Shown in pieces: positions 1 to 64,000 of a stretch of 64,000 nt of DNA. The stretch is from Gemmata palustris (GTDB taxonomy: Bacteria > Planctomycetota > Planctomycetia > Gemmatales > Gemmataceae). The notes beneath the pieces were generated by a model, which was not told the DNA's origin, searched no databases, and saw nothing but the letters and a program-made list of their open reading frames with translations. Numbering within the stretch: position 1 is the first letter of the stretch; each line of letters starts with the position of its first letter. The position numbers and the translations under genes were made by a program. The DNA lies in assembly GCF_017939745.1 (NCBI RefSeq), contig NZ_JAGKQQ010000001.1, positions 6,897,299-6,961,298 of the forward strand. Direction: 5' to 3'.

Positions 1-717
1 TGCCTCCCGTACTACGAGCGCGTCATCTGCGTGTCGGACGACCTTCTGGATGCGTGCCTCGCGGCCGGCGTACCGGCCAAAAACTGTGTGCTCCTGGAAA
101 ACGGTATCGACACGGCGGAGTATTCGCGCCTACAAACTTTGGCGGGCGCGAGGGCCGCATTGGATTTACCCACGAGCGGGTCCGTCGTCGGCGCGGTGGG
201 GCGGTTGTCCCCCGAGAAGGGGTTCGACGTTCTGATCCGCGCTATTGGCGCACTCGTCGCGCAAGGGCGGGACGTTCGGCTCGTCATCGTCGGTGAGGGC
301 GACGAGCGCGCGAAGCTCGAGCGCCTGGTTCGCGAATTGGGCCTGGGCGAGCGCGTGCGGCTCGCGGGCTGGCAGGCGGACGTGCGGGGGTATTTCGAGG
401 CGATGGACGTGTTCGCGCTGAGCAGTTTGCGCGAGGGCCTTCCGAACGTGGTACTCGAAGCCATGGCGCTCGGCGTGCCGGTCGTCTCGACGCGAGTAAA
501 CGGCGTCCCGCGCTTGATCCAGGACGGGCAGAACGGGGCGCTGGTCGATCCGGGCGACCTGAACGGGCTGACGACCGCCCTCGCCGGGGTGCTCACGAAC
601 GACGCACGGCGGGAACTGTTTCGCACCGCGGGGCGTCGAACCGTTGAGACGCGATACAACTTCGCGACGCGGATGCAGCGCCTCAAGCGCCTCTACGACG
701 AACTGCTGGCGAAGTGA
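1..717 (+). CDS. Glycosyltransferase family 4 (GT-B), 5'-truncated by window edge
   Basis: The reading frame is open from base 1, and the residues before the first possible GTG at position 31 (CLPYYERVICVSD) already look like the middle of a GT4 protein, so the true start lies outside the window. The visible part is the C-terminal Rossmann domain: GRLSPEKGFDVLIRA, a VGEGDERAKLE stretch, and the donor-binding ALSSLREGLPNVVLEAMALG segment with its conserved E-x7-E arrangement. Family members transfer a sugar from a nucleotide-sugar to a growing glycan on the cytoplasmic face of the membrane. The next gene is FemAB-like of the type found with PEP-CTERM/exopolysaccharide loci, which fits a role in surface polysaccharide synthesis. 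The sugar and the acceptor cannot be told from the sequence. Confidence 0.9.
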   Translation, partial: CLPYYERVICVSDDLLDACLAAGVPAKNCVLLENGIDTAEYSRLQTLAGARAALDLPTSGSVVGAVGRLSPEKGFDVLIRAIGALVAQGRDVRLVIVGEGDERAKLERLVRELGLGERVRLAGWQADVRGYFEAMDVFALSSLREGLPNVVLEAMALGVPVVSTRVNGVPRLIQDGQNGALVDPGDLNGLTTALAGVLTNDARRELFRTAGRRTVETRYNFATRMQRLKRLYDELLAK

Positions 718-1058
718 GCGCGCAACGAGCGAGCCGCGCTCACAAGGGAACGCGGCGGCGCCTGTGTGCGGGAGCGCGACCACGGAGAGCGTGGTGCGGC
801 TCGCCGCGGCAAAACAAACAATACCGCGCCACGGATTAACGCGGACGAGGGCACGATCCGGACAGCGGCAAGAGGAAATTGGTCAGAATTAAGAGCACGC
901 GAGACACAAAAGAGAGCCGTTAATCGAACGGATTTTAGACGCGACCGCGGTCAATTATCCGTTTTATCTCGTGTACGATCTTGCGTTATGTTTCTCCGGT
1001 ATCAATCGGTACTCTCCTGTGTTGATCCGCGGCAGACGTTCGACCCTCGGAACCCGTA
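718..1058. other. Intergenic region, no gene seen
   Basis: About 340 bases separate the glycosyltransferase from the FemAB-like gene. No convincing coding frame, tRNA or long palindrome was found. The first 80 bases are GC-rich with small imperfect hairpins, and the second half is AT-richer (around 890-1020), where a promoter for the next gene would be expected. No clear -35/-10 pair could be assigned. Confidence 0.5.
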
Positions 1059-2141
1059 ATGCATCGCCTCATGTCGCCCACGCCCCCGCCGCCGCTCGTC
1101 ACGGTCGCCCACCCGCGCGCCGCGATCGCCGGGCGGATCGCGGACCTCGCCGCGTTCGTGCGGCACTCGGCCGCGGACGTCCCGCTCAGTAAGCACCCGC
1201 TCTGGCTCGACGTGCTGCGCGCCGGGCTGGGGCACGAGGTCTACGCGCTCGAAACCACCGCCAGCGGGCGCACCGTCGGGTTCCTGCCGCTCGCGTGCGT
1301 CAGCTCGGCGCTCTTCGGCCGGTTCCTCGTCAGCCTGCCGTACCTGAACACGAACGGCGTCGTCGCGTGCTCCGCGGACGTGCAGGCCGAACTCGTCACG
1401 CGCGCCGCGGCGCTCGCCGAGGAGCTCAACGTCCGCTACCTCGAGTTGCGGCACGAGGCCCCGATCGCGCACCCGGCGCTGAACGCATCGCTGACCAGTA
1501 AGGTCCACATGCGGCTGCCGCTGCCCGAAGCGCCCGATCAACTGTGGAAGGGCTTCAGCCCCAAGGTGCGCAACCAGATCCGCAAGGGCGAGAAGGGCGG
1601 CTTCTCGGTGCAGTGGGGCGGCGCGGAGTGCCTCGACGGGTTCCACGACGTTTTGTGCGCGAACATGCGCGATCTCGGCTCGCCCGTGTACGGTAAAGAG
1701 TTGTTCCGCGCGATCCTGAGCACGTTCCCCGGCGACGCGGAAATCTGCTTGCTGCGCACCGGCGAGCGCCCCGTGGCCGCGGCGCTCCTCCTGCACGGCT
1801 GGGGCGTCACCGAGGTGCCGACGGCCTCGGCGCTGAAAGAGCAGAACCCCAGCAACGTGAACATGCTCATGTACCACCACCTGCTCCAGCGCGCGGTGGA
1901 GCGCGGCCAGCGGGTGTTCGACTTCGGGCGCTCGACCGCCGGGAGCAGCACGTTCAAGTTCAAGAAACAGTGGGGGGCCGTGCCGCACCCGGCCGCGTGG
2001 CAGTACAGCGTGCTCCAGGGCGAAGTCGGCGACATGCGCCCGGACAACCCGCGGTACCAGCAGGTCATCCGGCTGTGGCAGCGGTTACCCGTCGCCCTCA
2101 CGCGCCTCGTCGGTCCGCTGATCGTTCGCGGGATTCCGTGA
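1059..2141 (+). CDS. FemAB-like GNAT-fold protein (PEP-CTERM/EPS-associated type)
   Basis: A 360-residue protein resembling the FemAB-related proteins that accompany XrtA/PEP-CTERM exopolysaccharide loci. The signature parts are KHPLWLDVLRAG near the N-terminus, FLPLACVSSALFGRFLVSLPY, the SPKVRNQIRKGEK block, and DFGRSTAGSSTFKFKKQWGA near the C-terminus, which is highly typical of this group. FemAB relatives transfer aminoacyl groups from aminoacyl-tRNA, or carry out related acyl transfers. The substrate of this subgroup is not established. It follows a GT4 glycosyltransferase on the same strand at a distance of 341 bases, so the two may belong to one envelope-polysaccharide locus. The ATG at 1059 was taken; MSPTPPPP at 1071 is an alternative. 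Confidence 0.8.
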   Translation: MHRLMSPTPPPPLVTVAHPRAAIAGRIADLAAFVRHSAADVPLSKHPLWLDVLRAGLGHEVYALETTASGRTVGFLPLACVSSALFGRFLVSLPYLNTNGVVACSADVQAELVTRAAALAEELNVRYLELRHEAPIAHPALNASLTSKVHMRLPLPEAPDQLWKGFSPKVRNQIRKGEKGGFSVQWGGAECLDGFHDVLCANMRDLGSPVYGKELFRAILSTFPGDAEICLLRTGERPVAAALLLHGWGVTEVPTASALKEQNPSNVNMLMYHHLLQRAVERGQRVFDFGRSTAGSSTFKFKKQWGAVPHPAAWQYSVLQGEVGDMRPDNPRYQQVIRLWQRLPVALTRLVGPLIVRGIP

Positions 2142-2600
2142 TTGATAAAGAATGCACAGGGCTTCCGCCCTGTACGCTTGAACCGTGTGCAGCGCTTTCT
2201 CTGTCGCGCGAAATTGCCCTTGCTACGTCTCGACATTCGGCTCCCGCCGCAAGGGGCCGCTCTGGTTAGTCGGTTTTTCCAGCATCTTCGTGCGGCCCGG
2301 TTGCCTCGACCCCGTTTGTAAACTTTGGTTTAGTGTGGGAGCGCGGCCGAAACTTTTCGCATCAATCGACAGAAATCGGTTGCGCGAGCGGTAGATGCTG
2401 TATCGGCTCTCCATTCGGATGCGTGCGCGGCGCGCGGTCCCGGTTCGAGTTGATAACGGTTCTGTGCGCGCACTCCCGCACGAACCCGTCGTCGGCTCGA
2501 AACGCGGCGCGCGTCGCGCACCTCCGACATCGCCCCGGTCGCCGCGTACCCTCGTGGGCACGCGGCGCCGCGCAGGGATCGTTTGCGGAGCTTCGCCAAC
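2142..2600. other. Intergenic region with one dispersed repeat copy
   Basis: About 460 bases without a supported gene. A short copy of the CACAGGG..CCCTGT repeat lies at 2152-2172, directly after the FemAB-like gene. The stretch around 2320-2400 is AT-richer than its surroundings and is the likely place for the promoter of the activator gene at 2601. No other structure was recognised. Confidence 0.5.
2152..2175. repeat. Partial copy of CACAGGGCTTCCGCCCTGT repeat
   Basis: The bases AATGCACAGGGCTTCCGCCC match the repeat found at about 23951, 45690 and 51887 of this window. Only the first hairpin half is present here; the following sequence (GTACGCTTG) diverges. It lies 10 bases after the stop of the FemAB-like gene and could also act as a weak GC-rich transcription-stop hairpin. 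Confidence 0.7.
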
Positions 2601-4040
2601 ATGGGTTCTTCCCGCCGGCTCGTCATCGTCGCCCAGGACCAGCGCCTCGCCGCCGCGGTGCAGGGGCACCTTCAGCGGGCCATCCAGGTCACCGCCCCCG
2701 TCGTCCGATACGAAGACGTCCCGAACCTGCTCGCGCCCGAAACGGACGGCGACCTGCTCCTGCTCGCCTCCGACCCGGCCGACGTGTCGGCCCTCGAAAC
2801 GGTCGTGCGCGAAACGAAGGTCCAGCACCTCCCGCCCGGGCTGTCCGTTGTCGAGACCGACGTCGTCCGGGCGAGCGGCAAACTCGACCCGCTGAACCCG
2901 TACATCGCCGAGCGGTTCGTGTGGCCGCACCACCCGCGCGAGCTGACCGCGTGGGCGCACCGCGCGCTCGCCCCGGGCGCCCCGTTCGCCGACCCCGCGA
3001 CCGAGAGCGTCGCCGAGACGATCCGGCGCCGGCTCATCAACCACACGCCCTCGCTGACCGCGCTGGTCGAGCAACTGTGCATCGCCGCCGCGCACGAGGT
3101 CACGGTGCTCATCGAGGGCGAGACCGGCACGGGCAAGACGTTCCTCGCGAAGCTGGTTCACGACTGCTCCGCGCGGCGCGCGAACCGGTTCCTCGTGGTC
3201 TCGTGCGGCACGCTCTCGGGCAACCTGATCGCCAGCGAGTTCTTCGGCCACGCGAAGGGCGCGTTCACCAGTGCCGACGCCGTGAAGGTCGGCAAGTTCG
3301 CCGCGGCCGGCGAGGGGACGATCCTGCTCGACGAGATCGACACCCTCGGGCTGGAGCACCAAGCGAACCTGCTGCGGGTGATCGAGACCGGCGAGTTCGA
3401 GCCGGTGGGCAGCAACGAGACGCACCTGTGCAAGGCCCGCATCGTGGCCGCGACGAACTGGAACCTCGCGGACGCCGTCGAGCGCGGCACGTTCCGCCGC
3501 GACCTCTACTACCGGCTCCACGTGCTCAGCTTCAACCTGCCGGCGCTGCGCTACCGCCCGGAAGACATCGGCCCGCTCGTGCGCGGGATGGTCGCGAAGT
3601 ACGGTACGAAGTACGGCAAGCGGCTGTTCAGCGTGTGCCCGGAAGCGCTCCGCGCCCTGGAAGCGTTCCCGTGGCCGGGGAACATCCGCCAACTGGAAAA
3701 CGTCGTCCAACAGGCCGTGCTGACGAGCGCCGGGAACGAACTCAAGATGCACCACCTGTCGCCCCAGGTGCTCAGCCGTTCGGACGCGCCGACGGTGATG
3801 CTCCCGCTCGCGGGCGGGTTCGACGGCACGCTGAAACAGACGCGCGAGGCGACCGAGCGCGCGAACATCCTGCGGGCGCTGGAGAAGGCGAACCAGAGCC
3901 GCACCCGGGCCGCGCAGATGCTCGGTGTGAGTCGCGTGACGCTCTACAAGAAGATGCGCGCGTACAACCTCTTAAAGGGCAAAGACACCCCCGTCACCTT
4001 CCCGTTCGACGGATTCAATCAGCGGGCCGGCAACGCTTAG
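2601..4040 (+). CDS. Sigma-54-dependent-type transcriptional activator (AAA+, Fis HTH)
   Basis: A 479-residue bacterial enhancer-binding-type protein. The first 130 residues look like a receiver-type domain without a clear acidic pocket. The AAA+ domain follows: Walker A GETGTGKT near residues 172-179, a sigma-54 contact loop that reads GAFTSA rather than the usual GAFTGA near residues 219-224, Walker B ILLDEID near residue 243, and the WPGNIRQLENVV segment. The C-terminus carries a Fis-type helix-turn-helix (RAAQMLGVSRVTLYKKM, about residues 437-453). Such proteins remodel sigma-54 RNA polymerase holoenzyme using ATP. Start chosen at the ATG (MGSSRRLVIVAQ); a TTG 18 bases upstream is in frame. 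Targets are unknown; no -24/-12 promoter was recognised in the window. Confidence 0.92.
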   Translation: MGSSRRLVIVAQDQRLAAAVQGHLQRAIQVTAPVVRYEDVPNLLAPETDGDLLLLASDPADVSALETVVRETKVQHLPPGLSVVETDVVRASGKLDPLNPYIAERFVWPHHPRELTAWAHRALAPGAPFADPATESVAETIRRRLINHTPSLTALVEQLCIAAAHEVTVLIEGETGTGKTFLAKLVHDCSARRANRFLVVSCGTLSGNLIASEFFGHAKGAFTSADAVKVGKFAAAGEGTILLDEIDTLGLEHQANLLRVIETGEFEPVGSNETHLCKARIVAATNWNLADAVERGTFRRDLYYRLHVLSFNLPALRYRPEDIGPLVRGMVAKYGTKYGKRLFSVCPEALRALEAFPWPGNIRQLENVVQQAVLTSAGNELKMHHLSPQVLSRSDAPTVMLPLAGGFDGTLKQTREATERANILRALEKANQSRTRAAQMLGVSRVTLYKKMRAYNLLKGKDTPVTFPFDGFNQRAGNA

Positions 4041-4216
4041 GATCACGGACGGAGTTCGCGCGTGTGCAGAAGGTGAAGTCCTCTCGGCTCATGCGCGAAT
4101 CCCGTGCCCGGCGCGCTGAATTCGCCCCTAGATCCGTTGCAACCCGCACCTTTGCCCGATAACATTCCACCTCTCCGCCGTCCGTGACCGCCCAGAGCCG
4201 ATCCCGGAACCGCGCC

Positions 4217-4696
4217 ATGTCTGAAACCGAACTGCACTACATCTGCCAACCGACGGGCCTGCGCCCGGTCGCCCACACGATCGAGTTCCTCACGACGCCA
4301 GAGTTCCTCGCCGACGAACCGGCGTGCAAGCGGTTGTGGGAACTCGTTGAAACGCAGTTCCGCACGCGCAGCAAATTCCTCGCGGTGTGGAGCGGGGTCC
4401 GGTTCGTCGCGGTCCACCGCAACGCCGACGACCGCGCCGACGGGTTCTTGCTCGTGAACGCGCCGGTGAACTGGCAGATCGATTACGTGGTGGTCGGCCC
4501 CGAGGCACGCGGGCAGGGCATCGCGTCCGCACTCGTGACCGAAACGGCCAATCAAGCGTTCCTGCGGGGCGCGCCCTACGTGATGCTCACCAGCAAAGCG
4601 AGCCTGCGCCCCCTCTACGAAACGTGCGGGTTCATCCCCATCGAAGACCCCAACTCCGAAATCGCGAACCTGGCAGACGGTTCGGTCGGCGGTTAG
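4217..4696 (+). CDS. GNAT family N-acetyltransferase
   Basis: A 159-residue protein with the acetyl-CoA-binding core of the GNAT fold: IDYVVVGPEARGQGIASALV (R/Q-x-x-G-x-G/A motif) at about residues 90-110, followed by the helix and the LYETCGFIPIE strand. Family members acetylate amines on small molecules or proteins in the cytoplasm; the substrate is unknown. The start at MSETELHYIC was preferred over the GTG at 4184 because the extra 11 residues (MTAQSRSRNRA) are low-complexity and basic. The gene stands between the sigma-54-type activator and glmS on the same strand. Confidence 0.85.
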   Translation: MSETELHYICQPTGLRPVAHTIEFLTTPEFLADEPACKRLWELVETQFRTRSKFLAVWSGVRFVAVHRNADDRADGFLLVNAPVNWQIDYVVVGPEARGQGIASALVTETANQAFLRGAPYVMLTSKASLRPLYETCGFIPIEDPNSEIANLADGSVGG

Positions 4697-4707
4697 TTTC
4701 GCGGGTA

Positions 4708-4820
4708 ACGCGAGCGGGCTCGACGAGCCGTGACCGCGAGGGAGCCGGGCTTCGGCACCCGATGTGTGCGGGCTCGTGCCGCCGAGCGCGCGTTGCGCCT
4801 CCCGCTCCCTCGCGGCTCGT
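4708..4820. repeat. Imperfect hairpin repeat, related to 59017-59108
   Basis: The left arm starts GGGCTCGACGAGCCGTGACC (4715-4734) and the right arm near 4799-4819 reads CTCCCGCTCCCTCGCGGCTC. The same two arms, better preserved, occur at 59017-59042 and 59083-59108, so this is a dispersed element. The left arm here has a four-base interruption relative to the right arm. It lies between the GNAT gene and glmS, both on the plus strand. Confidence 0.7.
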
Positions 4821-4922
4821 TCCGAGGAAGCAAAAACCGGATTCGCGCCGCGGCGCATTGGTCTTCCCCTCTGTTCCCCTCAATCACTACACTCTTTCCC
4901 TCCAGCAGAAGGGGTTACACCA

Positions 4923-6755
<1,833 letters not shown>

Positions 6756-6945
6756 CCCGACCGAGCTGGCGCAAGTGCCCGGGCCGGCTCAAATACCGCA
6801 GATTACTAAATGGCCGAAAGTACACAAGCGCGGTCGATTTGCGAACGGCCGCCGGGTACATTTTCCGAACGAAGTTGATCGTGGGGCGCCAACCACGACC
6901 CACGCAACCCGGACGGCCGGGGAACTCTGACCCGGTCATCCGTAA

Positions 6946-7854
6946 ATGCAGACAACTCTCGTCGCGCCGCCGGTCACCGGCACGCTCCGCCCGTTTTGGT
7001 ACCGCGCCACGCGCGTCGCACTCGCGCTGTGCCCGCTGATCGCGGTCCACCTCGCGCTCGTCGCGATCCCGTTCGTCGAGTTCACCGTCTGGTCGGTCGT
7101 GGCCATCTTTGTCGTCACCCGGATCACCGGGCTGGGGATCACCGCCGGGTTCCACCGCTACTTCTCGCACCGCTCGTTCAAGACCTCGCGCGGGGTCCAG
7201 TTCCTGCTCGCGGCCGCGGGCTGCACCGCGCTCCAGAAGGGGCCGCTGTGGTGGGTCGTCCACCACCGGCTCCACCACAAGCACTCGGACACGCCCGCCG
7301 ACCCGCACTCGCCGGTCGTGGACGGGTTCTTTCACGGGCACGTCGGGTGGCTGTTCACGCGCGACCTGATGAAGCCGGACGAGCGCACCGTTCGCGACCT
7401 CGCGAAGTACCCGGAACTGGTCTGGCTGGACCGGCTGTGGATGGTCCCGGGCGCACTGCTGGCCGCGGCGTGCTTCGCGGTACTGGGGTGGAACGGGCTG
7501 ATCTACGGGTTCTGCTTGAGTGTGGTGCTGGTGTTCCAGGTCACGTTCGCGGTGAACTCGATCGGCCACCTGTTCGGCCGCCAGCGGTTCGACACGGGCG
7601 AGGGGAGCCGGAACAATCTGGTGCTCGGCTACCTCGCGATGGGCGACGGGTGGCACAACAACCACCACCGGGCACCGTACTCCGCGCGGCACGGGTTCGC
7701 GTGGTACGAGTTCGACATGTGCTACCGGTTCATTCGGCTACTCGCGCGGCTGGGGTTGGTATGGGACGTGAAGGAACCGCCGGCGGAACTGCGGGCCGGC
7801 CGCGTCGCGCCCGAACCAGAAGTCGAGGCGGAACCGGTCGTCGGGGGCTCGTGA
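6946..7854 (+). CDS. Acyl-CoA/acyl-lipid delta-9-type fatty acid desaturase
   Basis: A 302-residue integral membrane di-iron desaturase. It shows the three histidine boxes of the stearoyl-CoA desaturase class: HRYFSH (about residues 71-76), HHRLHH (about 106-111) and HNNHH (about 237-241). Between them lie four hydrophobic segments in pairs, as expected. The enzyme would introduce a cis double bond into saturated acyl chains using O2 and an electron donor, and so adjust membrane fluidity. The C-terminal 25 residues are a proline/glutamate-rich tail. The gene is monocistronic and converges on the minus-strand gene ending at 7870, with only 15 bases between them. Confidence 0.93.
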   Translation: MQTTLVAPPVTGTLRPFWYRATRVALALCPLIAVHLALVAIPFVEFTVWSVVAIFVVTRITGLGITAGFHRYFSHRSFKTSRGVQFLLAAAGCTALQKGPLWWVVHHRLHHKHSDTPADPHSPVVDGFFHGHVGWLFTRDLMKPDERTVRDLAKYPELVWLDRLWMVPGALLAAACFAVLGWNGLIYGFCLSVVLVFQVTFAVNSIGHLFGRQRFDTGEGSRNNLVLGYLAMGDGWHNNHHRAPYSARHGFAWYEFDMCYRFIRLLARLGLVWDVKEPPAELRAGRVAPEPEVEAEPVVGGS

Positions 7855-7869
7855 CCGCCGGCGGTACCG

Positions 7870-8646
7870 TCACGCGGGCTTGTGCCGCAGGACGCGCCAG
7901 CAGAACCGGGCCGTGAAGAACTGTCCGGTCGCGGCCAGCGCGCCGAGAAGGGTGACCCCGAGCGCGGCCCAGCGCGCCCATAAATCGACGCTCCGCTTCG
8001 TCTCGGCCACCCGCGTGCGCGTGGTCGCGACCACGGTTCCCATCTGGTCGGTGAACCCCCGCGCCTGGGCGAGTGCCGATTCGATCGTGTTCAACTGCTC
8101 CGGCGTTGGCACCGCGCCCGGGGCAATGGGAATACCCAGCACCGTTTGTGCCTTTTTCAGGTCGCGCGTCGCGGCGCCGAGGCCGGTCCGCGTTTGGGCC
8201 AACTGTTCGGGCTTCACCCCGAACCAGCCCTGCAACTCTTCGTCCTTGTCGAACAGTTCCAGCGCGGTCTTTGCCACAACGACCGCGTCCGACGCGGCGA
8301 CGACGGCCGCGTTCGCGCGATCGACGGACCCGACCAGTTCCTGTGACGCACGTTGCGCGCCCATCCTCATGATCGGGTTGACGGGTTCCGGCGGCATACC
8401 CTCGGTGCTCTTGCGTGCCTGTTTCAAATCCTCTTCGGCCTGACCGATCACTTCCTGGACGAACGTGACCGCGTGATCGACCGCGCCGACGGCCGTGTCC
8501 GCGCGCGCGGCCAGTGCGTCCGTTCGCTTGTTCACTTCGGATTTCACCCGCCACACACCGACCGCGGCACCGGCAAAAAGCGCGAACCCCGTGACCGATA
8601 CGAGCAACCCGGTCGCGGCCAGCACCGTGCGGATCAGCGCCCACAT
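7870..8646 (-). CDS. Hypothetical two-TM membrane protein with coiled-coil middle
   Basis: A 258-residue protein of no recognised family. A hydrophobic segment occupies residues 3-30 (VLAATGLLVSVTGFALFAGA), and a second lies near the C-terminus (WAALGVTLLGALAATGQFF). The roughly 190 residues between them are rich in Ala, Glu, Lys and Val with heptad-like spacing, suggesting a helical, possibly coiled-coil, periplasmic or cytoplasmic region. The start was placed at MWALIRTVL, which has an AGGTTG ribosome-binding-like sequence; longer in-frame starts upstream overlap the neighbouring gene. It follows the GT39-like gene by 37 bases on the same strand and may be co-transcribed with it. Confidence 0.7.
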   Translation of the reverse strand: MWALIRTVLAATGLLVSVTGFALFAGAAVGVWRVKSEVNKRTDALAARADTAVGAVDHAVTFVQEVIGQAEEDLKQARKSTEGMPPEPVNPIMRMGAQRASQELVGSVDRANAAVVAASDAVVVAKTALELFDKDEELQGWFGVKPEQLAQTRTGLGAATRDLKKAQTVLGIPIAPGAVPTPEQLNTIESALAQARGFTDQMGTVVATTRTRVAETKRSVDLWARWAALGVTLLGALAATGQFFTARFCWRVLRHKPA

Positions 8647-8683
8647 TGCGACAACCTCGCGGGTGAATAACGAGAGGATCGGG

Positions 8684-10372
8684 TCACTCTCGCACTTGGT
8701 AGATGAAGAAGTGTGTCGTGCGCGCGACCGGTTGCCGCGCCCGGACCCATTCGAGTCGCACCTTATGTTGCGGCGTGGGCGCGGGGTTGTTGCTGAGAAT
8801 GGCCACCGAAACGGCAACGTACTTCGTTTGGCAATAGTGCCCCATATCGTCACCCGGGACGACCGGCAGCCAGCTCAAATTCAGCCACGCGAGCGGCGGG
8901 TACATGATGTCCGGGTCGGTGCCGAAGTACCAGACCGCCAGCGGTTCGTTGTTATTATGGTGCGTGTTCCACGATCGTAACTCGGGAAGTCCCTGGCCCC
9001 AGTCGTAATTCGAATCGTGGAGCAGCGTGCTCCCGACCGGCATTCCGCCCCAGGCCTGATTGAAGTAGCTCAAACCGTGCGGCCACACCCACGCCGTAGT
9101 CCCCGCGAGCGCGGCAATGAGAGCGCCCACCAACCAGCGCGGCACGACGCGCCCGCTCCCTCCCGCGCCCTGTTCCGCCCATCCGCGAGCGATCGCAGCC
9201 CCGGCCGTGATGTACGCGAGCGCCATCAACACGAACACGAACCGGATACCGATCTGCACGCGGCAATTCGGCGTGAACGCGAACAGGATCAGTGCGACCC
9301 CGGCCGTCGGCAGGAGCAACCGCCGCGGGTGGACGACGAGCGCCGTAAGCAACAACACGAGCGCGGGGAGCGGAACCTTCATGCTGAGCGCGAGCGGAAA
9401 ATACGTCGGCGTGGCCCGCGCGTGCCATTCGCCGAGCAAGTACGTGCCGTGCCCGCGAATGTTGTGCTTGATCTGGTGGACCAGTGCCTCGCCCGCGTTC
9501 GTGAAAATCTTCAGCTCGCGGCTGATCGGCACCATCGTCTGTTTCAAATCGCCCTCGGGGAGCGCGTCCGCCCACTTGATGAACGTCGGCTCCGTGCCCC
9601 AATCGCACCCGCAGTAGCTGAACACGAACGCGAACCCAATGAACCCGATCGCGACCGAGTCCTTGCGGAACTGGTACGTCGCGTGCCACAGGTGCATCGT
9701 TTTCCCCCAAAGCGAACTTCCGGGGGGCGGAGTCAGCACACCCGCTTTCGCGAGGTTCCACACGCCCAGTACGAGCATCGCCTGCGTTCCGAACACCATT
9801 GCCGAGGCTTTGGCGGTGATCGCCAGCCCGTACAGCAGGCCGGGTACGAGCACCCGGCGCTTCCAGCTTGCACCCGGCGTGTAACAATAATGGAAGTGGT
9901 ACACGAGCATCAACATGCCCGCTAGCAGCGCAATATCCGTGGTGGCGAGTGCCGCGTGCCCGAGGAAATTCGGGTCGCACGCGACCAGCGCAACTGCGAG
10001 CCGTCCGCCCCACACGCCGCCGAACGCGCGCCCGAGGCGCATCGAGTAAATGAGCGCGAGCCACCAGAAAACGAGGTTCGTTGCGCGGCAAATCGGCAGA
10101 ACGGTGTGCAGTTCGAGCAGCGGATCGAACTCGTGCCCGCGGTACTGCTCCCACAAATAGACCGGGAGCGTTTGAACGTCGACCGGTAGCGGCATGGTGC
10201 CGGCGCGCATGAGCAGTTTGTTGCTGCCGGTGCGCCAACTGGTGAGGCCGGCCTTCACGTAGAGCGGTTCGTCGAACGTGGCCCCGAACTGGGCGGCCGC
10301 CGTTAAGCACCAGGCCGACGACACGACCCCGAAGGCGAGCAGCCACAGCGCATCGACCCACCGCCCCCGCAT
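8684..10372 (-). CDS. Polytopic membrane glycosyltransferase, PMT/ArnT (GT39/GT83)-like
   Basis: A 562-residue protein with about ten hydrophobic segments. After the first transmembrane helix comes an acidic motif, FGATFDEPLYVKAG, which matches the D-E/D-E catalytic loop of GT-C enzymes such as PMT and ArnT. CRATNLVFWWLALIYSMRLG and ACDPNFLGHAALATTDIAL match the conserved second block of this class. The C-terminal third is soluble (NYDWGQGLPELRSW), as in this family in planctomycetes. Such enzymes move a sugar from a lipid-phosphate carrier to a protein or lipid outside the membrane; donor and acceptor are not known. It begins about 110 bases from the 33-bp palindrome at 10485. Confidence 0.82.
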   Translation of the reverse strand: MRGRWVDALWLLAFGVVSSAWCLTAAAQFGATFDEPLYVKAGLTSWRTGSNKLLMRAGTMPLPVDVQTLPVYLWEQYRGHEFDPLLELHTVLPICRATNLVFWWLALIYSMRLGRAFGGVWGGRLAVALVACDPNFLGHAALATTDIALLAGMLMLVYHFHYCYTPGASWKRRVLVPGLLYGLAITAKASAMVFGTQAMLVLGVWNLAKAGVLTPPPGSSLWGKTMHLWHATYQFRKDSVAIGFIGFAFVFSYCGCDWGTEPTFIKWADALPEGDLKQTMVPISRELKIFTNAGEALVHQIKHNIRGHGTYLLGEWHARATPTYFPLALSMKVPLPALVLLLTALVVHPRRLLLPTAGVALILFAFTPNCRVQIGIRFVFVLMALAYITAGAAIARGWAEQGAGGSGRVVPRWLVGALIAALAGTTAWVWPHGLSYFNQAWGGMPVGSTLLHDSNYDWGQGLPELRSWNTHHNNNEPLAVWYFGTDPDIMYPPLAWLNLSWLPVVPGDDMGHYCQTKYVAVSVAILSNNPAPTPQHKVRLEWVRARQPVARTTHFFIYQVRE

Positions 10373-10484
10373 GACTACACTCCTTTGGGTAGAATGCGGG
10401 AGATACCGTACCCCGGATTGTTGAGCAACCCCGAACGAGTATTAGTCAGGGCCGTTTAATGTGTGGATGTGGGCCGCATGATTG

Positions 10485-10560
10485 ACTCCACCCGCTCGGT
10501 GACCCTCGCGGTTCGCCAAGAGACGCGGGCGAACCGCGAGGGTCACCGAGCGGGTGGAGT
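10485..10560. repeat. 33-bp perfect inverted repeat with 10-base loop
   Basis: The arms are 10485-10517 and 10528-10560 and match base for base over 33 positions; the loop is AAGAGACGCG. The left arm begins ACTCCACCCGCTCGGTGACC. The element lies between two divergently transcribed genes, so it is not a terminator for either. A perfect hairpin this long suggests a mobile palindromic element or a recently formed inverted duplication. No second copy was noticed in the window. Confidence 0.9.
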
Positions 10561-10637
10561 TACTCGCACAAACTCACACACTAAATACCTCTGTGAAAAG
10601 CGCTTACGGCGCGAGCTTGGAACTTCGGAACTAACGA

Positions 10638-11459
10638 ATGCCACTCCCACCCTCCGCCGAACTCATCAACCCCGTCGTGCGCCGCGGACCGTTTCGGGTC
10701 GCGCTGTTCGACTTCGACGGCACGCTCTCGCTCATCCGCGAGGGGTGGCCGCGTGTCATGATCGACCTGATGCTGGACCGGCTCCGCGACCAGTGCCTCA
10801 TCACTGAGTCGGAACCGGAGTGCGCTGCGCACATCGAAGCGTTCGTGATGGCGCTGAACGGGCACCCCACGGTCCGGCAAATGGAGCGGTTCGTGGTGGA
10901 AGTGACCGAGCGCGGCGGCACCCCGGCGGAACCGACCGCGTACCTTCAGCAGTACATCGACCGGCTCATGAGCGTGGTTCACGGGCGGTGGGAGGCCATC
11001 GAATCGCGCCGCGCGAAGCCGAGTGAATGGGTCGTCCCGAACGCCCACGGCATTCTGCGCAACTTGCAGGAGCGCGGCGTTCCACTGTTTGTTGCGAGCG
11101 GCACCGATCTCGCACACGTCTCGCGCGAAGTGGAACTGCTCGAACTGCTGCCGCACGTCGGCGGGCGCGTCTACGCGCCAAAGGACAATGACGCGACCTT
11201 CCGCAAGCGCGACGTGATCGAGCGCGCGGTCCGCGAACTCGCCGTTCGGGGCGACGAGCTGATCGGCTTCGGCGACGGCGTGGTGGAAACGCAGGAAGTG
11301 AAGCGCGCGGGCGGTGTTGCGGTGGGCGTCGCCAGTAGCGAGGCCGGGGTGCGCGGGGTGAACGCGACCAAACGCGAAACGCTCATCGCGGCCGGTGCGG
11401 ACATCATCATCCCCGATTACGAGCACGCGGACGCATTACTCGCGTGGCTCTGGGGTTGA
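10638..11459 (+). CDS. HAD-superfamily hydrolase (phosphatase-like)
   Basis: A 273-residue HAD protein. Motif I is LFDFDGTLS (nucleophile Asp and acid/base Asp), motif II is the VASGTD strand, motif III is a Lys region near KRDVIERA, and motif IV is IGFGDGVVETQEVKRAGG. The cap between motif I and II is helical (about residues 40-135), as in subfamily I phosphatases. It would hydrolyse a phosphate ester in the cytoplasm; the substrate is unknown. It is followed closely by the export lipoprotein gene on the same strand, and a link with sugar-phosphate metabolism is possible but unproven. Confidence 0.88.
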   Translation: MPLPPSAELINPVVRRGPFRVALFDFDGTLSLIREGWPRVMIDLMLDRLRDQCLITESEPECAAHIEAFVMALNGHPTVRQMERFVVEVTERGGTPAEPTAYLQQYIDRLMSVVHGRWEAIESRRAKPSEWVVPNAHGILRNLQERGVPLFVASGTDLAHVSREVELLELLPHVGGRVYAPKDNDATFRKRDVIERAVRELAVRGDELIGFGDGVVETQEVKRAGGVAVGVASSEAGVRGVNATKRETLIAAGADIIIPDYEHADALLAWLWG

Positions 11460-11526
11460 GGGGGCGCTGGCGGCACACGTCATTTTCCCGTCAAGCTGTG
11501 CGGGTCGTGCGGTCGATAACGGATGC

Positions 11527-12315
11527 GTGGAAGTTCGCACCGCGACCGCCGGCTCGAATCGCCGCACTTGTGCGAGCACAGCGCGCAGCGCGCTTGCCTT
11601 CGCACTGCTCGTGCTAGCGGGCTGTGCGGACGTCCAATTCCTGCGCCGGACCTGCCCCACGCCACCCGACCCGAAACTCGCGGCCGAACGGCCCGCCCCG
11701 TCCGCCGCGTACCAAGTCGGCTGCCCCGATGTGCTCGAAGTGACGTTCCTCGATCACCCCGCGTGGGACGCGGTCGCGGTCGTCGATGTGGACGGGCTGC
11801 TGCCACTGGAGCGCCCGGGGAGCACCCGCGCGGACGGCCGAACGCTCGCGGAGATCCGCGACGAACTCGCGGCCCTCGCGGGGTGCGATCCCGAGCGCGT
11901 GACCGTGTCGCTCGCGGCCGCACGCAGCGCGCGGGTGGTGGTCTACGGGCCGATCCGCGGGCGCGCCCGCATCGTGCCCTACCAGGGGCCGGAACCGGTG
12001 CTTGATTTCTTGAAGCGCATCGGCGGACTGCCCCCCGGCTCGAAACTGAGCCAGGTGTACGTGGTGCGCCCGAACGTGGCCGCGGCCACGCGCCCGCAGG
12101 TGTTCCGCGTCGACGTGCCCGCGGTGCTGGTCGACGGCAACCAGCGCACGAACGTGACGCTCCGGGGCGACGATCAGATCTACGTCGGGGAGACGAAGCA
12201 GTCGAGCTTGTCGCGCCTGATGCCGGACTGGTTGGGCACCGTGTACCGCCGCGTCACGGGCCTGCTCCCGGACGACTGGTGGCCGTTCTCCAAGTCGCGC
12301 TCGCTGCTCGAGTGA
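11527..12315 (+). CDS. Polysaccharide export (Wza/SLBB-type) lipoprotein
   Basis: About 262 residues if translation begins at the GTG at 11527. That start gives a basic N-terminus (TAGSNRRTC), a hydrophobic core and a lipobox LAGC, so the protein is predicted to be a lipoprotein. The mature part begins with a poly_export-type domain: GCPDVLEVTFLDHPAWD, VDVDGLLPLERPGSTRADG, then AEIRDELAALAG. An SLBB-like part follows (VVVYGPIRGRARIVPYQG, VLDFLKRIGGLPPGSKLSQVYVVRP), and a C-terminal DDQIYVGETKQ. Wza relatives form the outer-membrane channel for capsule or exopolysaccharide. An in-frame ATG exists at 11395, but it overlaps the HAD gene and would bury the signal sequence. The protein is shorter than classical Wza. 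Confidence 0.85.
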   Translation: MEVRTATAGSNRRTCASTARSALAFALLVLAGCADVQFLRRTCPTPPDPKLAAERPAPSAAYQVGCPDVLEVTFLDHPAWDAVAVVDVDGLLPLERPGSTRADGRTLAEIRDELAALAGCDPERVTVSLAAARSARVVVYGPIRGRARIVPYQGPEPVLDFLKRIGGLPPGSKLSQVYVVRPNVAAATRPQVFRVDVPAVLVDGNQRTNVTLRGDDQIYVGETKQSSLSRLMPDWLGTVYRRVTGLLPDDWWPFSKSRSLLE

Positions 12316-12709
12316 CCGAGCCCTCCCCGTCAGAAACAACTTTCACGCCATTTCGCACTTCCCGCAAGGCGCAGGCGCCACGCAACCGCACCGTCGGCTC
12401 CCGCGGTCACCTCAATTCCGACCATTTTACCGGCGCCGGGCGCGCACGTTGTTACAACAGGGGTTCTGCTCCTTCTGGGGATTGTAACTCGTGTGTAACT
12501 CCCGGAAGTCACAACCGATGTTGTAATCTGGTGGCCTGTGCGTCAGGTTGGTGCGGTAGAATAGGGTTGGGTTTCGAGTTCGAGGGTTCCCAATCTCGGC
12601 CCGATCCAGAAGACAAGACTCCAGCCCGGTGCAGCGTCTTCGGGGTTCAATCTGAAACTCGGAACCTGGAACTCGGCACTTGAACCTTCGCTCCGCCCCG
12701 GAACCGCGA
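12316..12709. other. Intergenic region with TGTAAC-containing sequence
   Basis: Nearly 400 bases without a supported gene. At 12450-12530 several short TGTAAC/GTTACA words occur (GTTGTTACAAC, then ATTGTAACTCGTGTGTAACT, then GATGTTGTAATC), some direct and some inverted, which could be regulator half-sites. A TAGAAT word at 12556 could be a -10 element for the kinase gene, but no good -35 was found. Towards the end are short direct repeats of GGAACTCGG-like sequence (12640-12680). Confidence 0.4.
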
Positions 12710-14743
12710 ATGTCCACGCGACGCCTCACATGCCCCTGCGGCAACGCCTGGGACCACCCGGACACCGAGCCGGTCCCCGGGGACGTGCGCCTCATCTGCC
12801 CGGCCTGCACGCTCGCGGGCGAGAACACGCGCCACCCCGAATCCGAACCGAGCGAGGCGTCGCACCCGGCCGGCACGGTCGTGACCAACGCGGAAGCGGC
12901 CGCGAACGCTGATCGCTTGCGCCGCGAAGCGGCACTGACAATCGGCCCCGGGCGCATCATCTCCGGCTACGAGATCATTGGGGAAATCAACCGCGGCGGC
13001 ATGGGCGTGATCTACAAGGCGCGCCAGCCCGGGGTGAACCGGCTCGTGGCACTCAAGGTGATCGCGCCCGGCAAACTCGACCAGCCCGGCACCCGCGCCC
13101 GGTTCAAGCGCGAGGTGCGCGCGTCCGGCCGGCTCAGCGACCCGTGCATCGTCACCATTTTTCAGACCGAGTTGGACGGCCCGATCCCGTTCGTCGCGAT
13201 GGAGTTCGTGCCGGGCATCGATCTGTTTCGCCTCGTGCGGCAGACCGGGCCGCTCCCGGTGGTCGACGTCGTGTACTACGCGCGCCAGGTCGCGGAGGGG
13301 CTCCAGCACGCCTTCGAGGTCCACCTCATCCACCGCGACATCAAGCCGTCGAACTTGATGGTGAGTCCGTCGCCCCTCGCGCCGGCCGAGGGGCGCACCG
13401 GGCGGTTGCCGAAGGTGAAGATCCTCGACATGGGACTGGCGCGGGTGGTCGACACCGAGCACTCCGACCCGGAAACGGACGACCTCACGCTCCCGGGCGT
13501 GTTCGTCGGTACGCCGGACTACGTGGCCCCCGAACAGGCCGAGAACCCCCGCGCCGCGGACACCCGGTCCGACCTCTACAGCCTCGGCGGGGCGATGTAC
13601 TATTGCCTCACGGGGGAAGTCCCGTTCCCGGGCAAGACGCTGGCCGCGAAGCTCCGCAAGCAGCTCATCGAACCGCCGCCCTCGGCCGCGACCAAGCGGT
13701 CCGACGTGCCCGTCGCGGTGGACGCCGTCATCCGCAAACTGATGGCCCTCGATCCGAACGAGCGCTACCAGACCCCGGCCGAACTCATGACCGCGCTCGA
13801 CGCGCTCCTGAAAGAGGCGCCGCCGAAAACGGGCACGAGAGCCGCGCCGGTCGTTTCGTCCGTGTTCGCCCGAGCGCACGAGGGCGGGGTCAACGCGATG
13901 GCCCCGGCCCCGGACGGCTCGTACCTCCTCACCGGGGGCGGCGACAGCGTGCTGAAGTTCTGGCACCCGGGGACGCTGAAGGAGCTCCGCACGATGCACG
14001 GCGACATCGGCGCGGTCGAGCACCTCGCGATCGCGCCGAGCGGTAAGTGGGCCGCGACGTGCGCGATCCGCTTGAGTGCGTCCGATATGGGCGTGCAACT
14101 GTGGGATCTGAATACCGGGACCGAGGGGAAGCGGTTCCGTGGGCCGACGGACAACATTTCCGGCGTCGCGATCTCGCCCGACGGGAAGGGGGTCGCCGCC
14201 GCGAGCGCCGACAAGATGGTGTGGTTGTGGCTGCGCGACGCGAGCGGCCCGACCACGGCGTGCATCAAGGGGCACACGGGCGCGGTGACGGGGGTCGCGT
14301 TCGTGGCCGCCGATTCGCTGCTCTCGTCCGGGGTCGATGGCACCGTGCGCCAGTGGGATTTGAAGACGGGCAAAACGAAGGGCACGCTCTCGGCCCCAGT
14401 CGGCCCGATCGCGGCGCTGGTGTTCGCGGCGAAGCGCGTGGCCGTGGCCGGGCGCGACGGGCTCGCGATTCGGCAACCGGGCGCCGCGACGTTCCAGAAG
14501 TTCACCGGGCACGACGGACCGGTGTCGTGCTGCGCCCTGACGCCCGACGGCACGGTGCTCGCGAGCGGCGGTACGGACCGCACGGTGCGCGTCTACCGCG
14601 TCGAAGACGGGCTCCAGCTCGCGACCTACACCGGCCACGACAAGCCGGTGCGCGCGGTCGCGTTCGCGCCGACCGGCGACGCGCTCTACTCCGGTGACGA
14701 GGGCGGGTTTCTCCGCCGCTGGCCGGTACCCAAAGCGAAGTGA
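12710..14743 (+). CDS. Ser/Thr protein kinase with N-terminal zinc ribbon and C-terminal WD40 propeller
   Basis: A 677-residue planctomycete-type kinase. Residues 1-45 hold a small zinc ribbon (CPCGNAW and LICPACTLAG). The Hanks-type catalytic domain covers about residues 86-365: GEINRGGMGVIYKAR, VALKVI with the ATP-anchoring Lys near residue 112, HRDIKPSNLMV near 208, DMGLARV in place of DFG near 239, and GTPDYVAPEQ in the activation segment. From about residue 384 to the end there are WD40 repeats (for example SGVDGTVRQWDLKTGKTKG and LASGGTDRTVRVYRVEDG). No transmembrane helix was seen, so it is probably cytoplasmic. The start is the ATG of MSTRRLTCPCGN. Its stop overlaps the possible GTG start of the next gene by three bases. 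Confidence 0.93.
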   Translation: MSTRRLTCPCGNAWDHPDTEPVPGDVRLICPACTLAGENTRHPESEPSEASHPAGTVVTNAEAAANADRLRREAALTIGPGRIISGYEIIGEINRGGMGVIYKARQPGVNRLVALKVIAPGKLDQPGTRARFKREVRASGRLSDPCIVTIFQTELDGPIPFVAMEFVPGIDLFRLVRQTGPLPVVDVVYYARQVAEGLQHAFEVHLIHRDIKPSNLMVSPSPLAPAEGRTGRLPKVKILDMGLARVVDTEHSDPETDDLTLPGVFVGTPDYVAPEQAENPRAADTRSDLYSLGGAMYYCLTGEVPFPGKTLAAKLRKQLIEPPPSAATKRSDVPVAVDAVIRKLMALDPNERYQTPAELMTALDALLKEAPPKTGTRAAPVVSSVFARAHEGGVNAMAPAPDGSYLLTGGGDSVLKFWHPGTLKELRTMHGDIGAVEHLAIAPSGKWAATCAIRLSASDMGVQLWDLNTGTEGKRFRGPTDNISGVAISPDGKGVAAASADKMVWLWLRDASGPTTACIKGHTGAVTGVAFVAADSLLSSGVDGTVRQWDLKTGKTKGTLSAPVGPIAALVFAAKRVAVAGRDGLAIRQPGAATFQKFTGHDGPVSCCALTPDGTVLASGGTDRTVRVYRVEDGLQLATYTGHDKPVRAVAFAPTGDALYSGDEGGFLRRWPVPKAK

Positions 14744-14778
14744 GTCGGTCCCAGGGAAATCCCATTCGCGGAGGCGGC

Positions 14779-16224
14779 GTGTCCACGCGCGCAAAAATCC
14801 ACGACACGCTCGAACGCCTAGAGCGCTGGCTCCGCGAGCACCAGCCCGCGTTCCTCGCGGCGATGCGCCCCGGCGCGACGGACGCGGAACTCGACGACCT
14901 CGAACGCGCCATCGGTCGTCAACTCCCGGACGACGTCCGCGCGTTCTATCGCTGGCGCGGGGGAGTTGAAGAGGGCGTATGTTGTTGGGACGAATGCCCA
15001 TTCTGGGGTGGTTTCCGACCAATGCCTCTGGATGAGGTGCGTCAAGATCACACCGATTTTTGCGCCCACGCACCATCTTGGAATAGCCCTGACCGGCCAG
15101 CATGGTGGCTCCCTGACTGGGTTCCTTTCCTGTCACTCGACGGATGCCAGCTTTGGTATTGCGTCGATACGGCGGGCGTATGGACTGGTGCTCGCGGACA
15201 AATTGTGTGGTTTGACAACAAGGGTGAGGATCGCTCGATTCAAGCTGCAAGTCTCGGCGATTGGCTCCGAATACTGGTGGTAGATTTGGAGCGTGGGTTA
15301 ATCTTCGGAGCGAACAACCAGAGACACGAATCTGCAAGTGACAGGAATCCCTTTGGCTACCCCAATTACCAATACAAAGCGTCACGTGCTCCCGCGGTTC
15401 CGGCCAGTTCAGTCGAAACATTCGTGACGACGGGGCCAGCATCGTTCGGTGTTGGCAGCCGGGTTCGGGTGAGAGAATCTTGCCCATTTGAGGGGCAAGA
15501 AGGGACCGTGATTCGGTTGGGCTTCAACTCAAAAACAATCATAGAATTTGTCTTCTGGGGCCGCTCGTTTGAAGTGCCCGTTCCACTTGAGCAACTCGTT
15601 CTGATCAAACAGCCTGAAGTTTCTGAGCTATCGCGCGAATGGATGACATCGACAGACGCATCACGGCTACTTGATCTCCTTGGTTCACACCCGCGTGTCC
15701 GGAAATTGTGGTTGTTTGCGGCGGCAAGTTGGCGAGATCGAGAAGAGTTTCCAACCTTACCTGTCATCGGGCAGATTGAGCAGTTAGCTGATGGCGAAAT
15801 CTCAATGGAGGAATTGGCTCAAGCTCTCGATGAATTTTGGGGAGGCATAGACGAGTATCGTATCAAGCAGCAGGTCGGTTGGGGTGCGAGATGGCTACGT
15901 CGAGCTGTGTACGAAGGAGCCGCGAATGTGGAGACGTTAGCTCGCGAGTTTATTTCTGGACATGGCACTGCGAATCTCATCCGCGAAATTTTCCCCAATC
16001 CCTTCGCACCTCCTCGTTTCGATCCTGCTTGGCGCACGGCGGATGTCGTCGCGTTGGCACGCGGCATTTACGACGATCGCGCGTTCGAGCGGATGCCAAT
16101 TCTGGCTGATGCACTTCAAGAAGCCGGGTGCGATAACGCCGACATCCTGACCCACTGTCGCGACGCCAATCAGGTTCACGTTCGGGGGTGTTGGGTGCTG
16201 GATTTGTGCCTCGGCCTTGAGTGA
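14779..16224 (+). CDS. SMI1/KNR4 (SUKH)-type protein of mosaic composition
   Basis: About 481 residues. The N-terminal part (RLERWLREHQPAFLAAM, then DDLERAIGRQLPDDVRAFYR and WVPFLSLDG) is a SUKH/SMI1-KNR4 domain, a fold found in immunity proteins of toxin systems and in regulators. A middle segment (GSRVRVRESCPFEGQEGTVI, about residues 225-280) looks like a KOW/SH3-like barrel. The C-terminus (DRAFERMPILADALQEAGC, then CWVLDLCLGLE) is a motif common in Gemmata-type proteins. The GTG at 14779 has a GGAGG just upstream; the GTG at 14740 overlaps the kinase stop and is an alternative. The first 190 bases use GC-rich codons like the neighbours, whereas the rest is plainly AT-richer, so the gene looks assembled from two sources. 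Confidence 0.75.
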   Translation: MSTRAKIHDTLERLERWLREHQPAFLAAMRPGATDAELDDLERAIGRQLPDDVRAFYRWRGGVEEGVCCWDECPFWGGFRPMPLDEVRQDHTDFCAHAPSWNSPDRPAWWLPDWVPFLSLDGCQLWYCVDTAGVWTGARGQIVWFDNKGEDRSIQAASLGDWLRILVVDLERGLIFGANNQRHESASDRNPFGYPNYQYKASRAPAVPASSVETFVTTGPASFGVGSRVRVRESCPFEGQEGTVIRLGFNSKTIIEFVFWGRSFEVPVPLEQLVLIKQPEVSELSREWMTSTDASRLLDLLGSHPRVRKLWLFAAASWRDREEFPTLPVIGQIEQLADGEISMEELAQALDEFWGGIDEYRIKQQVGWGARWLRRAVYEGAANVETLAREFISGHGTANLIREIFPNPFAPPRFDPAWRTADVVALARGIYDDRAFERMPILADALQEAGCDNADILTHCRDANQVHVRGCWVLDLCLGLE

Positions 16225-16277
16225 CGCAAGGGCTCGGTTGGCGCCGCGTTTTTTGGTGCGCATTCCGGCCGGAAAAC

Positions 16278-16305
16278 TTGCTTTTGTTAATTTGTACACT
16301 ATAAT
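16278..16305 (+). promoter_or_regulatory. Putative sigma-70-type promoter (TTGCTT-16-TATAAT)
   Basis: TTGCTT at 16278-16283 and a consensus TATAAT at 16300-16305 are separated by 16 bases in an AT-rich stretch. It points towards the rhodanese gene, whose start is 286 bases further on, giving a long leader that includes both TGTTAGC repeats. The -10 is perfect and the -35 is weak. Confidence 0.45.
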
Positions 16306-16393
16306 AGTTAATGGCGACATGGTGGGGCGATAGTCGCATTCCATCGACTCAACCCAGCTTGGTAATCGTGCCGGGCGAGAGCCGGCAATTGGC

Positions 16394-16534
16394 CCGAAAA
16401 TGTTAGCGGATATTAGCGATCCGAACCGGTCTGCGAAGGGCCATAACGACACTTCTGCCTAGAAATACCAGCGGTCGGTGCGTTGCCTCCGTTCGCGTAG
16501 GCTCCCGATCCCGAAAATGTTAGCAAATGTTAGC
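16394..16534. repeat. Two copies of CGAAAATGTTAGC-type repeat
   Basis: CCGAAAATGTTAGC is present at 16394-16407 and again at 16511-16524. The first copy is followed by GGATATTAGC and the second by AAATGTTAGC, so each is a tandem pair of TGTTAGC-like half-units. The same motif occurs inverted at 45405-45452 and in variant form at 36580-36625. Confidence 0.75.
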
Positions 16535-16590
16535 CTCGGGTCGGAGGCGGCCACTCTCGACGATCAAAAGGGCACAAGAGGAATATTCTC

Positions 16591-16965
16591 ATGGCGAAAC
16601 AACACGCACCCGGGTTCCTGAAGATCGTGACCGACGCGAAGACCCGCGTGAAGGAATGCACGATCGATGACGTGCGTGCGCGCCAAGCGGCGGGCGAGAC
16701 GTTCATCCTGGTAGACGTGCGAGAAGAGAGCGAGTTCGCCGCCGGGCACGTTCCGGGGGCGGTTCACTTGGGCAAGGGCGTTATCGAGCGCGACATCGAG
16801 TCGAAGATCCCCGACCCCGCAACGCCGCTGGTGCTGTATTGTGGGGGCGGGTTCCGTTCCGCGCTCGTGGCCGACACGATTCAAAAGATGGGTTACACGA
16901 ACGTCATCAGCATGGACGGCGGGTGGCGCGCGTGGACCGAAAAGGGGCTGCCCACGGAGAAGTAG
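16591..16965 (+). CDS. Rhodanese-like domain protein (single domain)
   Basis: A 124-residue single-domain rhodanese. ILVDVREESEFAAGHVPGAV is the N-terminal signature, and YCGGGFRSALVADTIQKMGY holds the active-site loop with Cys84 in CGGGFRS; GGWRAWTEKGLP closes the domain. Rhodaneses carry a persulfide on this cysteine and transfer sulfur to thiophilic acceptors such as cyanide or a partner protein in sulfur metabolism. No signal peptide is visible, so it is probably cytoplasmic. An AGAGGA ribosome binding site precedes the ATG. It converges on the PQQ-type gene ending at 17002, and its physiological partner is not indicated by neighbours. Confidence 0.93.
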   Translation: MAKQHAPGFLKIVTDAKTRVKECTIDDVRARQAAGETFILVDVREESEFAAGHVPGAVHLGKGVIERDIESKIPDPATPLVLYCGGGFRSALVADTIQKMGYTNVISMDGGWRAWTEKGLPTEK

Positions 16966-17001
16966 CCGCAACGGTGCGGCCGGGCGAAGACCCACCACAT
17001 C

Positions 17002-18228
17002 TTACTTCTTCAGGCTCACGCACACGAGCGTTTTGCCGTCGCGTGCGTAGAGCAGGCCGTTCGCGAGTGCCGGAGCCGGGCGGGTCGGCTTTGTGAGGAG
17101 GGCCGAGCGGGCGCGCTCCTTGTAGCCATCAGGCGAAGCATCGAACCGCACCAGCTCGCCGCCCTCGTTCAGCGCGAGCAGTCCGCTATCCACCGCGATC
17201 AGCGACGCGACGCCGAACTTCGCCTCGCTCCACTTGACCGCGCCGGTCTTCCACTCGACGCACCGCAGCAGTGCGTTGCCGACATCGGATCGGCCGTGGG
17301 TGCCGTAAAGGTAGTCGCCGACGCGGACCGGCGTGTTGTACTGGCTGGATAGCGACTTATCGTTCGACCATACTTCCGTTACCTCGCCCTTTTGGGCCTT
17401 CAGCAGAACGCCACCCGTGGCATACGACACAGTCAGGAAAATTTCGTCCTTCCACACGATCGGCGTCGCGGCCTGCACGCTGTTGTTGTCGCGCGGGCGC
17501 CACGCGAAGTCGTACAGCGCTTTACCGTCCGTGGGTTCCAGGACGCACAAACCCGCGCGCGTGAGGAACACCGCGACCGGTCGGCCGTCGAACTCCGCGG
17601 TCGTGGGCGACGAGTAACTCGCGCCGTCGTCGGTCGATTTCCAGATTTCCTTGCCGTCGGCCGCGTTCAGGCAGACCACGCCCGCGCCTTTGGCCCCGAC
17701 GTTCACGAGTACCTTCTTTTGCATCACGAGCGGCGAGCACGCGACCCCGAAGAACCCCTTCGCCGGCTTGTAGTCGTTCACCAGGTTGCGCGCCCAAACC
17801 TTCTTGCCGGTCGCGAGTTCCACCGCGGTGAGGTCGCCGTTGGCCCCGAGCGCGAACACGGTCCCGTTGGCGACGGTGGGCGTCGCGCGGGGGCCGTTGT
17901 CGAAGTCGAAGCTGTCGCGGTACTTGGCCGGGTACGCGACTTTCCACTTCTCCTTACCCGTGACGGGATTGAGGCACGCGATAACCTCTTCGTCCTCGAC
18001 GCGGTGAAAGAGGACGAGGTTGTCGCCACTGACGACCGGACCCGCCCACCCGGTACCGACGTCCACCTTCCACACCAGTGGTAGGCCCGCTTTGGGCCAG
18101 TCCCAGTTGAGCCTGGTTTCGGCCGAGTGCCCGTCGCGCGCCGGACCGTGGAGCTGGGGCCAATCCCCCGCCGGCGCGCAGAGGGCGGGGCCGAGGGTGA
18201 GGGAAAGGCAGAAAACAAAGCGAAGCAT
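17002..18228 (-). CDS. Secreted PQQ-type beta-propeller protein (BamB/quinoprotein-like)
   Basis: A 408-residue protein with an N-terminal signal peptide (FVFCLSLTLGPALCAPAG) and repeated PQQ-type propeller strands, for example ACLNPVTGKEKWKVAYP, AVELATGKKVWARN and CLNAADGKEIWKS. The mature start DWPQLHGPARDGHSAE is the WPQxRGPxxxG signature common to planctomycete members. In other bacteria this fold is found in BamB, an outer-membrane-assembly scaffold, and in PQQ dehydrogenases; the residues needed to bind PQQ were not seen, so a structural or binding role is more likely. A paralogue lies at 45824-47062. It is divergent from the double-GNAT gene, with about 100 bases between. Confidence 0.88.
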   Translation of the reverse strand: MLRFVFCLSLTLGPALCAPAGDWPQLHGPARDGHSAETRLNWDWPKAGLPLVWKVDVGTGWAGPVVSGDNLVLFHRVEDEEVIACLNPVTGKEKWKVAYPAKYRDSFDFDNGPRATPTVANGTVFALGANGDLTAVELATGKKVWARNLVNDYKPAKGFFGVACSPLVMQKKVLVNVGAKGAGVVCLNAADGKEIWKSTDDGASYSSPTTAEFDGRPVAVFLTRAGLCVLEPTDGKALYDFAWRPRDNNSVQAATPIVWKDEIFLTVSYATGGVLLKAQKGEVTEVWSNDKSLSSQYNTPVRVGDYLYGTHGRSDVGNALLRCVEWKTGAVKWSEAKFGVASLIAVDSGLLALNEGGELVRFDASPDGYKERARSALLTKPTRPAPALANGLLYARDGKTLVCVSLKK

Positions 18229-18328
18229 GGGGCGCTCCGTTGGCTTGCGGGGGCGTGGTTCCCCCTATAGTATTGCGTAATCCGTCCACCGCCGCCGTTC
18301 CTCCCCCGGCGGACCGCGAGAGCCGTCC

Positions 18329-19294
18329 GTGATTGCCTTTCGTCGCTTCCGCAACACCGACCCGCCGGCCCTCGCCGACGTGTGGAACGAATCGCACACG
18401 GCTCGCGGGAGTTTCCCGCTGCGCACGCCCGCGCTGCTCGAGCGGTGGGTGTTCTCCAAACCGTACTTCGACCACGACGGGCTGATCGTCGCTTACGACG
18501 AGGCGGACAACAACCGCATCGTCGGCTACGCGCTGGCCGGGTTCGGCCCGAACGCGGATCTCAGCGCGCTCGACTACTCGCACGGGGTCATCTGCTCGGT
18601 CGCGGTCCGCCCCAGCGTGGGGCGCAAGCACCTCGGTGTGGACCTCGTCAAGAAGTGCGAAGAGTACCTGACGAAGCGCGGCGCAACGACCCTCCGTGCC
18701 GGCCCCGTGTGGCCCTACTGCCCATTCGGGTTCGGGCTGTACGGGGGGACGAACTGCCCGGGGTTCCTCGCATCGGACCCCGCCGCGGACCCGTTCTTTC
18801 GCTCGCTGGGCTACGAACCGGCCGGCACCACGCTCGTGTTCCAGAAGAAGCTGGATTCCCCGCTGTCGATCCCGGACGCGCGGTTCAGTATGCTGCGGAA
18901 GCGGTACGAAACGCAGGTGATGCGCGCCGCGGGCGTGCCGAGCTGGTGGCACGAGTGCGTTTGGGGCACGCTGGACCCGGTCGAGTTCCGCGTGGTCGAT
19001 AAGCTCGCGAGCAACTTCATCGCGGCCCGGGCGATCGTGTGGGAACTCGAGGGCTACGGCTGGCGCTGGGGGTTCCCGTCGGCCGGCATTCTTGACGTGC
19101 AGGTGCGCCAGGATTTGCGAAAGCAGGGGATCGCCAAGCTCCTGGTTTCGCAGATCTTGCGGTTCCTGCAGGACCAGTTCTTCGGCATCTGCGAGTTCCA
19201 CGCCCCGGCCGATCAGCCCGCCCTCGTCGGCCTGTGCCGCTCCGCGACGCTCGAACACGTGGACACCGGAACGACGTATCTGAAGAAGGTGTGA
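18329..19294 (+). CDS. Double-domain GNAT acetyltransferase
   Basis: A 321-residue protein with two GNAT halves. The first (residues 1-150) has CSVAVRPSVGRKHLGVDLVK, corresponding to the acetyl-CoA pyrophosphate loop; the second (from about 200) has LDVQVRQDLRKQGIAKLLVS with the R-x-x-G/A pattern. Tandem GNATs of this type usually keep one active half. The start is the GTG of MIAFRRFRNTDPPALADVWN, the typical beginning of a GNAT domain. The substrate is not known. A TATAGT word at 18265, between this gene and the divergent PQQ-type gene, may be a -10 element. Confidence 0.85.
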   Translation: MIAFRRFRNTDPPALADVWNESHTARGSFPLRTPALLERWVFSKPYFDHDGLIVAYDEADNNRIVGYALAGFGPNADLSALDYSHGVICSVAVRPSVGRKHLGVDLVKKCEEYLTKRGATTLRAGPVWPYCPFGFGLYGGTNCPGFLASDPAADPFFRSLGYEPAGTTLVFQKKLDSPLSIPDARFSMLRKRYETQVMRAAGVPSWWHECVWGTLDPVEFRVVDKLASNFIAARAIVWELEGYGWRWGFPSAGILDVQVRQDLRKQGIAKLLVSQILRFLQDQFFGICEFHAPADQPALVGLCRSATLEHVDTGTTYLKKV

Positions 19295-19353
19295 GGGCCG
19301 GCGCTCCTCCGCTCCGCGAGCGGGCGCGGTCCACCAACAACGCGAGGGCACCC

Positions 19354-19980
19354 ATGACACTCTTCACGCGCCTCCTCTTCGCGGCGGTCCTGTGCGCGCT
19401 GGTGACCGCGCCCATCAACGCCGGGAAGTACAACAAGAAGCTCAACATCGGCGACGCGGCCCCGACGTGGGAGAAGCTCGAAGGCACGGACGGCAAGAAG
19501 CACGCGCTCGCCGACTGGAAGGACAAGGACGTGCTCGTTGTGGTGTTCACCTGCAACAGTTGCATCGTCGCGGAGGGCTACGAGGACCGGCTGATCGCGT
19601 TCGCCGCGGAGTGCAACAAGGCCGACAGCAAGGTGGGGTTCGTTGCGATCAACGTGAACACCGGCAAGGCGGACGCGCTGCCCGCCATGAAGGAGCGCGC
19701 CGCCAAGAAGAAGTTCGGCTTCACCTACCTGTACGACCCGACGCAGAAGACCGCGCTCGCCTACGGCGCGATGTTCACGCCCGAGTGCTTCGTGCTGAAC
19801 AAGGACCGCAAGGTGGTTTACATGGGGGCGTTCGATGACAAGCCGGACGGCGACCCGAAGGTGAAGTTTGTTGAGGATGCCGTGAAGGTCGCGCTCGCGG
19901 GTAAAGCGGCTGCGCCCGCTGAAACGCCCGCCGCAGCGGGCTGTAAGATCCGGTTCGATAAGAAGGACGACGACGAGTGA
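19354..19980 (+). CDS. Exported thioredoxin-fold protein (AhpC/TSA-type)
   Basis: A 208-residue protein with a signal peptide (LLFAAVLCALVTAPINAG) and a thioredoxin-like domain. LNIGDAAPTWEKLEGTDGKK starts the domain, VVVFTCNSCIVAEGYEDR holds a C-x-x-C pair (Cys67 and Cys70), and FTPECFVLNKDRKVVYMG has the cis-proline region. Related planctomycete proteins usually read TCNHCPVA at this site. It could act as a periplasmic thiol oxidoreductase or peroxiredoxin; which one cannot be decided here. The C-terminal tail is short, with CKIRFDKKDDDE. The start lies after a purine-rich GCGAGGGCACCC. It follows the double GNAT gene by 59 bases and may be co-transcribed with it. Confidence 0.88.
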   Translation: MTLFTRLLFAAVLCALVTAPINAGKYNKKLNIGDAAPTWEKLEGTDGKKHALADWKDKDVLVVVFTCNSCIVAEGYEDRLIAFAAECNKADSKVGFVAINVNTGKADALPAMKERAAKKKFGFTYLYDPTQKTALAYGAMFTPECFVLNKDRKVVYMGAFDDKPDGDPKVKFVEDAVKVALAGKAAAPAETPAAAGCKIRFDKKDDDE

Positions 19981-20003
19981 AGTCGCGTGCCGGGTGCCAG
20001 CAT

Positions 20004-20315
20004 TCACTCCGCGCTCTGGACTTCGCACCCCGTGTTTAGAGGTGGGCTTTCGCTCAACGATACTTCCTGAAAGCGCAGTCCCGACGAGTCGTAGAAGATG
20101 ATGCGCCCGTCGTCATTCGACCAGATGGCGCTCGTGCGCAGCAAGCGCGGCCCCTGGACGTGGAACACCAGCCCGCACGCCCGGCCGCCGCGCTTGAGCG
20201 GCGTGCGGAACAGTGGGGCCTGAGTCGGGTCGAGCGCGTCTCTATCACACAGCACCGAGTGAACGAATTCGGCCAAATCTTCAACGGCCGAGAACGCAAC
20301 CACCGAACGAGACAT
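20004..20315 (-). CDS. Small conserved-type hypothetical protein
   Basis: About 103 residues, no recognised family. It contains ARTSAIWSNDDGRIIFYDSS-like text (TSAIWSNDDGRIIFYDSSG), a pattern seen in short planctomycete proteins of unknown function. The start was taken as MSRSVVAFSAVEDL because GAGGTG stands 5 bases upstream; MIEVRMSR at 20330 is possible. No membrane segment or signal peptide is present. It converges on the thioredoxin-like gene, and its own upstream region separates it from trmL. Confidence 0.6.
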   Translation of the reverse strand: MSRSVVAFSAVEDLAEFVHSVLCDRDALDPTQAPLFRTPLKRGGRACGLVFHVQGPRLLRTSAIWSNDDGRIIFYDSSGLRFQEVSLSESPPLNTGCEVQSAE

Positions 20316-20543
20316 CCGCACCTCAATCAAACACCGAGCGCGGCGCCGGGAACGCAGAACTCAAGGCAAAAGGACTCGGGCGATCAGTCGACTTCCTTCC
20401 GCCTCAACTCCGCGTTCCGCCCGCCGCACTCCGAACACCGTACTCCGAACTTCGATCGTTTCGCCTATCCAAACGTTTTACGGCCGCCGTGTCACGCTCA
20501 ACACGCCCGAACGCTCCGGCCACTCGGCAAACGCATTCCGGTT

Positions 20544-21005
20544 CTACCACCCGTGCAGCCGGCGCAGGGCGTCGTAAAGAACGATTCCAACGGACGTCGC
20601 GAGGTTGAGGCTCCGCACGGCCCCGGTCGGCATCGGGATGCCGATGAGTCGCTCGGCGAAGCGCTCGCGTATCGAGTGCGGCAGCCCGCTCGACTCGCTC
20701 CCGAACAACAGACAATCACCGTCGACGAAATCGGCCCGCGTGTAGGGCTTGTCATTGGGCGTTTCCACGCACCAGATGCGCGGGGTAGGTTCGCCCAGCG
20801 CCCGCTCGAAGTCCTCGAACGTGACGTGTCGCACCACATCGACCGCGTGCCAGTAATCGAGGCCCGCGCGCCGGAGCGAGCGGTCGTCGAGCCGGAACCC
20901 GAGGCGCCCGATCAGGTGCAGGCGCGTGCCGGTCGCGGCACACAATCTCGCGATGTTCCCGGTGTTGGGCGGGATCTCCGGTTCCCACAGCGCGACGTGC
21001 AGCAC
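20544..21005 (-). CDS. trmL: tRNA (cytidine(34)-2'-O)-methyltransferase, SPOUT family
   Basis: A 153-residue SPOUT methyltransferase, normal length for TrmL. It methylates the ribose of the wobble nucleotide of tRNA-Leu isoacceptors in Enterobacteria, using SAM bound in a trefoil knot. The signatures are LWEPEIPPNTGNIARLCAA at the N-terminus, LLFGSESSGLP in the middle and IPMPTGAVRSLNLATSVGIV in the knot. The start is GTG: GGAGGAG stands four bases before it, and HVALWEP follows directly. It is divergent from ftsK, with about 160 bases between the two starts. Confidence 0.93.
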   Translation of the reverse strand: MLHVALWEPEIPPNTGNIARLCAATGTRLHLIGRLGFRLDDRSLRRAGLDYWHAVDVVRHVTFEDFERALGEPTPRIWCVETPNDKPYTRADFVDGDCLLFGSESSGLPHSIRERFAERLIGIPMPTGAVRSLNLATSVGIVLYDALRRLHGW

Positions 21006-21163
21006 GTGACTCCTCCGATTGTTCCGGCCGTGCGTGTTGTATCGGCAGCTCCGCGCCCCGGACATGAAATCCGACCGCGCCGGGCGCGATCTCGGGTTCA
21101 GGGCGCGCGTCCCACGAATGACAATGTGGGTTGTGCAGCGCGCGCGGCTTCGGGGTGGGACGA

Positions 21164-23578
21164 ATGACGGAAAAGAACGCACCTTCGGTTCAGTCGTCGT
21201 GGCGGGTCGATGCCCTCGTCATCACGCTCTTCGCCGTGGGAACCGTGCTGGCGGTCGCGGTCGGCTCGTCCCGCGCGCTCGGCTCCGGGCCGAACCTCTT
21301 CGGCTCGTGGGGCGAGGTCGGGGCCGGGTGGCTCCTCGATCCGCTCGGGTGGGCGGCGATCGTGCTGCTCGCGGGCTGGTTCGCGGTGGCCGCGCTCCTC
21401 ATCGTCAGGCGCACTACGCTCAGGCTCATCACGCGCGTCCTCGGTTGGGGTACCGTCACGATTTCCACCGCGGTCGGCGTGGACTGGTTCGGCATGGGGT
21501 TGCCCGCACCGACGGTCGCCGGGCGTGGCGGATCGGTGGGCGCGTATCTTCGTTTCGGGCTCGAAGACGCGACCGAGCCGGGTATCGCGCTGGCGGTACT
21601 GGCACTGGTCACGCTCGTCGGCCTGGCGCTCGTGGCCGACCGGCTCGTGGTTGCTGTCGCGCGCGTGAGCTGGGTCGTACTGCGGGCGGTGTGGAGAGGC
21701 GCGGTGTGGGTCAATGATCGCGTTGCGGACGCAATGGAAGCCGTTATTGGCCGCGTCGCAAAGGTGCTGAACGTCATCGGTCGCAGCGCGCTGAGCGTGG
21801 CAAAAGGCGCTCTCGCGGTCGTACCCGCGCGAAAAGCGGTTTCGCCCGCCGCGTCAACGATGCACGTCGCACCGATCACGAAGATCGGGCCGGCTTCTGT
21901 TTCCACCGCGACGCCGGCGCCCGTTCGGTCACCGATCCCGCCCGAGTCTTCTCCCGAGGACGACGCGGCGCCGGAGACGAAGCCCGAAGACATTCCGATT
22001 CACGTTCACGCCGGGTCGAAGCTCGCGCCGCTCCTGCGCGCGGTTCCCCCGCTCGACGAACCGCTCTCGACCATCGAGTACGAACTACCGTCGCTCTCGC
22101 TGCTCAACGACCCGGAACCGTTCCCGGTCGAGGACCACGAGCAGAAACTGCGCGAGATGGCCGTCTTGTTGGAGAAGACGTTCCAGGACTTCGGCCTGAA
22201 CGTGAAGGTGGTCGGCATCCACACGGGACCGGTCATCACGCAGTACGAAATTACGCTCGAAACCGGCATGCGGCTCAACAAGGTCACCACGCTGGCCGAC
22301 GACCTCGCGCTCAACCTCCGGGTCGCGAGCGTGCGCGTCGTCGCCCCGCTGCCCGGTCGCAACACGGTCGGGATCGAGGTGCCGAACGAGATCCGCCAAA
22401 CGGTTCAGCTCAAGGAACTCGTCGGGGCGCTCGCGCACACGCCGAAGGTGAGCAAGTTCAAACTGCCGCTCTTCGTCGGCAAGGACGTCGAGGGGCGCCC
22501 GCTCGCGTTCGACCTCGCCACGATGCCGCACCTGCTCATCGCGGGCAGCACCGGGACCGGTAAGTCGGTGTGTTTGAACACCATCATCGTCAGCTTGCTG
22601 CTCACGCGCCGGCCGGACGAGTGCCGGATGATCCTCATCGACCCCAAGAAGGTCGAGCTGAGCGACTACGCGCAGATCCCGCACCTGATGACGCCGGTGG
22701 TGAAAGAGGACAAGAAGGCCGACGCGATCCTCGCCTGGGCCGTGGACAAGATGGAAGAGCGCTACGAGTGGCTGCACCGCGCCCGCGTGCGGAACATCGC
22801 CTCGTACAACGAGCTGCCGTTCGAGGAGATCGCGCGGCGCGTCAACCCGGACAGCGAGGACGAACTGCGGGCGATCCCGCGCAAGATGCCGTACATCGTC
22901 ATCGTCATCGACGAGGTCGGCGACCTGATGATGAAGATGAAGAAAGAGATCGAGGGGAACATCATTCTGCTCGCGCAAAAGTCGCGCGCGGCCGGGATTC
23001 ACCTGATCCTCGCGACCCAGAAGCCGACCGTGGACGTGGTGACCGGGCTCATCAAGTCGAACATGCCGGCGCGCATCTGCTTCCGCGTCACGAACCGGTC
23101 CGACAGCGCCGTGGTGCTCGACGAGAAGGGCGGCGAGCGCCTGCTCGGGAAGGGCGACATGCTGTTCCTCCAAACCGGCGTGCTGACCCGCGCGCAGGGC
23201 GCGTTCGTCGAGGACCAGGAGATCGAGCGCGTGGTGGGCGCGATCGCCACCGACACCCCGTCCTACGACAACGAGCTGCTCAATCTGAAGACCCGCGAAC
23301 AGGTGGAAGCCGCTAACAGTGGGGGCGAGGTGGGTGAAAAGCTCCGCGAGCGCGACCCGGTCTACGAGCAGGCGGTGGAGATCGTTATCCGCGAGCAGCG
23401 CGGCAGCACGTCGCTCCTGCAGCGCGCGCTGGGCATCGGGTACGGTAAGGCGTCGCGGCTGATCGACTACATGGCCGAGGACGGCATCGTCGGCGGGTTC
23501 AACGGCAGCAACGCGCGCCAGGTGCTCATTTTGCCCGACGAGTGGGAGGCGCGCAAGCGCGCGGTTCCAGCGGGGTGA
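21164..23578 (+). CDS. ftsK: DNA translocase FtsK/SpoIIIE
   Basis: An 804-residue membrane-anchored DNA pump. Residues 1-180 hold about four transmembrane helices. A linker rich in Pro, Ala and Thr follows (about 210-290). The motor begins near residue 300 (alpha domain VKVVGIHTGPVITQYEI), with Walker A GSTGTGKSVCLNTIIV near 460-475 and Walker B YIVIVIDEVGDLMM near 575-588. The C-terminal gamma winged helix reads SLLQRALGIGYGKASRLIDY, the domain that reads polar KOPS-like sequences in FtsK. In the family it clears DNA from the division plane and activates dimer resolution by XerCD. Some planctomycetes lack FtsZ, so the division partner here is an open question. Start at MTEKNAP. Confidence 0.96.
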   Translation: MTEKNAPSVQSSWRVDALVITLFAVGTVLAVAVGSSRALGSGPNLFGSWGEVGAGWLLDPLGWAAIVLLAGWFAVAALLIVRRTTLRLITRVLGWGTVTISTAVGVDWFGMGLPAPTVAGRGGSVGAYLRFGLEDATEPGIALAVLALVTLVGLALVADRLVVAVARVSWVVLRAVWRGAVWVNDRVADAMEAVIGRVAKVLNVIGRSALSVAKGALAVVPARKAVSPAASTMHVAPITKIGPASVSTATPAPVRSPIPPESSPEDDAAPETKPEDIPIHVHAGSKLAPLLRAVPPLDEPLSTIEYELPSLSLLNDPEPFPVEDHEQKLREMAVLLEKTFQDFGLNVKVVGIHTGPVITQYEITLETGMRLNKVTTLADDLALNLRVASVRVVAPLPGRNTVGIEVPNEIRQTVQLKELVGALAHTPKVSKFKLPLFVGKDVEGRPLAFDLATMPHLLIAGSTGTGKSVCLNTIIVSLLLTRRPDECRMILIDPKKVELSDYAQIPHLMTPVVKEDKKADAILAWAVDKMEERYEWLHRARVRNIASYNELPFEEIARRVNPDSEDELRAIPRKMPYIVIVIDEVGDLMMKMKKEIEGNIILLAQKSRAAGIHLILATQKPTVDVVTGLIKSNMPARICFRVTNRSDSAVVLDEKGGERLLGKGDMLFLQTGVLTRAQGAFVEDQEIERVVGAIATDTPSYDNELLNLKTREQVEAANSGGEVGEKLRERDPVYEQAVEIVIREQRGSTSLLQRALGIGYGKASRLIDYMAEDGIVGGFNGSNARQVLILPDEWEARKRAVPAG

Positions 23579-23796
23579 TCTTTTCCGCGCGGGCTCGTCC
23601 GGCGCTCGCGCGTAGTGCCGGTCAATTCTCCGAGAACCGCGGGAGCCGCCGGTGCCGCGGTCGGCTTCTCCCGTGAGTCGTCGCCAATCCAGTGCCTCGA
23701 GCCAAGTTTCTACTCGTTCGACGATCACTTGCGGCCACACTCGTGCCGAGTTCGTATCGTGTTCCGAAACGCACTTCGCCTTTCGGAGAGACGCAC

Positions 23797-23904
23797 GTGA
23801 ATAAGCTCACGAAACACACCGCATTCATCCTGTTCACGATCTTCGGCATCCCGATCATCATCGCGACGCCGTTCCTGCTGTACGGGTTCTTGGGCAAACC
23901 GTAA
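23797..23904 (+). CDS. 35-residue single-span membrane peptide
   Basis: A GTG-started reading frame encodes MNKLTKHTAFILFTIF and onwards, 35 residues, with one strongly hydrophobic segment (FILFTIFGIPIIIATPFLLY) and a short C-terminal GFLGKP. A GGAG ribosome binding site lies at 23785-23788 at proper spacing. The charge pattern (Lys4, Lys7 before the helix) predicts the N-terminus in the cytoplasm. The function is unknown; short peptides of this kind often sit in membrane enzyme complexes. It is placed between ftsK and a dispersed repeat. The longer open frame upstream is ordinary high-GC noise. Confidence 0.55.
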   Translation: MNKLTKHTAFILFTIFGIPIIIATPFLLYGFLGKP

Positions 23905-23950
23905 TGAGTTTTGACGGGATTAGATGGTAGCTTGTGCGTACTGCACCGGG

Positions 23951-24058
23951 CGAAGGAGCGCACAGGGCTCCCGCCCTGTGCTACGAAAGACGGCCCCTCC
24001 GGGGCGAAGAACAAGAACCATCGTTTGTAGCGCAGGGCTTCTGCCCTGCGCGTTCTTG
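23951..24058. repeat. Dispersed palindromic repeat (CACAGGG family)
   Basis: The element starts with GCACAGGGCTCCCGCCCTGT, continues GCTACGAAAGACGGCCCCTC, then CGGGGCGAAGAACAAGAACC, and closes with GCAGGGCTTCTGCCCTGCG. It is built from three hairpins. The same order is found at 45690-45810 and 51887-52006. It lies just upstream of the aldo/keto reductase gene. Confidence 0.85.
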
Positions 24059-24089
24059 TGCTCTTCTTCTTTGAGACTGGGATCACACG

Positions 24090-25076
24090 ATGAAGCACCG
24101 CAAGTTCGGTGACGCGAACGTTTCGGAAGTCGGGCTGGGCTGCTGGCAGATCGGCGGCGATCAGTGGGGCGATGTTGCCGAATCGGACGCACTTGAGGTA
24201 TTGCGGGCCTCCGTCGAAGCCGGTGTCACGTTCCTCGACACCGCGGACGTGTACGGCGCTGGGCGTAGCGAAGAACTGATCGGCCACTTCCTCAAAAATT
24301 ACCCGCGCGAGCGGTTCTTCATCGCGTCGAAGTTCGGGCGGTTCCCGCGCCCAGGTTGGCCCAGCAACTTCGAGCCGAAAACCATTCGCGAACACACTGA
24401 GAATTCGCTGAAGCGCCTCGGGATCGAGCGCCTCGACCTCACGCAACTCCATTGCCTGCCGATGGAGCAGCTCCAGCGCGCCGAGGTGTGGGACACGGTT
24501 CGCGCGCTGAAGCGAGAGGGCAAGATCGCCCGGTTCGGGGCGAGCGTCGAATCGGTGGCCGAAGCGGAAGAGTGCATCAAACACGAGGACTGCGCGTCGC
24601 TGCAAATCATCTTCAACATCTTCCGCCAAACGCCCGAAACGAGTGGCCTCCTCGCCCGCTGCAAGGCGCGCGGGGTCGCGATCATTGTTCGGCTCCCGCT
24701 CGCGTCCGGGTTGCTCGCGGGGAAGTATACGCCCGCAACCACGTTCGGCCCCAACGACCACCGCACCATCAACCGCAACGGCGAGAAGTTCAACGTCGGC
24801 GAAACGTTCGCGGGCCTGGGCTTCGAGAAGGGGCTGGAGACGGTCGAGAAGTTGAAGCCGCTCGTGCCGGCCGGGTACACGCTCCCGCAACTCGCGCTGC
24901 GCTGGTGCCTCGATCACGACGCGGTCACGACCATCATCCCCGGCGCGCGCAACCGATCGCAAGCCCGGGCGAACGCTGCCGCGAGCGATCTCCCGCCACT
25001 CCCGGCGGACGCACATGCGCAACTGCGTGAGTTCTTCGTTTCGGCGGTAAAACCGTTGGTTCGCGGCCCGGATTGA
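24090..25076 (+). CDS. Aldo/keto reductase
   Basis: A 328-residue NAD(P)H-dependent TIM-barrel reductase. The catalytic tetrad is visible: Asp in FLDTADVYG, Tyr in the same motif, Lys in FFIASKFGR and His in LTQLHCLPM. The C-terminal ARNRSQARANAAASDLPPL is the cofactor-binding loop typical of the family. It would reduce an aldehyde or ketone in the cytoplasm; the substrate is unknown. A GGGATCACACG sequence precedes the ATG. It precedes the respiratory operon on the same strand, but the 113-base gap with its own palindrome suggests separate transcription. Confidence 0.93.
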   Translation: MKHRKFGDANVSEVGLGCWQIGGDQWGDVAESDALEVLRASVEAGVTFLDTADVYGAGRSEELIGHFLKNYPRERFFIASKFGRFPRPGWPSNFEPKTIREHTENSLKRLGIERLDLTQLHCLPMEQLQRAEVWDTVRALKREGKIARFGASVESVAEAEECIKHEDCASLQIIFNIFRQTPETSGLLARCKARGVAIIVRLPLASGLLAGKYTPATTFGPNDHRTINRNGEKFNVGETFAGLGFEKGLETVEKLKPLVPAGYTLPQLALRWCLDHDAVTTIIPGARNRSQARANAAASDLPPLPADAHAQLREFFVSAVKPLVRGPD

Positions 25077-25124
25077 TTTCGCCCTTGCCGACCAGTGGCC
25101 GCGACTCATACGATTACCGACGGC

Positions 25125-25142
25125 TTGTGAAAGTTTTCACAA
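25125..25142. promoter_or_regulatory. CRP/FNR-family operator-like palindrome upstream of actA
   Basis: TTGTGAAAGTTTTCACAA is a perfect 18-base inverted repeat (TTGTGAAA, GT, TTTCACAA) that contains TGTGA-N6-TCACA, the consensus recognised by CRP and close relatives of the FNR family. Its centre is 56 bases before the actA start. No second copy was noticed. It is the best candidate switch for the ACIII-cbb3 cluster. Confidence 0.65.
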
Positions 25143-25189
25143 AGTCGCGGTGATCGCTGCATCGGGCTGATTTTTGGGGGAGCGAGAGC

Positions 25190-25855
25190 GTGCCGTCCAT
25201 CTTCTCGCGGTCACTCGATGGTCACGTCCGTCAGGCCGTTATCGGCCTGGGGGTGCTGGTCGCGCTCGTCGGTACCGGCTGGTACTACTACGCGCTGCCG
25301 AGCTACACCCGCGTGGGCTACACGCCGGAACAACCGGTGCCGTTCTCGCACGAGTTGCACGCGGGCAAGCTCGGGATGGATTGCGCGTACTGTCACCAGT
25401 CCGTGTTCGAGTCGCCGCACGCGAGCGTGCCGAGCTCGCAAACGTGCATGAACTGCCACAACCCGAAGAAGGCCAACGTGAAGGGCGCCAGCCCGCTCCT
25501 GGCCCCCGTGCGGTCGAGCTTCGACACCGGGCGCCCGGTGGAGTGGAAGAAGGTTCACAAGCTCCCCGAGTACGCCTACTTCAACCACGCGGTCCACGTC
25601 AACAAGGGCGTGTCGTGCGTGTCGTGTCACGGCCAGGTGAACGAGATGAAGGTCGTGTCACACGAGAAGTTACTCACGATGGGCTGGTGCTTGCAGTGCC
25701 ACAACGACCCGCACGAGCACCTGCGCGACGTGAAGGACGTGACGAACCTGAAATGGAAACCGGAGGGCGGGAAGACCGCCGGGGAGATCGGCGCGTTGCT
25801 CCAAAAGGACTTGCGCGTGGCGCCCCCGATGAACTGCCAGGCGTGCCACCGGTAG
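25190..25855 (+). CDS. actA: Alternative complex III subunit ActA, pentaheme cytochrome c
   Basis: A 221-residue membrane-anchored multiheme protein. One transmembrane helix (AVIGLGVLVALVGTGWYYYA) is followed by a periplasmic part with five C-x-x-C-H heme sites: CAYCH, CMNCH, CVSCH, CLQCH and CQACH. This number agrees with ActA of characterised ACIII complexes. It receives electrons from the iron-sulfur subunit ActB and passes them to ActE and on to the oxidase. The start is a GTG preceded by GGGGGAGCGAGAGC. It is the first gene of the operon and lies 48 bases after a CRP/FNR-type palindrome. Confidence 0.93.
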   Translation: MPSIFSRSLDGHVRQAVIGLGVLVALVGTGWYYYALPSYTRVGYTPEQPVPFSHELHAGKLGMDCAYCHQSVFESPHASVPSSQTCMNCHNPKKANVKGASPLLAPVRSSFDTGRPVEWKKVHKLPEYAYFNHAVHVNKGVSCVSCHGQVNEMKVVSHEKLLTMGWCLQCHNDPHEHLRDVKDVTNLKWKPEGGKTAGEIGALLQKDLRVAPPMNCQACHR

Positions 25856-25934
25856 TTGCGTAACCGGGCGCCCGGAGTTTCACCCCGGGTTCCCGATCCG
25901 ATTGGTTTGGTTCCGATGCGGGCGAAGGGTTCAC

Positions 25935-28900
25935 ATGGACCGACAGAGCTACTACCGCAGTCTCGAACAACTGGCGGATTCGCCGGAATTTCGGGCGTCC
26001 GCGTCGGAAGAGTTCCCCGGCTACGCCAACGTGTTCGAGTCCCTCGGCGCGGCGGAACTGAGGGGCGATGAGCCCGAATCGGTCGGGCTGAATCGCCGCA
26101 GGTTCATGGCGCTGTCGGTCGCGACGCTGGGCGCTGCGGCCCTCGCCGGGTGCCGCCGGCCGGACATCCAGATCCTCCCGTTCTCCGCGGTGCCGGACGA
26201 ACAGATCGGTCACGTCGTTCCCGGTAAGCCGACGTTCTACGCGACGAGCGTTCCGCGGACCGGCGGCGCTCTCCCCGTTCTCGTGGAGAGTCACGACGGG
26301 CGCCCCACCAAGATCGAGGGCAACCCGCAGCACCCGTCCAGCCTCGGCAGCACGGACGTCCACGCACAGGCGTCGGTCCTCGATCTCTACAGCCCCGACC
26401 GCGTGATGTCGGACAAGTACCCCGGCGTGATGGAGGGGAAGGCCGCGCGGAAGTGGGAAGACTTCGACCGGTTCGCGCGCGGCGAAACCGAGAAGCTCGT
26501 CAAGGATAAGGGCAAGGGGTTCTACGTCCTCACGGAGCAGGTGCCTTCGCCCGCGCTGCGTGTACTGCGTGCGGCGATCAAGGACAAGCTCCCGCTCGCG
26601 TCGTGGCACAGCTACGAGGCCGTTGATACGAGTGAATCGCTGAAGGGTGCGGAGACCGCGTTCGGCTCGAAGTTGGTGGCGCGGTACCGCTTCGACAAAG
26701 CGGAGCGCGTCCTGGCGCTCGATAGCGATTTCCTCGGCAACGAAGCGGACGGCGTGTTCCACTCCCGCGGGTTCGCTGCGAAGCGCAAATCCGAGCACAT
26801 GAACCGCTTGTACGTCGTGGAGTCGACGTACACCGTGACCGGCACAATGGCCGATCACCGGCTGCGCGTGCCGGCCACACAAGTGGGCGCGTACCTGCTC
26901 GCGCTGGCAGACGAGCTGAAGAAGACGCACGCGGCGAGCTTCAAGAAGCCGGACGCGGTGCCGGATGTGCTTCCCGCATCGACAGGCTCGTTCCCCGGTA
27001 AGTGGGTGAAGAGCGTCGCGAAGGATTTTGCCGAGCACGCGGGCAAGAGCCTCATCGTCGTTGGCCCGCGGCAAGCCGCGTGGGTTCACGCACTCGCGCA
27101 CGCCCTGAACGACGCGCTGGGCAACTACGCAGCGGGGATGGCCGAGTTCCGCGACGCGCCCGCGGAACAAGTCGACAAGACGCTGAAAGAACTCGTCACG
27201 GACATCGCGGCGGGCCGCGTGAGCACGGTGCTTGTCATCGGCGGCAACCCGGTGTTCAACGCACCGGCCGACTTCCGGTTCGGTGAGGAACTCGCCAAGG
27301 TCGCGAAGAAGATCCGGCTCGGCTCGTTCTTCGATCAAACGTCCGAGAGGTGCGACTGGCACCTGCCGCTCGCGCACTTCCTCGAAGGTTGGGGCGACAC
27401 GGAAGCCGGCGACGGGTCGCTCTGCTGCGTGCAACCGCTGATCGCGCCGCTCAACAGCGGTAAGAGCGGCAGTGATGATGCGGCCCCGCCCGCGCGCGGC
27501 GGGCGCACCGCGCTGGAGGTGCTCGCGCTGCTCACGCAAGCGCCCGGTGCGGACGGCAAGCCGGTCGCATCGTTCACCGCGGCGCAGAAGGCCGGTTACG
27601 GCTACGTCCGCAAGGCGTTCAGCGACCGCAGCGGCATCGCGCTGACGGCCCCGAACTTCGACGACGAGTTCAACCGCTACAAGCAGGTCGGGTTCTTCCC
27701 GGTGGACGCGGACAAAGCCAAAGCGCTCAAGTTCGCGAAGCCGGACGAGACGAACCGCAAGCCGAAGGGCGTGAGCGCGAACAAGGCGCGCGTGGCGGCC
27801 GCTCTCGCACCTTACCAGCCGGCCGAAGCGCCTACCAAGGACGCGGTCGAACTCACGTTCCACCCGTCTTACGCGCTGTACGACGGCAGCGGGGCGATGA
27901 ACCCGTGGCTCCAGGAGATGCCGGACCCGATCACGAAACTCGTGTGGGACAACGCCGCGATCCTGAGTCCCGCGACCGCGACCGCGTTTGGGGTCGCGCA
28001 GAACGACATCGTTGAAATCCGGCTCGGTGAATCCACCCTCGCGGTGCCGGTGTTCGTGCTGCCGGGGCAAGCGGACTACTCGGTCGCGCTCCCGTTCGGG
28101 CAGTTCGGCCAGATGCGGATCGCGCACGTTCCCAACGGCGGCGGAACGGACGTGCTCCCGCTGCGCCGGTCCACCGCACTGCACACCGCGGTCGGTGCCA
28201 CGCTGAAGAAGACCGGCCGAAAAGCGGACCTCGTGACCACGCAGGAGCACGGCGTCATCCCCGAGGGGCGCGACATCGTTCGCGAGGTGGACGCGGGCAA
28301 GAAGAAGGACGATCACCAGCCCGGTTCGGACCACGGGCACGAGAAACCGGGCGGCGCCCACGACCACGGCCCGAAGCTCGGGATCGCACCGACCGGGCAC
28401 ATCACCGAAGAGGCCCTGAAGAAAGAGTTCCAGGGCGGCTACGGCAACAAGCAACAGCCCCCGGCCCCGTCGGGCGTGAAGCAGGAGCGGTTCCCGCTCG
28501 ACCTCGCGCGCCCGGAACTGCTCGACAGCCAGTTCCAGTGGGGCATGGTGATCGACCTCAGCGCCTGCTCCGGGTGTACCGCGTGTCTGATCGCGTGCCA
28601 GACCGAGAACAACATCCCGGTCGTCGGTAAGGACGAGGTGAAGCGCAACCGCGAACTGCACTGGATCCGCATCGACCGCTACTTCTCGTCCGCGACGACC
28701 CACGGCGAGGCCGCCGACGCCGAGCCGACGATTGTGTCGCAGCCGGTCGCGTGCGTCCACTGCGAGGCCGCGCCGTGCGAACAGGTGTGCCCGGTGAACG
28801 CGACGGTCCACAGCCCCGAGGGGCTGAACCTGCAGGTTTACAACCGGTGCATCGGCACGCGGTACTGCTCGAACGCCTGCCCGTACAAGGTCCGCCGGTT

Positions 28901-29474
28901 CAACTGGTTCGACTTCAACAAGCGCCGGCTGGACGAACTGCGGGTCGCGACGCCGTTCGCGAGCGGGGGCATGAGTTTCACCGAGAGCGGCGTGCCCGAG
29001 ACGCTCAAGATGCAGAAGAACCCCGACGTGACCGTGCGGATGCGCGGGGTGATGGAGAAATGTACGTACTGCGTCCAGCGCCTCGAGCGCGGGAAGTACG
29101 GGGCGAAGATCGCCGCCGCGGAAGTGGCCCAGGACCGGCGCACGATCGAAACGGACGGCAGCTTCAAGACCGCGGACGGCTCGCTCTCCGCGTACAAGAA
29201 GCCGAAGAACCCGCTCGCGGCCGGCTACGACCTCGACGCGGTCGGGCGCGTGATCGTTCCAGATGGCGTGATCGTGACCGCGTGCCAGGCGGCGTGCCCG
29301 GCGCAGGCCATCACCTTCGGCAACATGCTCGACCCGAAGAGTAAGGTGGCGAAGCTGAAGGCGCAGGAGAGCGACTACCTGTTGCTCGGCGAACTGAACA
29401 CGAAACCGCGGACGAGCTACCTCCCGCGCCGGTGGAACCGGAATCCGGACATGGTATCGAAATCGGGAGAGTGA
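25935..29474 (+). CDS. actB: Alternative complex III subunit ActB, iron-sulfur/molybdopterin-fold protein
   Basis: A 1,179-residue fusion of a molybdopterin-oxidoreductase-like part and an iron-sulfur part, as in ActB. Residues 54-73 hold a twin-arginine signal ending in a lipobox (RRRFMALS, then LAGC), so it is exported folded and lipid-anchored. The first two thirds resemble the catalytic chain, but in known ACIII this part has lost the cofactor. The last third has four cysteine groups: CSGCTACLIAC, CVHCEAAPCEQVC, CIGTRYCSNAC and CTYC with CQAAC, expected to bind three 4Fe-4S and one 3Fe-4S centres. Residues about 788-815 form a His/Asp/Gly-rich insert. It accepts electrons from quinol oxidised at ActC/ActF. 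Confidence 0.93.
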   Translation: MDRQSYYRSLEQLADSPEFRASASEEFPGYANVFESLGAAELRGDEPESVGLNRRRFMALSVATLGAAALAGCRRPDIQILPFSAVPDEQIGHVVPGKPTFYATSVPRTGGALPVLVESHDGRPTKIEGNPQHPSSLGSTDVHAQASVLDLYSPDRVMSDKYPGVMEGKAARKWEDFDRFARGETEKLVKDKGKGFYVLTEQVPSPALRVLRAAIKDKLPLASWHSYEAVDTSESLKGAETAFGSKLVARYRFDKAERVLALDSDFLGNEADGVFHSRGFAAKRKSEHMNRLYVVESTYTVTGTMADHRLRVPATQVGAYLLALADELKKTHAASFKKPDAVPDVLPASTGSFPGKWVKSVAKDFAEHAGKSLIVVGPRQAAWVHALAHALNDALGNYAAGMAEFRDAPAEQVDKTLKELVTDIAAGRVSTVLVIGGNPVFNAPADFRFGEELAKVAKKIRLGSFFDQTSERCDWHLPLAHFLEGWGDTEAGDGSLCCVQPLIAPLNSGKSGSDDAAPPARGGRTALEVLALLTQAPGADGKPVASFTAAQKAGYGYVRKAFSDRSGIALTAPNFDDEFNRYKQVGFFPVDADKAKALKFAKPDETNRKPKGVSANKARVAAALAPYQPAEAPTKDAVELTFHPSYALYDGSGAMNPWLQEMPDPITKLVWDNAAILSPATATAFGVAQNDIVEIRLGESTLAVPVFVLPGQADYSVALPFGQFGQMRIAHVPNGGGTDVLPLRRSTALHTAVGATLKKTGRKADLVTTQEHGVIPEGRDIVREVDAGKKKDDHQPGSDHGHEKPGGAHDHGPKLGIAPTGHITEEALKKEFQGGYGNKQQPPAPSGVKQERFPLDLARPELLDSQFQWGMVIDLSACSGCTACLIACQTENNIPVVGKDEVKRNRELHWIRIDRYFSSATTHGEAADAEPTIVSQPVACVHCEAAPCEQVCPVNATVHSPEGLNLQVYNRCIGTRYCSNACPYKVRRFNWFDFNKRRLDELRVATPFASGGMSFTESGVPETLKMQKNPDVTVRMRGVMEKCTYCVQRLERGKYGAKIAAAEVAQDRRTIETDGSFKTADGSLSAYKKPKNPLAAGYDLDAVGRVIVPDGVIVTACQAACPAQAITFGNMLDPKSKVAKLKAQESDYLLLGELNTKPRTSYLPRRWNRNPDMVSKSGE

Positions 29475-29578
29475 CGCTCCCGGCTCTCCCGGCGCCCTTC
29501 GGGGCCAGTAAGACACGTGCCCCAGCAGGGGCACCGCACATAGCCAGGGATTTCAGCCCTGGTCGATGAGGGCGAAGT

Positions 29579-31672
29579 GTGACCGAGACCACCCACACCC
29601 ACGACACGCACGCCGGGCACGGGCCGAAGTTCCCGGACCCGCTGCCGCGCATCCCGCTCGTGTGGGGGCCGGCCGACTACTCCACCGTCTCCGAGCAGAT
29701 CAGCGCGATCACCGAGAAGCCGCAGCCGTACTGGTGGTGGCCCACGCTGCTCGTCACCACGTCGCTGCTGTGCGGTGGCGTGCTGGCCGTGAGCTACCTC
29801 ATCTCGACCGGCGTCGGGGTGTGGGGGAGCAACATCCCGGTCGCGTGGGCGTTCGACATCACCAACTTCGTGTTCTGGATCGGGATCGGGCACGCGGGCA
29901 CGCTCATCAGCGCGATCCTGTTCCTGTTCCGGCAGAAGTGGCGCACGTCGATCAACCGGTTCAGCGAGGCGATGACGATCTTCGCCGTGATCTGCGCGTT
30001 CATTTACCCCGCGATGCACGTCGGGCGCATCTGGTACGCGTGGTTCTCGGCCCCGCTGCCGAACGCGAACCACATTTTCCAGAACTTCCGGTCCCCGCTG
30101 CTGTGGGACGCCTTCGCGATCTCGACGTACTTCACGATCTCGCTGATCTTCTGGTACATCGGCCTGATCCCGGACCTCGCGACGCTCCGCGACCGGGCCA
30201 AGAGCCGCACGCGCCAGATGATCTTCGGGTTCCTCGCGCTCGGGTGGCGCGGGAGCACGCGGCACTGGCGCCACTACGAGGTGGCGTACCTGATGCTCGC
30301 GGGCCTCAGCACGCCGCTCGTGTTGAGCGTCCACTCGGTCGTGAGCTTCGACTTCGCCACGTCGCTGATCCCGGGCTGGCACACGACGATCTTCCCGCCG
30401 TACTTCGTGGCCGGGGCGATCTTCGGCGGGTTCGCGATGGTGCTCCAGTGCATGATCCCGGCCCGCGCCGTGTACAAGCTCGAGAACGTCGTCACCATCA
30501 AGCACATTGATGTGATGTGCAAGTTCATCATGGCGACGGGGACCATCGTCGGGTACGCCTACTGCATGGAGCTGTTCATCGCGTGGTTCTCCGGCAACCC
30601 GTATGAATGGCAGACGTTCAAGAACCGCGCGTTCGACGGCGACTACACCTGGGCCTACTGGGTGATGATGACGTGTAACCTCTTCATCCCTCAAGTGTTC
30701 TGGATCCGGTGGTGCCGGCAGACGCCGTGGTTCGTGCTCATCATCGTGACGTTCGTGAACGTCGGGATGTGGTACGAGCGGTTCGTCATCATCGTGCAAT
30801 CGCTCCACCACGACTTCCTGCCCGGCTCGTGGGGGCAGTTCCACCCGACGTGGGTGGACTGGCTCCAGATGATCGGCGACTTCGGGCTGTTCTTCACGTT
30901 CACCCTGCTGTTCGTCCGGTTCCTGCCGATGGTGGCGATGGCCGAGGTGAAGGGCGTGCTGCCGATGGCGAACCCGCACTACCACCCGACGCCGGAATCA
31001 CAGTACCTGAAGGACGAGCACGGCCAGTACCCGACCGAGGACCACGCGATGGCCGCAGCCTACGGCCCGCCGTCGCACCCGCCGACCGAAGTGCAACCGC
31101 ACACCGAGCCGGTCCCGGCGTTCATCCCGACCCCGGGCGGGACGGGCAAGCCGTGGGGCGCGGTCGCCGAGTTCGCCAACGGTACGGACCTGCTCGCCGC
31201 CGCGAAGAAGGCGCTCGCGGCCGGCTACAAGCACCTGGATGCGTGGACGCCGTTCTATGTCCACGGGATGAAGGAAGCGATCGGGCGCACGCGGAGCCGG
31301 CTGCCGCTGTTCACGCTCGCCGGAGGGCTGACCGGGCTGACCGCGGCCGCGGCGCTGCAGTTCTACCTCATGACGTACTACTACCCGACCATCGTGGGCG
31401 GGAAGGAGTACCGGGCGTGGGAAGCGTTCGTGCCGGTGTTCTTCGAGATGACGATTTTGTTCTCAGGGTTCTTTACGCTGTTCAGCCTGATCGGGCTGTG
31501 CGGGCTGCCGAAGTTCTTTCACCCGCTCGATAGTCACCCGACGTTCAACCGCGGGACGCAGGCGGGGTTCTTCCTGACAATCGAAGCCCTGGACGCGAGT
31601 TTCAGCCCGGACGCGACCCGCGCGTTCCTGGAGTCGCTCGGCGGCAAACACGTGGCGGTGGTCGAAGCATAA
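29579..31672 (+). CDS. actC: ActC-ActD fusion: NrfD-like quinol-binding subunit plus DUF3341 subunit
   Basis: A 697-residue fused protein. Residues 1-455 are an ActC/NrfD-like membrane protein with about ten helices (for example [20 protein letters not shown] and [20 protein letters not shown]), which carries the quinol site. A histidine/proline-rich linker covers about 456-522. Residues about 525-697 are ActD, the DUF3341 protein with two helices ([40 protein letters not shown] and [12 protein letters not shown]). In characterised ACIII these are separate chains. The start is GTG at [10 protein letters not shown]. The gene follows actB by 104 bases; that gap holds a CCAGGGATTTCAGCCCTGG hairpin. 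Confidence 0.92.
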
Positions 31673-31685
31673 GTCGACTTACCCG

Positions 31686-31755
31686 GTCCCTGAAAAGGGG
31701 CAGAAGGTTTTGGTTTTGCTCCCCTTCCCTTCAGGGAGGGGGCCGGGGGTAGGTT
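31686..31755. other. GC-rich palindromic spacer between actCD and actE
   Basis: The spacer contains GGTCCCTGAAAAGGGGC and then CCCCTTCCCTTCAGGGAGGG, two short hairpin-forming blocks with a T-rich stretch between. It may adjust expression of the downstream cytochrome genes, but no full terminator (stem plus T-run) is present. Confidence 0.4.
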
Positions 31756-31772
31756 CTTCAAGGTTCATTCGC

Positions 31773-32642
31773 ATGTACATGATCGACGCGAACGTGTTCA
31801 TGAACACGGTGGTGGCCGTGATCCTCGGCACGACCGCGCTGCTGCTCGGGGCGACGGTGCTGGCGTCGTGGATGGGCAAGCGCGGGCGCGTGATGTCGTA
31901 CCTGTACATGTTCACCGCGCTGTTCGGCTCGTTCACGGTCGTGGTCGCGGCGATGGGGTTCCGCGGGAAGAAGAGCGACTCGCGCCCGTGGCACATCGTC
32001 CTCGACATGAAGTACCAGCCGAAGTACCTGAGCCAGGGTCAGAGCAAATACTTCGCGGACGGCCGGAGCAACCGCCTCCCGCCGGACAACACGGTTCCCT
32101 TTGACGGCACCGACTACGGCGCCGATGCGGGCACCCACAGCGTGCCGAACCCGGACTTCCTGAAGGCCGACAAGCGGTACTACTTCGGCATCGCCAACGC
32201 CGACGCGAAGGGGGCCGACGGCGCGCCCGCGAAGCCCAAGTGGGACGCCGGGAAGTTGACCGGCGAGGGTTACTACGTGAACAACCTCCCGCCGCAAGCG
32301 GTCGAGCGGGTCGGCGGGTGGGAGGCGCTCTTGAAGCGCGGGCAGGTACAGTTCAACCGCAACTGCGCCGTCTGCCACGGCACGAGCGGGCGCGGCGGTG
32401 GCGGCGATCTGGCTTACGGCATCGTGGGCGCCTACGGCCTGAGCGTGCCGCCCGCGAACGTACTCACCCCGGACGTTCAGGCACAACCGGACGGGCAACT
32501 GTTCAACACCGTGACCAACGGGAAGGGCTCGATGTCCGGCTACGGGCACCAGGTGCGGGACGCACTGGACCGCTGGGCGATCGTGGCCTACGTCCGCGAG
32601 TTGCAGTTCGCGAACGGGAACGCGGTGGCGGACAAGAAGTAA
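31773..32642 (+). CDS. actE: ActE-like mono-heme cytochrome c of alternative complex III
   Basis: About 289 residues. The N-terminus has two hydrophobic helices (VFMNTVVAVILGTTALLLGA and MFTALFGSFTVVVAAMGFRG). The C-terminal part is a class I cytochrome c with one CAVCH heme site and a distal methionine candidate in KGSMSGYG. It stands where ActE is expected in ACIII operons. The family member carries electrons from ActA to the oxidase. The ATG at 31773 (MYMIDANVF) with an AAGG-type ribosome binding site was chosen; the frame is open further upstream but lacks a plausible signal. A mid region (KYFADGRSNRLPPDNTVPFD) of unusual sequence precedes the cytochrome fold. Confidence 0.85.
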   Translation: MYMIDANVFMNTVVAVILGTTALLLGATVLASWMGKRGRVMSYLYMFTALFGSFTVVVAAMGFRGKKSDSRPWHIVLDMKYQPKYLSQGQSKYFADGRSNRLPPDNTVPFDGTDYGADAGTHSVPNPDFLKADKRYYFGIANADAKGADGAPAKPKWDAGKLTGEGYYVNNLPPQAVERVGGWEALLKRGQVQFNRNCAVCHGTSGRGGGGDLAYGIVGAYGLSVPPANVLTPDVQAQPDGQLFNTVTNGKGSMSGYGHQVRDALDRWAIVAYVRELQFANGNAVADKK

Positions 32643-32745
32643 CTGCGATCTGCGTGTTGGTGGCACAGAAAAGAGCGTCCGTGCCACAGGAGTTAAGACG
32701 GGTCACCGGACCCGGGCCACGACAAGAAGCCAGAGAAGAAGGCCG

Positions 32746-34017
32746 ATGAGTACCGCGAACATCACCGACGGCGCCGGCGGACCCCCGCCGCTCACCTACC
32801 CCGCCGGGCTGCCGGACCGCGTTGCCCCCGTTGGTGACGCGCTCGCCAGCGGTATTCGCACCCTCGTCGCGGTCCTGTTGGGCACCGGCGCGCTGCTCGT
32901 GATCGGGCTGTTCACGGACGCGAAACAGTTCTACCACTCGTACCTGTTCGGGTACGTGTTCGCCCTCGACATCGCGCTCGGCGCGCTGTTCTGGACGCTG
33001 ATCCACCACGTCGCGGACGCGGGCTGGTCGGTCGGGTTGCGGCGCGTGTTCGAGAACATCAACCGCGCGATCATACCGCTCACGGCGCTGTTCGTGCCGG
33101 TACTGGTCGGCACGTTCACGGGCAACCTGCACGCCTGGTACGAGTTCGTTCACACCGTGCCGCAAAAGGGGCACGGCGAGCACCTGTGGCACGTCAAGCA
33201 CCTGTACTTCAACACGCCGTTCTTCGCGACCCGGATCGTGATCTACTTCGCGGTGTGGATCGGGTACTCGGTGGTGATGCGGAACTGGTCCACGAAGCAG
33301 GACGCGGTCGGCGGCGTAGCGCTCACGCGGAAGATGCAGTGGTGGGCGCCGTCGGGCGTCGCGCTCCTGGGGCTCACGACCACGTTCTTCGCGTTCGACG
33401 TCCTGATGAGCCTTCAGTACTCGTGGTTCAGCACGATCTTCGGCGTGTACTTCTGGGCCGGCGGCATCCGCGGGTCGCTCGCCACGGTCGTCCTCGTGGT
33501 GCTCGGGCTCCGGGCCGCGGGGTTCCTGCGGAACACGATCACGATGGAGCACCTGCACGACGTCGCGAAGATCATGTTCGGGTTCACCGTGTTCTGGACG
33601 TACATCGCGTTCGCGCAGTATTTCCTGATCTGGTACGGGAACGTGCCGGAGGAGACGCAGTTCTACCTGCTCCGGCGCAACGGGGCGTGGAACACGATGA
33701 GCATTTTGCTCCCGATCCTGTACTTCGTGGTGCCGTTTTTCATGCTGCTGCCACGAGCGCACAAGCGGAGCCCCGTGTGGCTCGCGCTCATCAGCTCGTG
33801 GATCTTGGTCATGCACGCATATGATCTCTACTGGCAGGTGATGCCGGTGCTGCACCAGGACACGATCCACTTCCACTGGCTGGACGCCGCGGCGCCGGTG
33901 TTCATGTTCAGCGTGGTGCTGCTCTCGGCGATCTGGGGGTTCACGCGCCTGCCGCTGATCCCGATCCGCGACGCGCGGCTGAACGAAACGATCGGGTACG
34001 AGAACGAGACGCCCTGA
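32746..34017 (+). CDS. actF: Alternative complex III subunit ActF, NrfD-like membrane protein
   Basis: A 423-residue membrane protein with about ten helices, related to ActC. Characteristic pieces are LFGYVFALDIALGALFWTLI, FVHTVPQKGHGEHLWHVKHL and FDVLMSLQYSWFSTIFGVYF. It is annotated elsewhere as the second quinol:cytochrome c oxidoreductase quinone-binding subunit. In ACIII it pairs with ActC in the membrane. It follows actE by 103 bases and is followed by two small membrane proteins. The start is ATG at MSTANITDG. Confidence 0.92.
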   Translation: MSTANITDGAGGPPPLTYPAGLPDRVAPVGDALASGIRTLVAVLLGTGALLVIGLFTDAKQFYHSYLFGYVFALDIALGALFWTLIHHVADAGWSVGLRRVFENINRAIIPLTALFVPVLVGTFTGNLHAWYEFVHTVPQKGHGEHLWHVKHLYFNTPFFATRIVIYFAVWIGYSVVMRNWSTKQDAVGGVALTRKMQWWAPSGVALLGLTTTFFAFDVLMSLQYSWFSTIFGVYFWAGGIRGSLATVVLVVLGLRAAGFLRNTITMEHLHDVAKIMFGFTVFWTYIAFAQYFLIWYGNVPEETQFYLLRRNGAWNTMSILLPILYFVVPFFMLLPRAHKRSPVWLALISSWILVMHAYDLYWQVMPVLHQDTIHFHWLDAAAPVFMFSVVLLSAIWGFTRLPLIPIRDARLNETIGYENETP

Positions 34018-34106
34018 GCAGGATTCGGGGTTCAGCAACCGGGATTCAGGACAGCCGTCAGTAACACGCGGAGGACGGGGAGGGGACACGAAGAGCGCAG
34101 GCGGGG

Positions 34107-34541
34107 ATGATTTCTTCCCCGGTGCCGAACTCGGACCCCGACCCCGCAACGATAATGACCGACCCGAGCTCCAATAACGCGGTTCCCGCTGACCCGTCCC
34201 AGGGCTTCCCGTTCATCACGGTGGGCGCGTCGGTGGGCGTGCTGTTCGCGTTCCTGTTCCTCATGTGGCTCGTGACGAACCGCGAGAACGTGCTGGACGC
34301 ATCGAAGACCGATCTGAAGGGCGAGCCCAAGCCGGACGCCGCCGCGAAGCTCGACGAGGTGAAGGCGCGCAACGAGGCGGCCCTCAACGGCGTCGGCGCG
34401 AAGATGTCGCGCGACGAGGCGCGGGGGAAGCTGCTCTCTTCACTCAAGGGGCCGAACGACAAGATGCCGTTCCCCGCACCGGAACCGCCGGCCCCCGTTG
34501 CGCCGAAGAAGGACGAACCCAAGAAGGACGGGAAAGGATAA
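34107..34541 (+). CDS. Single-span membrane protein of unknown function in the respiratory cluster
   Basis: A 144-residue protein (or 128 if it starts at MTDPSSNN, 34155). One clear transmembrane helix (FPFITVGASVGVLFAFLFLM) is followed by about 85 charged residues rich in Lys, Glu, Ala and Pro (VLDASKTDLKGEPKPDA, then a C-terminal PKKDEPKKDGKG). No heme, metal or quinone motif is visible. It sits between actF and the CcoS-like gene, 5 bases from the latter, so it is probably translated with it. It might be a supercomplex linker, an assembly factor or a subunit; this is inferred from position only. Confidence 0.6.
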   Translation: MISSPVPNSDPDPATIMTDPSSNNAVPADPSQGFPFITVGASVGVLFAFLFLMWLVTNRENVLDASKTDLKGEPKPDAAAKLDEVKARNEAALNGVGAKMSRDEARGKLLSSLKGPNDKMPFPAPEPPAPVAPKKDEPKKDGKG

Positions 34542-34546
34542 GGGCC

Positions 34547-34807
34547 ATGAGTGCGCTTGCCGCCCTGTTCGCGGCCCACGAGGTCGCCGTTCCGGGCGCG
34601 CCCGTGAGTGCGGCCGACGTCGCGCTGTTCGCGACCGTGATCGGGTCGATCGTGCTGTTCGGCGGCGCGGCCGCCCTCGCCCTCAGTTGGGCGTTCCGCG
34701 ACGGCCAGTTCGATAACTTTCAGCAGGGCTCGCAGTCCATCTTCGGGCCGGACGAGCCCGTTGGCGAGGCGACCGACACGTTCCCCGGAACGCGGGACGG
34801 GCGCTAG
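34547..34807 (+). CDS. ccoS: CcoS-like cbb3 oxidase maturation peptide
   Basis: An 86-residue membrane peptide with one helix (ALFATVIGSIVLFGGAAALA) followed by LSWAFRDGQFDNFQQGSQSI. The W-A-x-x-x-G-Q-F-D-x pattern just after the helix is the signature of CcoS, which is needed for cofactor insertion into cbb3 oxidase in Rhodobacter. The rest of the sequence is divergent, so the assignment rests on this motif and on the adjacent ccoN. The ATG has an AAGGATAAGGGCC sequence upstream. The gene follows the previous one by only 5 bases. Confidence 0.6.
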   Translation: MSALAALFAAHEVAVPGAPVSAADVALFATVIGSIVLFGGAAALALSWAFRDGQFDNFQQGSQSIFGPDEPVGEATDTFPGTRDGR

Positions 34808-34879
34808 GACGGGCCGGGGGCCTGCCGCAACAAACTTTCCCACCCCTTCGGCGCGCCCGCGCCCGGAGACCGATTCGAC

Positions 34880-36334
34880 ATGGCCGTGATCGCACCCGAA
34901 CCCCGCCAATACGATCGCGCGAAATCGGCGGAAGAGCGCGCCGCAATCGACGCGTCGTGCCGCGGACCGGTGCTGCTCTTCGCCTCGAGCGCGGTGCTCT
35001 GGTTGCTCGTGGGGTCCGCGCTCGCGCTCCTCGCGTCGATCAAGCTCCACAGCCCGTACTTCCTCACCGGGAGCGCGGAACTCACGTTCGGCCGCGCCCG
35101 CATGGCGCACCTCCAGTCGGTCGGGATCGGCTGGTCGTCGCTCGCGGCGGTGGCCGCGTGCCTGTGGCTCATGTGCCGGTTGTCGCGCGCGGAACTGATC
35201 TACCCGAAGATGCTGTACCTGGCCGGCGCGCTCTGGAACGTGGGCGTGTTCCTCGCGGTGTTCGGCATCCTGTTCGGCGACGGCCAGTCGGTGGAGTGGC
35301 TCGACGCCCCGCCCTACGCGCCGCCGTTCTTCGTGGCCGCGCTGGGGCTCGTCTCGGCGTGGACGGTGGCCACGTTCCGCCGGCGCCGCGAGCTCCACGT
35401 GTACGTCACGCAGTGGTACATCCTCGGCGCGGTGTTCTGGTTCCCGTGGCTCTACCTCGTCGCCCAGTTCGTCATCTTCTGGATGCCCGTTCCCGGCGTG
35501 GTGCAGCCGATCGTGAACTGGTGGTTCGGGCACAACGTGCTCGGGCTGTGGTTCACGCCGGTCGCCGTGGGGACCGCGTACTACCTCATCCCGAAGATCA
35601 TCGGGCGCCCCGTCCACAGCTACTACCTGAGCATCATCGGGTTCTGGGCGCTGGCGCTGTTCTACTCGTGGGCCGGGATGCACCACCTGATCGGCGGGCC
35701 GATCCCGGCGTGGCTCGCGACCGCCAGCACCGTCGGCAGCATGATGATGTTCATCCCGGTGATCGCGGTGGCGATCAACCACCACATGACGATGCTCGGG
35801 CACTTCCAGCGCCTGCGGTACAGCCCGGCCCTGCGGTTCACCGTGTTCGGGTCGATCTCGTACACAGTGGTGAGCTTCCAGGGGTCGCTCATGGCCCTGA
35901 AGGACTTCAGCGAAACGGCCCACTTCACGCACTACATCGTGGCCCACGCGCACCTCGGGGCGTATGCGTTCGTCACGATGATTTTCTTCGGGCTGTTCTA
36001 CTACATGGTCCCGCGCCTCACCGGGCGCGAGTGGCCGAGTAGCACGCTGATCCGCGTCCACTTCTGGTGCGCCGCGGTGGGGATCACGGCGTACTTCGCG
36101 GCGCTCTCCATCGGCGGGTGGTGGCAGGGCCGCATGATGAACAACCCGGACGTGCCGTTCGCCAAGATCGTTCTGTACACGCAACCGCACCTGTTCGCGC
36201 GATCGGTCGCGGGGATCTTGCTCACGACCGGGCACATCGCGTTCGCGACGTCGTTCGTGATGAACCTCGCCGGGTGGGGGCAGAAGCGCACCGGCCCGAC
36301 GTTCTTCGTGGAGCCGGCCGAACGGAAACTGTGA
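34880..36334 (+). CDS. ccoN: cbb3-type cytochrome c oxidase subunit I
   Basis: A 484-residue heme-copper oxidase subunit with about twelve helices. The metal-binding histidines are present: His77 (MAHLQSVGIGW) for the low-spin heme, His218 (WWFGHNVLGLW) and His268/His269 (WAGMHHLIGG) for CuB, and the pair His356/His358 (VAHAHLGAYAF) for the hemes. It lacks the long C-terminal extensions of A-type oxidases and resembles CcoN. It reduces O2 to water and pumps protons. CcoO is encoded 409 bases downstream on the same strand, with its own promoter-like sequence in the gap. Confidence 0.93.
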   Translation: MAVIAPEPRQYDRAKSAEERAAIDASCRGPVLLFASSAVLWLLVGSALALLASIKLHSPYFLTGSAELTFGRARMAHLQSVGIGWSSLAAVAACLWLMCRLSRAELIYPKMLYLAGALWNVGVFLAVFGILFGDGQSVEWLDAPPYAPPFFVAALGLVSAWTVATFRRRRELHVYVTQWYILGAVFWFPWLYLVAQFVIFWMPVPGVVQPIVNWWFGHNVLGLWFTPVAVGTAYYLIPKIIGRPVHSYYLSIIGFWALALFYSWAGMHHLIGGPIPAWLATASTVGSMMMFIPVIAVAINHHMTMLGHFQRLRYSPALRFTVFGSISYTVVSFQGSLMALKDFSETAHFTHYIVAHAHLGAYAFVTMIFFGLFYYMVPRLTGREWPSSTLIRVHFWCAAVGITAYFAALSIGGWWQGRMMNNPDVPFAKIVLYTQPHLFARSVAGILLTTGHIAFATSFVMNLAGWGQKRTGPTFFVEPAERKL

Positions 36335-36409
36335 AATCGGGTGCCCCGAGAGCGGCCCGAGCGCTAGTACCGCGGGGCAGGCAAGATCGGGCGATTTTGT
36401 GGTTCCTGC

Positions 36410-36439
36410 TTGTGACGCGGGCGCGACATTGGATATAAT
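36410..36439 (+). promoter_or_regulatory. Putative sigma-70-type promoter (TTGTGA-18-TATAAT)
   Basis: TTGTGA at 36410-36415 and a consensus TATAAT at 36434-36439 are 18 bases apart. It points to ccoO, which would have a leader of about 300 bases including the TGTTAGC-type inverted repeat. It could give ccoO and the CcoP-like gene expression separate from the act operon. Confidence 0.45.
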
Positions 36440-36579
36440 GGTCATGTGTTCATTGCTTAGTGCGGCCGAGGCTCCGGGAATTGCGCGTCCCGCGGCGCTT
36501 TTGAGCCCAGCAACAGGGGTAACACGGGTGGTGGTTTTGCTTTGTTTGCAACGCCTTCGCGGAATTGTGTTTGCGGCGA

Positions 36580-36625
36580 TTCGCTAACAATTTGACGCCC
36601 CAAATTTGTTAGCGAATGTTAGCCG
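36580..36625. repeat. Inverted TGTTAGC-type repeat
   Basis: ATTCGCTAACAATTT (36580-36594) is inverted at 36603-36618 as AAATTTGTTAGCGAAT, with one bulged base and an 8-base loop; a further GTTAGC follows. It belongs to the motif family seen at 16394-16534 and 45405-45452. Confidence 0.7.
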
Positions 36626-36743
36626 CGCGGCGGGGCGATCTGCGGGTGCCGATCAGCAGGGTAAGGCGAACGCGATTCGGGTGTTTACACTGGGCGCGTG
36701 TTTCGACATTTAGTGTCCGCGGCGCGTTTCTTGAGGGACCGAT

Positions 36744-37562
36744 ATGGACCGCGGGATGGTGATTTTTCTGGGAGCGGTGCTCACGTTCTCGTCGAGCTGG
36801 CTGGGACTGGTCGTGTTCCCGTTCTGGCAGTTGGGGAAGCAGCAGCCGTACCAGAAGGACGAGGGCGACGAGCCGTACCCGCAGCCGCTCCAGGGCACCG
36901 CGCTCGCGGGCCGCAAGGTCTATCAGAACAACGGCTGCATGTACTGTCACACGCAGCAGGTGCGCAGCGAGAAGTTCGGCGACTGGTGGGACGCGAACGG
37001 CGAGCACAAGACCGGGGCCGACATCAAGCGGAGCTACGGCCTGCGGCGCACCGTGTCGCGCGACTACATCTACGACAACCCGACCATGCTCGGCACCATG
37101 CGCACCGGGCCGGACCTCGCGAACATCGGCGCCCGCAACCCGTCGGACGCCTGGCACCACACGCACCTGTTCAACCCGCGGTCGGCGAACGTGTGGAGCA
37201 TCATGCCGTCGTTCGCGTTCTTCTACGCCCGCGAGAAGATCGTCGGGGGCCGCAGCGACAAGGCACTGTCGCTGGGGCGCGAGTGGACCGTCGACCCCGG
37301 GTACCGGTGGCGCCCGAGTACGAAAGAATGGGACGCGGTCCTCGCGAGCCGCGGGAGCGCCCTCGTCGCGCAGTACACCGCGGGCCAGCCCGAGGCGATC
37401 AACATCGGCACGCCCGAGGGCAAGAAGCGCCTCTTGGAGTTCTGGCTGACGACGCCGGAAGAAGAGTACCAGGTGATCCCGACCGCCGAGGGCGACGCGC
37501 TGGTCGCGTACCTGTTGGCGCTGCGGAAGGCCGAAGTCCCGCTGCCGGAGGCGAAGGAATGA
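36744..37562 (+). CDS. ccoO: cbb3-type cytochrome c oxidase mono-heme subunit
   Basis: A 272-residue protein with one N-terminal transmembrane helix (MVIFLGAVLTFSSSWLGLVV) and a periplasmic cytochrome c domain. The heme site is GCMYCHTQQVRSE, the classical CcoO signature, with an axial Met candidate in IMPSF, as in the family. It takes electrons to the heme b of CcoN. Compared with proteobacterial CcoO it has an added region around KIVGGRSDKALSLGREWTV. The stop codon overlaps the start of the next gene (ATGA), which indicates coupled translation. The start is ATG at MDRGMVIF; a short in-frame GTG exists further upstream. Confidence 0.92.
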   Translation: MDRGMVIFLGAVLTFSSSWLGLVVFPFWQLGKQQPYQKDEGDEPYPQPLQGTALAGRKVYQNNGCMYCHTQQVRSEKFGDWWDANGEHKTGADIKRSYGLRRTVSRDYIYDNPTMLGTMRTGPDLANIGARNPSDAWHHTHLFNPRSANVWSIMPSFAFFYAREKIVGGRSDKALSLGREWTVDPGYRWRPSTKEWDAVLASRGSALVAQYTAGQPEAINIGTPEGKKRLLEFWLTTPEEEYQVIPTAEGDALVAYLLALRKAEVPLPEAKE

Positions 37563-38449
37563 GCACGCCGAACCCGAACGACGCGCCGAAAACGGACGCG
37601 CCGGTCGTTCCGACCGGCGGCGACTCCGTGTCCGACCTGCACCGGGCGCACATGATCCAGATGAACGACCCGGTGATGCTCACCGCGGACGGCGTGGACG
37701 ACAGCCCCGAGAGCGACGAGCCGGGCGCCGGCGGATCGGACTCCGTGCAGGGCCTGCACGAGATGGTGATGCGCGAACAGGCCGAGCCGCGCGACGGGTT
37801 CGAGCCGATCCCGTTCTGGGTCGCGGTCGTGTGCGGCGGGCTGCTCATGTGGGGCGGCTACTACGTCGGCGCGAACTCCGCCGACTTCCGGCGCGACGTG
37901 TTCGACGAGCCGGACCCGAAGCCGACCGCCGTCCAGGGGCCGACCGCCGACCCCGATCCGCAAACGGTCGACGACCTGAAGGCGGTCGGCAAGCAGAAGT
38001 ACGACGCGATCTGCGCCGCGTGCCACTTGCCGGACGGGAAGGGGAAGCCGAGCGAACAGCCGCCGATTCCGCCGCTGGACCGGTCCGAGTGGGTCGCGGG
38101 GGACAAGGCGACGCCCGCGCGCCTTTCGCGGATCTTGCTCTACGGGCTCAAGGGGCCGATCGAGGTGGACGGCAAGCCGTTCTCCGGCACCGGCACGGCC
38201 ATGCCCGCACACGGCTCGCTGCTGAAGGACTACGAGATCGCCGGTGTGCTCGCCCACATCCGCAACAGTTGGTCGAACAAAGCCGACGCGGACAACGCGA
38301 AGCCCGCGATCACCGGCGCGACCGTGAAGGCCGCTCGCGCCAAAGAGAAGGACGGCAAGCGCGCGACCAACGGCACCGAGCAGATGACCGCGGAGGAGCT
38401 TCTGAACCTCGCCCGCGACTACACTGATCCGCCCGCGGCAAAGAAGTAA
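37559..38449 (+). CDS. Mono-heme CcoP-like membrane cytochrome c
   Basis: A 296-residue cytochrome. A hydrophilic region of about 85 residues contains two similar blocks (DSVSDLHRAHMI and DSVQGLHEMVMR). A transmembrane helix (FWVAVVCGGLLMWGGYYVGA) then follows the phrase FEPIPFW, which resembles the N-terminal helix of CcoP. A single cytochrome c domain has CAACH as heme site and a Met ligand candidate in TAMPAHG. Normal CcoP has two hemes, so this is a reduced or diverged version. The ATG overlaps the ccoO stop by four bases. It is probably the third core subunit of the oxidase; the C-terminal 40 residues are charged and lack a known motif. Confidence 0.8.
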   Translation: MSTPNPNDAPKTDAPVVPTGGDSVSDLHRAHMIQMNDPVMLTADGVDDSPESDEPGAGGSDSVQGLHEMVMREQAEPRDGFEPIPFWVAVVCGGLLMWGGYYVGANSADFRRDVFDEPDPKPTAVQGPTADPDPQTVDDLKAVGKQKYDAICAACHLPDGKGKPSEQPPIPPLDRSEWVAGDKATPARLSRILLYGLKGPIEVDGKPFSGTGTAMPAHGSLLKDYEIAGVLAHIRNSWSNKADADNAKPAITGATVKAARAKEKDGKRATNGTEQMTAEELLNLARDYTDPPAAKK

Positions 38450-38679
38450 GGTTCGCGAGGTGTAGGGTGCGAGTGACGCGCCCTACACTTTGCCACATGT
38501 CCGCAGCCTGTTCATTTTACCCACGCAGCTACGCCCGCACACGTTGCACAATCGGCAACTCCGCCACGTTGCACAATCGGAATTATCGCAGTTCGGCTCA
38601 AGTCCCGTGGGTCGCGCCCGTCCGCAGCCTAGAATCGGATGTCGGAGAACGTTCGTTTCGATGCGCGGAGGACCGTCAC

Positions 38680-39489
38680 ATGACTCGGAAATTGATGCTC
38701 GTCGCGGTCGCCGCGCTGGTGGTCGGGGCGGCCGGGTGCCGGCACAAGTGCTGCCACCTGAACGAACCGGGCAACCGCCCGCAACCCTTCCTGCCGAGCG
38801 CGCCGCGGAACTCGATCCTGCTCCCTCCGGCCGGCGTACCGACGTCGCCCGCGCCTTCGGTCCAACCGCCCGGAGGGTCGAGTAACTTCCCGCCGCCGGA
38901 CATTGGCGCCCCTCCGAAGAGCGGCGGAGCCGAGACACTGTTCCCGGACCCGCTCCCCGCGAACCCGTCCGCGCGACCCGCGCAACCGGGTACGCCGGGC
39001 CTTCTCGGGGCGCCGGTGAAGCCGCAAACGACCGAGCCGCCGAAGACGACCGGGACCGGGTACACGAAGGTGAAGGACGGGCTGTTCGCGGGGAGCAAGC
39101 CGACGCTCGACGGGTTCGACGCGCTCAAGAACGCGGGGTTCCGCAGCGTGGTTTATTTGCACGCGACCGGCTCGGACGCGAGCGCGATCAAGGACATGGC
39201 CGCGACCCGCGGGCTGGCGTTCCACGCGATCGAAACGACGCCCGAAACGCTCGCGGCCGCGAGCACCGAGTTCAACCGCGTCGCCGGCGACCGGCTGAAC
39301 CGCCCGACCTACGTGTTCGGGGAAGACGAACTGCGGGCCGGTGCGGTGTGGTACCTGCACTTCCGCACGGCCGACTCGCTCGGCGACGACGTGGCCCGCC
39401 TGCGTGCGCGGCCGCTCGGCCTCAGCGACCAGGGCGACGAGGGCATCGCCTTCGCACTGGCGATTCGGCGGGTGCTGGAACCCAAGTAG
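38680..39489 (+). CDS. Lipoprotein with degenerate dual-specificity phosphatase-like domain
   Basis: A 269-residue protein. The signal peptide ends in a lipobox (VVGAAGCRHKCC), so it is predicted to be lipid-anchored. About 100 Pro/Gly-rich residues follow, probably an extended spacer. The C-terminal part (GYTKVKDGLFAGSKPTLDGF, then FRSVVYLHATGSD) has the fold pattern of DSP/beta-lactamase-hydrolase-like phosphatases. The region where H-C-x5-R would be reads TYVFGEDELRAGAVWYLHFR, with Phe-Gly in place of His-Cys. The catalytic cysteine therefore seems lost, and a binding role is more likely. A strong GGAGG site supports the ATG at 38680. It lies beside the cbb3 cluster but probably forms its own unit. 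Confidence 0.7.
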   Translation: MTRKLMLVAVAALVVGAAGCRHKCCHLNEPGNRPQPFLPSAPRNSILLPPAGVPTSPAPSVQPPGGSSNFPPPDIGAPPKSGGAETLFPDPLPANPSARPAQPGTPGLLGAPVKPQTTEPPKTTGTGYTKVKDGLFAGSKPTLDGFDALKNAGFRSVVYLHATGSDASAIKDMAATRGLAFHAIETTPETLAAASTEFNRVAGDRLNRPTYVFGEDELRAGAVWYLHFRTADSLGDDVARLRARPLGLSDQGDEGIAFALAIRRVLEPK

Positions 39490-39493
39490 TGAT

Positions 39494-40132
39494 TCATCGT
39501 TCCCGCTCCGCTCCGACCGCGCCCATTAACTCGCGCACTTCGGTCGCCACGAAATCGGGTGCGCCCGTGCGCAACAGTTCCGATTTGTGGAACCCCCACG
39601 CGACTGCGGCGACCTTCACACCCACCTTCTTCGCGGCTTCCACGTCGCGCAGTTCGTCACCGACGTAGAGCACGTCCGCACGGTCCATGCGCTCGGCGCG
39701 CAGGATGCGTTTCAGGGCCTTGGCTTTACCGAAGAGGCGCGGGTACCCGATCACGAACGCGAAGTGCTGCTCCACGCCGTTGGCCCGCAGGCAGCGCCGA
39801 ATGTTGTCCTCGCGGTTCGACGACAGCACGCCCAGCCTCACCCCTCGGGCCGCGAGTTCGGTCAGAACCTCGGGGATGCCGGCGATCAGTTGCAACTGGT
39901 CGGCGCCTTCTGCGGCGATGGCTTGGTACTTGCGCACGAGGCGCGGCAAGCGCCAGAGCGAGATCCCGTGTTCTCGGAGGAACTGGCGCGTGGAGAGCGC
40001 GCGGGCGGCACTCAGGTCTTCGATCGGCTTGAAGCCCATCTCCGGCGCGAGCCGGTTGAAGATGGTCACGGCCGACGGTAACGAGTCCGCGAGCGTACCG
40101 TCGAAGTCCCAAACGACGAGTTTGAACGACAC
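39494..40132 (-). CDS. HAD hydrolase, phosphoglycolate phosphatase-like
   Basis: A 212-residue HAD protein. Motif I is VVWDFDGTLADSLPSAV, motif II is LGVLSSNRED, motif III includes the KAKALKRIL lysines, and motif IV is VLYVGDELRDVEAAKKVGVK. The small helical cap between motif I and II (residues about 20-85) is typical of the Gph/PGMB group. It would dephosphorylate a small metabolite such as 2-phosphoglycolate or a sugar phosphate; this is inferred from the family. It ends four bases from the lipoprotein gene, which runs the opposite way. Confidence 0.88.
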   Translation of the reverse strand: MSFKLVVWDFDGTLADSLPSAVTIFNRLAPEMGFKPIEDLSAARALSTRQFLREHGISLWRLPRLVRKYQAIAAEGADQLQLIAGIPEVLTELAARGVRLGVLSSNREDNIRRCLRANGVEQHFAFVIGYPRLFGKAKALKRILRAERMDRADVLYVGDELRDVEAAKKVGVKVAAVAWGFHKSELLRTGAPDFVATEVRELMGAVGAERER

Positions 40133-40209
40133 ATCGGCCTCCCCCAGAGGGCACCCGCGCTCGGCCTCCGGGAATCACGAGTATTAACGAGCGAAAGGTG
40201 CCCGCCGGG

Positions 40210-42321
40210 TTACGCGCCGGGACGGGCGCCGGGAGTGCGCGGGAGCGCGGCGAAGCGGCTCGGCGACGGGGGCGGAAGGTGCGTAGCGAGCCACGCGGCG
40301 GCCCGGTCCGCGTCCCAGCCTGCGGTCGGGTCGAAGCTCACGGCGGCGGTGAACGTGAACGGTCCGGCGCCGGTCACCTTCTCGCGCACGCCCGCTTCGA
40401 GGTCGACCCACGCGGCGTCCGGGCCGACGTCGGCCGCGGACCAGCCCGCAGTGATCGCGTCGGCCCCGTGGGTCCAGCAGAGTTCGCCGCACGGCCGCAA
40501 CAGCACTTCGCCGAGTTCGTGGAACAGGAAACTCTTCGCGACGGGGACGGCCGTGTGGCCCGGGAACGCGATCTCCGCGAGCAGCGGGTCGGCGCCGGTC
40601 GCGGTGAACCGGAGTTCGATTTCGGGGCGATCGGCGAGCGGCTCGCGCGTCATTGATCGGCGCTGGTCGGGTGTGAGGTGCGTGAGCCGGCACACGAGCC
40701 GTTCGCCTTCCACCGTCCACGTCTCGCGGTCGAGTGCCTTCGCGAGACGGGCCGCAAACGGTACTTCGGCCCGACCCGATCGCGGGCCGCGCGAACGAGC
40801 GTTGTTGAACTGCGGGCGCGGGTCGTCGGGGGGGAGCGCGTGGCCGACCAGAACCCAGCGCTCGGCGAGCCGCGCGAGCCGCGGGAACTCCGCTTCGGGG
40901 AGTTCTTCCGCGCGGTCGAGTACGAGTACCCCGAACGGTGGCTTGTCGGCGAATGCCGAGAACACCGGGTCGGCGCTCAGGCTGCCGGGCGTGCCGACGA
41001 TCGCCCGCGCACCGATTTGCGGAGCGGACCGCGCGATCTCCGCGGCCTTCTCTCGGGCCGCGGTCAACTTCTGTTCGGCGGTCGCGCAGTCCTCGCCCGG
41101 CACGGCGGCCGTGATGACCTTATTGAGCGCGGTAGCCTCGGCTTGTGCCCGCGCTCGCTCGTCTTCGGTCGTGGTGATCGCAGCGTCACTCGCTGTGCGC
41201 CGGGAAGAGAGCTCGCTCGCGACCAGCGCCGCGCACTCGGTGGCAGTTGTGGCCCGCGAAGCGTCCGACTTCGCTTGAAGGTCGCGCACTTGATCGGCGA
41301 GTGCGGCCACTTCTGTTTCGTGGGCGTGGACCTGCTTCTCCAGGTCCGCGAGGTCGACCGTACCGGGTTTCGTTTTGCCGCTGAACAGGCGCGACAAGAA
41401 CCCGGGCTTGCGGACCGCTTCGGCGAGAATGTGCCGAGCCTGTGTTAGCGCCGCTTCTTTTTCGGTGTGGGCCGCGGTCGCGGCTTGTAACTCTGCCGCC
41501 AGTTTCGTGGTCGCTTCGTCGTGATCGGCTTGAAGCTTGGCGAGCGCGAGTGCGAACGGTGTGTCCGTTTCGGCCCGCAAGTCCGATTCGATGCGGTCGC
41601 GCGCGGCGGTTCGCTCTACGAGATCCGCGCCCAGGCGCGCCAGCGATTCGTTCACTTCGGCCAATCGCGCGAGCGCCTTGGAAACGCTCGCGAACGCCGC
41701 GATTCGGCTCTCGGCCGCAGTGACCTCGGCCGCGGCTTCGCGGCGCGCCTGTTCCGCGCGGGCGCTGCCGAGTGCGACGGACGTCACCTTGCTAACGGCC
41801 GGGGACGGGCGGGTCGGGTTCTCGTCGTCCGCGAGCGCGCGCAGGACGGGTACGCCGCACTTGAGCAACCGCTCGGTCACGCGGTCGGCCGCGCCCGGGT
41901 TGGGCGACAGCACCAGGACGCGATCGGGCGCGGCGCGGGCGATGTCGGCGATGACGCGCTCCCCGGCCGCAGGATCGGCGTGGATCACGAACAGATCGCA
42001 ACACCCCGCGGCGCGGGCAACGGCGGCGTGTTCCACGGCCGTGCGATCGGCGGGCGGAAGTGCGATCGGAGCGATCGCGGGAATGGCGTCGCCCGCGAAC
42101 AGGCGCGTGAGCCACTGGCGGCCGCGGTCACCGGGATCAGAAGCGGTCACGGGGTGCTCTCCCCGTGCGGTGAGTGTGCCGGGTGCCGGGGCGGGCGATC
42201 GGGGGACAAGGGTCGCGGTCATCAACGAACCATTGCCTTCGTGGTCTGGGTGCGGAGCCGTGTGCGCGACCGACCGGGCCGGCGTCGGGGCGAGCGGGGT
42301 GTGCAGTTCCCGTTCTGTCAT
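40210..42321 (-). CDS. Coiled-coil protein with degenerate SF1-helicase-like motifs
   Basis: A 703-residue protein with the layout of a superfamily 1B (DNA2/NAM7-like) helicase but with the catalytic residues changed. Motif I, where GPPGTGKT is expected, reads HADPAAGERV (residues 114-123), so the P-loop lysine is missing. Motif Ia survives (VLVLSPNPGAADRVTERL). Residues about 185-440 form an Ala/Glu/Lys-rich coiled coil. The GARAIVGTPGSLS strand and the motif II region VLVLDRAEEL (Asp-Arg-Ala-Glu at 469-472 instead of Asp-Glu-Ala) come next, followed by WVLVGHALPP, the position of the G-D-x-x-Q-L-P-P motif. No hydrolysis would be expected. It could be a scaffold. The neighbours are a HAD hydrolase and a transglutaminase; the link is unclear. 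Confidence 0.65.
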   Translation of the reverse strand: MTERELHTPLAPTPARSVAHTAPHPDHEGNGSLMTATLVPRSPAPAPGTLTARGEHPVTASDPGDRGRQWLTRLFAGDAIPAIAPIALPPADRTAVEHAAVARAAGCCDLFVIHADPAAGERVIADIARAAPDRVLVLSPNPGAADRVTERLLKCGVPVLRALADDENPTRPSPAVSKVTSVALGSARAEQARREAAAEVTAAESRIAAFASVSKALARLAEVNESLARLGADLVERTAARDRIESDLRAETDTPFALALAKLQADHDEATTKLAAELQAATAAHTEKEAALTQARHILAEAVRKPGFLSRLFSGKTKPGTVDLADLEKQVHAHETEVAALADQVRDLQAKSDASRATTATECAALVASELSSRRTASDAAITTTEDERARAQAEATALNKVITAAVPGEDCATAEQKLTAAREKAAEIARSAPQIGARAIVGTPGSLSADPVFSAFADKPPFGVLVLDRAEELPEAEFPRLARLAERWVLVGHALPPDDPRPQFNNARSRGPRSGRAEVPFAARLAKALDRETWTVEGERLVCRLTHLTPDQRRSMTREPLADRPEIELRFTATGADPLLAEIAFPGHTAVPVAKSFLFHELGEVLLRPCGELCWTHGADAITAGWSAADVGPDAAWVDLEAGVREKVTGAGPFTFTAAVSFDPTAGWDADRAAAWLATHLPPPSPSRFAALPRTPGARPGA

Positions 42322-42526
42322 GCCGGCACTCTGACTGACACAACGGTCATCGACGCTCGCTCACGAGGGGTCGCGCGGGAGGAACGGGCACCCGTCGCGC
42401 GTTTTGCGCCTCACGACGCTTAAGAAACGTGTTCGGCAGCAGTGCCAAGAGTATAGACGGTCTATCACGGGGAAGCTATCGCACACTTAAATTTCATGCG
42501 CGATTCGGGCACTCAGAACTTTCCGA

Positions 42527-44287
42527 CTACGGTTCCACCTTCCCCACGGTCACGGCCGGTTTCGCCGAGAGCACCCGCAACACGGGCAGCAGCGGGGCGA
42601 AGGTCTTTTCGTCGTGCCAACTGTGGTCCGCGATCTTCAGGTGGCCGGGACCGACCCCGCCGCCCCCGAGCGTCGCGTCGAGCGGGAGCCACTGGCCGTC
42701 CGCGAACGCCTCGAACCACATGTGGTACGCGAGGTACGGCTTGCCGTCCTTCGCGGGTGCGTACACCAGACCCAGTACCGTCCGCGAAGGCACCCCAGTC
42801 GCCCGGCACATCGCGGCGCCGAGCATCGCGTACTCGGTGCAGTCCCCGCTGAGCGTTTTCGCCACGTTATCGGCCGTCGCCATCGCTTGGGAGAACTCGA
42901 ACGCCTTCATGTTCCGGTGGACCCATTGCTCGATGGCCGCCGCCTTCTCCCAATCACTGGCCGTTGCGGGTAAGCCCCTCAGTGCGGCTGCCGCGTGGCC
43001 CTTCACGCCGTCGTTGTCCCAGTTGATGAAGTAGTTGCTCGCGGTGAACTCTTTGCCCGGCGCGGGGGCGCCGGCCCCCCTCACTGGACCGTGAGCCGCC
43101 GACACGTGCAGTTCAAAGCTCTTCGTCTTCGGGTCCGGGTTCTTGACCGTTTGGCGCGCGTCCCCTGCAAAGAGGGTGGTCGGTTCGTCGTCTTTCGGGG
43201 CCGATACCTTGTAGACGACACTCCTACCCGTGTGTATTCCAGGAATTTCGCGATCTAGGCGAATCGATTGCGCGTTGAACAGCTCGATCGGCCGCATTAC
43301 GGCCGCCGTCGCGGACTCCTTCGTGGTGCGGAGGAACGTGACTTTACCGCCAAAACCGGGGAAATCGAACTCCATCTTCAGCGGCTCGAACGTCTCCGCA
43401 TCTACCCAGGTGGTTGCGGGTGGCAGTTTGAAATTGCCGACCGACTCCATCTTGGAAACGTACCGAAGCAGTTTTCGGGCCGGTTCCTTCGGCCAAAGTG
43501 CCAGAGACTCTTCCGCTTCGAGCGCCACGGTCATCTTCACGACGCGGTTAATCACACCGATGTACGCGGGGTAATCGAAGGACTCGCCCGCTTTGATCCG
43601 CTTCTCCTTAAAGAGGGCCGGCTCGCGGACGCACCCGACCACGCCCTCGGGCCAGGGCGTGTCGCTGGCGCCTTTCGCGGCCCCGTCGCCCGTCACTTTG
43701 AGCGTTTTGCCTTCGACCACGCCGCTCAGCACAAGGGCCTGATCCTTGCCGATCCCTTGCCGCATGCCGGTAACAAGGATGTCGCCGGCCGCGTTTTCGA
43801 CGGACGATTCCTCACCCCATTGACTCACGATCTGCCCGAACCGCGCCACCGTGAAGTTCTGGTACTTCACCCCGACGAGGAGCACGCGGTCATTTTTCAT
43901 GGTCCGCTTCGCCCCCCACTGAACGTAACCGATTCGCTGCCCTTCTACGGCGGCAACGAACCAGTAGTCGAACGCGGTGTCGGCATCGAGTTTGGGCACA
44001 CCGGGGGGCGGGACCGCGATCGTACCGGCCACCGGGCGCCCGGCTACCTGTTGGGTCGGTTGAGTGGGTGCGGTTGGTTGTGTTGTGACGAGGGACGGAG
44101 CTTTCCCATTGGGCCGGATGATGATGAACTTGGACGCATCAATCGCGGCGGGCACTCCCGACTCACCGGACATCTTCGGCCGGATGACGATGTTCTTCTG
44201 GTCTTCCGATTTGGCGGTTTGTGCCAGGAAATCGGTCGCAAACAGCACACAAACCGCGAGCGCGAGAAACGCACCGAATTGCCGCAT
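42527..44287 (-). CDS. Secreted transglutaminase-like domain protein
   Basis: A 586-residue exported protein. The signal peptide is FGAFLALAVCVLFATDFLAQ, placed by choosing the ATG of MRQFGAF, which has a GGGAG sequence upstream. A central region of about 330 residues has no recognised domain. Residues about 440-560 are a transglutaminase-like (papain-like) domain with the triad Cys near 480 (LSGDCTEYAMLGAAMC), His near 522 (YHMWFEAF) and Asp near 536 (LDATLGG). Such domains cleave or cross-link peptides, and in bacteria they are usually peptidases or amidases. The substrate is unknown. It begins close to the shared region with the plus-strand hypothetical gene at 44676. Confidence 0.88.
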   Translation of the reverse strand: MRQFGAFLALAVCVLFATDFLAQTAKSEDQKNIVIRPKMSGESGVPAAIDASKFIIIRPNGKAPSLVTTQPTAPTQPTQQVAGRPVAGTIAVPPPGVPKLDADTAFDYWFVAAVEGQRIGYVQWGAKRTMKNDRVLLVGVKYQNFTVARFGQIVSQWGEESSVENAAGDILVTGMRQGIGKDQALVLSGVVEGKTLKVTGDGAAKGASDTPWPEGVVGCVREPALFKEKRIKAGESFDYPAYIGVINRVVKMTVALEAEESLALWPKEPARKLLRYVSKMESVGNFKLPPATTWVDAETFEPLKMEFDFPGFGGKVTFLRTTKESATAAVMRPIELFNAQSIRLDREIPGIHTGRSVVYKVSAPKDDEPTTLFAGDARQTVKNPDPKTKSFELHVSAAHGPVRGAGAPAPGKEFTASNYFINWDNDGVKGHAAAALRGLPATASDWEKAAAIEQWVHRNMKAFEFSQAMATADNVAKTLSGDCTEYAMLGAAMCRATGVPSRTVLGLVYAPAKDGKPYLAYHMWFEAFADGQWLPLDATLGGGGVGPGHLKIADHSWHDEKTFAPLLPVLRVLSAKPAVTVGKVEP

Positions 44288-44675
44288 GAGGGATTCTCCC
44301 GTTGTGCCGTCCCGAACCGCAGGGTCAAAACTCGGAGCCTCTGACGTCACTTACTCTTCATTCATGTCGCGTCGCTGGTCGGCTTGATTGGTTCAACGGA
44401 ATTCGGGCCGGGCGCGTTGGTAACGGGCGGCACCAACGCGCCAGTGCCCCGATCATACACCGGTTCCGTAATCGGAACACCCGGACTTCGCGCCAGTTTC
44501 GTGCGCTTCGGGCGAACGGCGCGCTATAATTCGGGCGGCACGGACGCCAGCGACGCAAAATTGGGGCTAAGTTAGACTGCCCAGGGCTTTTCACCCAGAC
44601 GCCGACCGCCACGACGCGACACCACTTGATTTCCGTCTCCCTGGGCTAAATTCCGTTGTCGCGCGAGGTGTCCCC
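44288..44675. other. Divergent intergenic region with TATAAT element
   Basis: Nearly 390 bases between two divergent genes. A consensus TATAAT at 44525-44530 lies 146 bases upstream of the plus-strand gene, without a recognisable -35. GTTCCGTAATCGGAAC (44464-44479) is a 6-base inverted repeat around TAAT and may be an operator. No gene was seen. Confidence 0.4.
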
Positions 44676-45302
44676 GTGACTCCTGACCGGCTGGCCACGC
44701 ACCTGTCCGTGAATTCCTACGGCTCCTTTACGCTGACGGACGCGATCCGTCCGGGGGCCAGTGTGCCGGTGTGCCCGCGCCAGGGCTACCGTGTTGAAGT
44801 GTACCGCGACCAGCGCGCCAAGTTGCGCCTCCCGATGCTCTCGGCCGCGGTATCCGCGGAGCGGCTGTTCGAGACGTTCCTGGCGCTCCTCGAGCCGCTG
44901 GGCGAGGTGGTCCACGTGGTGCTGGAGAGCAGCCACGGGGTGCTCGCGGACGGGCACGCGGACTTGCGCCGCGAACACATCGATCTGGCCGTTCTCACGA
45001 GCCACTTCTGTGAGTTCGAGGAGCTGCTCACGAACGACGGCTGCACGGGGGTCGCGGTGCTCGCCGAACGGCGCCCGATTGAGGTGCAGTTCGACGAACA
45101 TAAGCTGTTCCACATTTACGCGCCGAACCTGAAGCCGTTCCGCCGCGTGCTGCGTGCCCACGGGGTGCGCCGGCGCGAGACACTGCCGCTCATTTCCGAA
45201 GCCGAGCACCTGCACCACACCACGGAGAACTTCGCGGACGACTTCCGGCAACTCGCGATGCGGGCCGGCGTCGGCGACTTCGACCGCGTGTTCAGCGATT
45301 AA
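44676..45302 (+). CDS. Hypothetical protein, about 208 residues
   Basis: No recognised family. The sequence is well balanced in composition, with no signal peptide or membrane segment, so it is probably cytoplasmic. Recognisable pieces are LAVLTSHFCEFEELLTNDGC and IYAPNLKPFRRVLRAHGVRR, which resemble conserved planctomycete proteins of unknown function. GCGAGGTG stands before the GTG start. A TATAAT word lies 146 bases upstream. It is a single gene, bounded on both sides by minus-strand genes. Confidence 0.72.
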   Translation: MTPDRLATHLSVNSYGSFTLTDAIRPGASVPVCPRQGYRVEVYRDQRAKLRLPMLSAAVSAERLFETFLALLEPLGEVVHVVLESSHGVLADGHADLRREHIDLAVLTSHFCEFEELLTNDGCTGVAVLAERRPIEVQFDEHKLFHIYAPNLKPFRRVLRAHGVRRRETLPLISEAEHLHHTTENFADDFRQLAMRAGVGDFDRVFSD

Positions 45303-45404
45303 TTGCAGTGCCCTTTGAAAACCGCGAGGTGTGCAATCGTCGCGCACCTCGTTGTCGAATCAGTGGAGCTGGCCTGACTTCGTCCCGTTGCCCCCGACAC
45401 TCGG

Positions 45405-45452
45405 GTAACATTTGCTAACATTTTCGACCCCCTCGAAATGTTAGCGTTTAGG
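45405..45452. repeat. Inverted CGAAAATGTTAGC-type repeat
   Basis: GCTAACATTTTCGA (45414-45427) is inverted at 45433-45445 as TCGAAATGTTAGC, with one bulged base and a five-base loop of C residues. The left half, read on the other strand, is CGAAAATGTTAGCAAATGTT and matches 16512-16531. Confidence 0.75.
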
Positions 45453-45689
45453 TGCAATTGCTTCTGGAATAAGCCTTTGCGATCAGCACAATTCTTGCGC
45501 CGCGTTCTGTCTCGGAGTGATACCGTTTGTGGTGTTGTGCATAGTACCTGGCAGGTGTCAGGTCGAGCCGCACGTCCGCAAAAACTGACACCGAAAACCC
45601 GGGCTTCGCGCGCAGTGCGAATATAGAGAAGTGTAAATCAGTTCACTTTGTTTTGCAAGCCCAATTTTGGGTCGGGCTGCCCCAGGACC

Positions 45690-45812
45690 ACACAGGGCTT
45701 CCGCCCTGTGCTACGGAAGACGGCCCCTCCGGGGCGAAGACAAAAAACTATCAATGCCTTTCACGCCGCGGAGCGGCCGGCGTTTGTAGCCCTGTGCGTC
45801 TCTTGTGCGCCT
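45690..45812. repeat. Dispersed palindromic repeat (CACAGGG family)
   Basis: It begins CACAGGGCTTCCGCCCTGTG (45690-45709), then CTACGGAAGACGGCCCCTCC and GGGGCGAAGAC, and later CGCGGAGCGGCCGGCGTTTG followed by TAGCCCTGTGCG. The GCGGAGCGGCCGGCGTTTG block is also present, in inverted order, in the copy at 51887-52006. Confidence 0.85.
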
Positions 45813-45823
45813 TGTGCTGTCTT

Positions 45824-47062
45824 TCACTTCTTCTCGATGCGATACAGCGCCTTCTCGGTGCGGAGCAAGAGTGCATCGCCGTGGACCGCGCAACTGGCCT
45901 GTGTCTTCTCGCCGAGCTTGTTCTTCGCGATCTCTTCGTAACTCGCGCCCGGTTTAAACACAGTCGTCGTGCCCGCTTCGTCTAGCAGGTACACCAGTCC
46001 GTCCGCGAGCAGCGGCGACGAAGAGAAGTTCCCGCCGACGCGCTCGTTCCACCGTTCGGCCCCCGTCTTCGCGTCGAGGCAACTCAGCACGCCGCTGTCG
46101 GAAACCATGTACAGGGCGTCGTCGATCGCCAGGATCGACGGGTTGAGCGGGACGTTCTTTTTGACCGTGAACGCGACGTGCGAGCCCGTCACGTCACCCT
46201 TTCCGTCCGGCTTAACGGCAACCAGGTTCGCCGCGTTGTACCCGGTGCAAACGTAGACGAGGCCGTTCGCGAACACCGGTTTCGGTACCACGGAATACCC
46301 GCTCCCGTAGGTCGCGCGCCAGATCTCCTGACCGGTCTTCGGGTCGAGCGCCATCATCACTCCACTACCGGCGGAGACGAGTTGCTCTTTATCCTTCACT
46401 TTGATGAGTAACGGTGTGCTGAACGAGAACGGGTTCGCCCCGGTCTTGTTGTTCCGCGGCGTCTGCCACGCGATCTTTCCCGTTGCCTTGTCGAGCGCGA
46501 TCACGGCCTGTTTGTCGGTGCCGTCCACGCTGAAGATGAGGTGCTTCCCCGAGAGGACCGGCGACCCACCGTTGCCGTGAACCGGGGTGTACTTGAGCTC
46601 CTGTTTGGCCCACACCTTGCTCCCGTCTTTCGCATCCAAGCACGCGGTGCCCATGTGCCCGAAGTGGACGTACACTTTGCCGTCCTCGACCACCGGTGTC
46701 GGACTGGCGTGGCTGTTCTTCTTGTGGGGTTTCGGCGCCTCCGCGCCTTGCTTGAATACCTCTTGGTCCCATTCGATGTCGCCAGTTTTCACGTCCAAAC
46801 GCACCGCGCGGAGCGAGTAACCCTCTCCCTGAGAAACGGCGGTCGTCAGATAAACCTTTCCGCCCGCGACCGCCGGCGACGACCAACCCAACCCCGGTAA
46901 CTCTTTGCGCCACGTCACGTTCTTTTTGGTGTCCCATTCGGTCGGCAGTTTCGCGTCCGCGTGTCCGTTGCCGGCCGGTCCGCGGAACTGGTTCCAGTCG
47001 GCTGCAAGTAGGGTGGGAGCGAGTGCGAATGCGAGCGCGAAACGGGAGACGAACCGGTGCAT
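45824..47062 (-). CDS. Secreted PQQ-type beta-propeller protein
   Basis: A 412-residue protein with a signal peptide (FALAFALAPTLLAAD). The mature chain starts with DWNQFRGPAGNGHADAK, the same signature as the paralogue at 17002. At least six propeller repeats are visible, for example ALDPKTGQEIWRATYGSGYS and CLDAKTGAERWNERVGGNFS. The family also includes BamB and PQQ dehydrogenases; no PQQ-binding calcium site was recognised. It is likely a periplasmic scaffold or binding protein. CGGAG precedes the start. It converges on the hypothetical gene ending at 45302. Confidence 0.88.
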   Translation of the reverse strand: MHRFVSRFALAFALAPTLLAADWNQFRGPAGNGHADAKLPTEWDTKKNVTWRKELPGLGWSSPAVAGGKVYLTTAVSQGEGYSLRAVRLDVKTGDIEWDQEVFKQGAEAPKPHKKNSHASPTPVVEDGKVYVHFGHMGTACLDAKDGSKVWAKQELKYTPVHGNGGSPVLSGKHLIFSVDGTDKQAVIALDKATGKIAWQTPRNNKTGANPFSFSTPLLIKVKDKEQLVSAGSGVMMALDPKTGQEIWRATYGSGYSVVPKPVFANGLVYVCTGYNAANLVAVKPDGKGDVTGSHVAFTVKKNVPLNPSILAIDDALYMVSDSGVLSCLDAKTGAERWNERVGGNFSSSPLLADGLVYLLDEAGTTTVFKPGASYEEIAKNKLGEKTQASCAVHGDALLLRTEKALYRIEKK

Positions 47063-47466
47063 GCGCGGACTCCGAGCGAGAAGGGCTTGGTGGCGGGAGA
47101 GTGTTACACACTTTATGTCGAAATCGGCGCCGGGTCTTTCGGAAAGTCAGTGACCGGACGAACGGCGGGCCGCCCCGACGTGGGCGGACCCGCGAATCGT
47201 GGCTAACAATTCTCCATATTTCGCCACTTTGGGCTGACATTCGAGTAACACGCACACCCAAAATGCGCTCCTGACCTGACGCACGCGACATTGAATCTTG
47301 CGAACGGCGCGGCGTAAGCCCGCCGGTGTTTTCAGAGGTCATTCGCTACAAGTTTTTCGGGTACGGTGTGAGCCATTGTGGTGGGCGCCACCGGCGGGCT
47401 TACGCCGCACCGTTCGCAAGGCGCCATTCAACAACACCCGCCCCGCGTCACGGTAGAATAGCCGCC
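47063..47466. other. Intergenic region with a MITE-like element
   Basis: About 400 bases between divergent genes. The first part (47190-47260) holds TAACAATTC and TGACATTCGAGTAAC words related to the TGTTAGC motif family but degenerate. The second part is the inverted-repeat element at 47297-47420. No gene was accepted. Confidence 0.5.
47297..47420. mobile_element. MITE-like element with 32-bp inverted arms
   Basis: The arms 47297-47328 and 47389-47420 are inverted copies with one mismatch over 32 bases; the right arm contains CACCGGCGGGCTTACGCC. The whole is 124 bases, and the 60-base centre codes for nothing recognisable. The size and structure are those of a miniature inverted-repeat element. 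No clear target duplication was found at the edges, so the exact ends are uncertain. It lies 46 bases upstream of the gene at 47467. Confidence 0.65.
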
Positions 47467-48432
47467 ATGAAACTCATCGTGAAAACCGTCCTGGTGCTGC
47501 TGGCGCTCACGAGCGTGGGCATCATGGCCGCGCTTCAGTTCCAACCCGTAGGCGCCCCCGGACCCGCGCCTCTGACCGCGTTCGGCGATTCGACCATCCG
47601 CGCGAAAGCGGGCGCGTCCGACATCGTCATTCGCACCACCGCGCGCACGGCCGGGGCGATCCACTCGCTGACGTGGGGCGGGAAGGCGTTCGTGGACAGC
47701 TTCGACCACGGGCGGCAAATCCAGTCGGCATCGAACTTCGACAGCGGGCAGAAGTTCGTCCCCGAGGTGTTCAACCCGACCGAAGCCGGGAGCATGGCCG
47801 ACGGGCGCGGGGCGACTTCCACGGGCAAGTTGCTCGAGCTGAGCGCGAAGGAAAACGAACTCGTGACGCTCAACCGGATGGCGTTCTGGCTGAAGCCGGG
47901 GGAGAAGTCGCTGGGTAATCCCGCGCGGAACACGGTCGCGCTATCGGACCACTACCTCGCGAAGCGCGTCATCATCGGCTACAAGGAACTGTCCCACGCG
48001 ATCGAGTACCGAGTTACGTTTCTCGTTCCGAGCGGCGAGAAGCACACCTACGCGCAGTTCGAGGCGGTCACGGGGTACATGCCGCCCGAGTTCGACACGT
48101 TCCTCCGGTTCAATGCGAAGGAAGGGAAATTGCAACCGCTCACCGATGGCCCAGGCGAGCAAGCCGACCCGGTCGTGTTGGGCACAGCCGACGGCAAGCA
48201 CGCAATGGGCGTGTACGCGCCGGATCTACCGAGTAGGGGATTTGAGGGCGCCGGGTACGGGCGGTTCCGCTTCGTGCCGGAAAAGGTGGTGAAGTGGAAC
48301 TGCGTTTTCCGTTTGAGGAATCAGGACGGTGTTCCCGGTGGCGACCACCAGTTCCGGTGCTTCGTTGTTGTGGGCACGACCGCGAATTGCGAAGTGACGC
48401 TTACCGCGCTGCACAACGAGTTCGCGAAGTAG
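47467..48432 (+). CDS. Hypothetical exported protein, about 321 residues
   Basis: A signal peptide or N-terminal anchor is present (VKTVLVLLALTSVGIMAALQ). The rest (SDIVIRTTARTAGAIHSLTW, then GYKELSHAIEYRVTFLVPSG) looks like a beta-rich sugar-binding or carbohydrate-active fold, in the manner of galactose mutarotase-like proteins, but no catalytic motif can be named. The start is the ATG at 47467; the open frame upstream runs into the MITE-like element and is not convincing. It follows the PQQ-type gene divergently and precedes the zinc-ribbon protein. Confidence 0.72.
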   Translation: MKLIVKTVLVLLALTSVGIMAALQFQPVGAPGPAPLTAFGDSTIRAKAGASDIVIRTTARTAGAIHSLTWGGKAFVDSFDHGRQIQSASNFDSGQKFVPEVFNPTEAGSMADGRGATSTGKLLELSAKENELVTLNRMAFWLKPGEKSLGNPARNTVALSDHYLAKRVIIGYKELSHAIEYRVTFLVPSGEKHTYAQFEAVTGYMPPEFDTFLRFNAKEGKLQPLTDGPGEQADPVVLGTADGKHAMGVYAPDLPSRGFEGAGYGRFRFVPEKVVKWNCVFRLRNQDGVPGGDHQFRCFVVVGTTANCEVTLTALHNEFAK

Positions 48433-48623
48433 CGGGCCGCACGAGCCGTGAGGCGGGCGCGCGCCGGCGCTGGCACGGTAGACCCGCGACCCCTATTACA
48501 ACGGTTCCGATTGTAGTGACGGGGCAACCGCGCCGGGCGCAATGGTGAGTGCGCGCGGGCTGCATTCCCGGCTCTGATTCGCTATCATCGCGCTCATCGG
48601 ACGTGTCGCCACCCGAGGTCCGC

Positions 48624-49499
48624 GTGATCCGGTTTAACTGTCCCAACTGCAGCCGACACTACGAACTGCCGCCCGCGCTAGCGTTCCTCCCGCTGGTGTG
48701 CAAGCAGTGCGGTCACCACATCACGCCTCCGGCCTCGGAACCCGATCCGCCCCCTCCCCCCGCTCCGCCGCCTGTGCCGGTCCAGCCGAAGCCGGTCGCT
48801 CCAGCAGTGCCGCCGAAGGCCCCGCTACCGGTCGCCAAGATCGTTGCGCCCCCACCGGGTGCGAAACCCCCGACCGCGAAGTTACCCCCACCGGCCGATG
48901 TGAAACCGCCGGTCGCGAAGCCGCCGGCTCCCCCGGCCGACGATACCGACGTGTTCGTGACGAAGCCGGATTCGACGCCGGACATCGACTTCAACGTGGG
49001 CGGGCCGACGGCCTCGAGCCTCAGTGACGCGGCCCGCATCTGGCCCCCGGGGGCGAGCGACGCGAACCAGGCCAGTTCGCCGGAACTCGAAAGCACGGTG
49101 GGACCAACCTCCACCACGGAAGCGCACGCGGCTCCGGGAATCGACCTCAAGTTGCTCGGCCCGGAACCCCCGCGCACGCCCCCGCCTTCCAAGCGTACTC
49201 CCCAACCACCGGAGCCCGAGCCGGAACTCGAGGAGCGGCCCGAACCGACGCTGGTGCCGTTCATCGCCGATCTGGTCGCGTTCGTCGTGCTGGTCGTGGT
49301 CGGGATGTTCGTTGGCGAAATGCTGGCGAAGAAAACAACGGGCGAGGTGCTCTCGACGGCCGGGTCCGCGCCGACGTTCCCGCCGCCCGATTTACTCTTG
49401 TGGGGCGGTCCGCCCGCGGTGTTCGCGCTAATCTATCTGCTGCTCAGCAGCCGGAAGTTGAGCGTGGGTGAGTGGCTGCGCCGCAGGCGCGCCCAGTAA
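48624..49499 (+). CDS. Zinc-ribbon, proline-rich, two-TM membrane protein
   Basis: About 291 residues starting at a GTG with GAGG seven bases before it. Residues 1-32 hold a zinc ribbon (FNCPNCSRHYELP and CKQCGHH), a form common at the N-termini of planctomycete proteins. About 170 residues rich in Pro, Ala and Lys follow, probably unfolded. Two hydrophobic helices (FIADLVAFVVLVVVGMFVGE and FPPPDLLLWGGPPAVFALIY) lie near the C-terminus, which ends in a basic WLRRRRAQ tail. The function is unknown; the zinc ribbon and long linker suggest a binding protein on the cytoplasmic side. Confidence 0.72.
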   Translation: MIRFNCPNCSRHYELPPALAFLPLVCKQCGHHITPPASEPDPPPPPAPPPVPVQPKPVAPAVPPKAPLPVAKIVAPPPGAKPPTAKLPPPADVKPPVAKPPAPPADDTDVFVTKPDSTPDIDFNVGGPTASSLSDAARIWPPGASDANQASSPELESTVGPTSTTEAHAAPGIDLKLLGPEPPRTPPPSKRTPQPPEPEPELEERPEPTLVPFIADLVAFVVLVVVGMFVGEMLAKKTTGEVLSTAGSAPTFPPPDLLLWGGPPAVFALIYLLLSSRKLSVGEWLRRRRAQ

Positions 49500-49516
49500 A
49501 CAAATTGCTGCATCAT

Positions 49517-50383
49517 TTACCGCGTGCGCCCGGCCTCGGCCGCGATCGACGCCCGGCGCGTGCCCGAGCCGAGTGACGGGAGGTCGGGCGCGGTGCCGGG
49601 GTTCACTTGGCGGGCGCGGATCACGAGCACCCGCTGGCGCGGCTGCCCGTTCGCTTCCACGCTGAAGAGCGCGGCGCCGAGCGTGTCCGACTGGTCCGCC
49701 TGCCACCCGATGACCAGGTACTCGTTGCGGCCGAGCGGGGCATCGAACGCGAGGGGCTGGTACCGGACCAGCGGAACCTCTTCGTGCTTCACGAACCCGG
49801 TCGCGTCCGCGGACGGGCGCAGGAACAGTTGCCGCTCGCCGTGCTGGAGCTGCGGTTCGCACCACACCCGCACGCGGCGGTCGCTCGTCGGTTCCGGGCG
49901 CACGAGGATGCCGCCCCGCGCCTGTTTCAGTTCGACCGGCTTGCGCTGGCCGGCGAGGTCCGTGAGGACGGTGAACTCGCACCGCTCGTTCGGCCCGCTG
50001 GTCGGCAGCACTTCTTCCTTGCGGTTCGCGAACGTGAGCCCGCGCCCGCCGATCGCCTCCGAATCGGATTCGAGGAGCGTTTGGAACCGCGCCGGGAGCG
50101 CCCCGGAGATGACGCCCGCGCGGAGCCCGTTCTCGCTCAGGAGCACCTGCATTTCGGACGAGCCGATCGGCAGCGTCGCGGCCCAGAGGTCGCGGTCGAG
50201 GAACCGGTCCCCGACGGGGCGCTCGAGGATGATCGACTCGAGCTGGATGCCCTCGACCTGCTGCACCGGCGCGAGGGACCGGGCCACGGACGCGAGCGAC
50301 GGTTTTTCGGTGCGGGTCAAGCACCCGCACGCGGTTCCCGCGCACAACGCCACAATCACCGAACGCACCCACGCCCGCCGCAT
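49517..50383 (-). CDS. Hypothetical lipoprotein, about 288 residues
   Basis: The N-terminus (SVIVALCAGTACGCLTRTEK) fits a lipoprotein signal with Cys in the A-C-G-C context. The mature part is beta-rich and shows no recognised domain; pieces such as EGIQLESIILERPVGDRFLD and LPIGSSEMQVLLSENGLRAG resemble planctomycete envelope proteins of unknown function. It converges on the zinc-ribbon gene with 17 bases between. The insertion sequence at 50479 lies 96 bases upstream of its start and has landed in what may have been its promoter region. Confidence 0.75.
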   Translation of the reverse strand: MRRAWVRSVIVALCAGTACGCLTRTEKPSLASVARSLAPVQQVEGIQLESIILERPVGDRFLDRDLWAATLPIGSSEMQVLLSENGLRAGVISGALPARFQTLLESDSEAIGGRGLTFANRKEEVLPTSGPNERCEFTVLTDLAGQRKPVELKQARGGILVRPEPTSDRRVRVWCEPQLQHGERQLFLRPSADATGFVKHEEVPLVRYQPLAFDAPLGRNEYLVIGWQADQSDTLGAALFSVEANGQPRQRVLVIRARQVNPGTAPDLPSLGSGTRRASIAAEAGRTR

Positions 50384-50505
50384 CGGTTCGCACGCCTTGG
50401 GTATCTAAAGGTTTCACCCGCGTGCATAGCTTCGGTGGTGGCTGGGGTCAATCTCGATTTTGAGCACAAGAATGCACAGGGTGTCCCTGTAGATTTTGGC
50501 AACGC

Positions 50506-51543
50506 TCAAGCGGCGGTCCAGAAGTCGTGCCAGTCTGGGGTCTCGATGACGGCCGCCAGTTCCACCAGCGGCCCGACGTGTTCCACGCGCCACCGCGCGC
50601 CGGTTAGTTTCATCCGGCGATTCACCAACTGCTTCACCGAACCCTCGATTAACCCGCTGCCGATACTCCGACCATTTGCCAGCCGTTGCGCGTAGCCCAA
50701 CCGCGTCGGGTGCGAGCCGAGGTAACGCGCCAACGCCCGCAACACGTCTCCGTTGGATTCCGACGGCAACGCGCCGAACGTATCGGCGATCCACCGCTCG
50801 ATCCCGGCTTTCCCATCCGTCACCACGGCCAACAAGGCGCTCTGCCGACGAGCGGTCGCCTCCGCCGTCTCACCCCAGATCGCCTTCACCGCAGTCCCGA
50901 TGTGCTCGATCGCGTGATACACGTCCAATACACCGGCGGCCTGGGGCAACACATCGGCCGCCAGATTCCAGATCCACTCCGCGCCGTCACCCAATACCGT
51001 CACGTCGCTGGCGGTGGTCACCTTCAGGCGATCCGCCTCCGCTCGCACGCGCTCCGCGAAAATGCTCGCGCCCTCGACGTTGGCCACCACGGTCCGAATC
51101 GTTGGGGGCGGCAACACGCGGTCGCTCCACTTTTCGGGCGTCGCGGACTTCCCCCGCTCTCGCTTGCAAACCACGCCCAACTTGATGTCCCGCCATCCGG
51201 TCGTGGTGTTCACCTTCCCGGCGTCGATTTGCACCTCGACGACTCCCCCGGCCGTTGCGAATCGTTCGGCGTCGGCGCGATGCTCGCGGGAGGCCCTCAG
51301 ACTCTTCGCGGCGGCGTGTGTGAGTTGGCGAATCACCTCGTCGTCTAACTCCCAACCGGCCAACTCACGCAGCGTTACTTCCGCACGCGCAAAGGAATCC
51401 CTCGCACCGGCCAGAACCGCCATCCGCTGTGCGGCGGTCGTTACATACCCCTCGGCTCCCAGAACGGCATCGGCCGGGAACGCTCCGCCATCGGCGCGGA
51501 TGGCGTACTGACGGCGGAGGCGGATGCGCCCGAGTGCCGTCAA
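50506..51543 (-). CDS. ISKra4-like transposase, C-terminal frame
   Basis: The frame encodes 345 residues from a TTG, but it is open further upstream and probably has no start of its own. The catalytic-domain pieces are VEVQIDAGKV with the first acidic residue, TVLGDGAEWIWNLA, VLDVYHAIEHI with the second acidic region, and RSIGSGLIEGSVKQLVNRRM with the conserved G-S-G-x-x-E-G glutamate. These agree with ISKra4-family DDE enzymes. Expression is probably by frameshift from the upstream frame (51540-51809), which it overlaps by four bases. No stop interrupts it, so it is likely functional. Confidence 0.88.
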   Translation of the reverse strand: MTALGRIRLRRQYAIRADGGAFPADAVLGAEGYVTTAAQRMAVLAGARDSFARAEVTLRELAGWELDDEVIRQLTHAAAKSLRASREHRADAERFATAGGVVEVQIDAGKVNTTTGWRDIKLGVVCKRERGKSATPEKWSDRVLPPPTIRTVVANVEGASIFAERVRAEADRLKVTTASDVTVLGDGAEWIWNLAADVLPQAAGVLDVYHAIEHIGTAVKAIWGETAEATARRQSALLAVVTDGKAGIERWIADTFGALPSESNGDVLRALARYLGSHPTRLGYAQRLANGRSIGSGLIEGSVKQLVNRRMKLTGARWRVEHVGPLVELAAVIETPDWHDFWTAA

Positions 51544-51809
51544 GAGCCAGCGGGGGCGTCGTCCTTTGAGCCTGCTGCCCGACTTTTTTGGGAAGCATCG
51601 GTGGTGTCGGCGCGACTCTGGACGGCGGAAGCCAACGTGTCGCGGACGAGTTCGCGTCCGGAGTCGAGGGCGACTCGTTCACAAGCGGCCAGTACCGTAC
51701 CATCGGGAGCGGTGGCACCGACGTGTCGCATCTGAGCGAAAAACGCCAGCGCCTGCTCCAAAATCAGTCGTTCCGCGTCGGTCTGGTACTCGATGGTTAG
51801 CGTCGGCAT
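51540..51809 (-). CDS. ISKra4-like transposase, N-terminal frame
   Basis: An 89-residue frame starting at ATG with GGAGG upstream. The sequence ALAFFAQMRHVGATAPDGTV, then VALDSGRELVRDTLASAV, is the helical N-terminal part seen in ISKra4-family proteins. The frame ends at TGA overlapping the TTG of the second frame. A run of six A (six T on the plus strand, 51584-51589) lies inside it, where a -1 shift would lead directly into the long frame. Confidence 0.82.
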   Translation of the reverse strand: MPTLTIEYQTDAERLILEQALAFFAQMRHVGATAPDGTVLAACERVALDSGRELVRDTLASAVQSRADTTDASQKSRAAGSKDDAPAGS

Positions 51810-51886
51810 CCGTGCCTCCCAGAGTCAAAAAGTGCAAGGACCAACAGCCTAACCACTACCGCCTGCCAAAATCTACAGGGACACCC

Positions 51887-52006
51887 GAATGCACAGGGCT
51901 TCCGCCCTGTGCTACAAACGCCGGCCGCTCCGCGGCGGAAGAGGGTTCTGGTCTTCGCCCCGGAGGGGCCGTCTTCCGTAACAGGGCGGAAGCCCTGTGC
52001 GCCCTG
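51887..52006. repeat. Dispersed palindromic repeat (CACAGGG family), IS-interrupted copy
   Basis: Starts AATGCACAGGGCTTCCGCCC and ends with GGGCGGAAGCCCTGTGCG, with CGCCGGCCGCTCCGCGGCGG and CGCCCCGGAGGGGCCGTCTT between. The outer parts form inverted arms. The first nine bases are also the target duplication of the insertion sequence, whose other side begins at 50470. Confidence 0.88.
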
Positions 52007-52010
52007 TGGT

Positions 52011-52805
52011 TCAATACTTAGCGAGGTCGCCCCCCTTACCCAGTCCCAAACCATCGACGACTTGCTTGGCCCCGTCGGTCAGGAACTTCAGTTCGCTGTT
52101 CACCGCGATGAACTGCCAGCCGTCCGCGATGCGCGATTTCGCTTCTTCGATGCTGAACGTGTGAATGCCGGCGGGCACACCGATCCGCTTCGCGGCGGCC
52201 AGGATGTCCGCGAGGGCCTGCTTGAAGACGTCCGGGTGCGGCGGTTTGCCGTCCGCGCTGCGCATGCTCGCGGCGAGGTCGTTGGGGCCGACGAACACCG
52301 CGTCGATACCGGGCACGGAGTACACTTCCTCGAAGTTCCGCACGGCCTGAATGTGCTCGCACTGGAGCACGATGAGGATCTCGTCGTTCGCTTTCGCGTA
52401 ATAGTCCACCGGGTTCGCGGCGAAGTTCAGCGCGTGAACGCTCCCGCCGACGCTCCGCGTGCCGAACGGCGGGTACAGGCACGCGCTCACGGCGTCCTCG
52501 GCCTCCTGGCGCGTGTTCACCATCGGCACCACGACGCCGAACCCGCCGTTGTCGAGGACGCGCTTGATGTGGTCGTGCCGGTTGGAGGGCACGCGCACGA
52601 GCGGCACGCTCCCGGCATCCGCGATCGACGCGATCATGTGCGTGGTGGTCTCGACGTTGACGAGCGAGTGCTCGACGTCGACGGTGAGCCAGTCGAAACC
52701 AGCGCGCGCGAGGAACCGCGACGCGGTGACGCTGCCGAGCGAGAGCCAGGTTCCGACCGTGGGTTTACCGGACTTCAAGAGTTGCTTAACGGGATTGGTG
52801 CGCAT
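52011..52805 (-). CDS. HpcH/HpaI-family aldolase
   Basis: A 264-residue class II pyruvate aldolase of the HpcH/HpaI family. Typical pieces are GTWLSLGSVTASRFLARAGF, LTVDVEHSL with the base region, LVRVPSN with the arginine that binds pyruvate, LQCEHIQAV with the metal-binding glutamate, and FVGPNDLAASM with the metal aspartate. Such enzymes cleave 4-hydroxy-2-oxo acids to pyruvate and an aldehyde, with Mg2+ or Mn2+. The natural substrate here is unknown. The start is ATG at MRTNPVKQLL. The gene follows the repeat at 51887-52006 with four bases between. Confidence 0.92.
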   Translation of the reverse strand: MRTNPVKQLLKSGKPTVGTWLSLGSVTASRFLARAGFDWLTVDVEHSLVNVETTTHMIASIADAGSVPLVRVPSNRHDHIKRVLDNGGFGVVVPMVNTRQEAEDAVSACLYPPFGTRSVGGSVHALNFAANPVDYYAKANDEILIVLQCEHIQAVRNFEEVYSVPGIDAVFVGPNDLAASMRSADGKPPHPDVFKQALADILAAAKRIGVPAGIHTFSIEEAKSRIADGWQFIAVNSELKFLTDGAKQVVDGLGLGKGGDLAKY

Positions 52806-52848
52806 GGGGGTTCCGGGGGAGGAGGGTACGCACCTGTTGTATCGCGGT

Positions 52849-53214
52849 TCAGTCGAAGAACTCGGCGTTGCGTCGGAGGAACAGCGTGTACGCGCCGAAG
52901 AACCCGCAGATCGCGAGGCCGCCCGCGATCAGTTCGGGGTCGCGAACCCCGGCGAACGCCCCGATCGTGAGGCCGGCCGCGCTCACGATTTTCACGAGGT
53001 TCAGCCGCATTGCCCAGGTGTGGGCGTAGTCGCTGAGGCGCAGCAGGCCGTAAGCGAGCGGCAGTTCGAGCAGTTGAAGGATTCCGGTGATGCCCATCGC
53101 GCTCATGCGCTGGCCGGGCGGCGCGTTGAAGACGGCCCACGCGAACCACCCCAGCGCCAGCACCAGTGAGACGAGCACGAAGCCGAGCAGGACGAACCAC
53201 CGGCGGGCGGACAT
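52849..53214 (-). CDS. Small four-TM membrane protein
   Basis: A 121-residue protein with about four hydrophobic segments: WFVLLGFVLVSLVLALGWFA, ITGILQLLELPLAYGLLRL, IVSAAGLTIGAFAG and LIAGGLAICGFFGAYTLFL. No catalytic or binding motif is visible and no family was recognised. It is 43 bases upstream of the aldolase gene on the same strand, so the two may be co-transcribed. Confidence 0.65.
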   Translation of the reverse strand: MSARRWFVLLGFVLVSLVLALGWFAWAVFNAPPGQRMSAMGITGILQLLELPLAYGLLRLSDYAHTWAMRLNLVKIVSAAGLTIGAFAGVRDPELIAGGLAICGFFGAYTLFLRRNAEFFD

Positions 53215-53300
53215 GGCGGGCCTGTTTTCTGTGACGCGGGGGCACCAACGACCGGGTCGGCCGTGCGTCCCAAACGCGCGATGCCGATTCCCTCAATCTG

Positions 53301-54749
53301 TCATTCGCTCGCGGACGGTGATTTCTTCACACTCAACTGTTGCACTTCCTTCCAGATTTCGCCGTAGGCCTCCTTGTCGAACGGCGGGCACCCGGTCGCG
53401 TACTGGCCCAGCGGGTGCTGCTTCGCGCGCATGATTGCCGTGCAGTAGCTGAACGTGCGGCAGACGCGCTTGCGGTCGAGCTTGCCGCTATCGAGCAACT
53501 GGCGCACCCAATCGGGTTGAGCCAGCGTTCCGCGCCCCACGCCCACGATGCTAACGCGACCGTCGCGGACGTTCGCCGCGGCGCCTTGTGGCAAGAATTC
53601 CTGCAGGTAGCTGTACCCCGTGCCCACCAGCGCGAGATCGGGGAACGCCCTCTGAATGGCCTCGGCCGCCCGGAAGTGCCGGTCCACGCCGGTGAGCGGG
53701 TGCTCGGGAGATTCGTAGCCGTCCGGCGGCGGGTACTCGAACGGGCGCCCGTAGTGCGGCTGCGCGTATGGGTTTCCCATCGTTGCGTTTACGAGCGACA
53801 CGCCCAGCCCGCGCATGTCCGCGATCCAGCGCAGCGGTTCGGTGAGGTCCACCGTAAAGGGATGACTCTCGGACATCCCCCAGCCGTTCACCAGCGGTAG
53901 CGCGTGGGTATCCGGTGTGCCGTCGGCGTTGGCGGCTTTGTGAAACGGGATGCCGTCGTACACGTTCATCCGCGTGGCGATGACGATGTGATTTGGGACC
54001 GCTTCGCGCACGGCCTGAATCGTCTCGCGCGCGAAGCGGGTGCGGTTCTCGTAGCTGCCGCCGTAGGGACCGGGCCGGTTCCGCGCGCCGAGCAACTCGT
54101 TCAACAGGTAGCGGTGGCACTGCTTGATGTCGATGAAGTCAAAGCCCACCTCCACCGCGAGCTGCGCCGCGCGAACGTAGTCGTCGACGAGGTGCTTCAG
54201 CTCGTCGTCGGTAATCAGTGGGTAATCGGCCGTGACCCGCGCGCCGGTCGCCCGGTTCGCGGTCGTGCGCGGATCGAGGATCGGGTCGTGCGTGGCGATG
54301 ATCGGGCGCGGGTGGCTGTAGCGCCCGGAGTGCGTCAGTTGCAGGCCGAAGAGCAGGTCGGAGTCGGTCCCGTTCGCGTCGCGGTGGGCGCTGCGGCACT
54401 CGGCGACAATTCGCGCGAACGCCGACTTGGTGGATTCGTTAAGTAAGATTTGCCGGGAGTTGGCGCGCGCCTGCTGCGTGACGGCGCAGGCCTCGCCCCA
54501 GAGGAGTTTCGCCCCACCCGCCCCGAACCGCTGGTACCGCCGGAACGTGAGTTCCCCCGGTGAGCCGTCGGGTTCGCCATCGCACCCTTCCATCGGGTGA
54601 ACGCACCACCGGTTGCCGACGGTGCGCGGCCCGACGGGGCGGGGCTGGAACAGCGGCGCGAGGTCGTCGGAGAACCGCAAATCGATCCCGAGCCGCGCGT
54701 TCTCCGCTTCCAGTTCCGCGACCGACTTGTACTTGAAGAACTTGGCCAT
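53301..54749 (-). CDS. NADH:flavin oxidoreductase, Old Yellow Enzyme-like
   Basis: A 482-residue FMN TIM-barrel protein. LTHSGRYSHPRPI is the H-S-G-R motif for FMN and the C-x-x-x-N region. FDFIDIKQCHRYLLNELLGA and RNRPGPYGGSYENRTRFARE match the C-H-x-Y-L block and the Y-G-G-S-x-E-N-R-x-R-F block of the family. VGTGYSYLQEFLPQGAA and IVGVGRGTLAQPDW form the phosphate-binding end. The product reduces an enal, enone or dienoyl substrate with NADH or NADPH. Unlike 2,4-dienoyl-CoA reductase, it has no fused C-terminal pyridine-nucleotide domain. The start MAKFFKYKSVAELE was chosen. Confidence 0.9.
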   Translation of the reverse strand: MAKFFKYKSVAELEAENARLGIDLRFSDDLAPLFQPRPVGPRTVGNRWCVHPMEGCDGEPDGSPGELTFRRYQRFGAGGAKLLWGEACAVTQQARANSRQILLNESTKSAFARIVAECRSAHRDANGTDSDLLFGLQLTHSGRYSHPRPIIATHDPILDPRTTANRATGARVTADYPLITDDELKHLVDDYVRAAQLAVEVGFDFIDIKQCHRYLLNELLGARNRPGPYGGSYENRTRFARETIQAVREAVPNHIVIATRMNVYDGIPFHKAANADGTPDTHALPLVNGWGMSESHPFTVDLTEPLRWIADMRGLGVSLVNATMGNPYAQPHYGRPFEYPPPDGYESPEHPLTGVDRHFRAAEAIQRAFPDLALVGTGYSYLQEFLPQGAAANVRDGRVSIVGVGRGTLAQPDWVRQLLDSGKLDRKRVCRTFSYCTAIMRAKQHPLGQYATGCPPFDKEAYGEIWKEVQQLSVKKSPSASE

Positions 54750-54924
54750 TGGTGGTTGGCTAGCGAGTAGAGAGATGGACCCGGGTACTGTACTCCCGCC
54801 CGCGTTCGGAACCACCCGGCGCTGCGCCGTTACAAACGTATTTCGTGGTCGCCTCGCATTTGCCGAAATGTTAAGGTAGTCTGTATCGTCGCGTCCTCTC
54901 CTCGCTGTCGCCGAGGGTTGAACC

Positions 54925-56841
54925 ATGTTCTCAAAGTTCGCTCGTGTTGCCGGGCTGTGTGGCGCCCTACTGGTGGTGTCGAGTCCGGCCGCACCGGGGG
55001 CCACACCGAAGGAGATCGACCGCGCGCTCAAGGCCGGCACCGACGCCCTGAAATCCGGGTACAACCAGAAGGGCGGGGCCGGCTTCGGCAGCGCGAACCT
55101 GGCCAACCACGGGGTCGGCCCGACGTGCCTCACCGGGCTGGCGCTCCTGGAAGCGGGCACGCCGATCGACGACCCCGCGGTGAAGACGATCACCGCCCGG
55201 GTCCGGGACGCGGCGTACACGCAGAACCAAACGTACCAGGTCGCGCTGTGCCTGATGTACCTCGACCGCCTCGGCGACGCGGCCGACGTGCCGGTCATCC
55301 AGATGCTCGCGGCGCGCCTGATCGTCGGCCAGACGGCCGGCGGCGGTTGGACGTATCAAACCTGCGGGGGCGTCTCCGCGGAAACCGCGACGTGGCTCAA
55401 GAACAACCTCCAACCGAACCAACTGGTCGCCGGCGCGAACGGGAAGCCGCCCAAGTTGCACCCGGACGTCGAGAAGTACGGCCAGGCCCTGGTCGCCGAC
55501 CGGACCCAAGGGGGCGCGACGGTCGGGTTCGGGGACGATAACTCGAACACGCAATTCGCCATCATCGCGATCTGGATGTCCCGCAAGCACGGCGCGCCCG
55601 TGGAGGACACCCTCGACCGCATCGAAAAGCGGTTCATGGGCTCGCAGGACCCGCGCACCGGGAACTGGTCGTACTCCGGGGGGATGCCCGGTCCCGCGGG
55701 CGTCGGCGGGATGCCCGGGAGCCCTTCGATGTACTGCGCGGGCTTGCTCGGTATGGCCACCGGGCTGGCCCGGCGCGAGGACCGGCGCTTGAAGAGCGAG
55801 GCGCCGGCGCCCAAACCCGAGGCGCCCGCGAAGCCCGATAAGCCCACCGACCCGTTTTACAACCCGCCCGCCGGGAAGGACCCGCCCAAGAAGCCCGCCC
55901 GCGCCGCCCCCGACGCGCGCGACCTCGTGGTCCAACTCGCCTTCGCCGGGTTGGGGCTGACTATGGGCGATCAGATTCAAAAGGGTCAGGGGCTCCTGAC
56001 CGGCAGCGGCGCACACGGGACCGGCGACCTGTACTTCCTCTGGTCCCTCGAGCGCGTCGGCGTCGTCTACGGCATGGACAAGATCGGCAAGATCGACTGG
56101 TACGATATCGGCTCCACGGCCATCGTTCGTTCACAAGGGGCGGACGGCACCTGGACCGTCGGCGGCAGCTACGGGACCGAGGTCAATACCGCGTTCGCCG
56201 TCCTGTTCCTCTGCCGCTCGAACCTCGCGCGCGACCTGTCCAACAAGGTGCAGAAAGACCCCACCAGCACCGAAATGAAGGCCGGGACCGGGCCGGCCGC
56301 GACGGACCTGCTCCCGAACCGGCCGACCACACCGGTGAGCGCCGCCGTGCCGGTCGTCAACCTGCCGAACCCGACCGGCGACGAGGGCGTCGCGCTCGCG
56401 TCCAAGTTGCTGAAGGCGTCCGGCAGCGATTGGGCGAAGCTGCTCGCCGAGTCCCGCGACGCCAAGGGCACGGTCCACACCCGCGCGCTGGCCGTCACCG
56501 CGGCCCACGCCGACGGTGATCGAAAGGCCGCGGCGCGCGAGGCGCTCGCCGAGCGCCTGTGCCGCATGGCACCCGCCACGCTCCGCACCATGCTGAAAGC
56601 GAGCGAGGTCGAGTTGCGCCGGGCGGCCGCACTCGCGTGCGCGATGAAAGACGATAAGGAACACATCCCCGATCTGATCGAACTCATCACCGACGCGGAC
56701 GATTCCGTAGTGCGGGCCGCGAAAGCCGGACTGAAGAGCCTTTCCGGGAAGGACTTCGGCCCCGCGTCGGGCGCGCCCGCGGCGCAAAAGGCCGCCGCCG
56801 CTACCGCGTGGCGCGAGTGGTACGCGAAAGAAAAGAAATAG
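54925..56841 (+). CDS. Secreted alpha/alpha-toroid plus HEAT-like protein, paralogue A
   Basis: A 638-residue exported protein with a signal peptide (VAGLCGALLVVSSPAAPGA). It has repeats of prenyltransferase/squalene-cyclase type, with QW-like motifs QTAGGGWTYQ, QDPRTGNWSYSGG and QGADGTWTVGG. The acid motif D-x-D-D needed by triterpene cyclases is absent. After a Pro/Lys-rich linker (about residues 290-325) the toroid continues (YFLWSLERVGVVYGMDKIGK). The last 100 residues resemble HEAT repeats (LRRAAALACAMKDDKEHIPD). It closes with WREWYAKEKK. Such proteins are common in planctomycetes, and their role is not known. The next gene is a paralogue. Confidence 0.85.
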   Translation: MFSKFARVAGLCGALLVVSSPAAPGATPKEIDRALKAGTDALKSGYNQKGGAGFGSANLANHGVGPTCLTGLALLEAGTPIDDPAVKTITARVRDAAYTQNQTYQVALCLMYLDRLGDAADVPVIQMLAARLIVGQTAGGGWTYQTCGGVSAETATWLKNNLQPNQLVAGANGKPPKLHPDVEKYGQALVADRTQGGATVGFGDDNSNTQFAIIAIWMSRKHGAPVEDTLDRIEKRFMGSQDPRTGNWSYSGGMPGPAGVGGMPGSPSMYCAGLLGMATGLARREDRRLKSEAPAPKPEAPAKPDKPTDPFYNPPAGKDPPKKPARAAPDARDLVVQLAFAGLGLTMGDQIQKGQGLLTGSGAHGTGDLYFLWSLERVGVVYGMDKIGKIDWYDIGSTAIVRSQGADGTWTVGGSYGTEVNTAFAVLFLCRSNLARDLSNKVQKDPTSTEMKAGTGPAATDLLPNRPTTPVSAAVPVVNLPNPTGDEGVALASKLLKASGSDWAKLLAESRDAKGTVHTRALAVTAAHADGDRKAAAREALAERLCRMAPATLRTMLKASEVELRRAAALACAMKDDKEHIPDLIELITDADDSVVRAAKAGLKSLSGKDFGPASGAPAAQKAAAATAWREWYAKEKK

Positions 56842-56905
56842 CGTCTCGGGCGCCCCGCGGGGCCGTTTATTGAATTACGGGCCGTTCCTGAACGGTAAAA
56901 AGCCT

Positions 56906-56945
56906 CGGTGCGTCGGGTTGTGGGTCAGCACAATCCGACGCACCG
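56906..56945. terminator. Hairpin between the tandem paralogues
   Basis: CGGTGCGTCGGGTTGTG pairs with CACAATCCGACGCACCG with one mismatch over 17 bases and a 6-base loop (GGTCAG). It lies 65 bases after the stop of paralogue A. There is no T-run, so it may be a terminator of reduced strength, a mRNA-stabilising stem, or a repeat element. Confidence 0.5.
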
Positions 56946-57046
56946 GCATAATTGCTCCAACACTTCCGCCCGGTCCGCGTTCTAAGTATCGGGAAACACG
57001 TCGCGGGTCGCCCGTTTCGTTCGTTCACATCCGGTGAGGGCCACGC

Positions 57047-58999
57047 ATGGCGCTCCTGCGGCTTCTATCGGCGCTTGTGTTCGCGATTTCGTTCACTCAT
57101 TCGGCGCGCGCCGCGGCGCCCAAGGACATCGACGCCGCGGTGCAGAAGGGGCTCGCGTACCTCAAAAAATCGGGCGAAAACGGTAAGTGGGGCCGGGACT
57201 CCGAGCGCGTCGGCGCCACCGCGCTCGTGGGGCTCGCGCTGCTCGAAGCCGGGACCCCGCCCGACGACGCCAGTGTGAAGAAGATCACCGCCTTTGTCCG
57301 TGATGCCGCTTACACGCAGAACCAAACGTACCAAGTCGCCCTCTGCCTCCTGTACCTCGACCGCCTCGGCGAACCGGGCGACCGGCCGCTGATTCAAATG
57401 CTCGGCGTCCGGCTCCTCGCGGGGCAGAACGCGAACGGCGGGTGGACCTACGAGTGCATCCCCACCGTTCCCCCCGCGACCGAGCGCCTGCTGCGCACCA
57501 AACTCTCCGACACCGTTCTCATTGCCGGGCGCGCGGACCCGGCCCCCGCGAAACCGCTCGCGCCGGGCGCTGCGGGCAAGCCCGGCGCGGGTGGGAAGCT
57601 CCACGCGGACGTGGAGAAGTACCGCCAGGGGCTCCTGGCGGCCGATCACGGCCGCGCCCACCTGCCCGACGACAACTCGAACACGCAGTTCGGTGTCCTG
57701 GGTGTGTGGGTCGCGCGCAAGCACGACGTTCCGGTCGAGCACGCGCTCGAACTCATCGAGAAGCGGTTCCTCGCGCAACAGGGGGCGGCTGGCGGGTGGC
57801 CCTACAGCGGCCTCCTCGGGCGCGCGGAGGGGAGCCCGTCGATGACGTGCGCCGGGCTGCTCGGGCTCGCGACCGCGATCGGCCGGCGCGAGGAGAAAAA
57901 GCAAAAGGCCGAACTCGTTGTGAAGACGGCCGTGAAGGAACCGAAGCCCGAACCCGCGAAGCCCGCGGCCCCGCCCGGCGCGGACCCGAACGACCCGTTC
58001 TACAATCCGCCGAAAGTGCCCGAAGCCGACGCCCCGAAGAAGCCCGCGGCCCCGGCCGCACCGAAGGCGAACAGGGGGCCGGGCGACCCCCGCGACGCGG
58101 CGGTGAAGCTCGGCATGGCGAACCTCGCGGCCGCGCTCGCGGGCGAGGGGCGCGAGGTGCGCGGCCGGCGCGGGAACGATCCCGATTTGTACTTCCTTTG
58201 GTCCCTGGAGCGCGTCGGCGTCATTTACGGTGTGGACAAGATCGGCAACACCGACTGGTACGACTTCGGCGCCGATACGCTGGTCGCCGCTCAGCGCGGC
58301 GACGGCTCGTGGACCGGACGCAGCGGGTACGGTGCGGACGTGGACACCGCGTTCGCGCTCCTGTTCCTCTCGCGCTCCAATCTCGCGCGCGACCTCGCCG
58401 CAAAAGTCCAGCGCAGCCCGGCCAACGCGGAGCTCCGCGCGAACGCCGCTCCCGCGCCGGGCGACACGGTGGCCGCGAAGCCCGAACCGCCCCCGAGTCC
58501 GACCCCCGCGGCGGTCGAGCCGCCGATCAAGCCCGTCGCCTTCGCGCCACCGAGCGCCCCGAAACCGGTGCCGGGCACCACGGCGAGCGAGATCGCGATC
58601 GAGCTCACGCGCACGTCGAGCGCGGACTGGGAGGCCACACTCAAGCGCGTCCGTGAAGCGAAGGGGCAGGAAAATACGGGCGCCCTGCTCGCGGTCATTC
58701 CGCTCATCGACGGCGAACGCAAGGCGACCGCGCGGGAAGCGCTCGCGGAGCGCCTGTGCCGCATGACGCCGGTCTCGCTCCGCGGGATGCTCAAGGCCGA
58801 CGACGCGGAACTGCGGCGCGCTGCGGCGCTCGCGTGCGCGATGAAAGACGACAAGGACCACGTCCCCGACCTGATCGACGCACTGGGCGACAAGAACGAG
58901 GTCGTGACGAAGGCGGCCCGCGCCGGGTTGAAGAGCCTCACCGAGAAGGACTTCGCCACCGCGAACGAGTGGCGCGAGTGGTACGCTTCGCGCAAGTGA
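57047..58999 (+). CDS. Secreted alpha/alpha-toroid plus HEAT-like protein, paralogue B
   Basis: A 650-residue paralogue of the previous gene with the same order of parts: signal peptide (SALVFAISFTHSARAAAP), toroid repeats (YTQNQTYQVALCLLYLDRLG, then DDNSNTQFGVLGVWVARKH), a Pro/Ala/Lys linker, a second toroid half (YFLWSLERVGVIYGVDKIGN) and a HEAT-like end (AALACAMKDDKDHVPDLIDA) closing with WREWYASRK. Again no D-x-D-D motif is visible. Close resemblance in the linker-flanking blocks and side-by-side position show a local gene duplication. An extra Pro/Ala-rich insertion precedes the HEAT-like end. The start is ATG at MALLRLLSALV. Confidence 0.85.
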   Translation: MALLRLLSALVFAISFTHSARAAAPKDIDAAVQKGLAYLKKSGENGKWGRDSERVGATALVGLALLEAGTPPDDASVKKITAFVRDAAYTQNQTYQVALCLLYLDRLGEPGDRPLIQMLGVRLLAGQNANGGWTYECIPTVPPATERLLRTKLSDTVLIAGRADPAPAKPLAPGAAGKPGAGGKLHADVEKYRQGLLAADHGRAHLPDDNSNTQFGVLGVWVARKHDVPVEHALELIEKRFLAQQGAAGGWPYSGLLGRAEGSPSMTCAGLLGLATAIGRREEKKQKAELVVKTAVKEPKPEPAKPAAPPGADPNDPFYNPPKVPEADAPKKPAAPAAPKANRGPGDPRDAAVKLGMANLAAALAGEGREVRGRRGNDPDLYFLWSLERVGVIYGVDKIGNTDWYDFGADTLVAAQRGDGSWTGRSGYGADVDTAFALLFLSRSNLARDLAAKVQRSPANAELRANAAPAPGDTVAAKPEPPPSPTPAAVEPPIKPVAFAPPSAPKPVPGTTASEIAIELTRTSSADWEATLKRVREAKGQENTGALLAVIPLIDGERKATAREALAERLCRMTPVSLRGMLKADDAELRRAAALACAMKDDKDHVPDLIDALGDKNEVVTKAARAGLKSLTEKDFATANEWREWYASRK

Positions 59000-59016
59000 T
59001 CCGCAGGCGGGCTCGA

Positions 59017-59108
59017 CGAGCCGCGACCGCAAGGGAGCGGGACGTCCAATGCGTTGAGCCGTGACGACCACAAGGGCGCGCCTCCCGCTCCCTCGCGGTC
59101 GCGGCTCG
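59017..59108. repeat. 26-bp inverted repeat, dispersed hairpin family
   Basis: The arm 59017-59042 (CGAGCCGCGACCGCAAGGGA and on) is inverted at 59083-59108 with one mismatch. A weaker copy lies at 4708-4820. It follows paralogue B and precedes the convergent gene. Confidence 0.85.
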
Positions 59109-59160
59109 TTTCGTTACAAGGGCGCCGGTGGGCATTTCCCAAACGAGCAAGGCACTCCGC

Positions 59161-60591
59161 TCAGTCGCCCCCGCACCCGCCCCGCATCCACCCCCCCGCC
59201 GCACCCACCCCGCACCCACTGCTCCCGCCGCACCCGCCGGACGACGCTTCGTTGGTCTGTCTGGGGTACCACGTTTGCAGCGGCGCGATCGCGGTACCGG
59301 CCAGCACCGCCGTCCCGAACAGTGCAACGGCCATGCCCGCGTCGCCGCTGTTCTCCCACCGCGTACCGGCCCGGAGCGGGTCGCACCGTTCCTTTTGCTC
59401 CGCCAGGAGCGCCCGCCCGCGGTGGCTCAAGCGCCCCGAACCGGCGAGTACGATCAGCAGGCTGAAAACTCCGCCGACGATCGACGTAGCGACCAGGTAT
59501 TCCACCGGTTTCTTCGCGTCCAATCCCATCAGCAACCGGGGGAGCGAGAGGCACAACAGCACGACCGCGAGCGGCATCAGCGACGTGAACGCGATGAGTA
59601 CCTGCCGGCCCTTCGGGATCGTGATCCCCTCTTCTTCAAGGCGCTCAACGTTTCGAGCGAACGCGGCATCCACGGCTTGTTGGATCGGCTTCAGGGAAGC
59701 CGCGTCGTTCGAGACCGGTAGTCCTTGAAGCACCGCGCGCTCGACGGAACTGATATCGTCCGGAATCGGCCCGGTGCGGATCAACCGCTTGCCGTCGTCC
59801 CCGACGTGAGCCAGATCCCTCCCGACCAGGCGGGCCACGGCCGCGGTCATGAGGCGCCCCGCGCCGCCGGCCAGGTACGCGGTCTGTTCCCAGTCCAGTT
59901 GGTATTCGTCGTCCGGGATCGCGTCGGGGGTGCGCATCACGGAACGGACCACCCGGCCGATGCACACGGCCGCGACCAAAGCGCACCCCAGTGTGGTGAG
60001 GAACTCCTTGTTCTTCAACTCGAACGGGTTCACCCCGCCGTTGCACCCCGGAACCGCGAGGGCGATGAGCACGAACGCGGCCGTGAGTTGTGCGACGCGC
60101 TTGACGGGCGCTTTGGGGATGACCCAGTTCCGGGCGACGTTCACGACCCGGTGCCGGGTATCATCGCCGAACCGTTCGTTCCCGGCGGGCCAGATGTTCG
60201 CGGGCGCCGCGCGGCCAAATGCTTCGCGGTACGCGGTCAGCGTCTCGGCGTACATGGCGAAGTGCTTCGCGCCTTCTGCCGGCCCGCCCTTCGTGGGCTC
60301 GTGGTGCAGCGGGCGGCCCAATACTTCGCCGCAAAACCGCTTCCAGTAGGACTTTGTGTAGGTCAAGTGCATGTGCCACGCCGCGTCCACGTCCTCGGAC
60401 GGGCAGACGGTGATCCCCGCCGTTACCGCGAGGAACACGTACCGCTTGTACTCTTCGATGACGCGATCCGTGTGGGTGCGGGACCAACCTTGTTCGCGTG
60501 CGAGTCGCGCCGCAAAGGGGAGCGCGACCTCGTCGCCATCAATGTCGAACGCCAGGACGCGAGCGAGCAGTTCCGACCGGTCGGGAGACAT
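59161..60591 (-). CDS. Membrane protein with GRDP-like N-terminus and Gly/Cys-rich tail (TIGR04222-like)
   Basis: A 476-residue protein. Residues 1-130 match the glycine-rich-domain-type proteins: YKRYVFLAVTAGITVCPSED, DAAWHMHLTYTKSYWKRFC and GRPLHHEPTKGG. It continues as a membrane protein with hydrophobic segments near residues 170, 200, 335, 370 and 425 (for example VLIAFTSLMPLAVVLLCLSL), in the arrangement of the TIGR04222 family. The C-terminus ends in a tail of Gly and Cys (SSGGCGGSSGCG and on), which is unusual and could bind metal or cross-link. The function is unknown. The start is ATG at MSPDRSELL. Confidence 0.8.
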   Translation of the reverse strand: MSPDRSELLARVLAFDIDGDEVALPFAARLAREQGWSRTHTDRVIEEYKRYVFLAVTAGITVCPSEDVDAAWHMHLTYTKSYWKRFCGEVLGRPLHHEPTKGGPAEGAKHFAMYAETLTAYREAFGRAAPANIWPAGNERFGDDTRHRVVNVARNWVIPKAPVKRVAQLTAAFVLIALAVPGCNGGVNPFELKNKEFLTTLGCALVAAVCIGRVVRSVMRTPDAIPDDEYQLDWEQTAYLAGGAGRLMTAAVARLVGRDLAHVGDDGKRLIRTGPIPDDISSVERAVLQGLPVSNDAASLKPIQQAVDAAFARNVERLEEEGITIPKGRQVLIAFTSLMPLAVVLLCLSLPRLLMGLDAKKPVEYLVATSIVGGVFSLLIVLAGSGRLSHRGRALLAEQKERCDPLRAGTRWENSGDAGMAVALFGTAVLAGTAIAPLQTWYPRQTNEASSGGCGGSSGCGVGAAGGWMRGGCGGD

Positions 60592-60781
60592 GGGGAGAAT
60601 CCCTAATGGGAGGTACGAGGCGAGTCACTCGCAGTCTACTTCGCTCGGGCCGAGGAAGGCTTGGAAATCTGAGCGATTAAGAAGAACAGATGAAAACTCC
60701 GGGGCGAATTGCGCTGCCGCTGTACCCTCGCGGTCGCAGAGGATTCGCTCGCTTCGTCAGGGGAGGCAAGTGCGGTCTTTT

Positions 60782-61552
60782 TCAATTGCGAAGCGACTCC
60801 AGATACACGCGACTTTGCCGCGCGGCCTCCAGGGGGTTGGTGGCGCACTCGTCCAGCTCGATGACCCAGTCGACCGGGCGCGCCAGCGCCCGAAGGGTTC
60901 GAGGGACATCGACCGTCCCGTGCCCGAGGGCCGTCATCGGCCGGCCGTGAACACACGGCCCGTCCTTCCAGTGGATCGACCGGACCCGCGGTGCCAACTG
61001 CGCGAGCGCGTCGGCCGGATCGGTTCCGGCCGTTTGTGCCCAGTACACGTCCAACTGCCAGAACACGTCGGGGTGCAGTCCCTCGTGGAGCAGGCGGATC
61101 GGCCGTTCCCCTTCGAGCGGCTCGAACTCCCACCAGTGGTTGTGCATGCCGAACTCGAGTCCGTGGTCCCGGGCGAGTGCCCCGGCCGCGTTGCAAGCCG
61201 CGATCAGATCCCCCACGCGCGCGCGAGAATCGAACCGCGGGTCGCGGGGCCAGCCGTGCCAGATGACCTTGGGGCACCGGCACGCGCGGGCGAGTTGCGC
61301 CAGGGGACCGATAGTTTCGGGCGTCGGCAGGTCGCCGTGGATCGACACGACGGCCAGGTCGTGACGGGCGAGCGATTCGGCGAGCCGGGCGGGCGCCAGC
61401 GCCGGTGGGAGCGGGGCGAGTTCCACGGCCGAAAACCCGGCGCCCTTCACGGCGGCCAAAGCCCGGTCCGCGTCCGCCGCGAACGCATCGCGGATCGTCC
61501 AGAGTTGGAGCGCAACCGGGGGCGGAGCGGGCGGAACTATTTGCGGCCCCAT
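60782..61552 (-). CDS. Sugar phosphate isomerase/epimerase-like TIM barrel
   Basis: A 256-residue protein of the xylose-isomerase-like TIM-barrel superfamily. Recognisable parts are LQLWTIRDAF, FSAVELAPLPPALAPARLAE, VVSIHGDLPTPETIGPL, VIWHGWPRD, EFGMHNHWWEFEPLEG with metal ligands, WQLDVYWAQTAGTDPADAL, and SIHWKDGPCV. Related enzymes isomerise or epimerise sugars such as inosose or hydroxypyruvate with a divalent metal. No export signal is visible. The substrate is unknown. A slightly later ATG would lose the first strand, so 61552 was kept. Confidence 0.85.
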   Translation of the reverse strand: MGPQIVPPAPPPVALQLWTIRDAFAADADRALAAVKGAGFSAVELAPLPPALAPARLAESLARHDLAVVSIHGDLPTPETIGPLAQLARACRCPKVIWHGWPRDPRFDSRARVGDLIAACNAAGALARDHGLEFGMHNHWWEFEPLEGERPIRLLHEGLHPDVFWQLDVYWAQTAGTDPADALAQLAPRVRSIHWKDGPCVHGRPMTALGHGTVDVPRTLRALARPVDWVIELDECATNPLEAARQSRVYLESLRN

Positions 61553-61695
61553 AGAGCGCTCGGTGAGAACCGGCCGAGGCCGGGAACGGCTTCAAACTGT
61601 AGCGCACGCGGTACGCCTGGGACGCAGTCGGACCTCGGTGCGCGGTGCATTTTACCACAACGCCCCGCGCACCGGTCCTGATGTTGACCCGCGGG

Positions 61696-63888
61696 CTACT
61701 TGCGCTCGTTTAGCACCGCGAGTATCGCTTGCGCGTAGAGCCGGTGCCCGAAGTCGTTGGGGTGGTTCAGCCCGTTGCCGGTCAGGTCCAGGTCGTGCTT
61801 GTTCTTCAGCATCAGCTCCCACACGGCGGTCAGGTCCGCGAGCGCGACGCCGGGGCCGGTCATGCCCTTTAACACGTCGCGGTACTTCGGGAACATGTCG
61901 CGCGGGGTCGCGGTCCATTCGCCGTGGCCCAGCATCGATGCGACCAGAATAACTTCAATGTCCTTGTCGGCGGCTTTGATCCGGTCGAGGATCGTGCGGG
62001 TCTGTTCGCCGAACCACTTCGGGTCGCGCCGCCCCACATCGTTCATGCCGTAAGCGACCACGATCAAGTTCGGTTTCTCGGCCAGGAGCTTGTCGAGATC
62101 CTGGACCCCGTTTGCCACGCTCCACCCGCCGACCGCCCGGTTCTTGAGCGCGATCCGGCAATCGAATCGCGCCTGCAACTGCGCCGTCACGAGTTCCGCG
62201 AACCCGGGCTGGAACGGGGCCGCGTTGGACAGCACCGAGGCGTCCGCGCCGGTAGAGATACTGTCGCCGCTGACGCCGAGCGTGAACGCTTCACCCGCTT
62301 TCAAACGAGCGGCCGTCTTCGGTAGGCTGCCCGCGATCGCGTCGGCGGCGATTTTTTCGTCGCGGCGCCGATAAGTGACCTCCACGTTGCGGTCGTGGAA
62401 CCAGCGCCCCGCGTGGTACATGAGCGATTCGTTCGGGTGCCCCACACGCGCCGCGTAGCTCTGCGGTGAACCTTTGGGTACGAACAGTGTGCGGGCCGGA
62501 ATCGATTCGATGGAGGCGCCCTTCGTGAATGTCAGCGTCAGCCCGTCCTTCGAGAGCGCCACCGCGTCGCGGTCGAACCGGTGCCGGCGATCGGCCGTCG
62601 CGACCTCCAGAACCTCGGTAGCCGGGAACGCGAGCCGGGCCGTGATCGGCCCCTCGTCCTTCATCTGGAGCAGGACGCTGCTCTCGCGGTGAACGACCGG
62701 TGAGGCCCACGCGGGTGCGAGCAGGTGCAGGTCCGCCAGCGTCTCCTCCACCTTGCGCGGGGCGAGCAAGTTCTTCTTCAGCACGTCGGCCCACATCTCC
62801 GCCGCTTTCGCTTGACCCAGTGCGCTAAAGTGCCGGCGCGATCCGGCCCCACCTCGATACTTCCCGGTCAGCGTGTCCGTGTCCGGGCCGGACTGGAAGC
62901 CGGGTCGAGCGACCAGTTCGTCGATCGCCTTGCGGATACGCGATTCGCCCTCGGGGTCGGTGTAAACGGTCGGGTGGTGCGTCGATTTCGCCAGCAACCA
63001 CGGCGGCTGAGTGCCCCACTCCGTGGCCGCTGTGTGCCGAATCGCGCGCACGTTCGCGACGTACTTCTCGGTGGTGGTTTTGGCGATCACGTCCGATTCG
63101 CCCTGCTGCCACAGCACGGCCCGGAACGCGCCCAGCGCTTTCCCCGTTTCGACGAGACGCCCGTGAAGCACTCCGTCCGGCGCCCACTGCGAAGTCGCGG
63201 TCGCGCCGACGGCGACGTTGGCGAACGCGACCGGGACGCCGAATTCCTTGACCAAGGCGTCCCCCACGGGCGGCCAGATCGAGCCGTCCGTGCTACCGTC
63301 CGGGACCGGCTGCGGGTCGTTCGCCACGCCCCACGTACTCTTCGCAGCATTCCAGGCGACGACGCGCTTTTGCGGGTCCGTCACGATCAGTTTCTCGTCG
63401 TTGCAGTTGGTCGCATACGACTGGCCGGCGACGACGAACACTTCGCCCACGCCGAACGGCTCGACCGCGCCCCGGTGCGTCACGACTTCGGCTTGTCGGC
63501 ACCGGATTTCGAGCCGGTACCACCCGCCGGCCGGCACGCGGGCCGTGGCCGCGGGGCCGGCATTCTCGGCTCGGACGTTCAGCTTGGTCCACGGCACGTC
63601 GCGCCCGGTCGCACCGGTTAATTGCACCACGCGGTATTCCCAGGCCGCGTGCCCCGGGGACTTGACGGGCTCCAGGCGCAGGGCGACATCGGCGAACCCG
63701 AACGCCGAATGACCGGGCTTCTCCTTCGCGGCCGCGACGGGGTCGAAACCGGTGCGCTGGACCACCTGGTTGGGTTTGGGCGCCACTACGGTTAGGGGGG
63801 CGGGTTCGGCTCCGGTTAGTGAACTTATCGTCGCGAGCCACATGAGGCACGCGAGAGAGTACACCGGTCGGTTCGGCAAACGGCGCAT
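61696..63888 (-). CDS. Secreted two-domain esterase: SASA-like plus SGNH/GDSL hydrolase
   Basis: About 730 residues with a signal peptide (PVYSLACLMWLATISSLTGA). The N-terminal part (residues 60-390) resembles the sialate O-acetylesterase type (VVAGQSYATNCNDEKL as the G-x-S-like block, VLWQQGESDVIAKTTTEKYV later). The C-terminal part is an SGNH hydrolase: GVSGDSISTGADASVLSNAA is block I with the catalytic serine, VVAYGMNDVGRRDPKWF is block III, and GNGLNHPNDFGHRLYAQAIL is block V with Asp and His. A fusion of the two acts presumably on acetylated polysaccharide outside the cell. The start at MRRLPNRP was chosen, because the 22 residues further upstream lack a signal-like pattern. Confidence 0.85.
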   Translation of the reverse strand: MRRLPNRPVYSLACLMWLATISSLTGAEPAPLTVVAPKPNQVVQRTGFDPVAAAKEKPGHSAFGFADVALRLEPVKSPGHAAWEYRVVQLTGATGRDVPWTKLNVRAENAGPAATARVPAGGWYRLEIRCRQAEVVTHRGAVEPFGVGEVFVVAGQSYATNCNDEKLIVTDPQKRVVAWNAAKSTWGVANDPQPVPDGSTDGSIWPPVGDALVKEFGVPVAFANVAVGATATSQWAPDGVLHGRLVETGKALGAFRAVLWQQGESDVIAKTTTEKYVANVRAIRHTAATEWGTQPPWLLAKSTHHPTVYTDPEGESRIRKAIDELVARPGFQSGPDTDTLTGKYRGGAGSRRHFSALGQAKAAEMWADVLKKNLLAPRKVEETLADLHLLAPAWASPVVHRESSVLLQMKDEGPITARLAFPATEVLEVATADRRHRFDRDAVALSKDGLTLTFTKGASIESIPARTLFVPKGSPQSYAARVGHPNESLMYHAGRWFHDRNVEVTYRRRDEKIAADAIAGSLPKTAARLKAGEAFTLGVSGDSISTGADASVLSNAAPFQPGFAELVTAQLQARFDCRIALKNRAVGGWSVANGVQDLDKLLAEKPNLIVVAYGMNDVGRRDPKWFGEQTRTILDRIKAADKDIEVILVASMLGHGEWTATPRDMFPKYRDVLKGMTGPGVALADLTAVWELMLKNKHDLDLTGNGLNHPNDFGHRLYAQAILAVLNERK

Positions 63889-64000
63889 AGCGGCTCTACA
63901 ACGAGGAGAGGGTGATCGAACGTTACCGGGCAACGGCACCGCCAACAATACCACGGCACGGGCCAGACTGCGACAGGGCGCAATGAGTTGTCCCGCACGC

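Follow-up and report, generated by a model that had tools for sequence, protein, structure and literature searches.

The palindrome upstream of the alternative complex III genes of Gemmata palustris is very probably an operator for the NADH-responsive repressor Rex

Which regulator reads the palindrome that stands before the genes for an alternative complex III (ACIII) and a cbb3-like oxidase in Gemmata palustris? In the window (the whole stretch of 64,000 nucleotides analysed here), direct look-up located the 18-mer TTGTGAAAGTTTTCACAA at 25125-25142, within the 113-bp gap 5' of actA. The upstream neighbour of this gap, an aldo/keto reductase gene, ends at 25076, and 47 bases separate the end of the palindrome from the GTG start of actA (25190). 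The first-pass annotation had described a perfect 18-base palindrome containing TGTGA-N6-TCACA; its place and its exact core stand, but the reverse complement, TTGTGAAAACTTTCACAA, pairs at 16 of 18 positions, with arms of 8 and an unpaired central GT. Read at full length, the 18-mer (25125..25142, no strand assigned; TTGTGAA-AGTT-TTCACAA) matches the Rex operator TTGTGAA-N4-TTCACAA with zero mismatches. This is the general Rex consensus, TTGTGAANNNNTTCACAA, cited from Ravcheev 2012 in PMC5317091, and the operator given for Rex of Streptomyces avermitilis in PMC5355995; in Staphylococcus aureus the consensus is TTGTGAAW4TTCACAA, and was earlier written TGTGAn6TCACA (PMC2883068), so that the likeness to a CRP site met here is found in that species as well.

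By assuming independent bases, the base composition of the window and a genome of 9.23 Mbp, about 0.002 exact copies of TTGTGAA-N4-TTCACAA are expected per genome, whereas two were found, the present 18-mer and one before nuoA; the annotators' view that chance is an unlikely origin is thus upheld. With up to two mismatches, the pattern occurs at 18 places in the genome against five for a reversed control pattern. The looser TGTGAN6TCACA form occurs at nine places (one for its reversed control) and is therefore less telling by itself. These patterns, together with the evidence below, indicate that the actA palindrome very probably serves Rex and not a CRP/FNR protein. The whole explanation, in which the site is an operator for the single Rex of this genome, repressing both ACIII-cbb3 and complex I and relieved by NADH, is one that we hold with high confidence on comparative sequence grounds.

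Profile searches of the genome detected a single Rex gene (C2:2210-2881), whose 223-aa product combines the winged-helix domain PF06971 (51.9 bits) with the Rossmann domain PF02629 and scores 237.5 bits against NCBIfam NF003995, for which the cut-off is 126. Its best PDB chain is Rex of Thermotoga maritima (5zz5; E = 6.8e-46). When the DNA-contact residues of the T. maritima protein, taken from PMC8836258, were compared with Glu34 left out, eight of 11 were identical (Arg12, Ser33, Gln46, Arg48, Gly58, Arg60, Gly61 and Tyr64). Arg48, Arg60, Gly61 and the NAD-site motif GxGxxG, here GVGNLG, are thus shared with the T. maritima Rex-operator complex (PMC8836258; 7WB3), whereas Lys43, the base-contacting Lys49 and Ser52 of that protein are Ser, Arg and Ala in the present Rex. 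S. avermitilis Rex binds the rex-hem promoter (PMC5355995); here, in contrast, no site with two or fewer mismatches was found near rex on C2, autoregulation not being treated as a defining property.

A promoter, TTGCCG-N18-TACGAT, is predicted on the + strand at 25085..25114, its -10 box ending 10 bp before the operator, a spacing that is conserved in relatives. Upstream of the operator, TTGnnn-N16..20-TAnnAT is present in 12 of the 15 actA regions with an exact site, against 0.17% of shuffles; 11 of these 12 predicted promoters have TTGCCR, and all have 10 bp between the -10 box and the operator. Because a general scan for sigma-70 promoters, which sets stricter rules for the hexamers, recognized none at actA, the call rests on this conservation.

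All of the genes downstream lie on the + strand. The first, actA (25190..25855), encodes a 221-aa multihaem cytochrome c subunit of ACIII (Pfam cytochrome c7/c3); GGGGGAG, likely its ribosome site, precedes the GTG start, and a TTG at 25174 opens a longer ORF in a different frame. The next, actB (25902..29474; ORF start unrefined), encodes a molybdopterin-oxidoreductase-like protein with 4Fe-4S domains (Fer4), in which TIGR04519, a TAT-variant molybdopterin oxidoreductase, exceeds its cut-off and the QrcC, QrcB and DsrO relatives stay below theirs. In 29579..31672, actC and actD are fused in one frame (NrfD + ActD; PF03916 and PF11821 over cut-off). It is followed by a cytochrome c subunit gene (31710..32642; PF13442), probably actE by its position, and by a frame that is probably actF (32746..34017), likewise by position, with no Pfam or NCBIfam match. 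A FixS-like frame (34265..34807; PF03597, 20.6 bits, below the cut-off of 23.1) is a candidate for a cbb3 maturation factor. Subunit I of the haem-copper oxidase (34880..36334) is CcoN-like (PF00115, 246 bits; best NCBIfam ccoN, 224 bits with a cut-off of 583), and the product of 36698..38449, which has a cytochrome c domain at its C-terminus (PF00034/PF13442, with ccoP far below cut-off), is a candidate oxidase subunit.

The other exact operator, at C1:752812, ends 34 bp 5' of a nuoA gene that is followed by nuoB, nuoC and nuoD of complex I, and a site with two mismatches (C1:762566) lies about 10 kb onward in the same nuo cluster, beside a NuoJ-type gene. While NAD+ prevails, a Rex dimer would sit on the 18-mer just past the actA -10 box and block RNA polymerase; when NADH builds up, for want of oxygen or another acceptor, Rex would bind it and leave, and the ACIII-cbb3 operon would be transcribed. 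The same Rex would govern the nuoABCD... operon through the exact site at nuoA, the sole other one in the genome, and, as this operator is common to nuo and ACIII-cbb3, complex I and ACIII-cbb3 would be raised together. Rex binding, the direction of repression, the NADH response, the operon structure and the link to oxygen are all inferred. Repression by blocking is likely, because the operator lies approximately at the predicted transcription start, as does the one at cydA1 of S. avermitilis, where Rex protects -3 to +25 and expression is higher in a rex mutant (PMC5355995). Alternatively, Rex may bind without being a simple on/off repressor, for example fine-tuning an actA promoter that is set by a second activator. 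The poor -35 box (TTGCCR) and the empty generic promoter scan favour such an arrangement, and accessory regulators have been postulated for some Rex targets of S. aureus (PMC2883068); the position 10 bp after the -10 box, however, resembles the cydA1 site (PMC5355995), and we regard fine-tuning as unlikely, if worth bearing in mind.

The first-pass annotation had named conservation upstream of actA as a check on the site, and this conservation was found within the genus and in part of the family. Among 28 family loci with this type of ActA (at least 57% identity), 15 have an exact site, two have one mismatch, two are weak (two mismatches at -270; three mismatches at -17), eight have none, and one is without upstream sequence. 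In the window's own genus (g1), the 16 loci with upstream sequence comprise 13 exact, two one-mismatch and one three-mismatch site. The spacers differ between the actA copies and both 7-mers are fixed. Four of the siteless loci belong to genus g37, the others to genomes G071, G034, G040 and G005, of which G040 and G005 are without Rex. As eight of the 28 loci are siteless and two only weak, control of ACIII by this operator is lineage-specific. In a partly overlapping, hence not independent, survey of named records, the 17 closest loci (68-95% identity) gave 10 exact, one one-mismatch and one three-mismatch site, four without a site and one cut short. The overlap includes locus L036 (Gemmata sp. 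IIL30; ActA 95% identical) and genome G009, which belong to the same genus and have identical Rex coordinates. These 17 and another 63 (L037-L099) are the best 80 of 216 ActA relatives; none of the 63, most of them titled Verrucomicrobiota or Balneola, has a site with two or fewer mismatches, and three Balneola loci reach three. Rex was found in 16 of 17 tested genomes of the closest ActA group against none of 13 of the distant group, and the distant loci, with neither site nor Rex in tested genomes, thus set a limit to the reach of ACIII control.

Two variations were seen around actA in relatives. In genome G022 (L113) tandem operators precede actA, the second with one mismatch, and G015 and G018 have only this second form. 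In genus g37 the operator is absent from all four loci, and three of them (L026, L028 and L031) keep TTGCCG-N18-TACCGT followed by a shared TTCCCTGTCC; Rex control of actA has apparently been lost or replaced there.

Across the 95 genomes of the family, 63 exact operators were found in 44 genomes, against one copy in one genome for the reversed pattern. The downstream gene is nuoA in 30 cases, actA in 15, a Rieske-type gene in five (four by Pfam, L126, L127, L212 and L213; L128, cut at a contig end, by its similar N-terminus), an ATP-synthase gene-1-like gene in three (L221 above the cut-off, L217 and L225 slightly under it) and NDH-2 in one, all of them genes of energy metabolism. To the remaining nine (L119, L124, L203, L205, L210, L211, L214, L215 and L230) no respiratory gene could be tied, and some of these may be chance or assembly-gap cases. 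All of the Rieske-gene operators occur in genus g28.

Three other readings of the 18-mer were weighed against Rex. One is that of the first-pass annotation, an oxygen-, redox- or energy-sensing CRP/FNR-family regulator that acts on actA, as activator or repressor, from the TGTGA-N6-TCACA site. The 16-mer core is indeed exact, and, according to the annotation's own motif and the S. aureus sites once written TGTGAn6TCACA (PMC2883068), it is common to CRP and Rex operators; the redox-linked look of the site was well seen. To judge from the sequence, the choice of family was not, because the block conserved in relatives takes in bases outside as well as inside the CRP core, as 7+7 with N4, which is the Rex operator, and because the sites accompany Rex across genomes. 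The CRP/FNR homologue that the annotation had supposed in the strain was not found either: in this genome, which is 99.1% complete, searches with PF00027 and PF13545 yielded no protein that joins a cNMP-type domain to a Crp HTH. The five proteins with PF00027 are fusions, one each with an ABC transporter, an Fe-S protein and a patatin and two with flavoproteins, and none has a Crp-type HTH. Of the three PF13545 matches one exceeds the cut-off; the three comprise a regulator of the GntR/LacI type, a protein without assignment and an ECF sigma factor. With no CRP/FNR protein among these matches, the reading was dropped as scarcely credible. Still less is to be said for a non-regulatory 18-mer, that is, a chance palindrome or an RNA hairpin or terminator of the aldo/keto reductase gene. 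The short gap after that gene does hold the 18-mer, but the expectation of 0.002 exact copies, the fixed arms with variable spacers, the lack of a T run after the 18-mer and the recurrence of its pattern before nuoA make this reading next to negligible.

A different regulator that shares the recognition sequence of Rex is very improbable, although some genomes speak for it and against Rex. In seven family genomes an exact site was found and Rex was not: G025 and G064 are 68-74% complete, and G019 and G046, where the site precedes nuoA, are 90-92% complete in 610-1430 contigs; G067, G068 and G094, however, reach a completeness of 92-100% with no more than 320 contigs. Against such a regulator stand the association of the site with Rex and the change in operator sequence that accompanies residues 49 and 60 of Rex (described below), both of which rest on few independent events. 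An exact site is present in 37 of 58 family genomes with Rex and in seven of 37 without, and a sample of 297 genomes of the class shows the site in 94 of 166 with Rex and 12 of 131 without. Family f4, with 95 genomes, has no Rex over cut-off (one match below), and the site occurs in five of its genomes; if f4 is left out, the class figures are 94 of 166 and seven of 36. Fisher values for this co-occurrence, and for the dialects below, overstate the evidence, because the two Rex residue classes fall into two main clades, with few independent events.

The nuoA sites were compared by class of Rex. Where Rex has Arg49 and Arg60, as here, and this type of nuoA is present, an upstream site with no more than three mismatches was found in 34 of 35 genomes, 28 of them exact, the exception (G016) being at a contig edge. 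With Lys49 and Pro60 the nuoA site is present in all 18 genomes tested (of 20), and with Lys49 and Arg60 in both genomes, the weaker sites of Lys49 genomes being matched by up to two of 100 shuffles. Among the 37 Rex-less genomes of the family, the 15 examined at nuoA comprise six with a site (exact in G019 and G046; one to two mismatches in G002, G003, G067 and G032) and nine without. Outside the family, the first 19 listed sites of the class sample (18 in f3, one in f2), drawn from 69 genomes with a site, all precede nuoA. Many of the nuoA regions read (L001, L199, L200, L117, L204 and others) show, immediately 5' of the operator, a hairpin and T run that resemble a terminator (cctcgac...gtcgagg-ttgtttttt).

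The operator differs between these groups. In Arg49/Arg60 genomes, T occupies operator position 2 in 63 of 66 nuoA half-sites and A position 7 in 65 of 66, against 13 of 32 and 19 of 32 in Lys49/Pro60 genomes (example, TCGTGAAAAAAATCACGA); the count left out G016, G071, G034 and G062, which have no GTGA-N6-TCAC core. A second dialect, TYGTGA-N6-TCACRA (nuoA regions L298-L315), goes with the Lys49 and Pro60 Rex. Arg60 of T. maritima Rex touches a T (PMC8836258), which by our own alignment of site centres is operator position 2. In a tree of 58 Rex proteins the two residue classes coincide with the two main clades, four rows being long or unplaced. That the dialect is set in step with residues 49 and 60 is suggestive only.

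The genome has a second copy of each of the two complexes. A second nuo cluster (nuoA, nuoB and nuoC; C1:5491656-5493361) has no operator, its best match having five mismatches. A second ACIII cluster (C1:4676000-4692000; L231) encodes ActA, ActB, ActC and ActD, and the adjoining COX2-cytochrome c subunit points to a caa3-type oxidase. For this second ActA type, none of eight upstream regions fetched has a site with three or fewer mismatches; the best site has four, at -435 in the present genome, and two of 100 shuffles were as good. In genus g28, six of seven genomes gave no ActA match and the remaining one only a weak hit (E = 4e-4), and with ActA all but undetected beside Rieske-gene sites, NADH sensing appears to follow the lineage's complex III. 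We lean, with some reserve, towards a wider reading, in which Rex of Gemmata-type planctomycetes would select a whole chain, consisting of one of two nuo clusters and the cbb3-linked one of two ACIII clusters, with NADH sensing following the complex III of the lineage and the operator having drifted into two dialects with the two Rex clades. The other nuo cluster and the ACIII that adjoins the caa3-type oxidase subunit would then lie outside the Rex-selected chain.

Rex and its operator are already well known. The S. avermitilis regulon (PMC5355995) has the same TTGTGAANNNNTTCACAA operator, nuo, ndh2 and atp targets, and at cydA1 an operator just past the transcription start, as is predicted at actA; its oxidase target, however, is cytochrome bd (cydA1B1CD), where the present genome has ACIII-cbb3. 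The targets named for S. aureus Rex in the passages of PMC2883068 are anaerobic genes, such as those of fermentation and nitrate/nitrite respiration. In its available part, PMC5317091 treats both Rex and ACIII of a single genome and draws no link between them. PMC4215793 connects Rex with Rnf and sulfate-reduction genes, and mentions alternative complex III just in the title of a reference. A single paper, PMC13344008, names both the repressor Rex and planctomycetes; judged by titles and the starts of abstracts, the entries listed from the open-licence literature gave no account of Rex control of ACIII or of a planctomycete Rex regulon. The present reading would link Rex to alternative complex III and, for a respiratory switch in the planctomycetes, name the regulator, the signal (NADH/NAD+) and a few targets; it also corrects the CRP call, on which gel shifts would have been aimed at proteins not found in the genome.

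Some near-matches in the genome were also read. Neither of the two one-mismatch sites precedes a known respiratory gene, which counts against Rex: downstream of C1:5058250, at a distance of 13 bp, comes a DUF1559 gene, and downstream of C1:143932 (L161 5933-5950), at about 360 bp, a DUF4912 gene that is followed by an ApbE (flavinylation) gene. Of the seven TGTGAN6TCACA sites that are not exact Rex operators, C1:5058250 and C1:6172275 were examined. The latter, TTGTGACATTTGTCACAA (L165 4276-4293), differs from the Rex pattern at two positions, stands 2 bp after a TTGACA box and is probably the site of another regulator.
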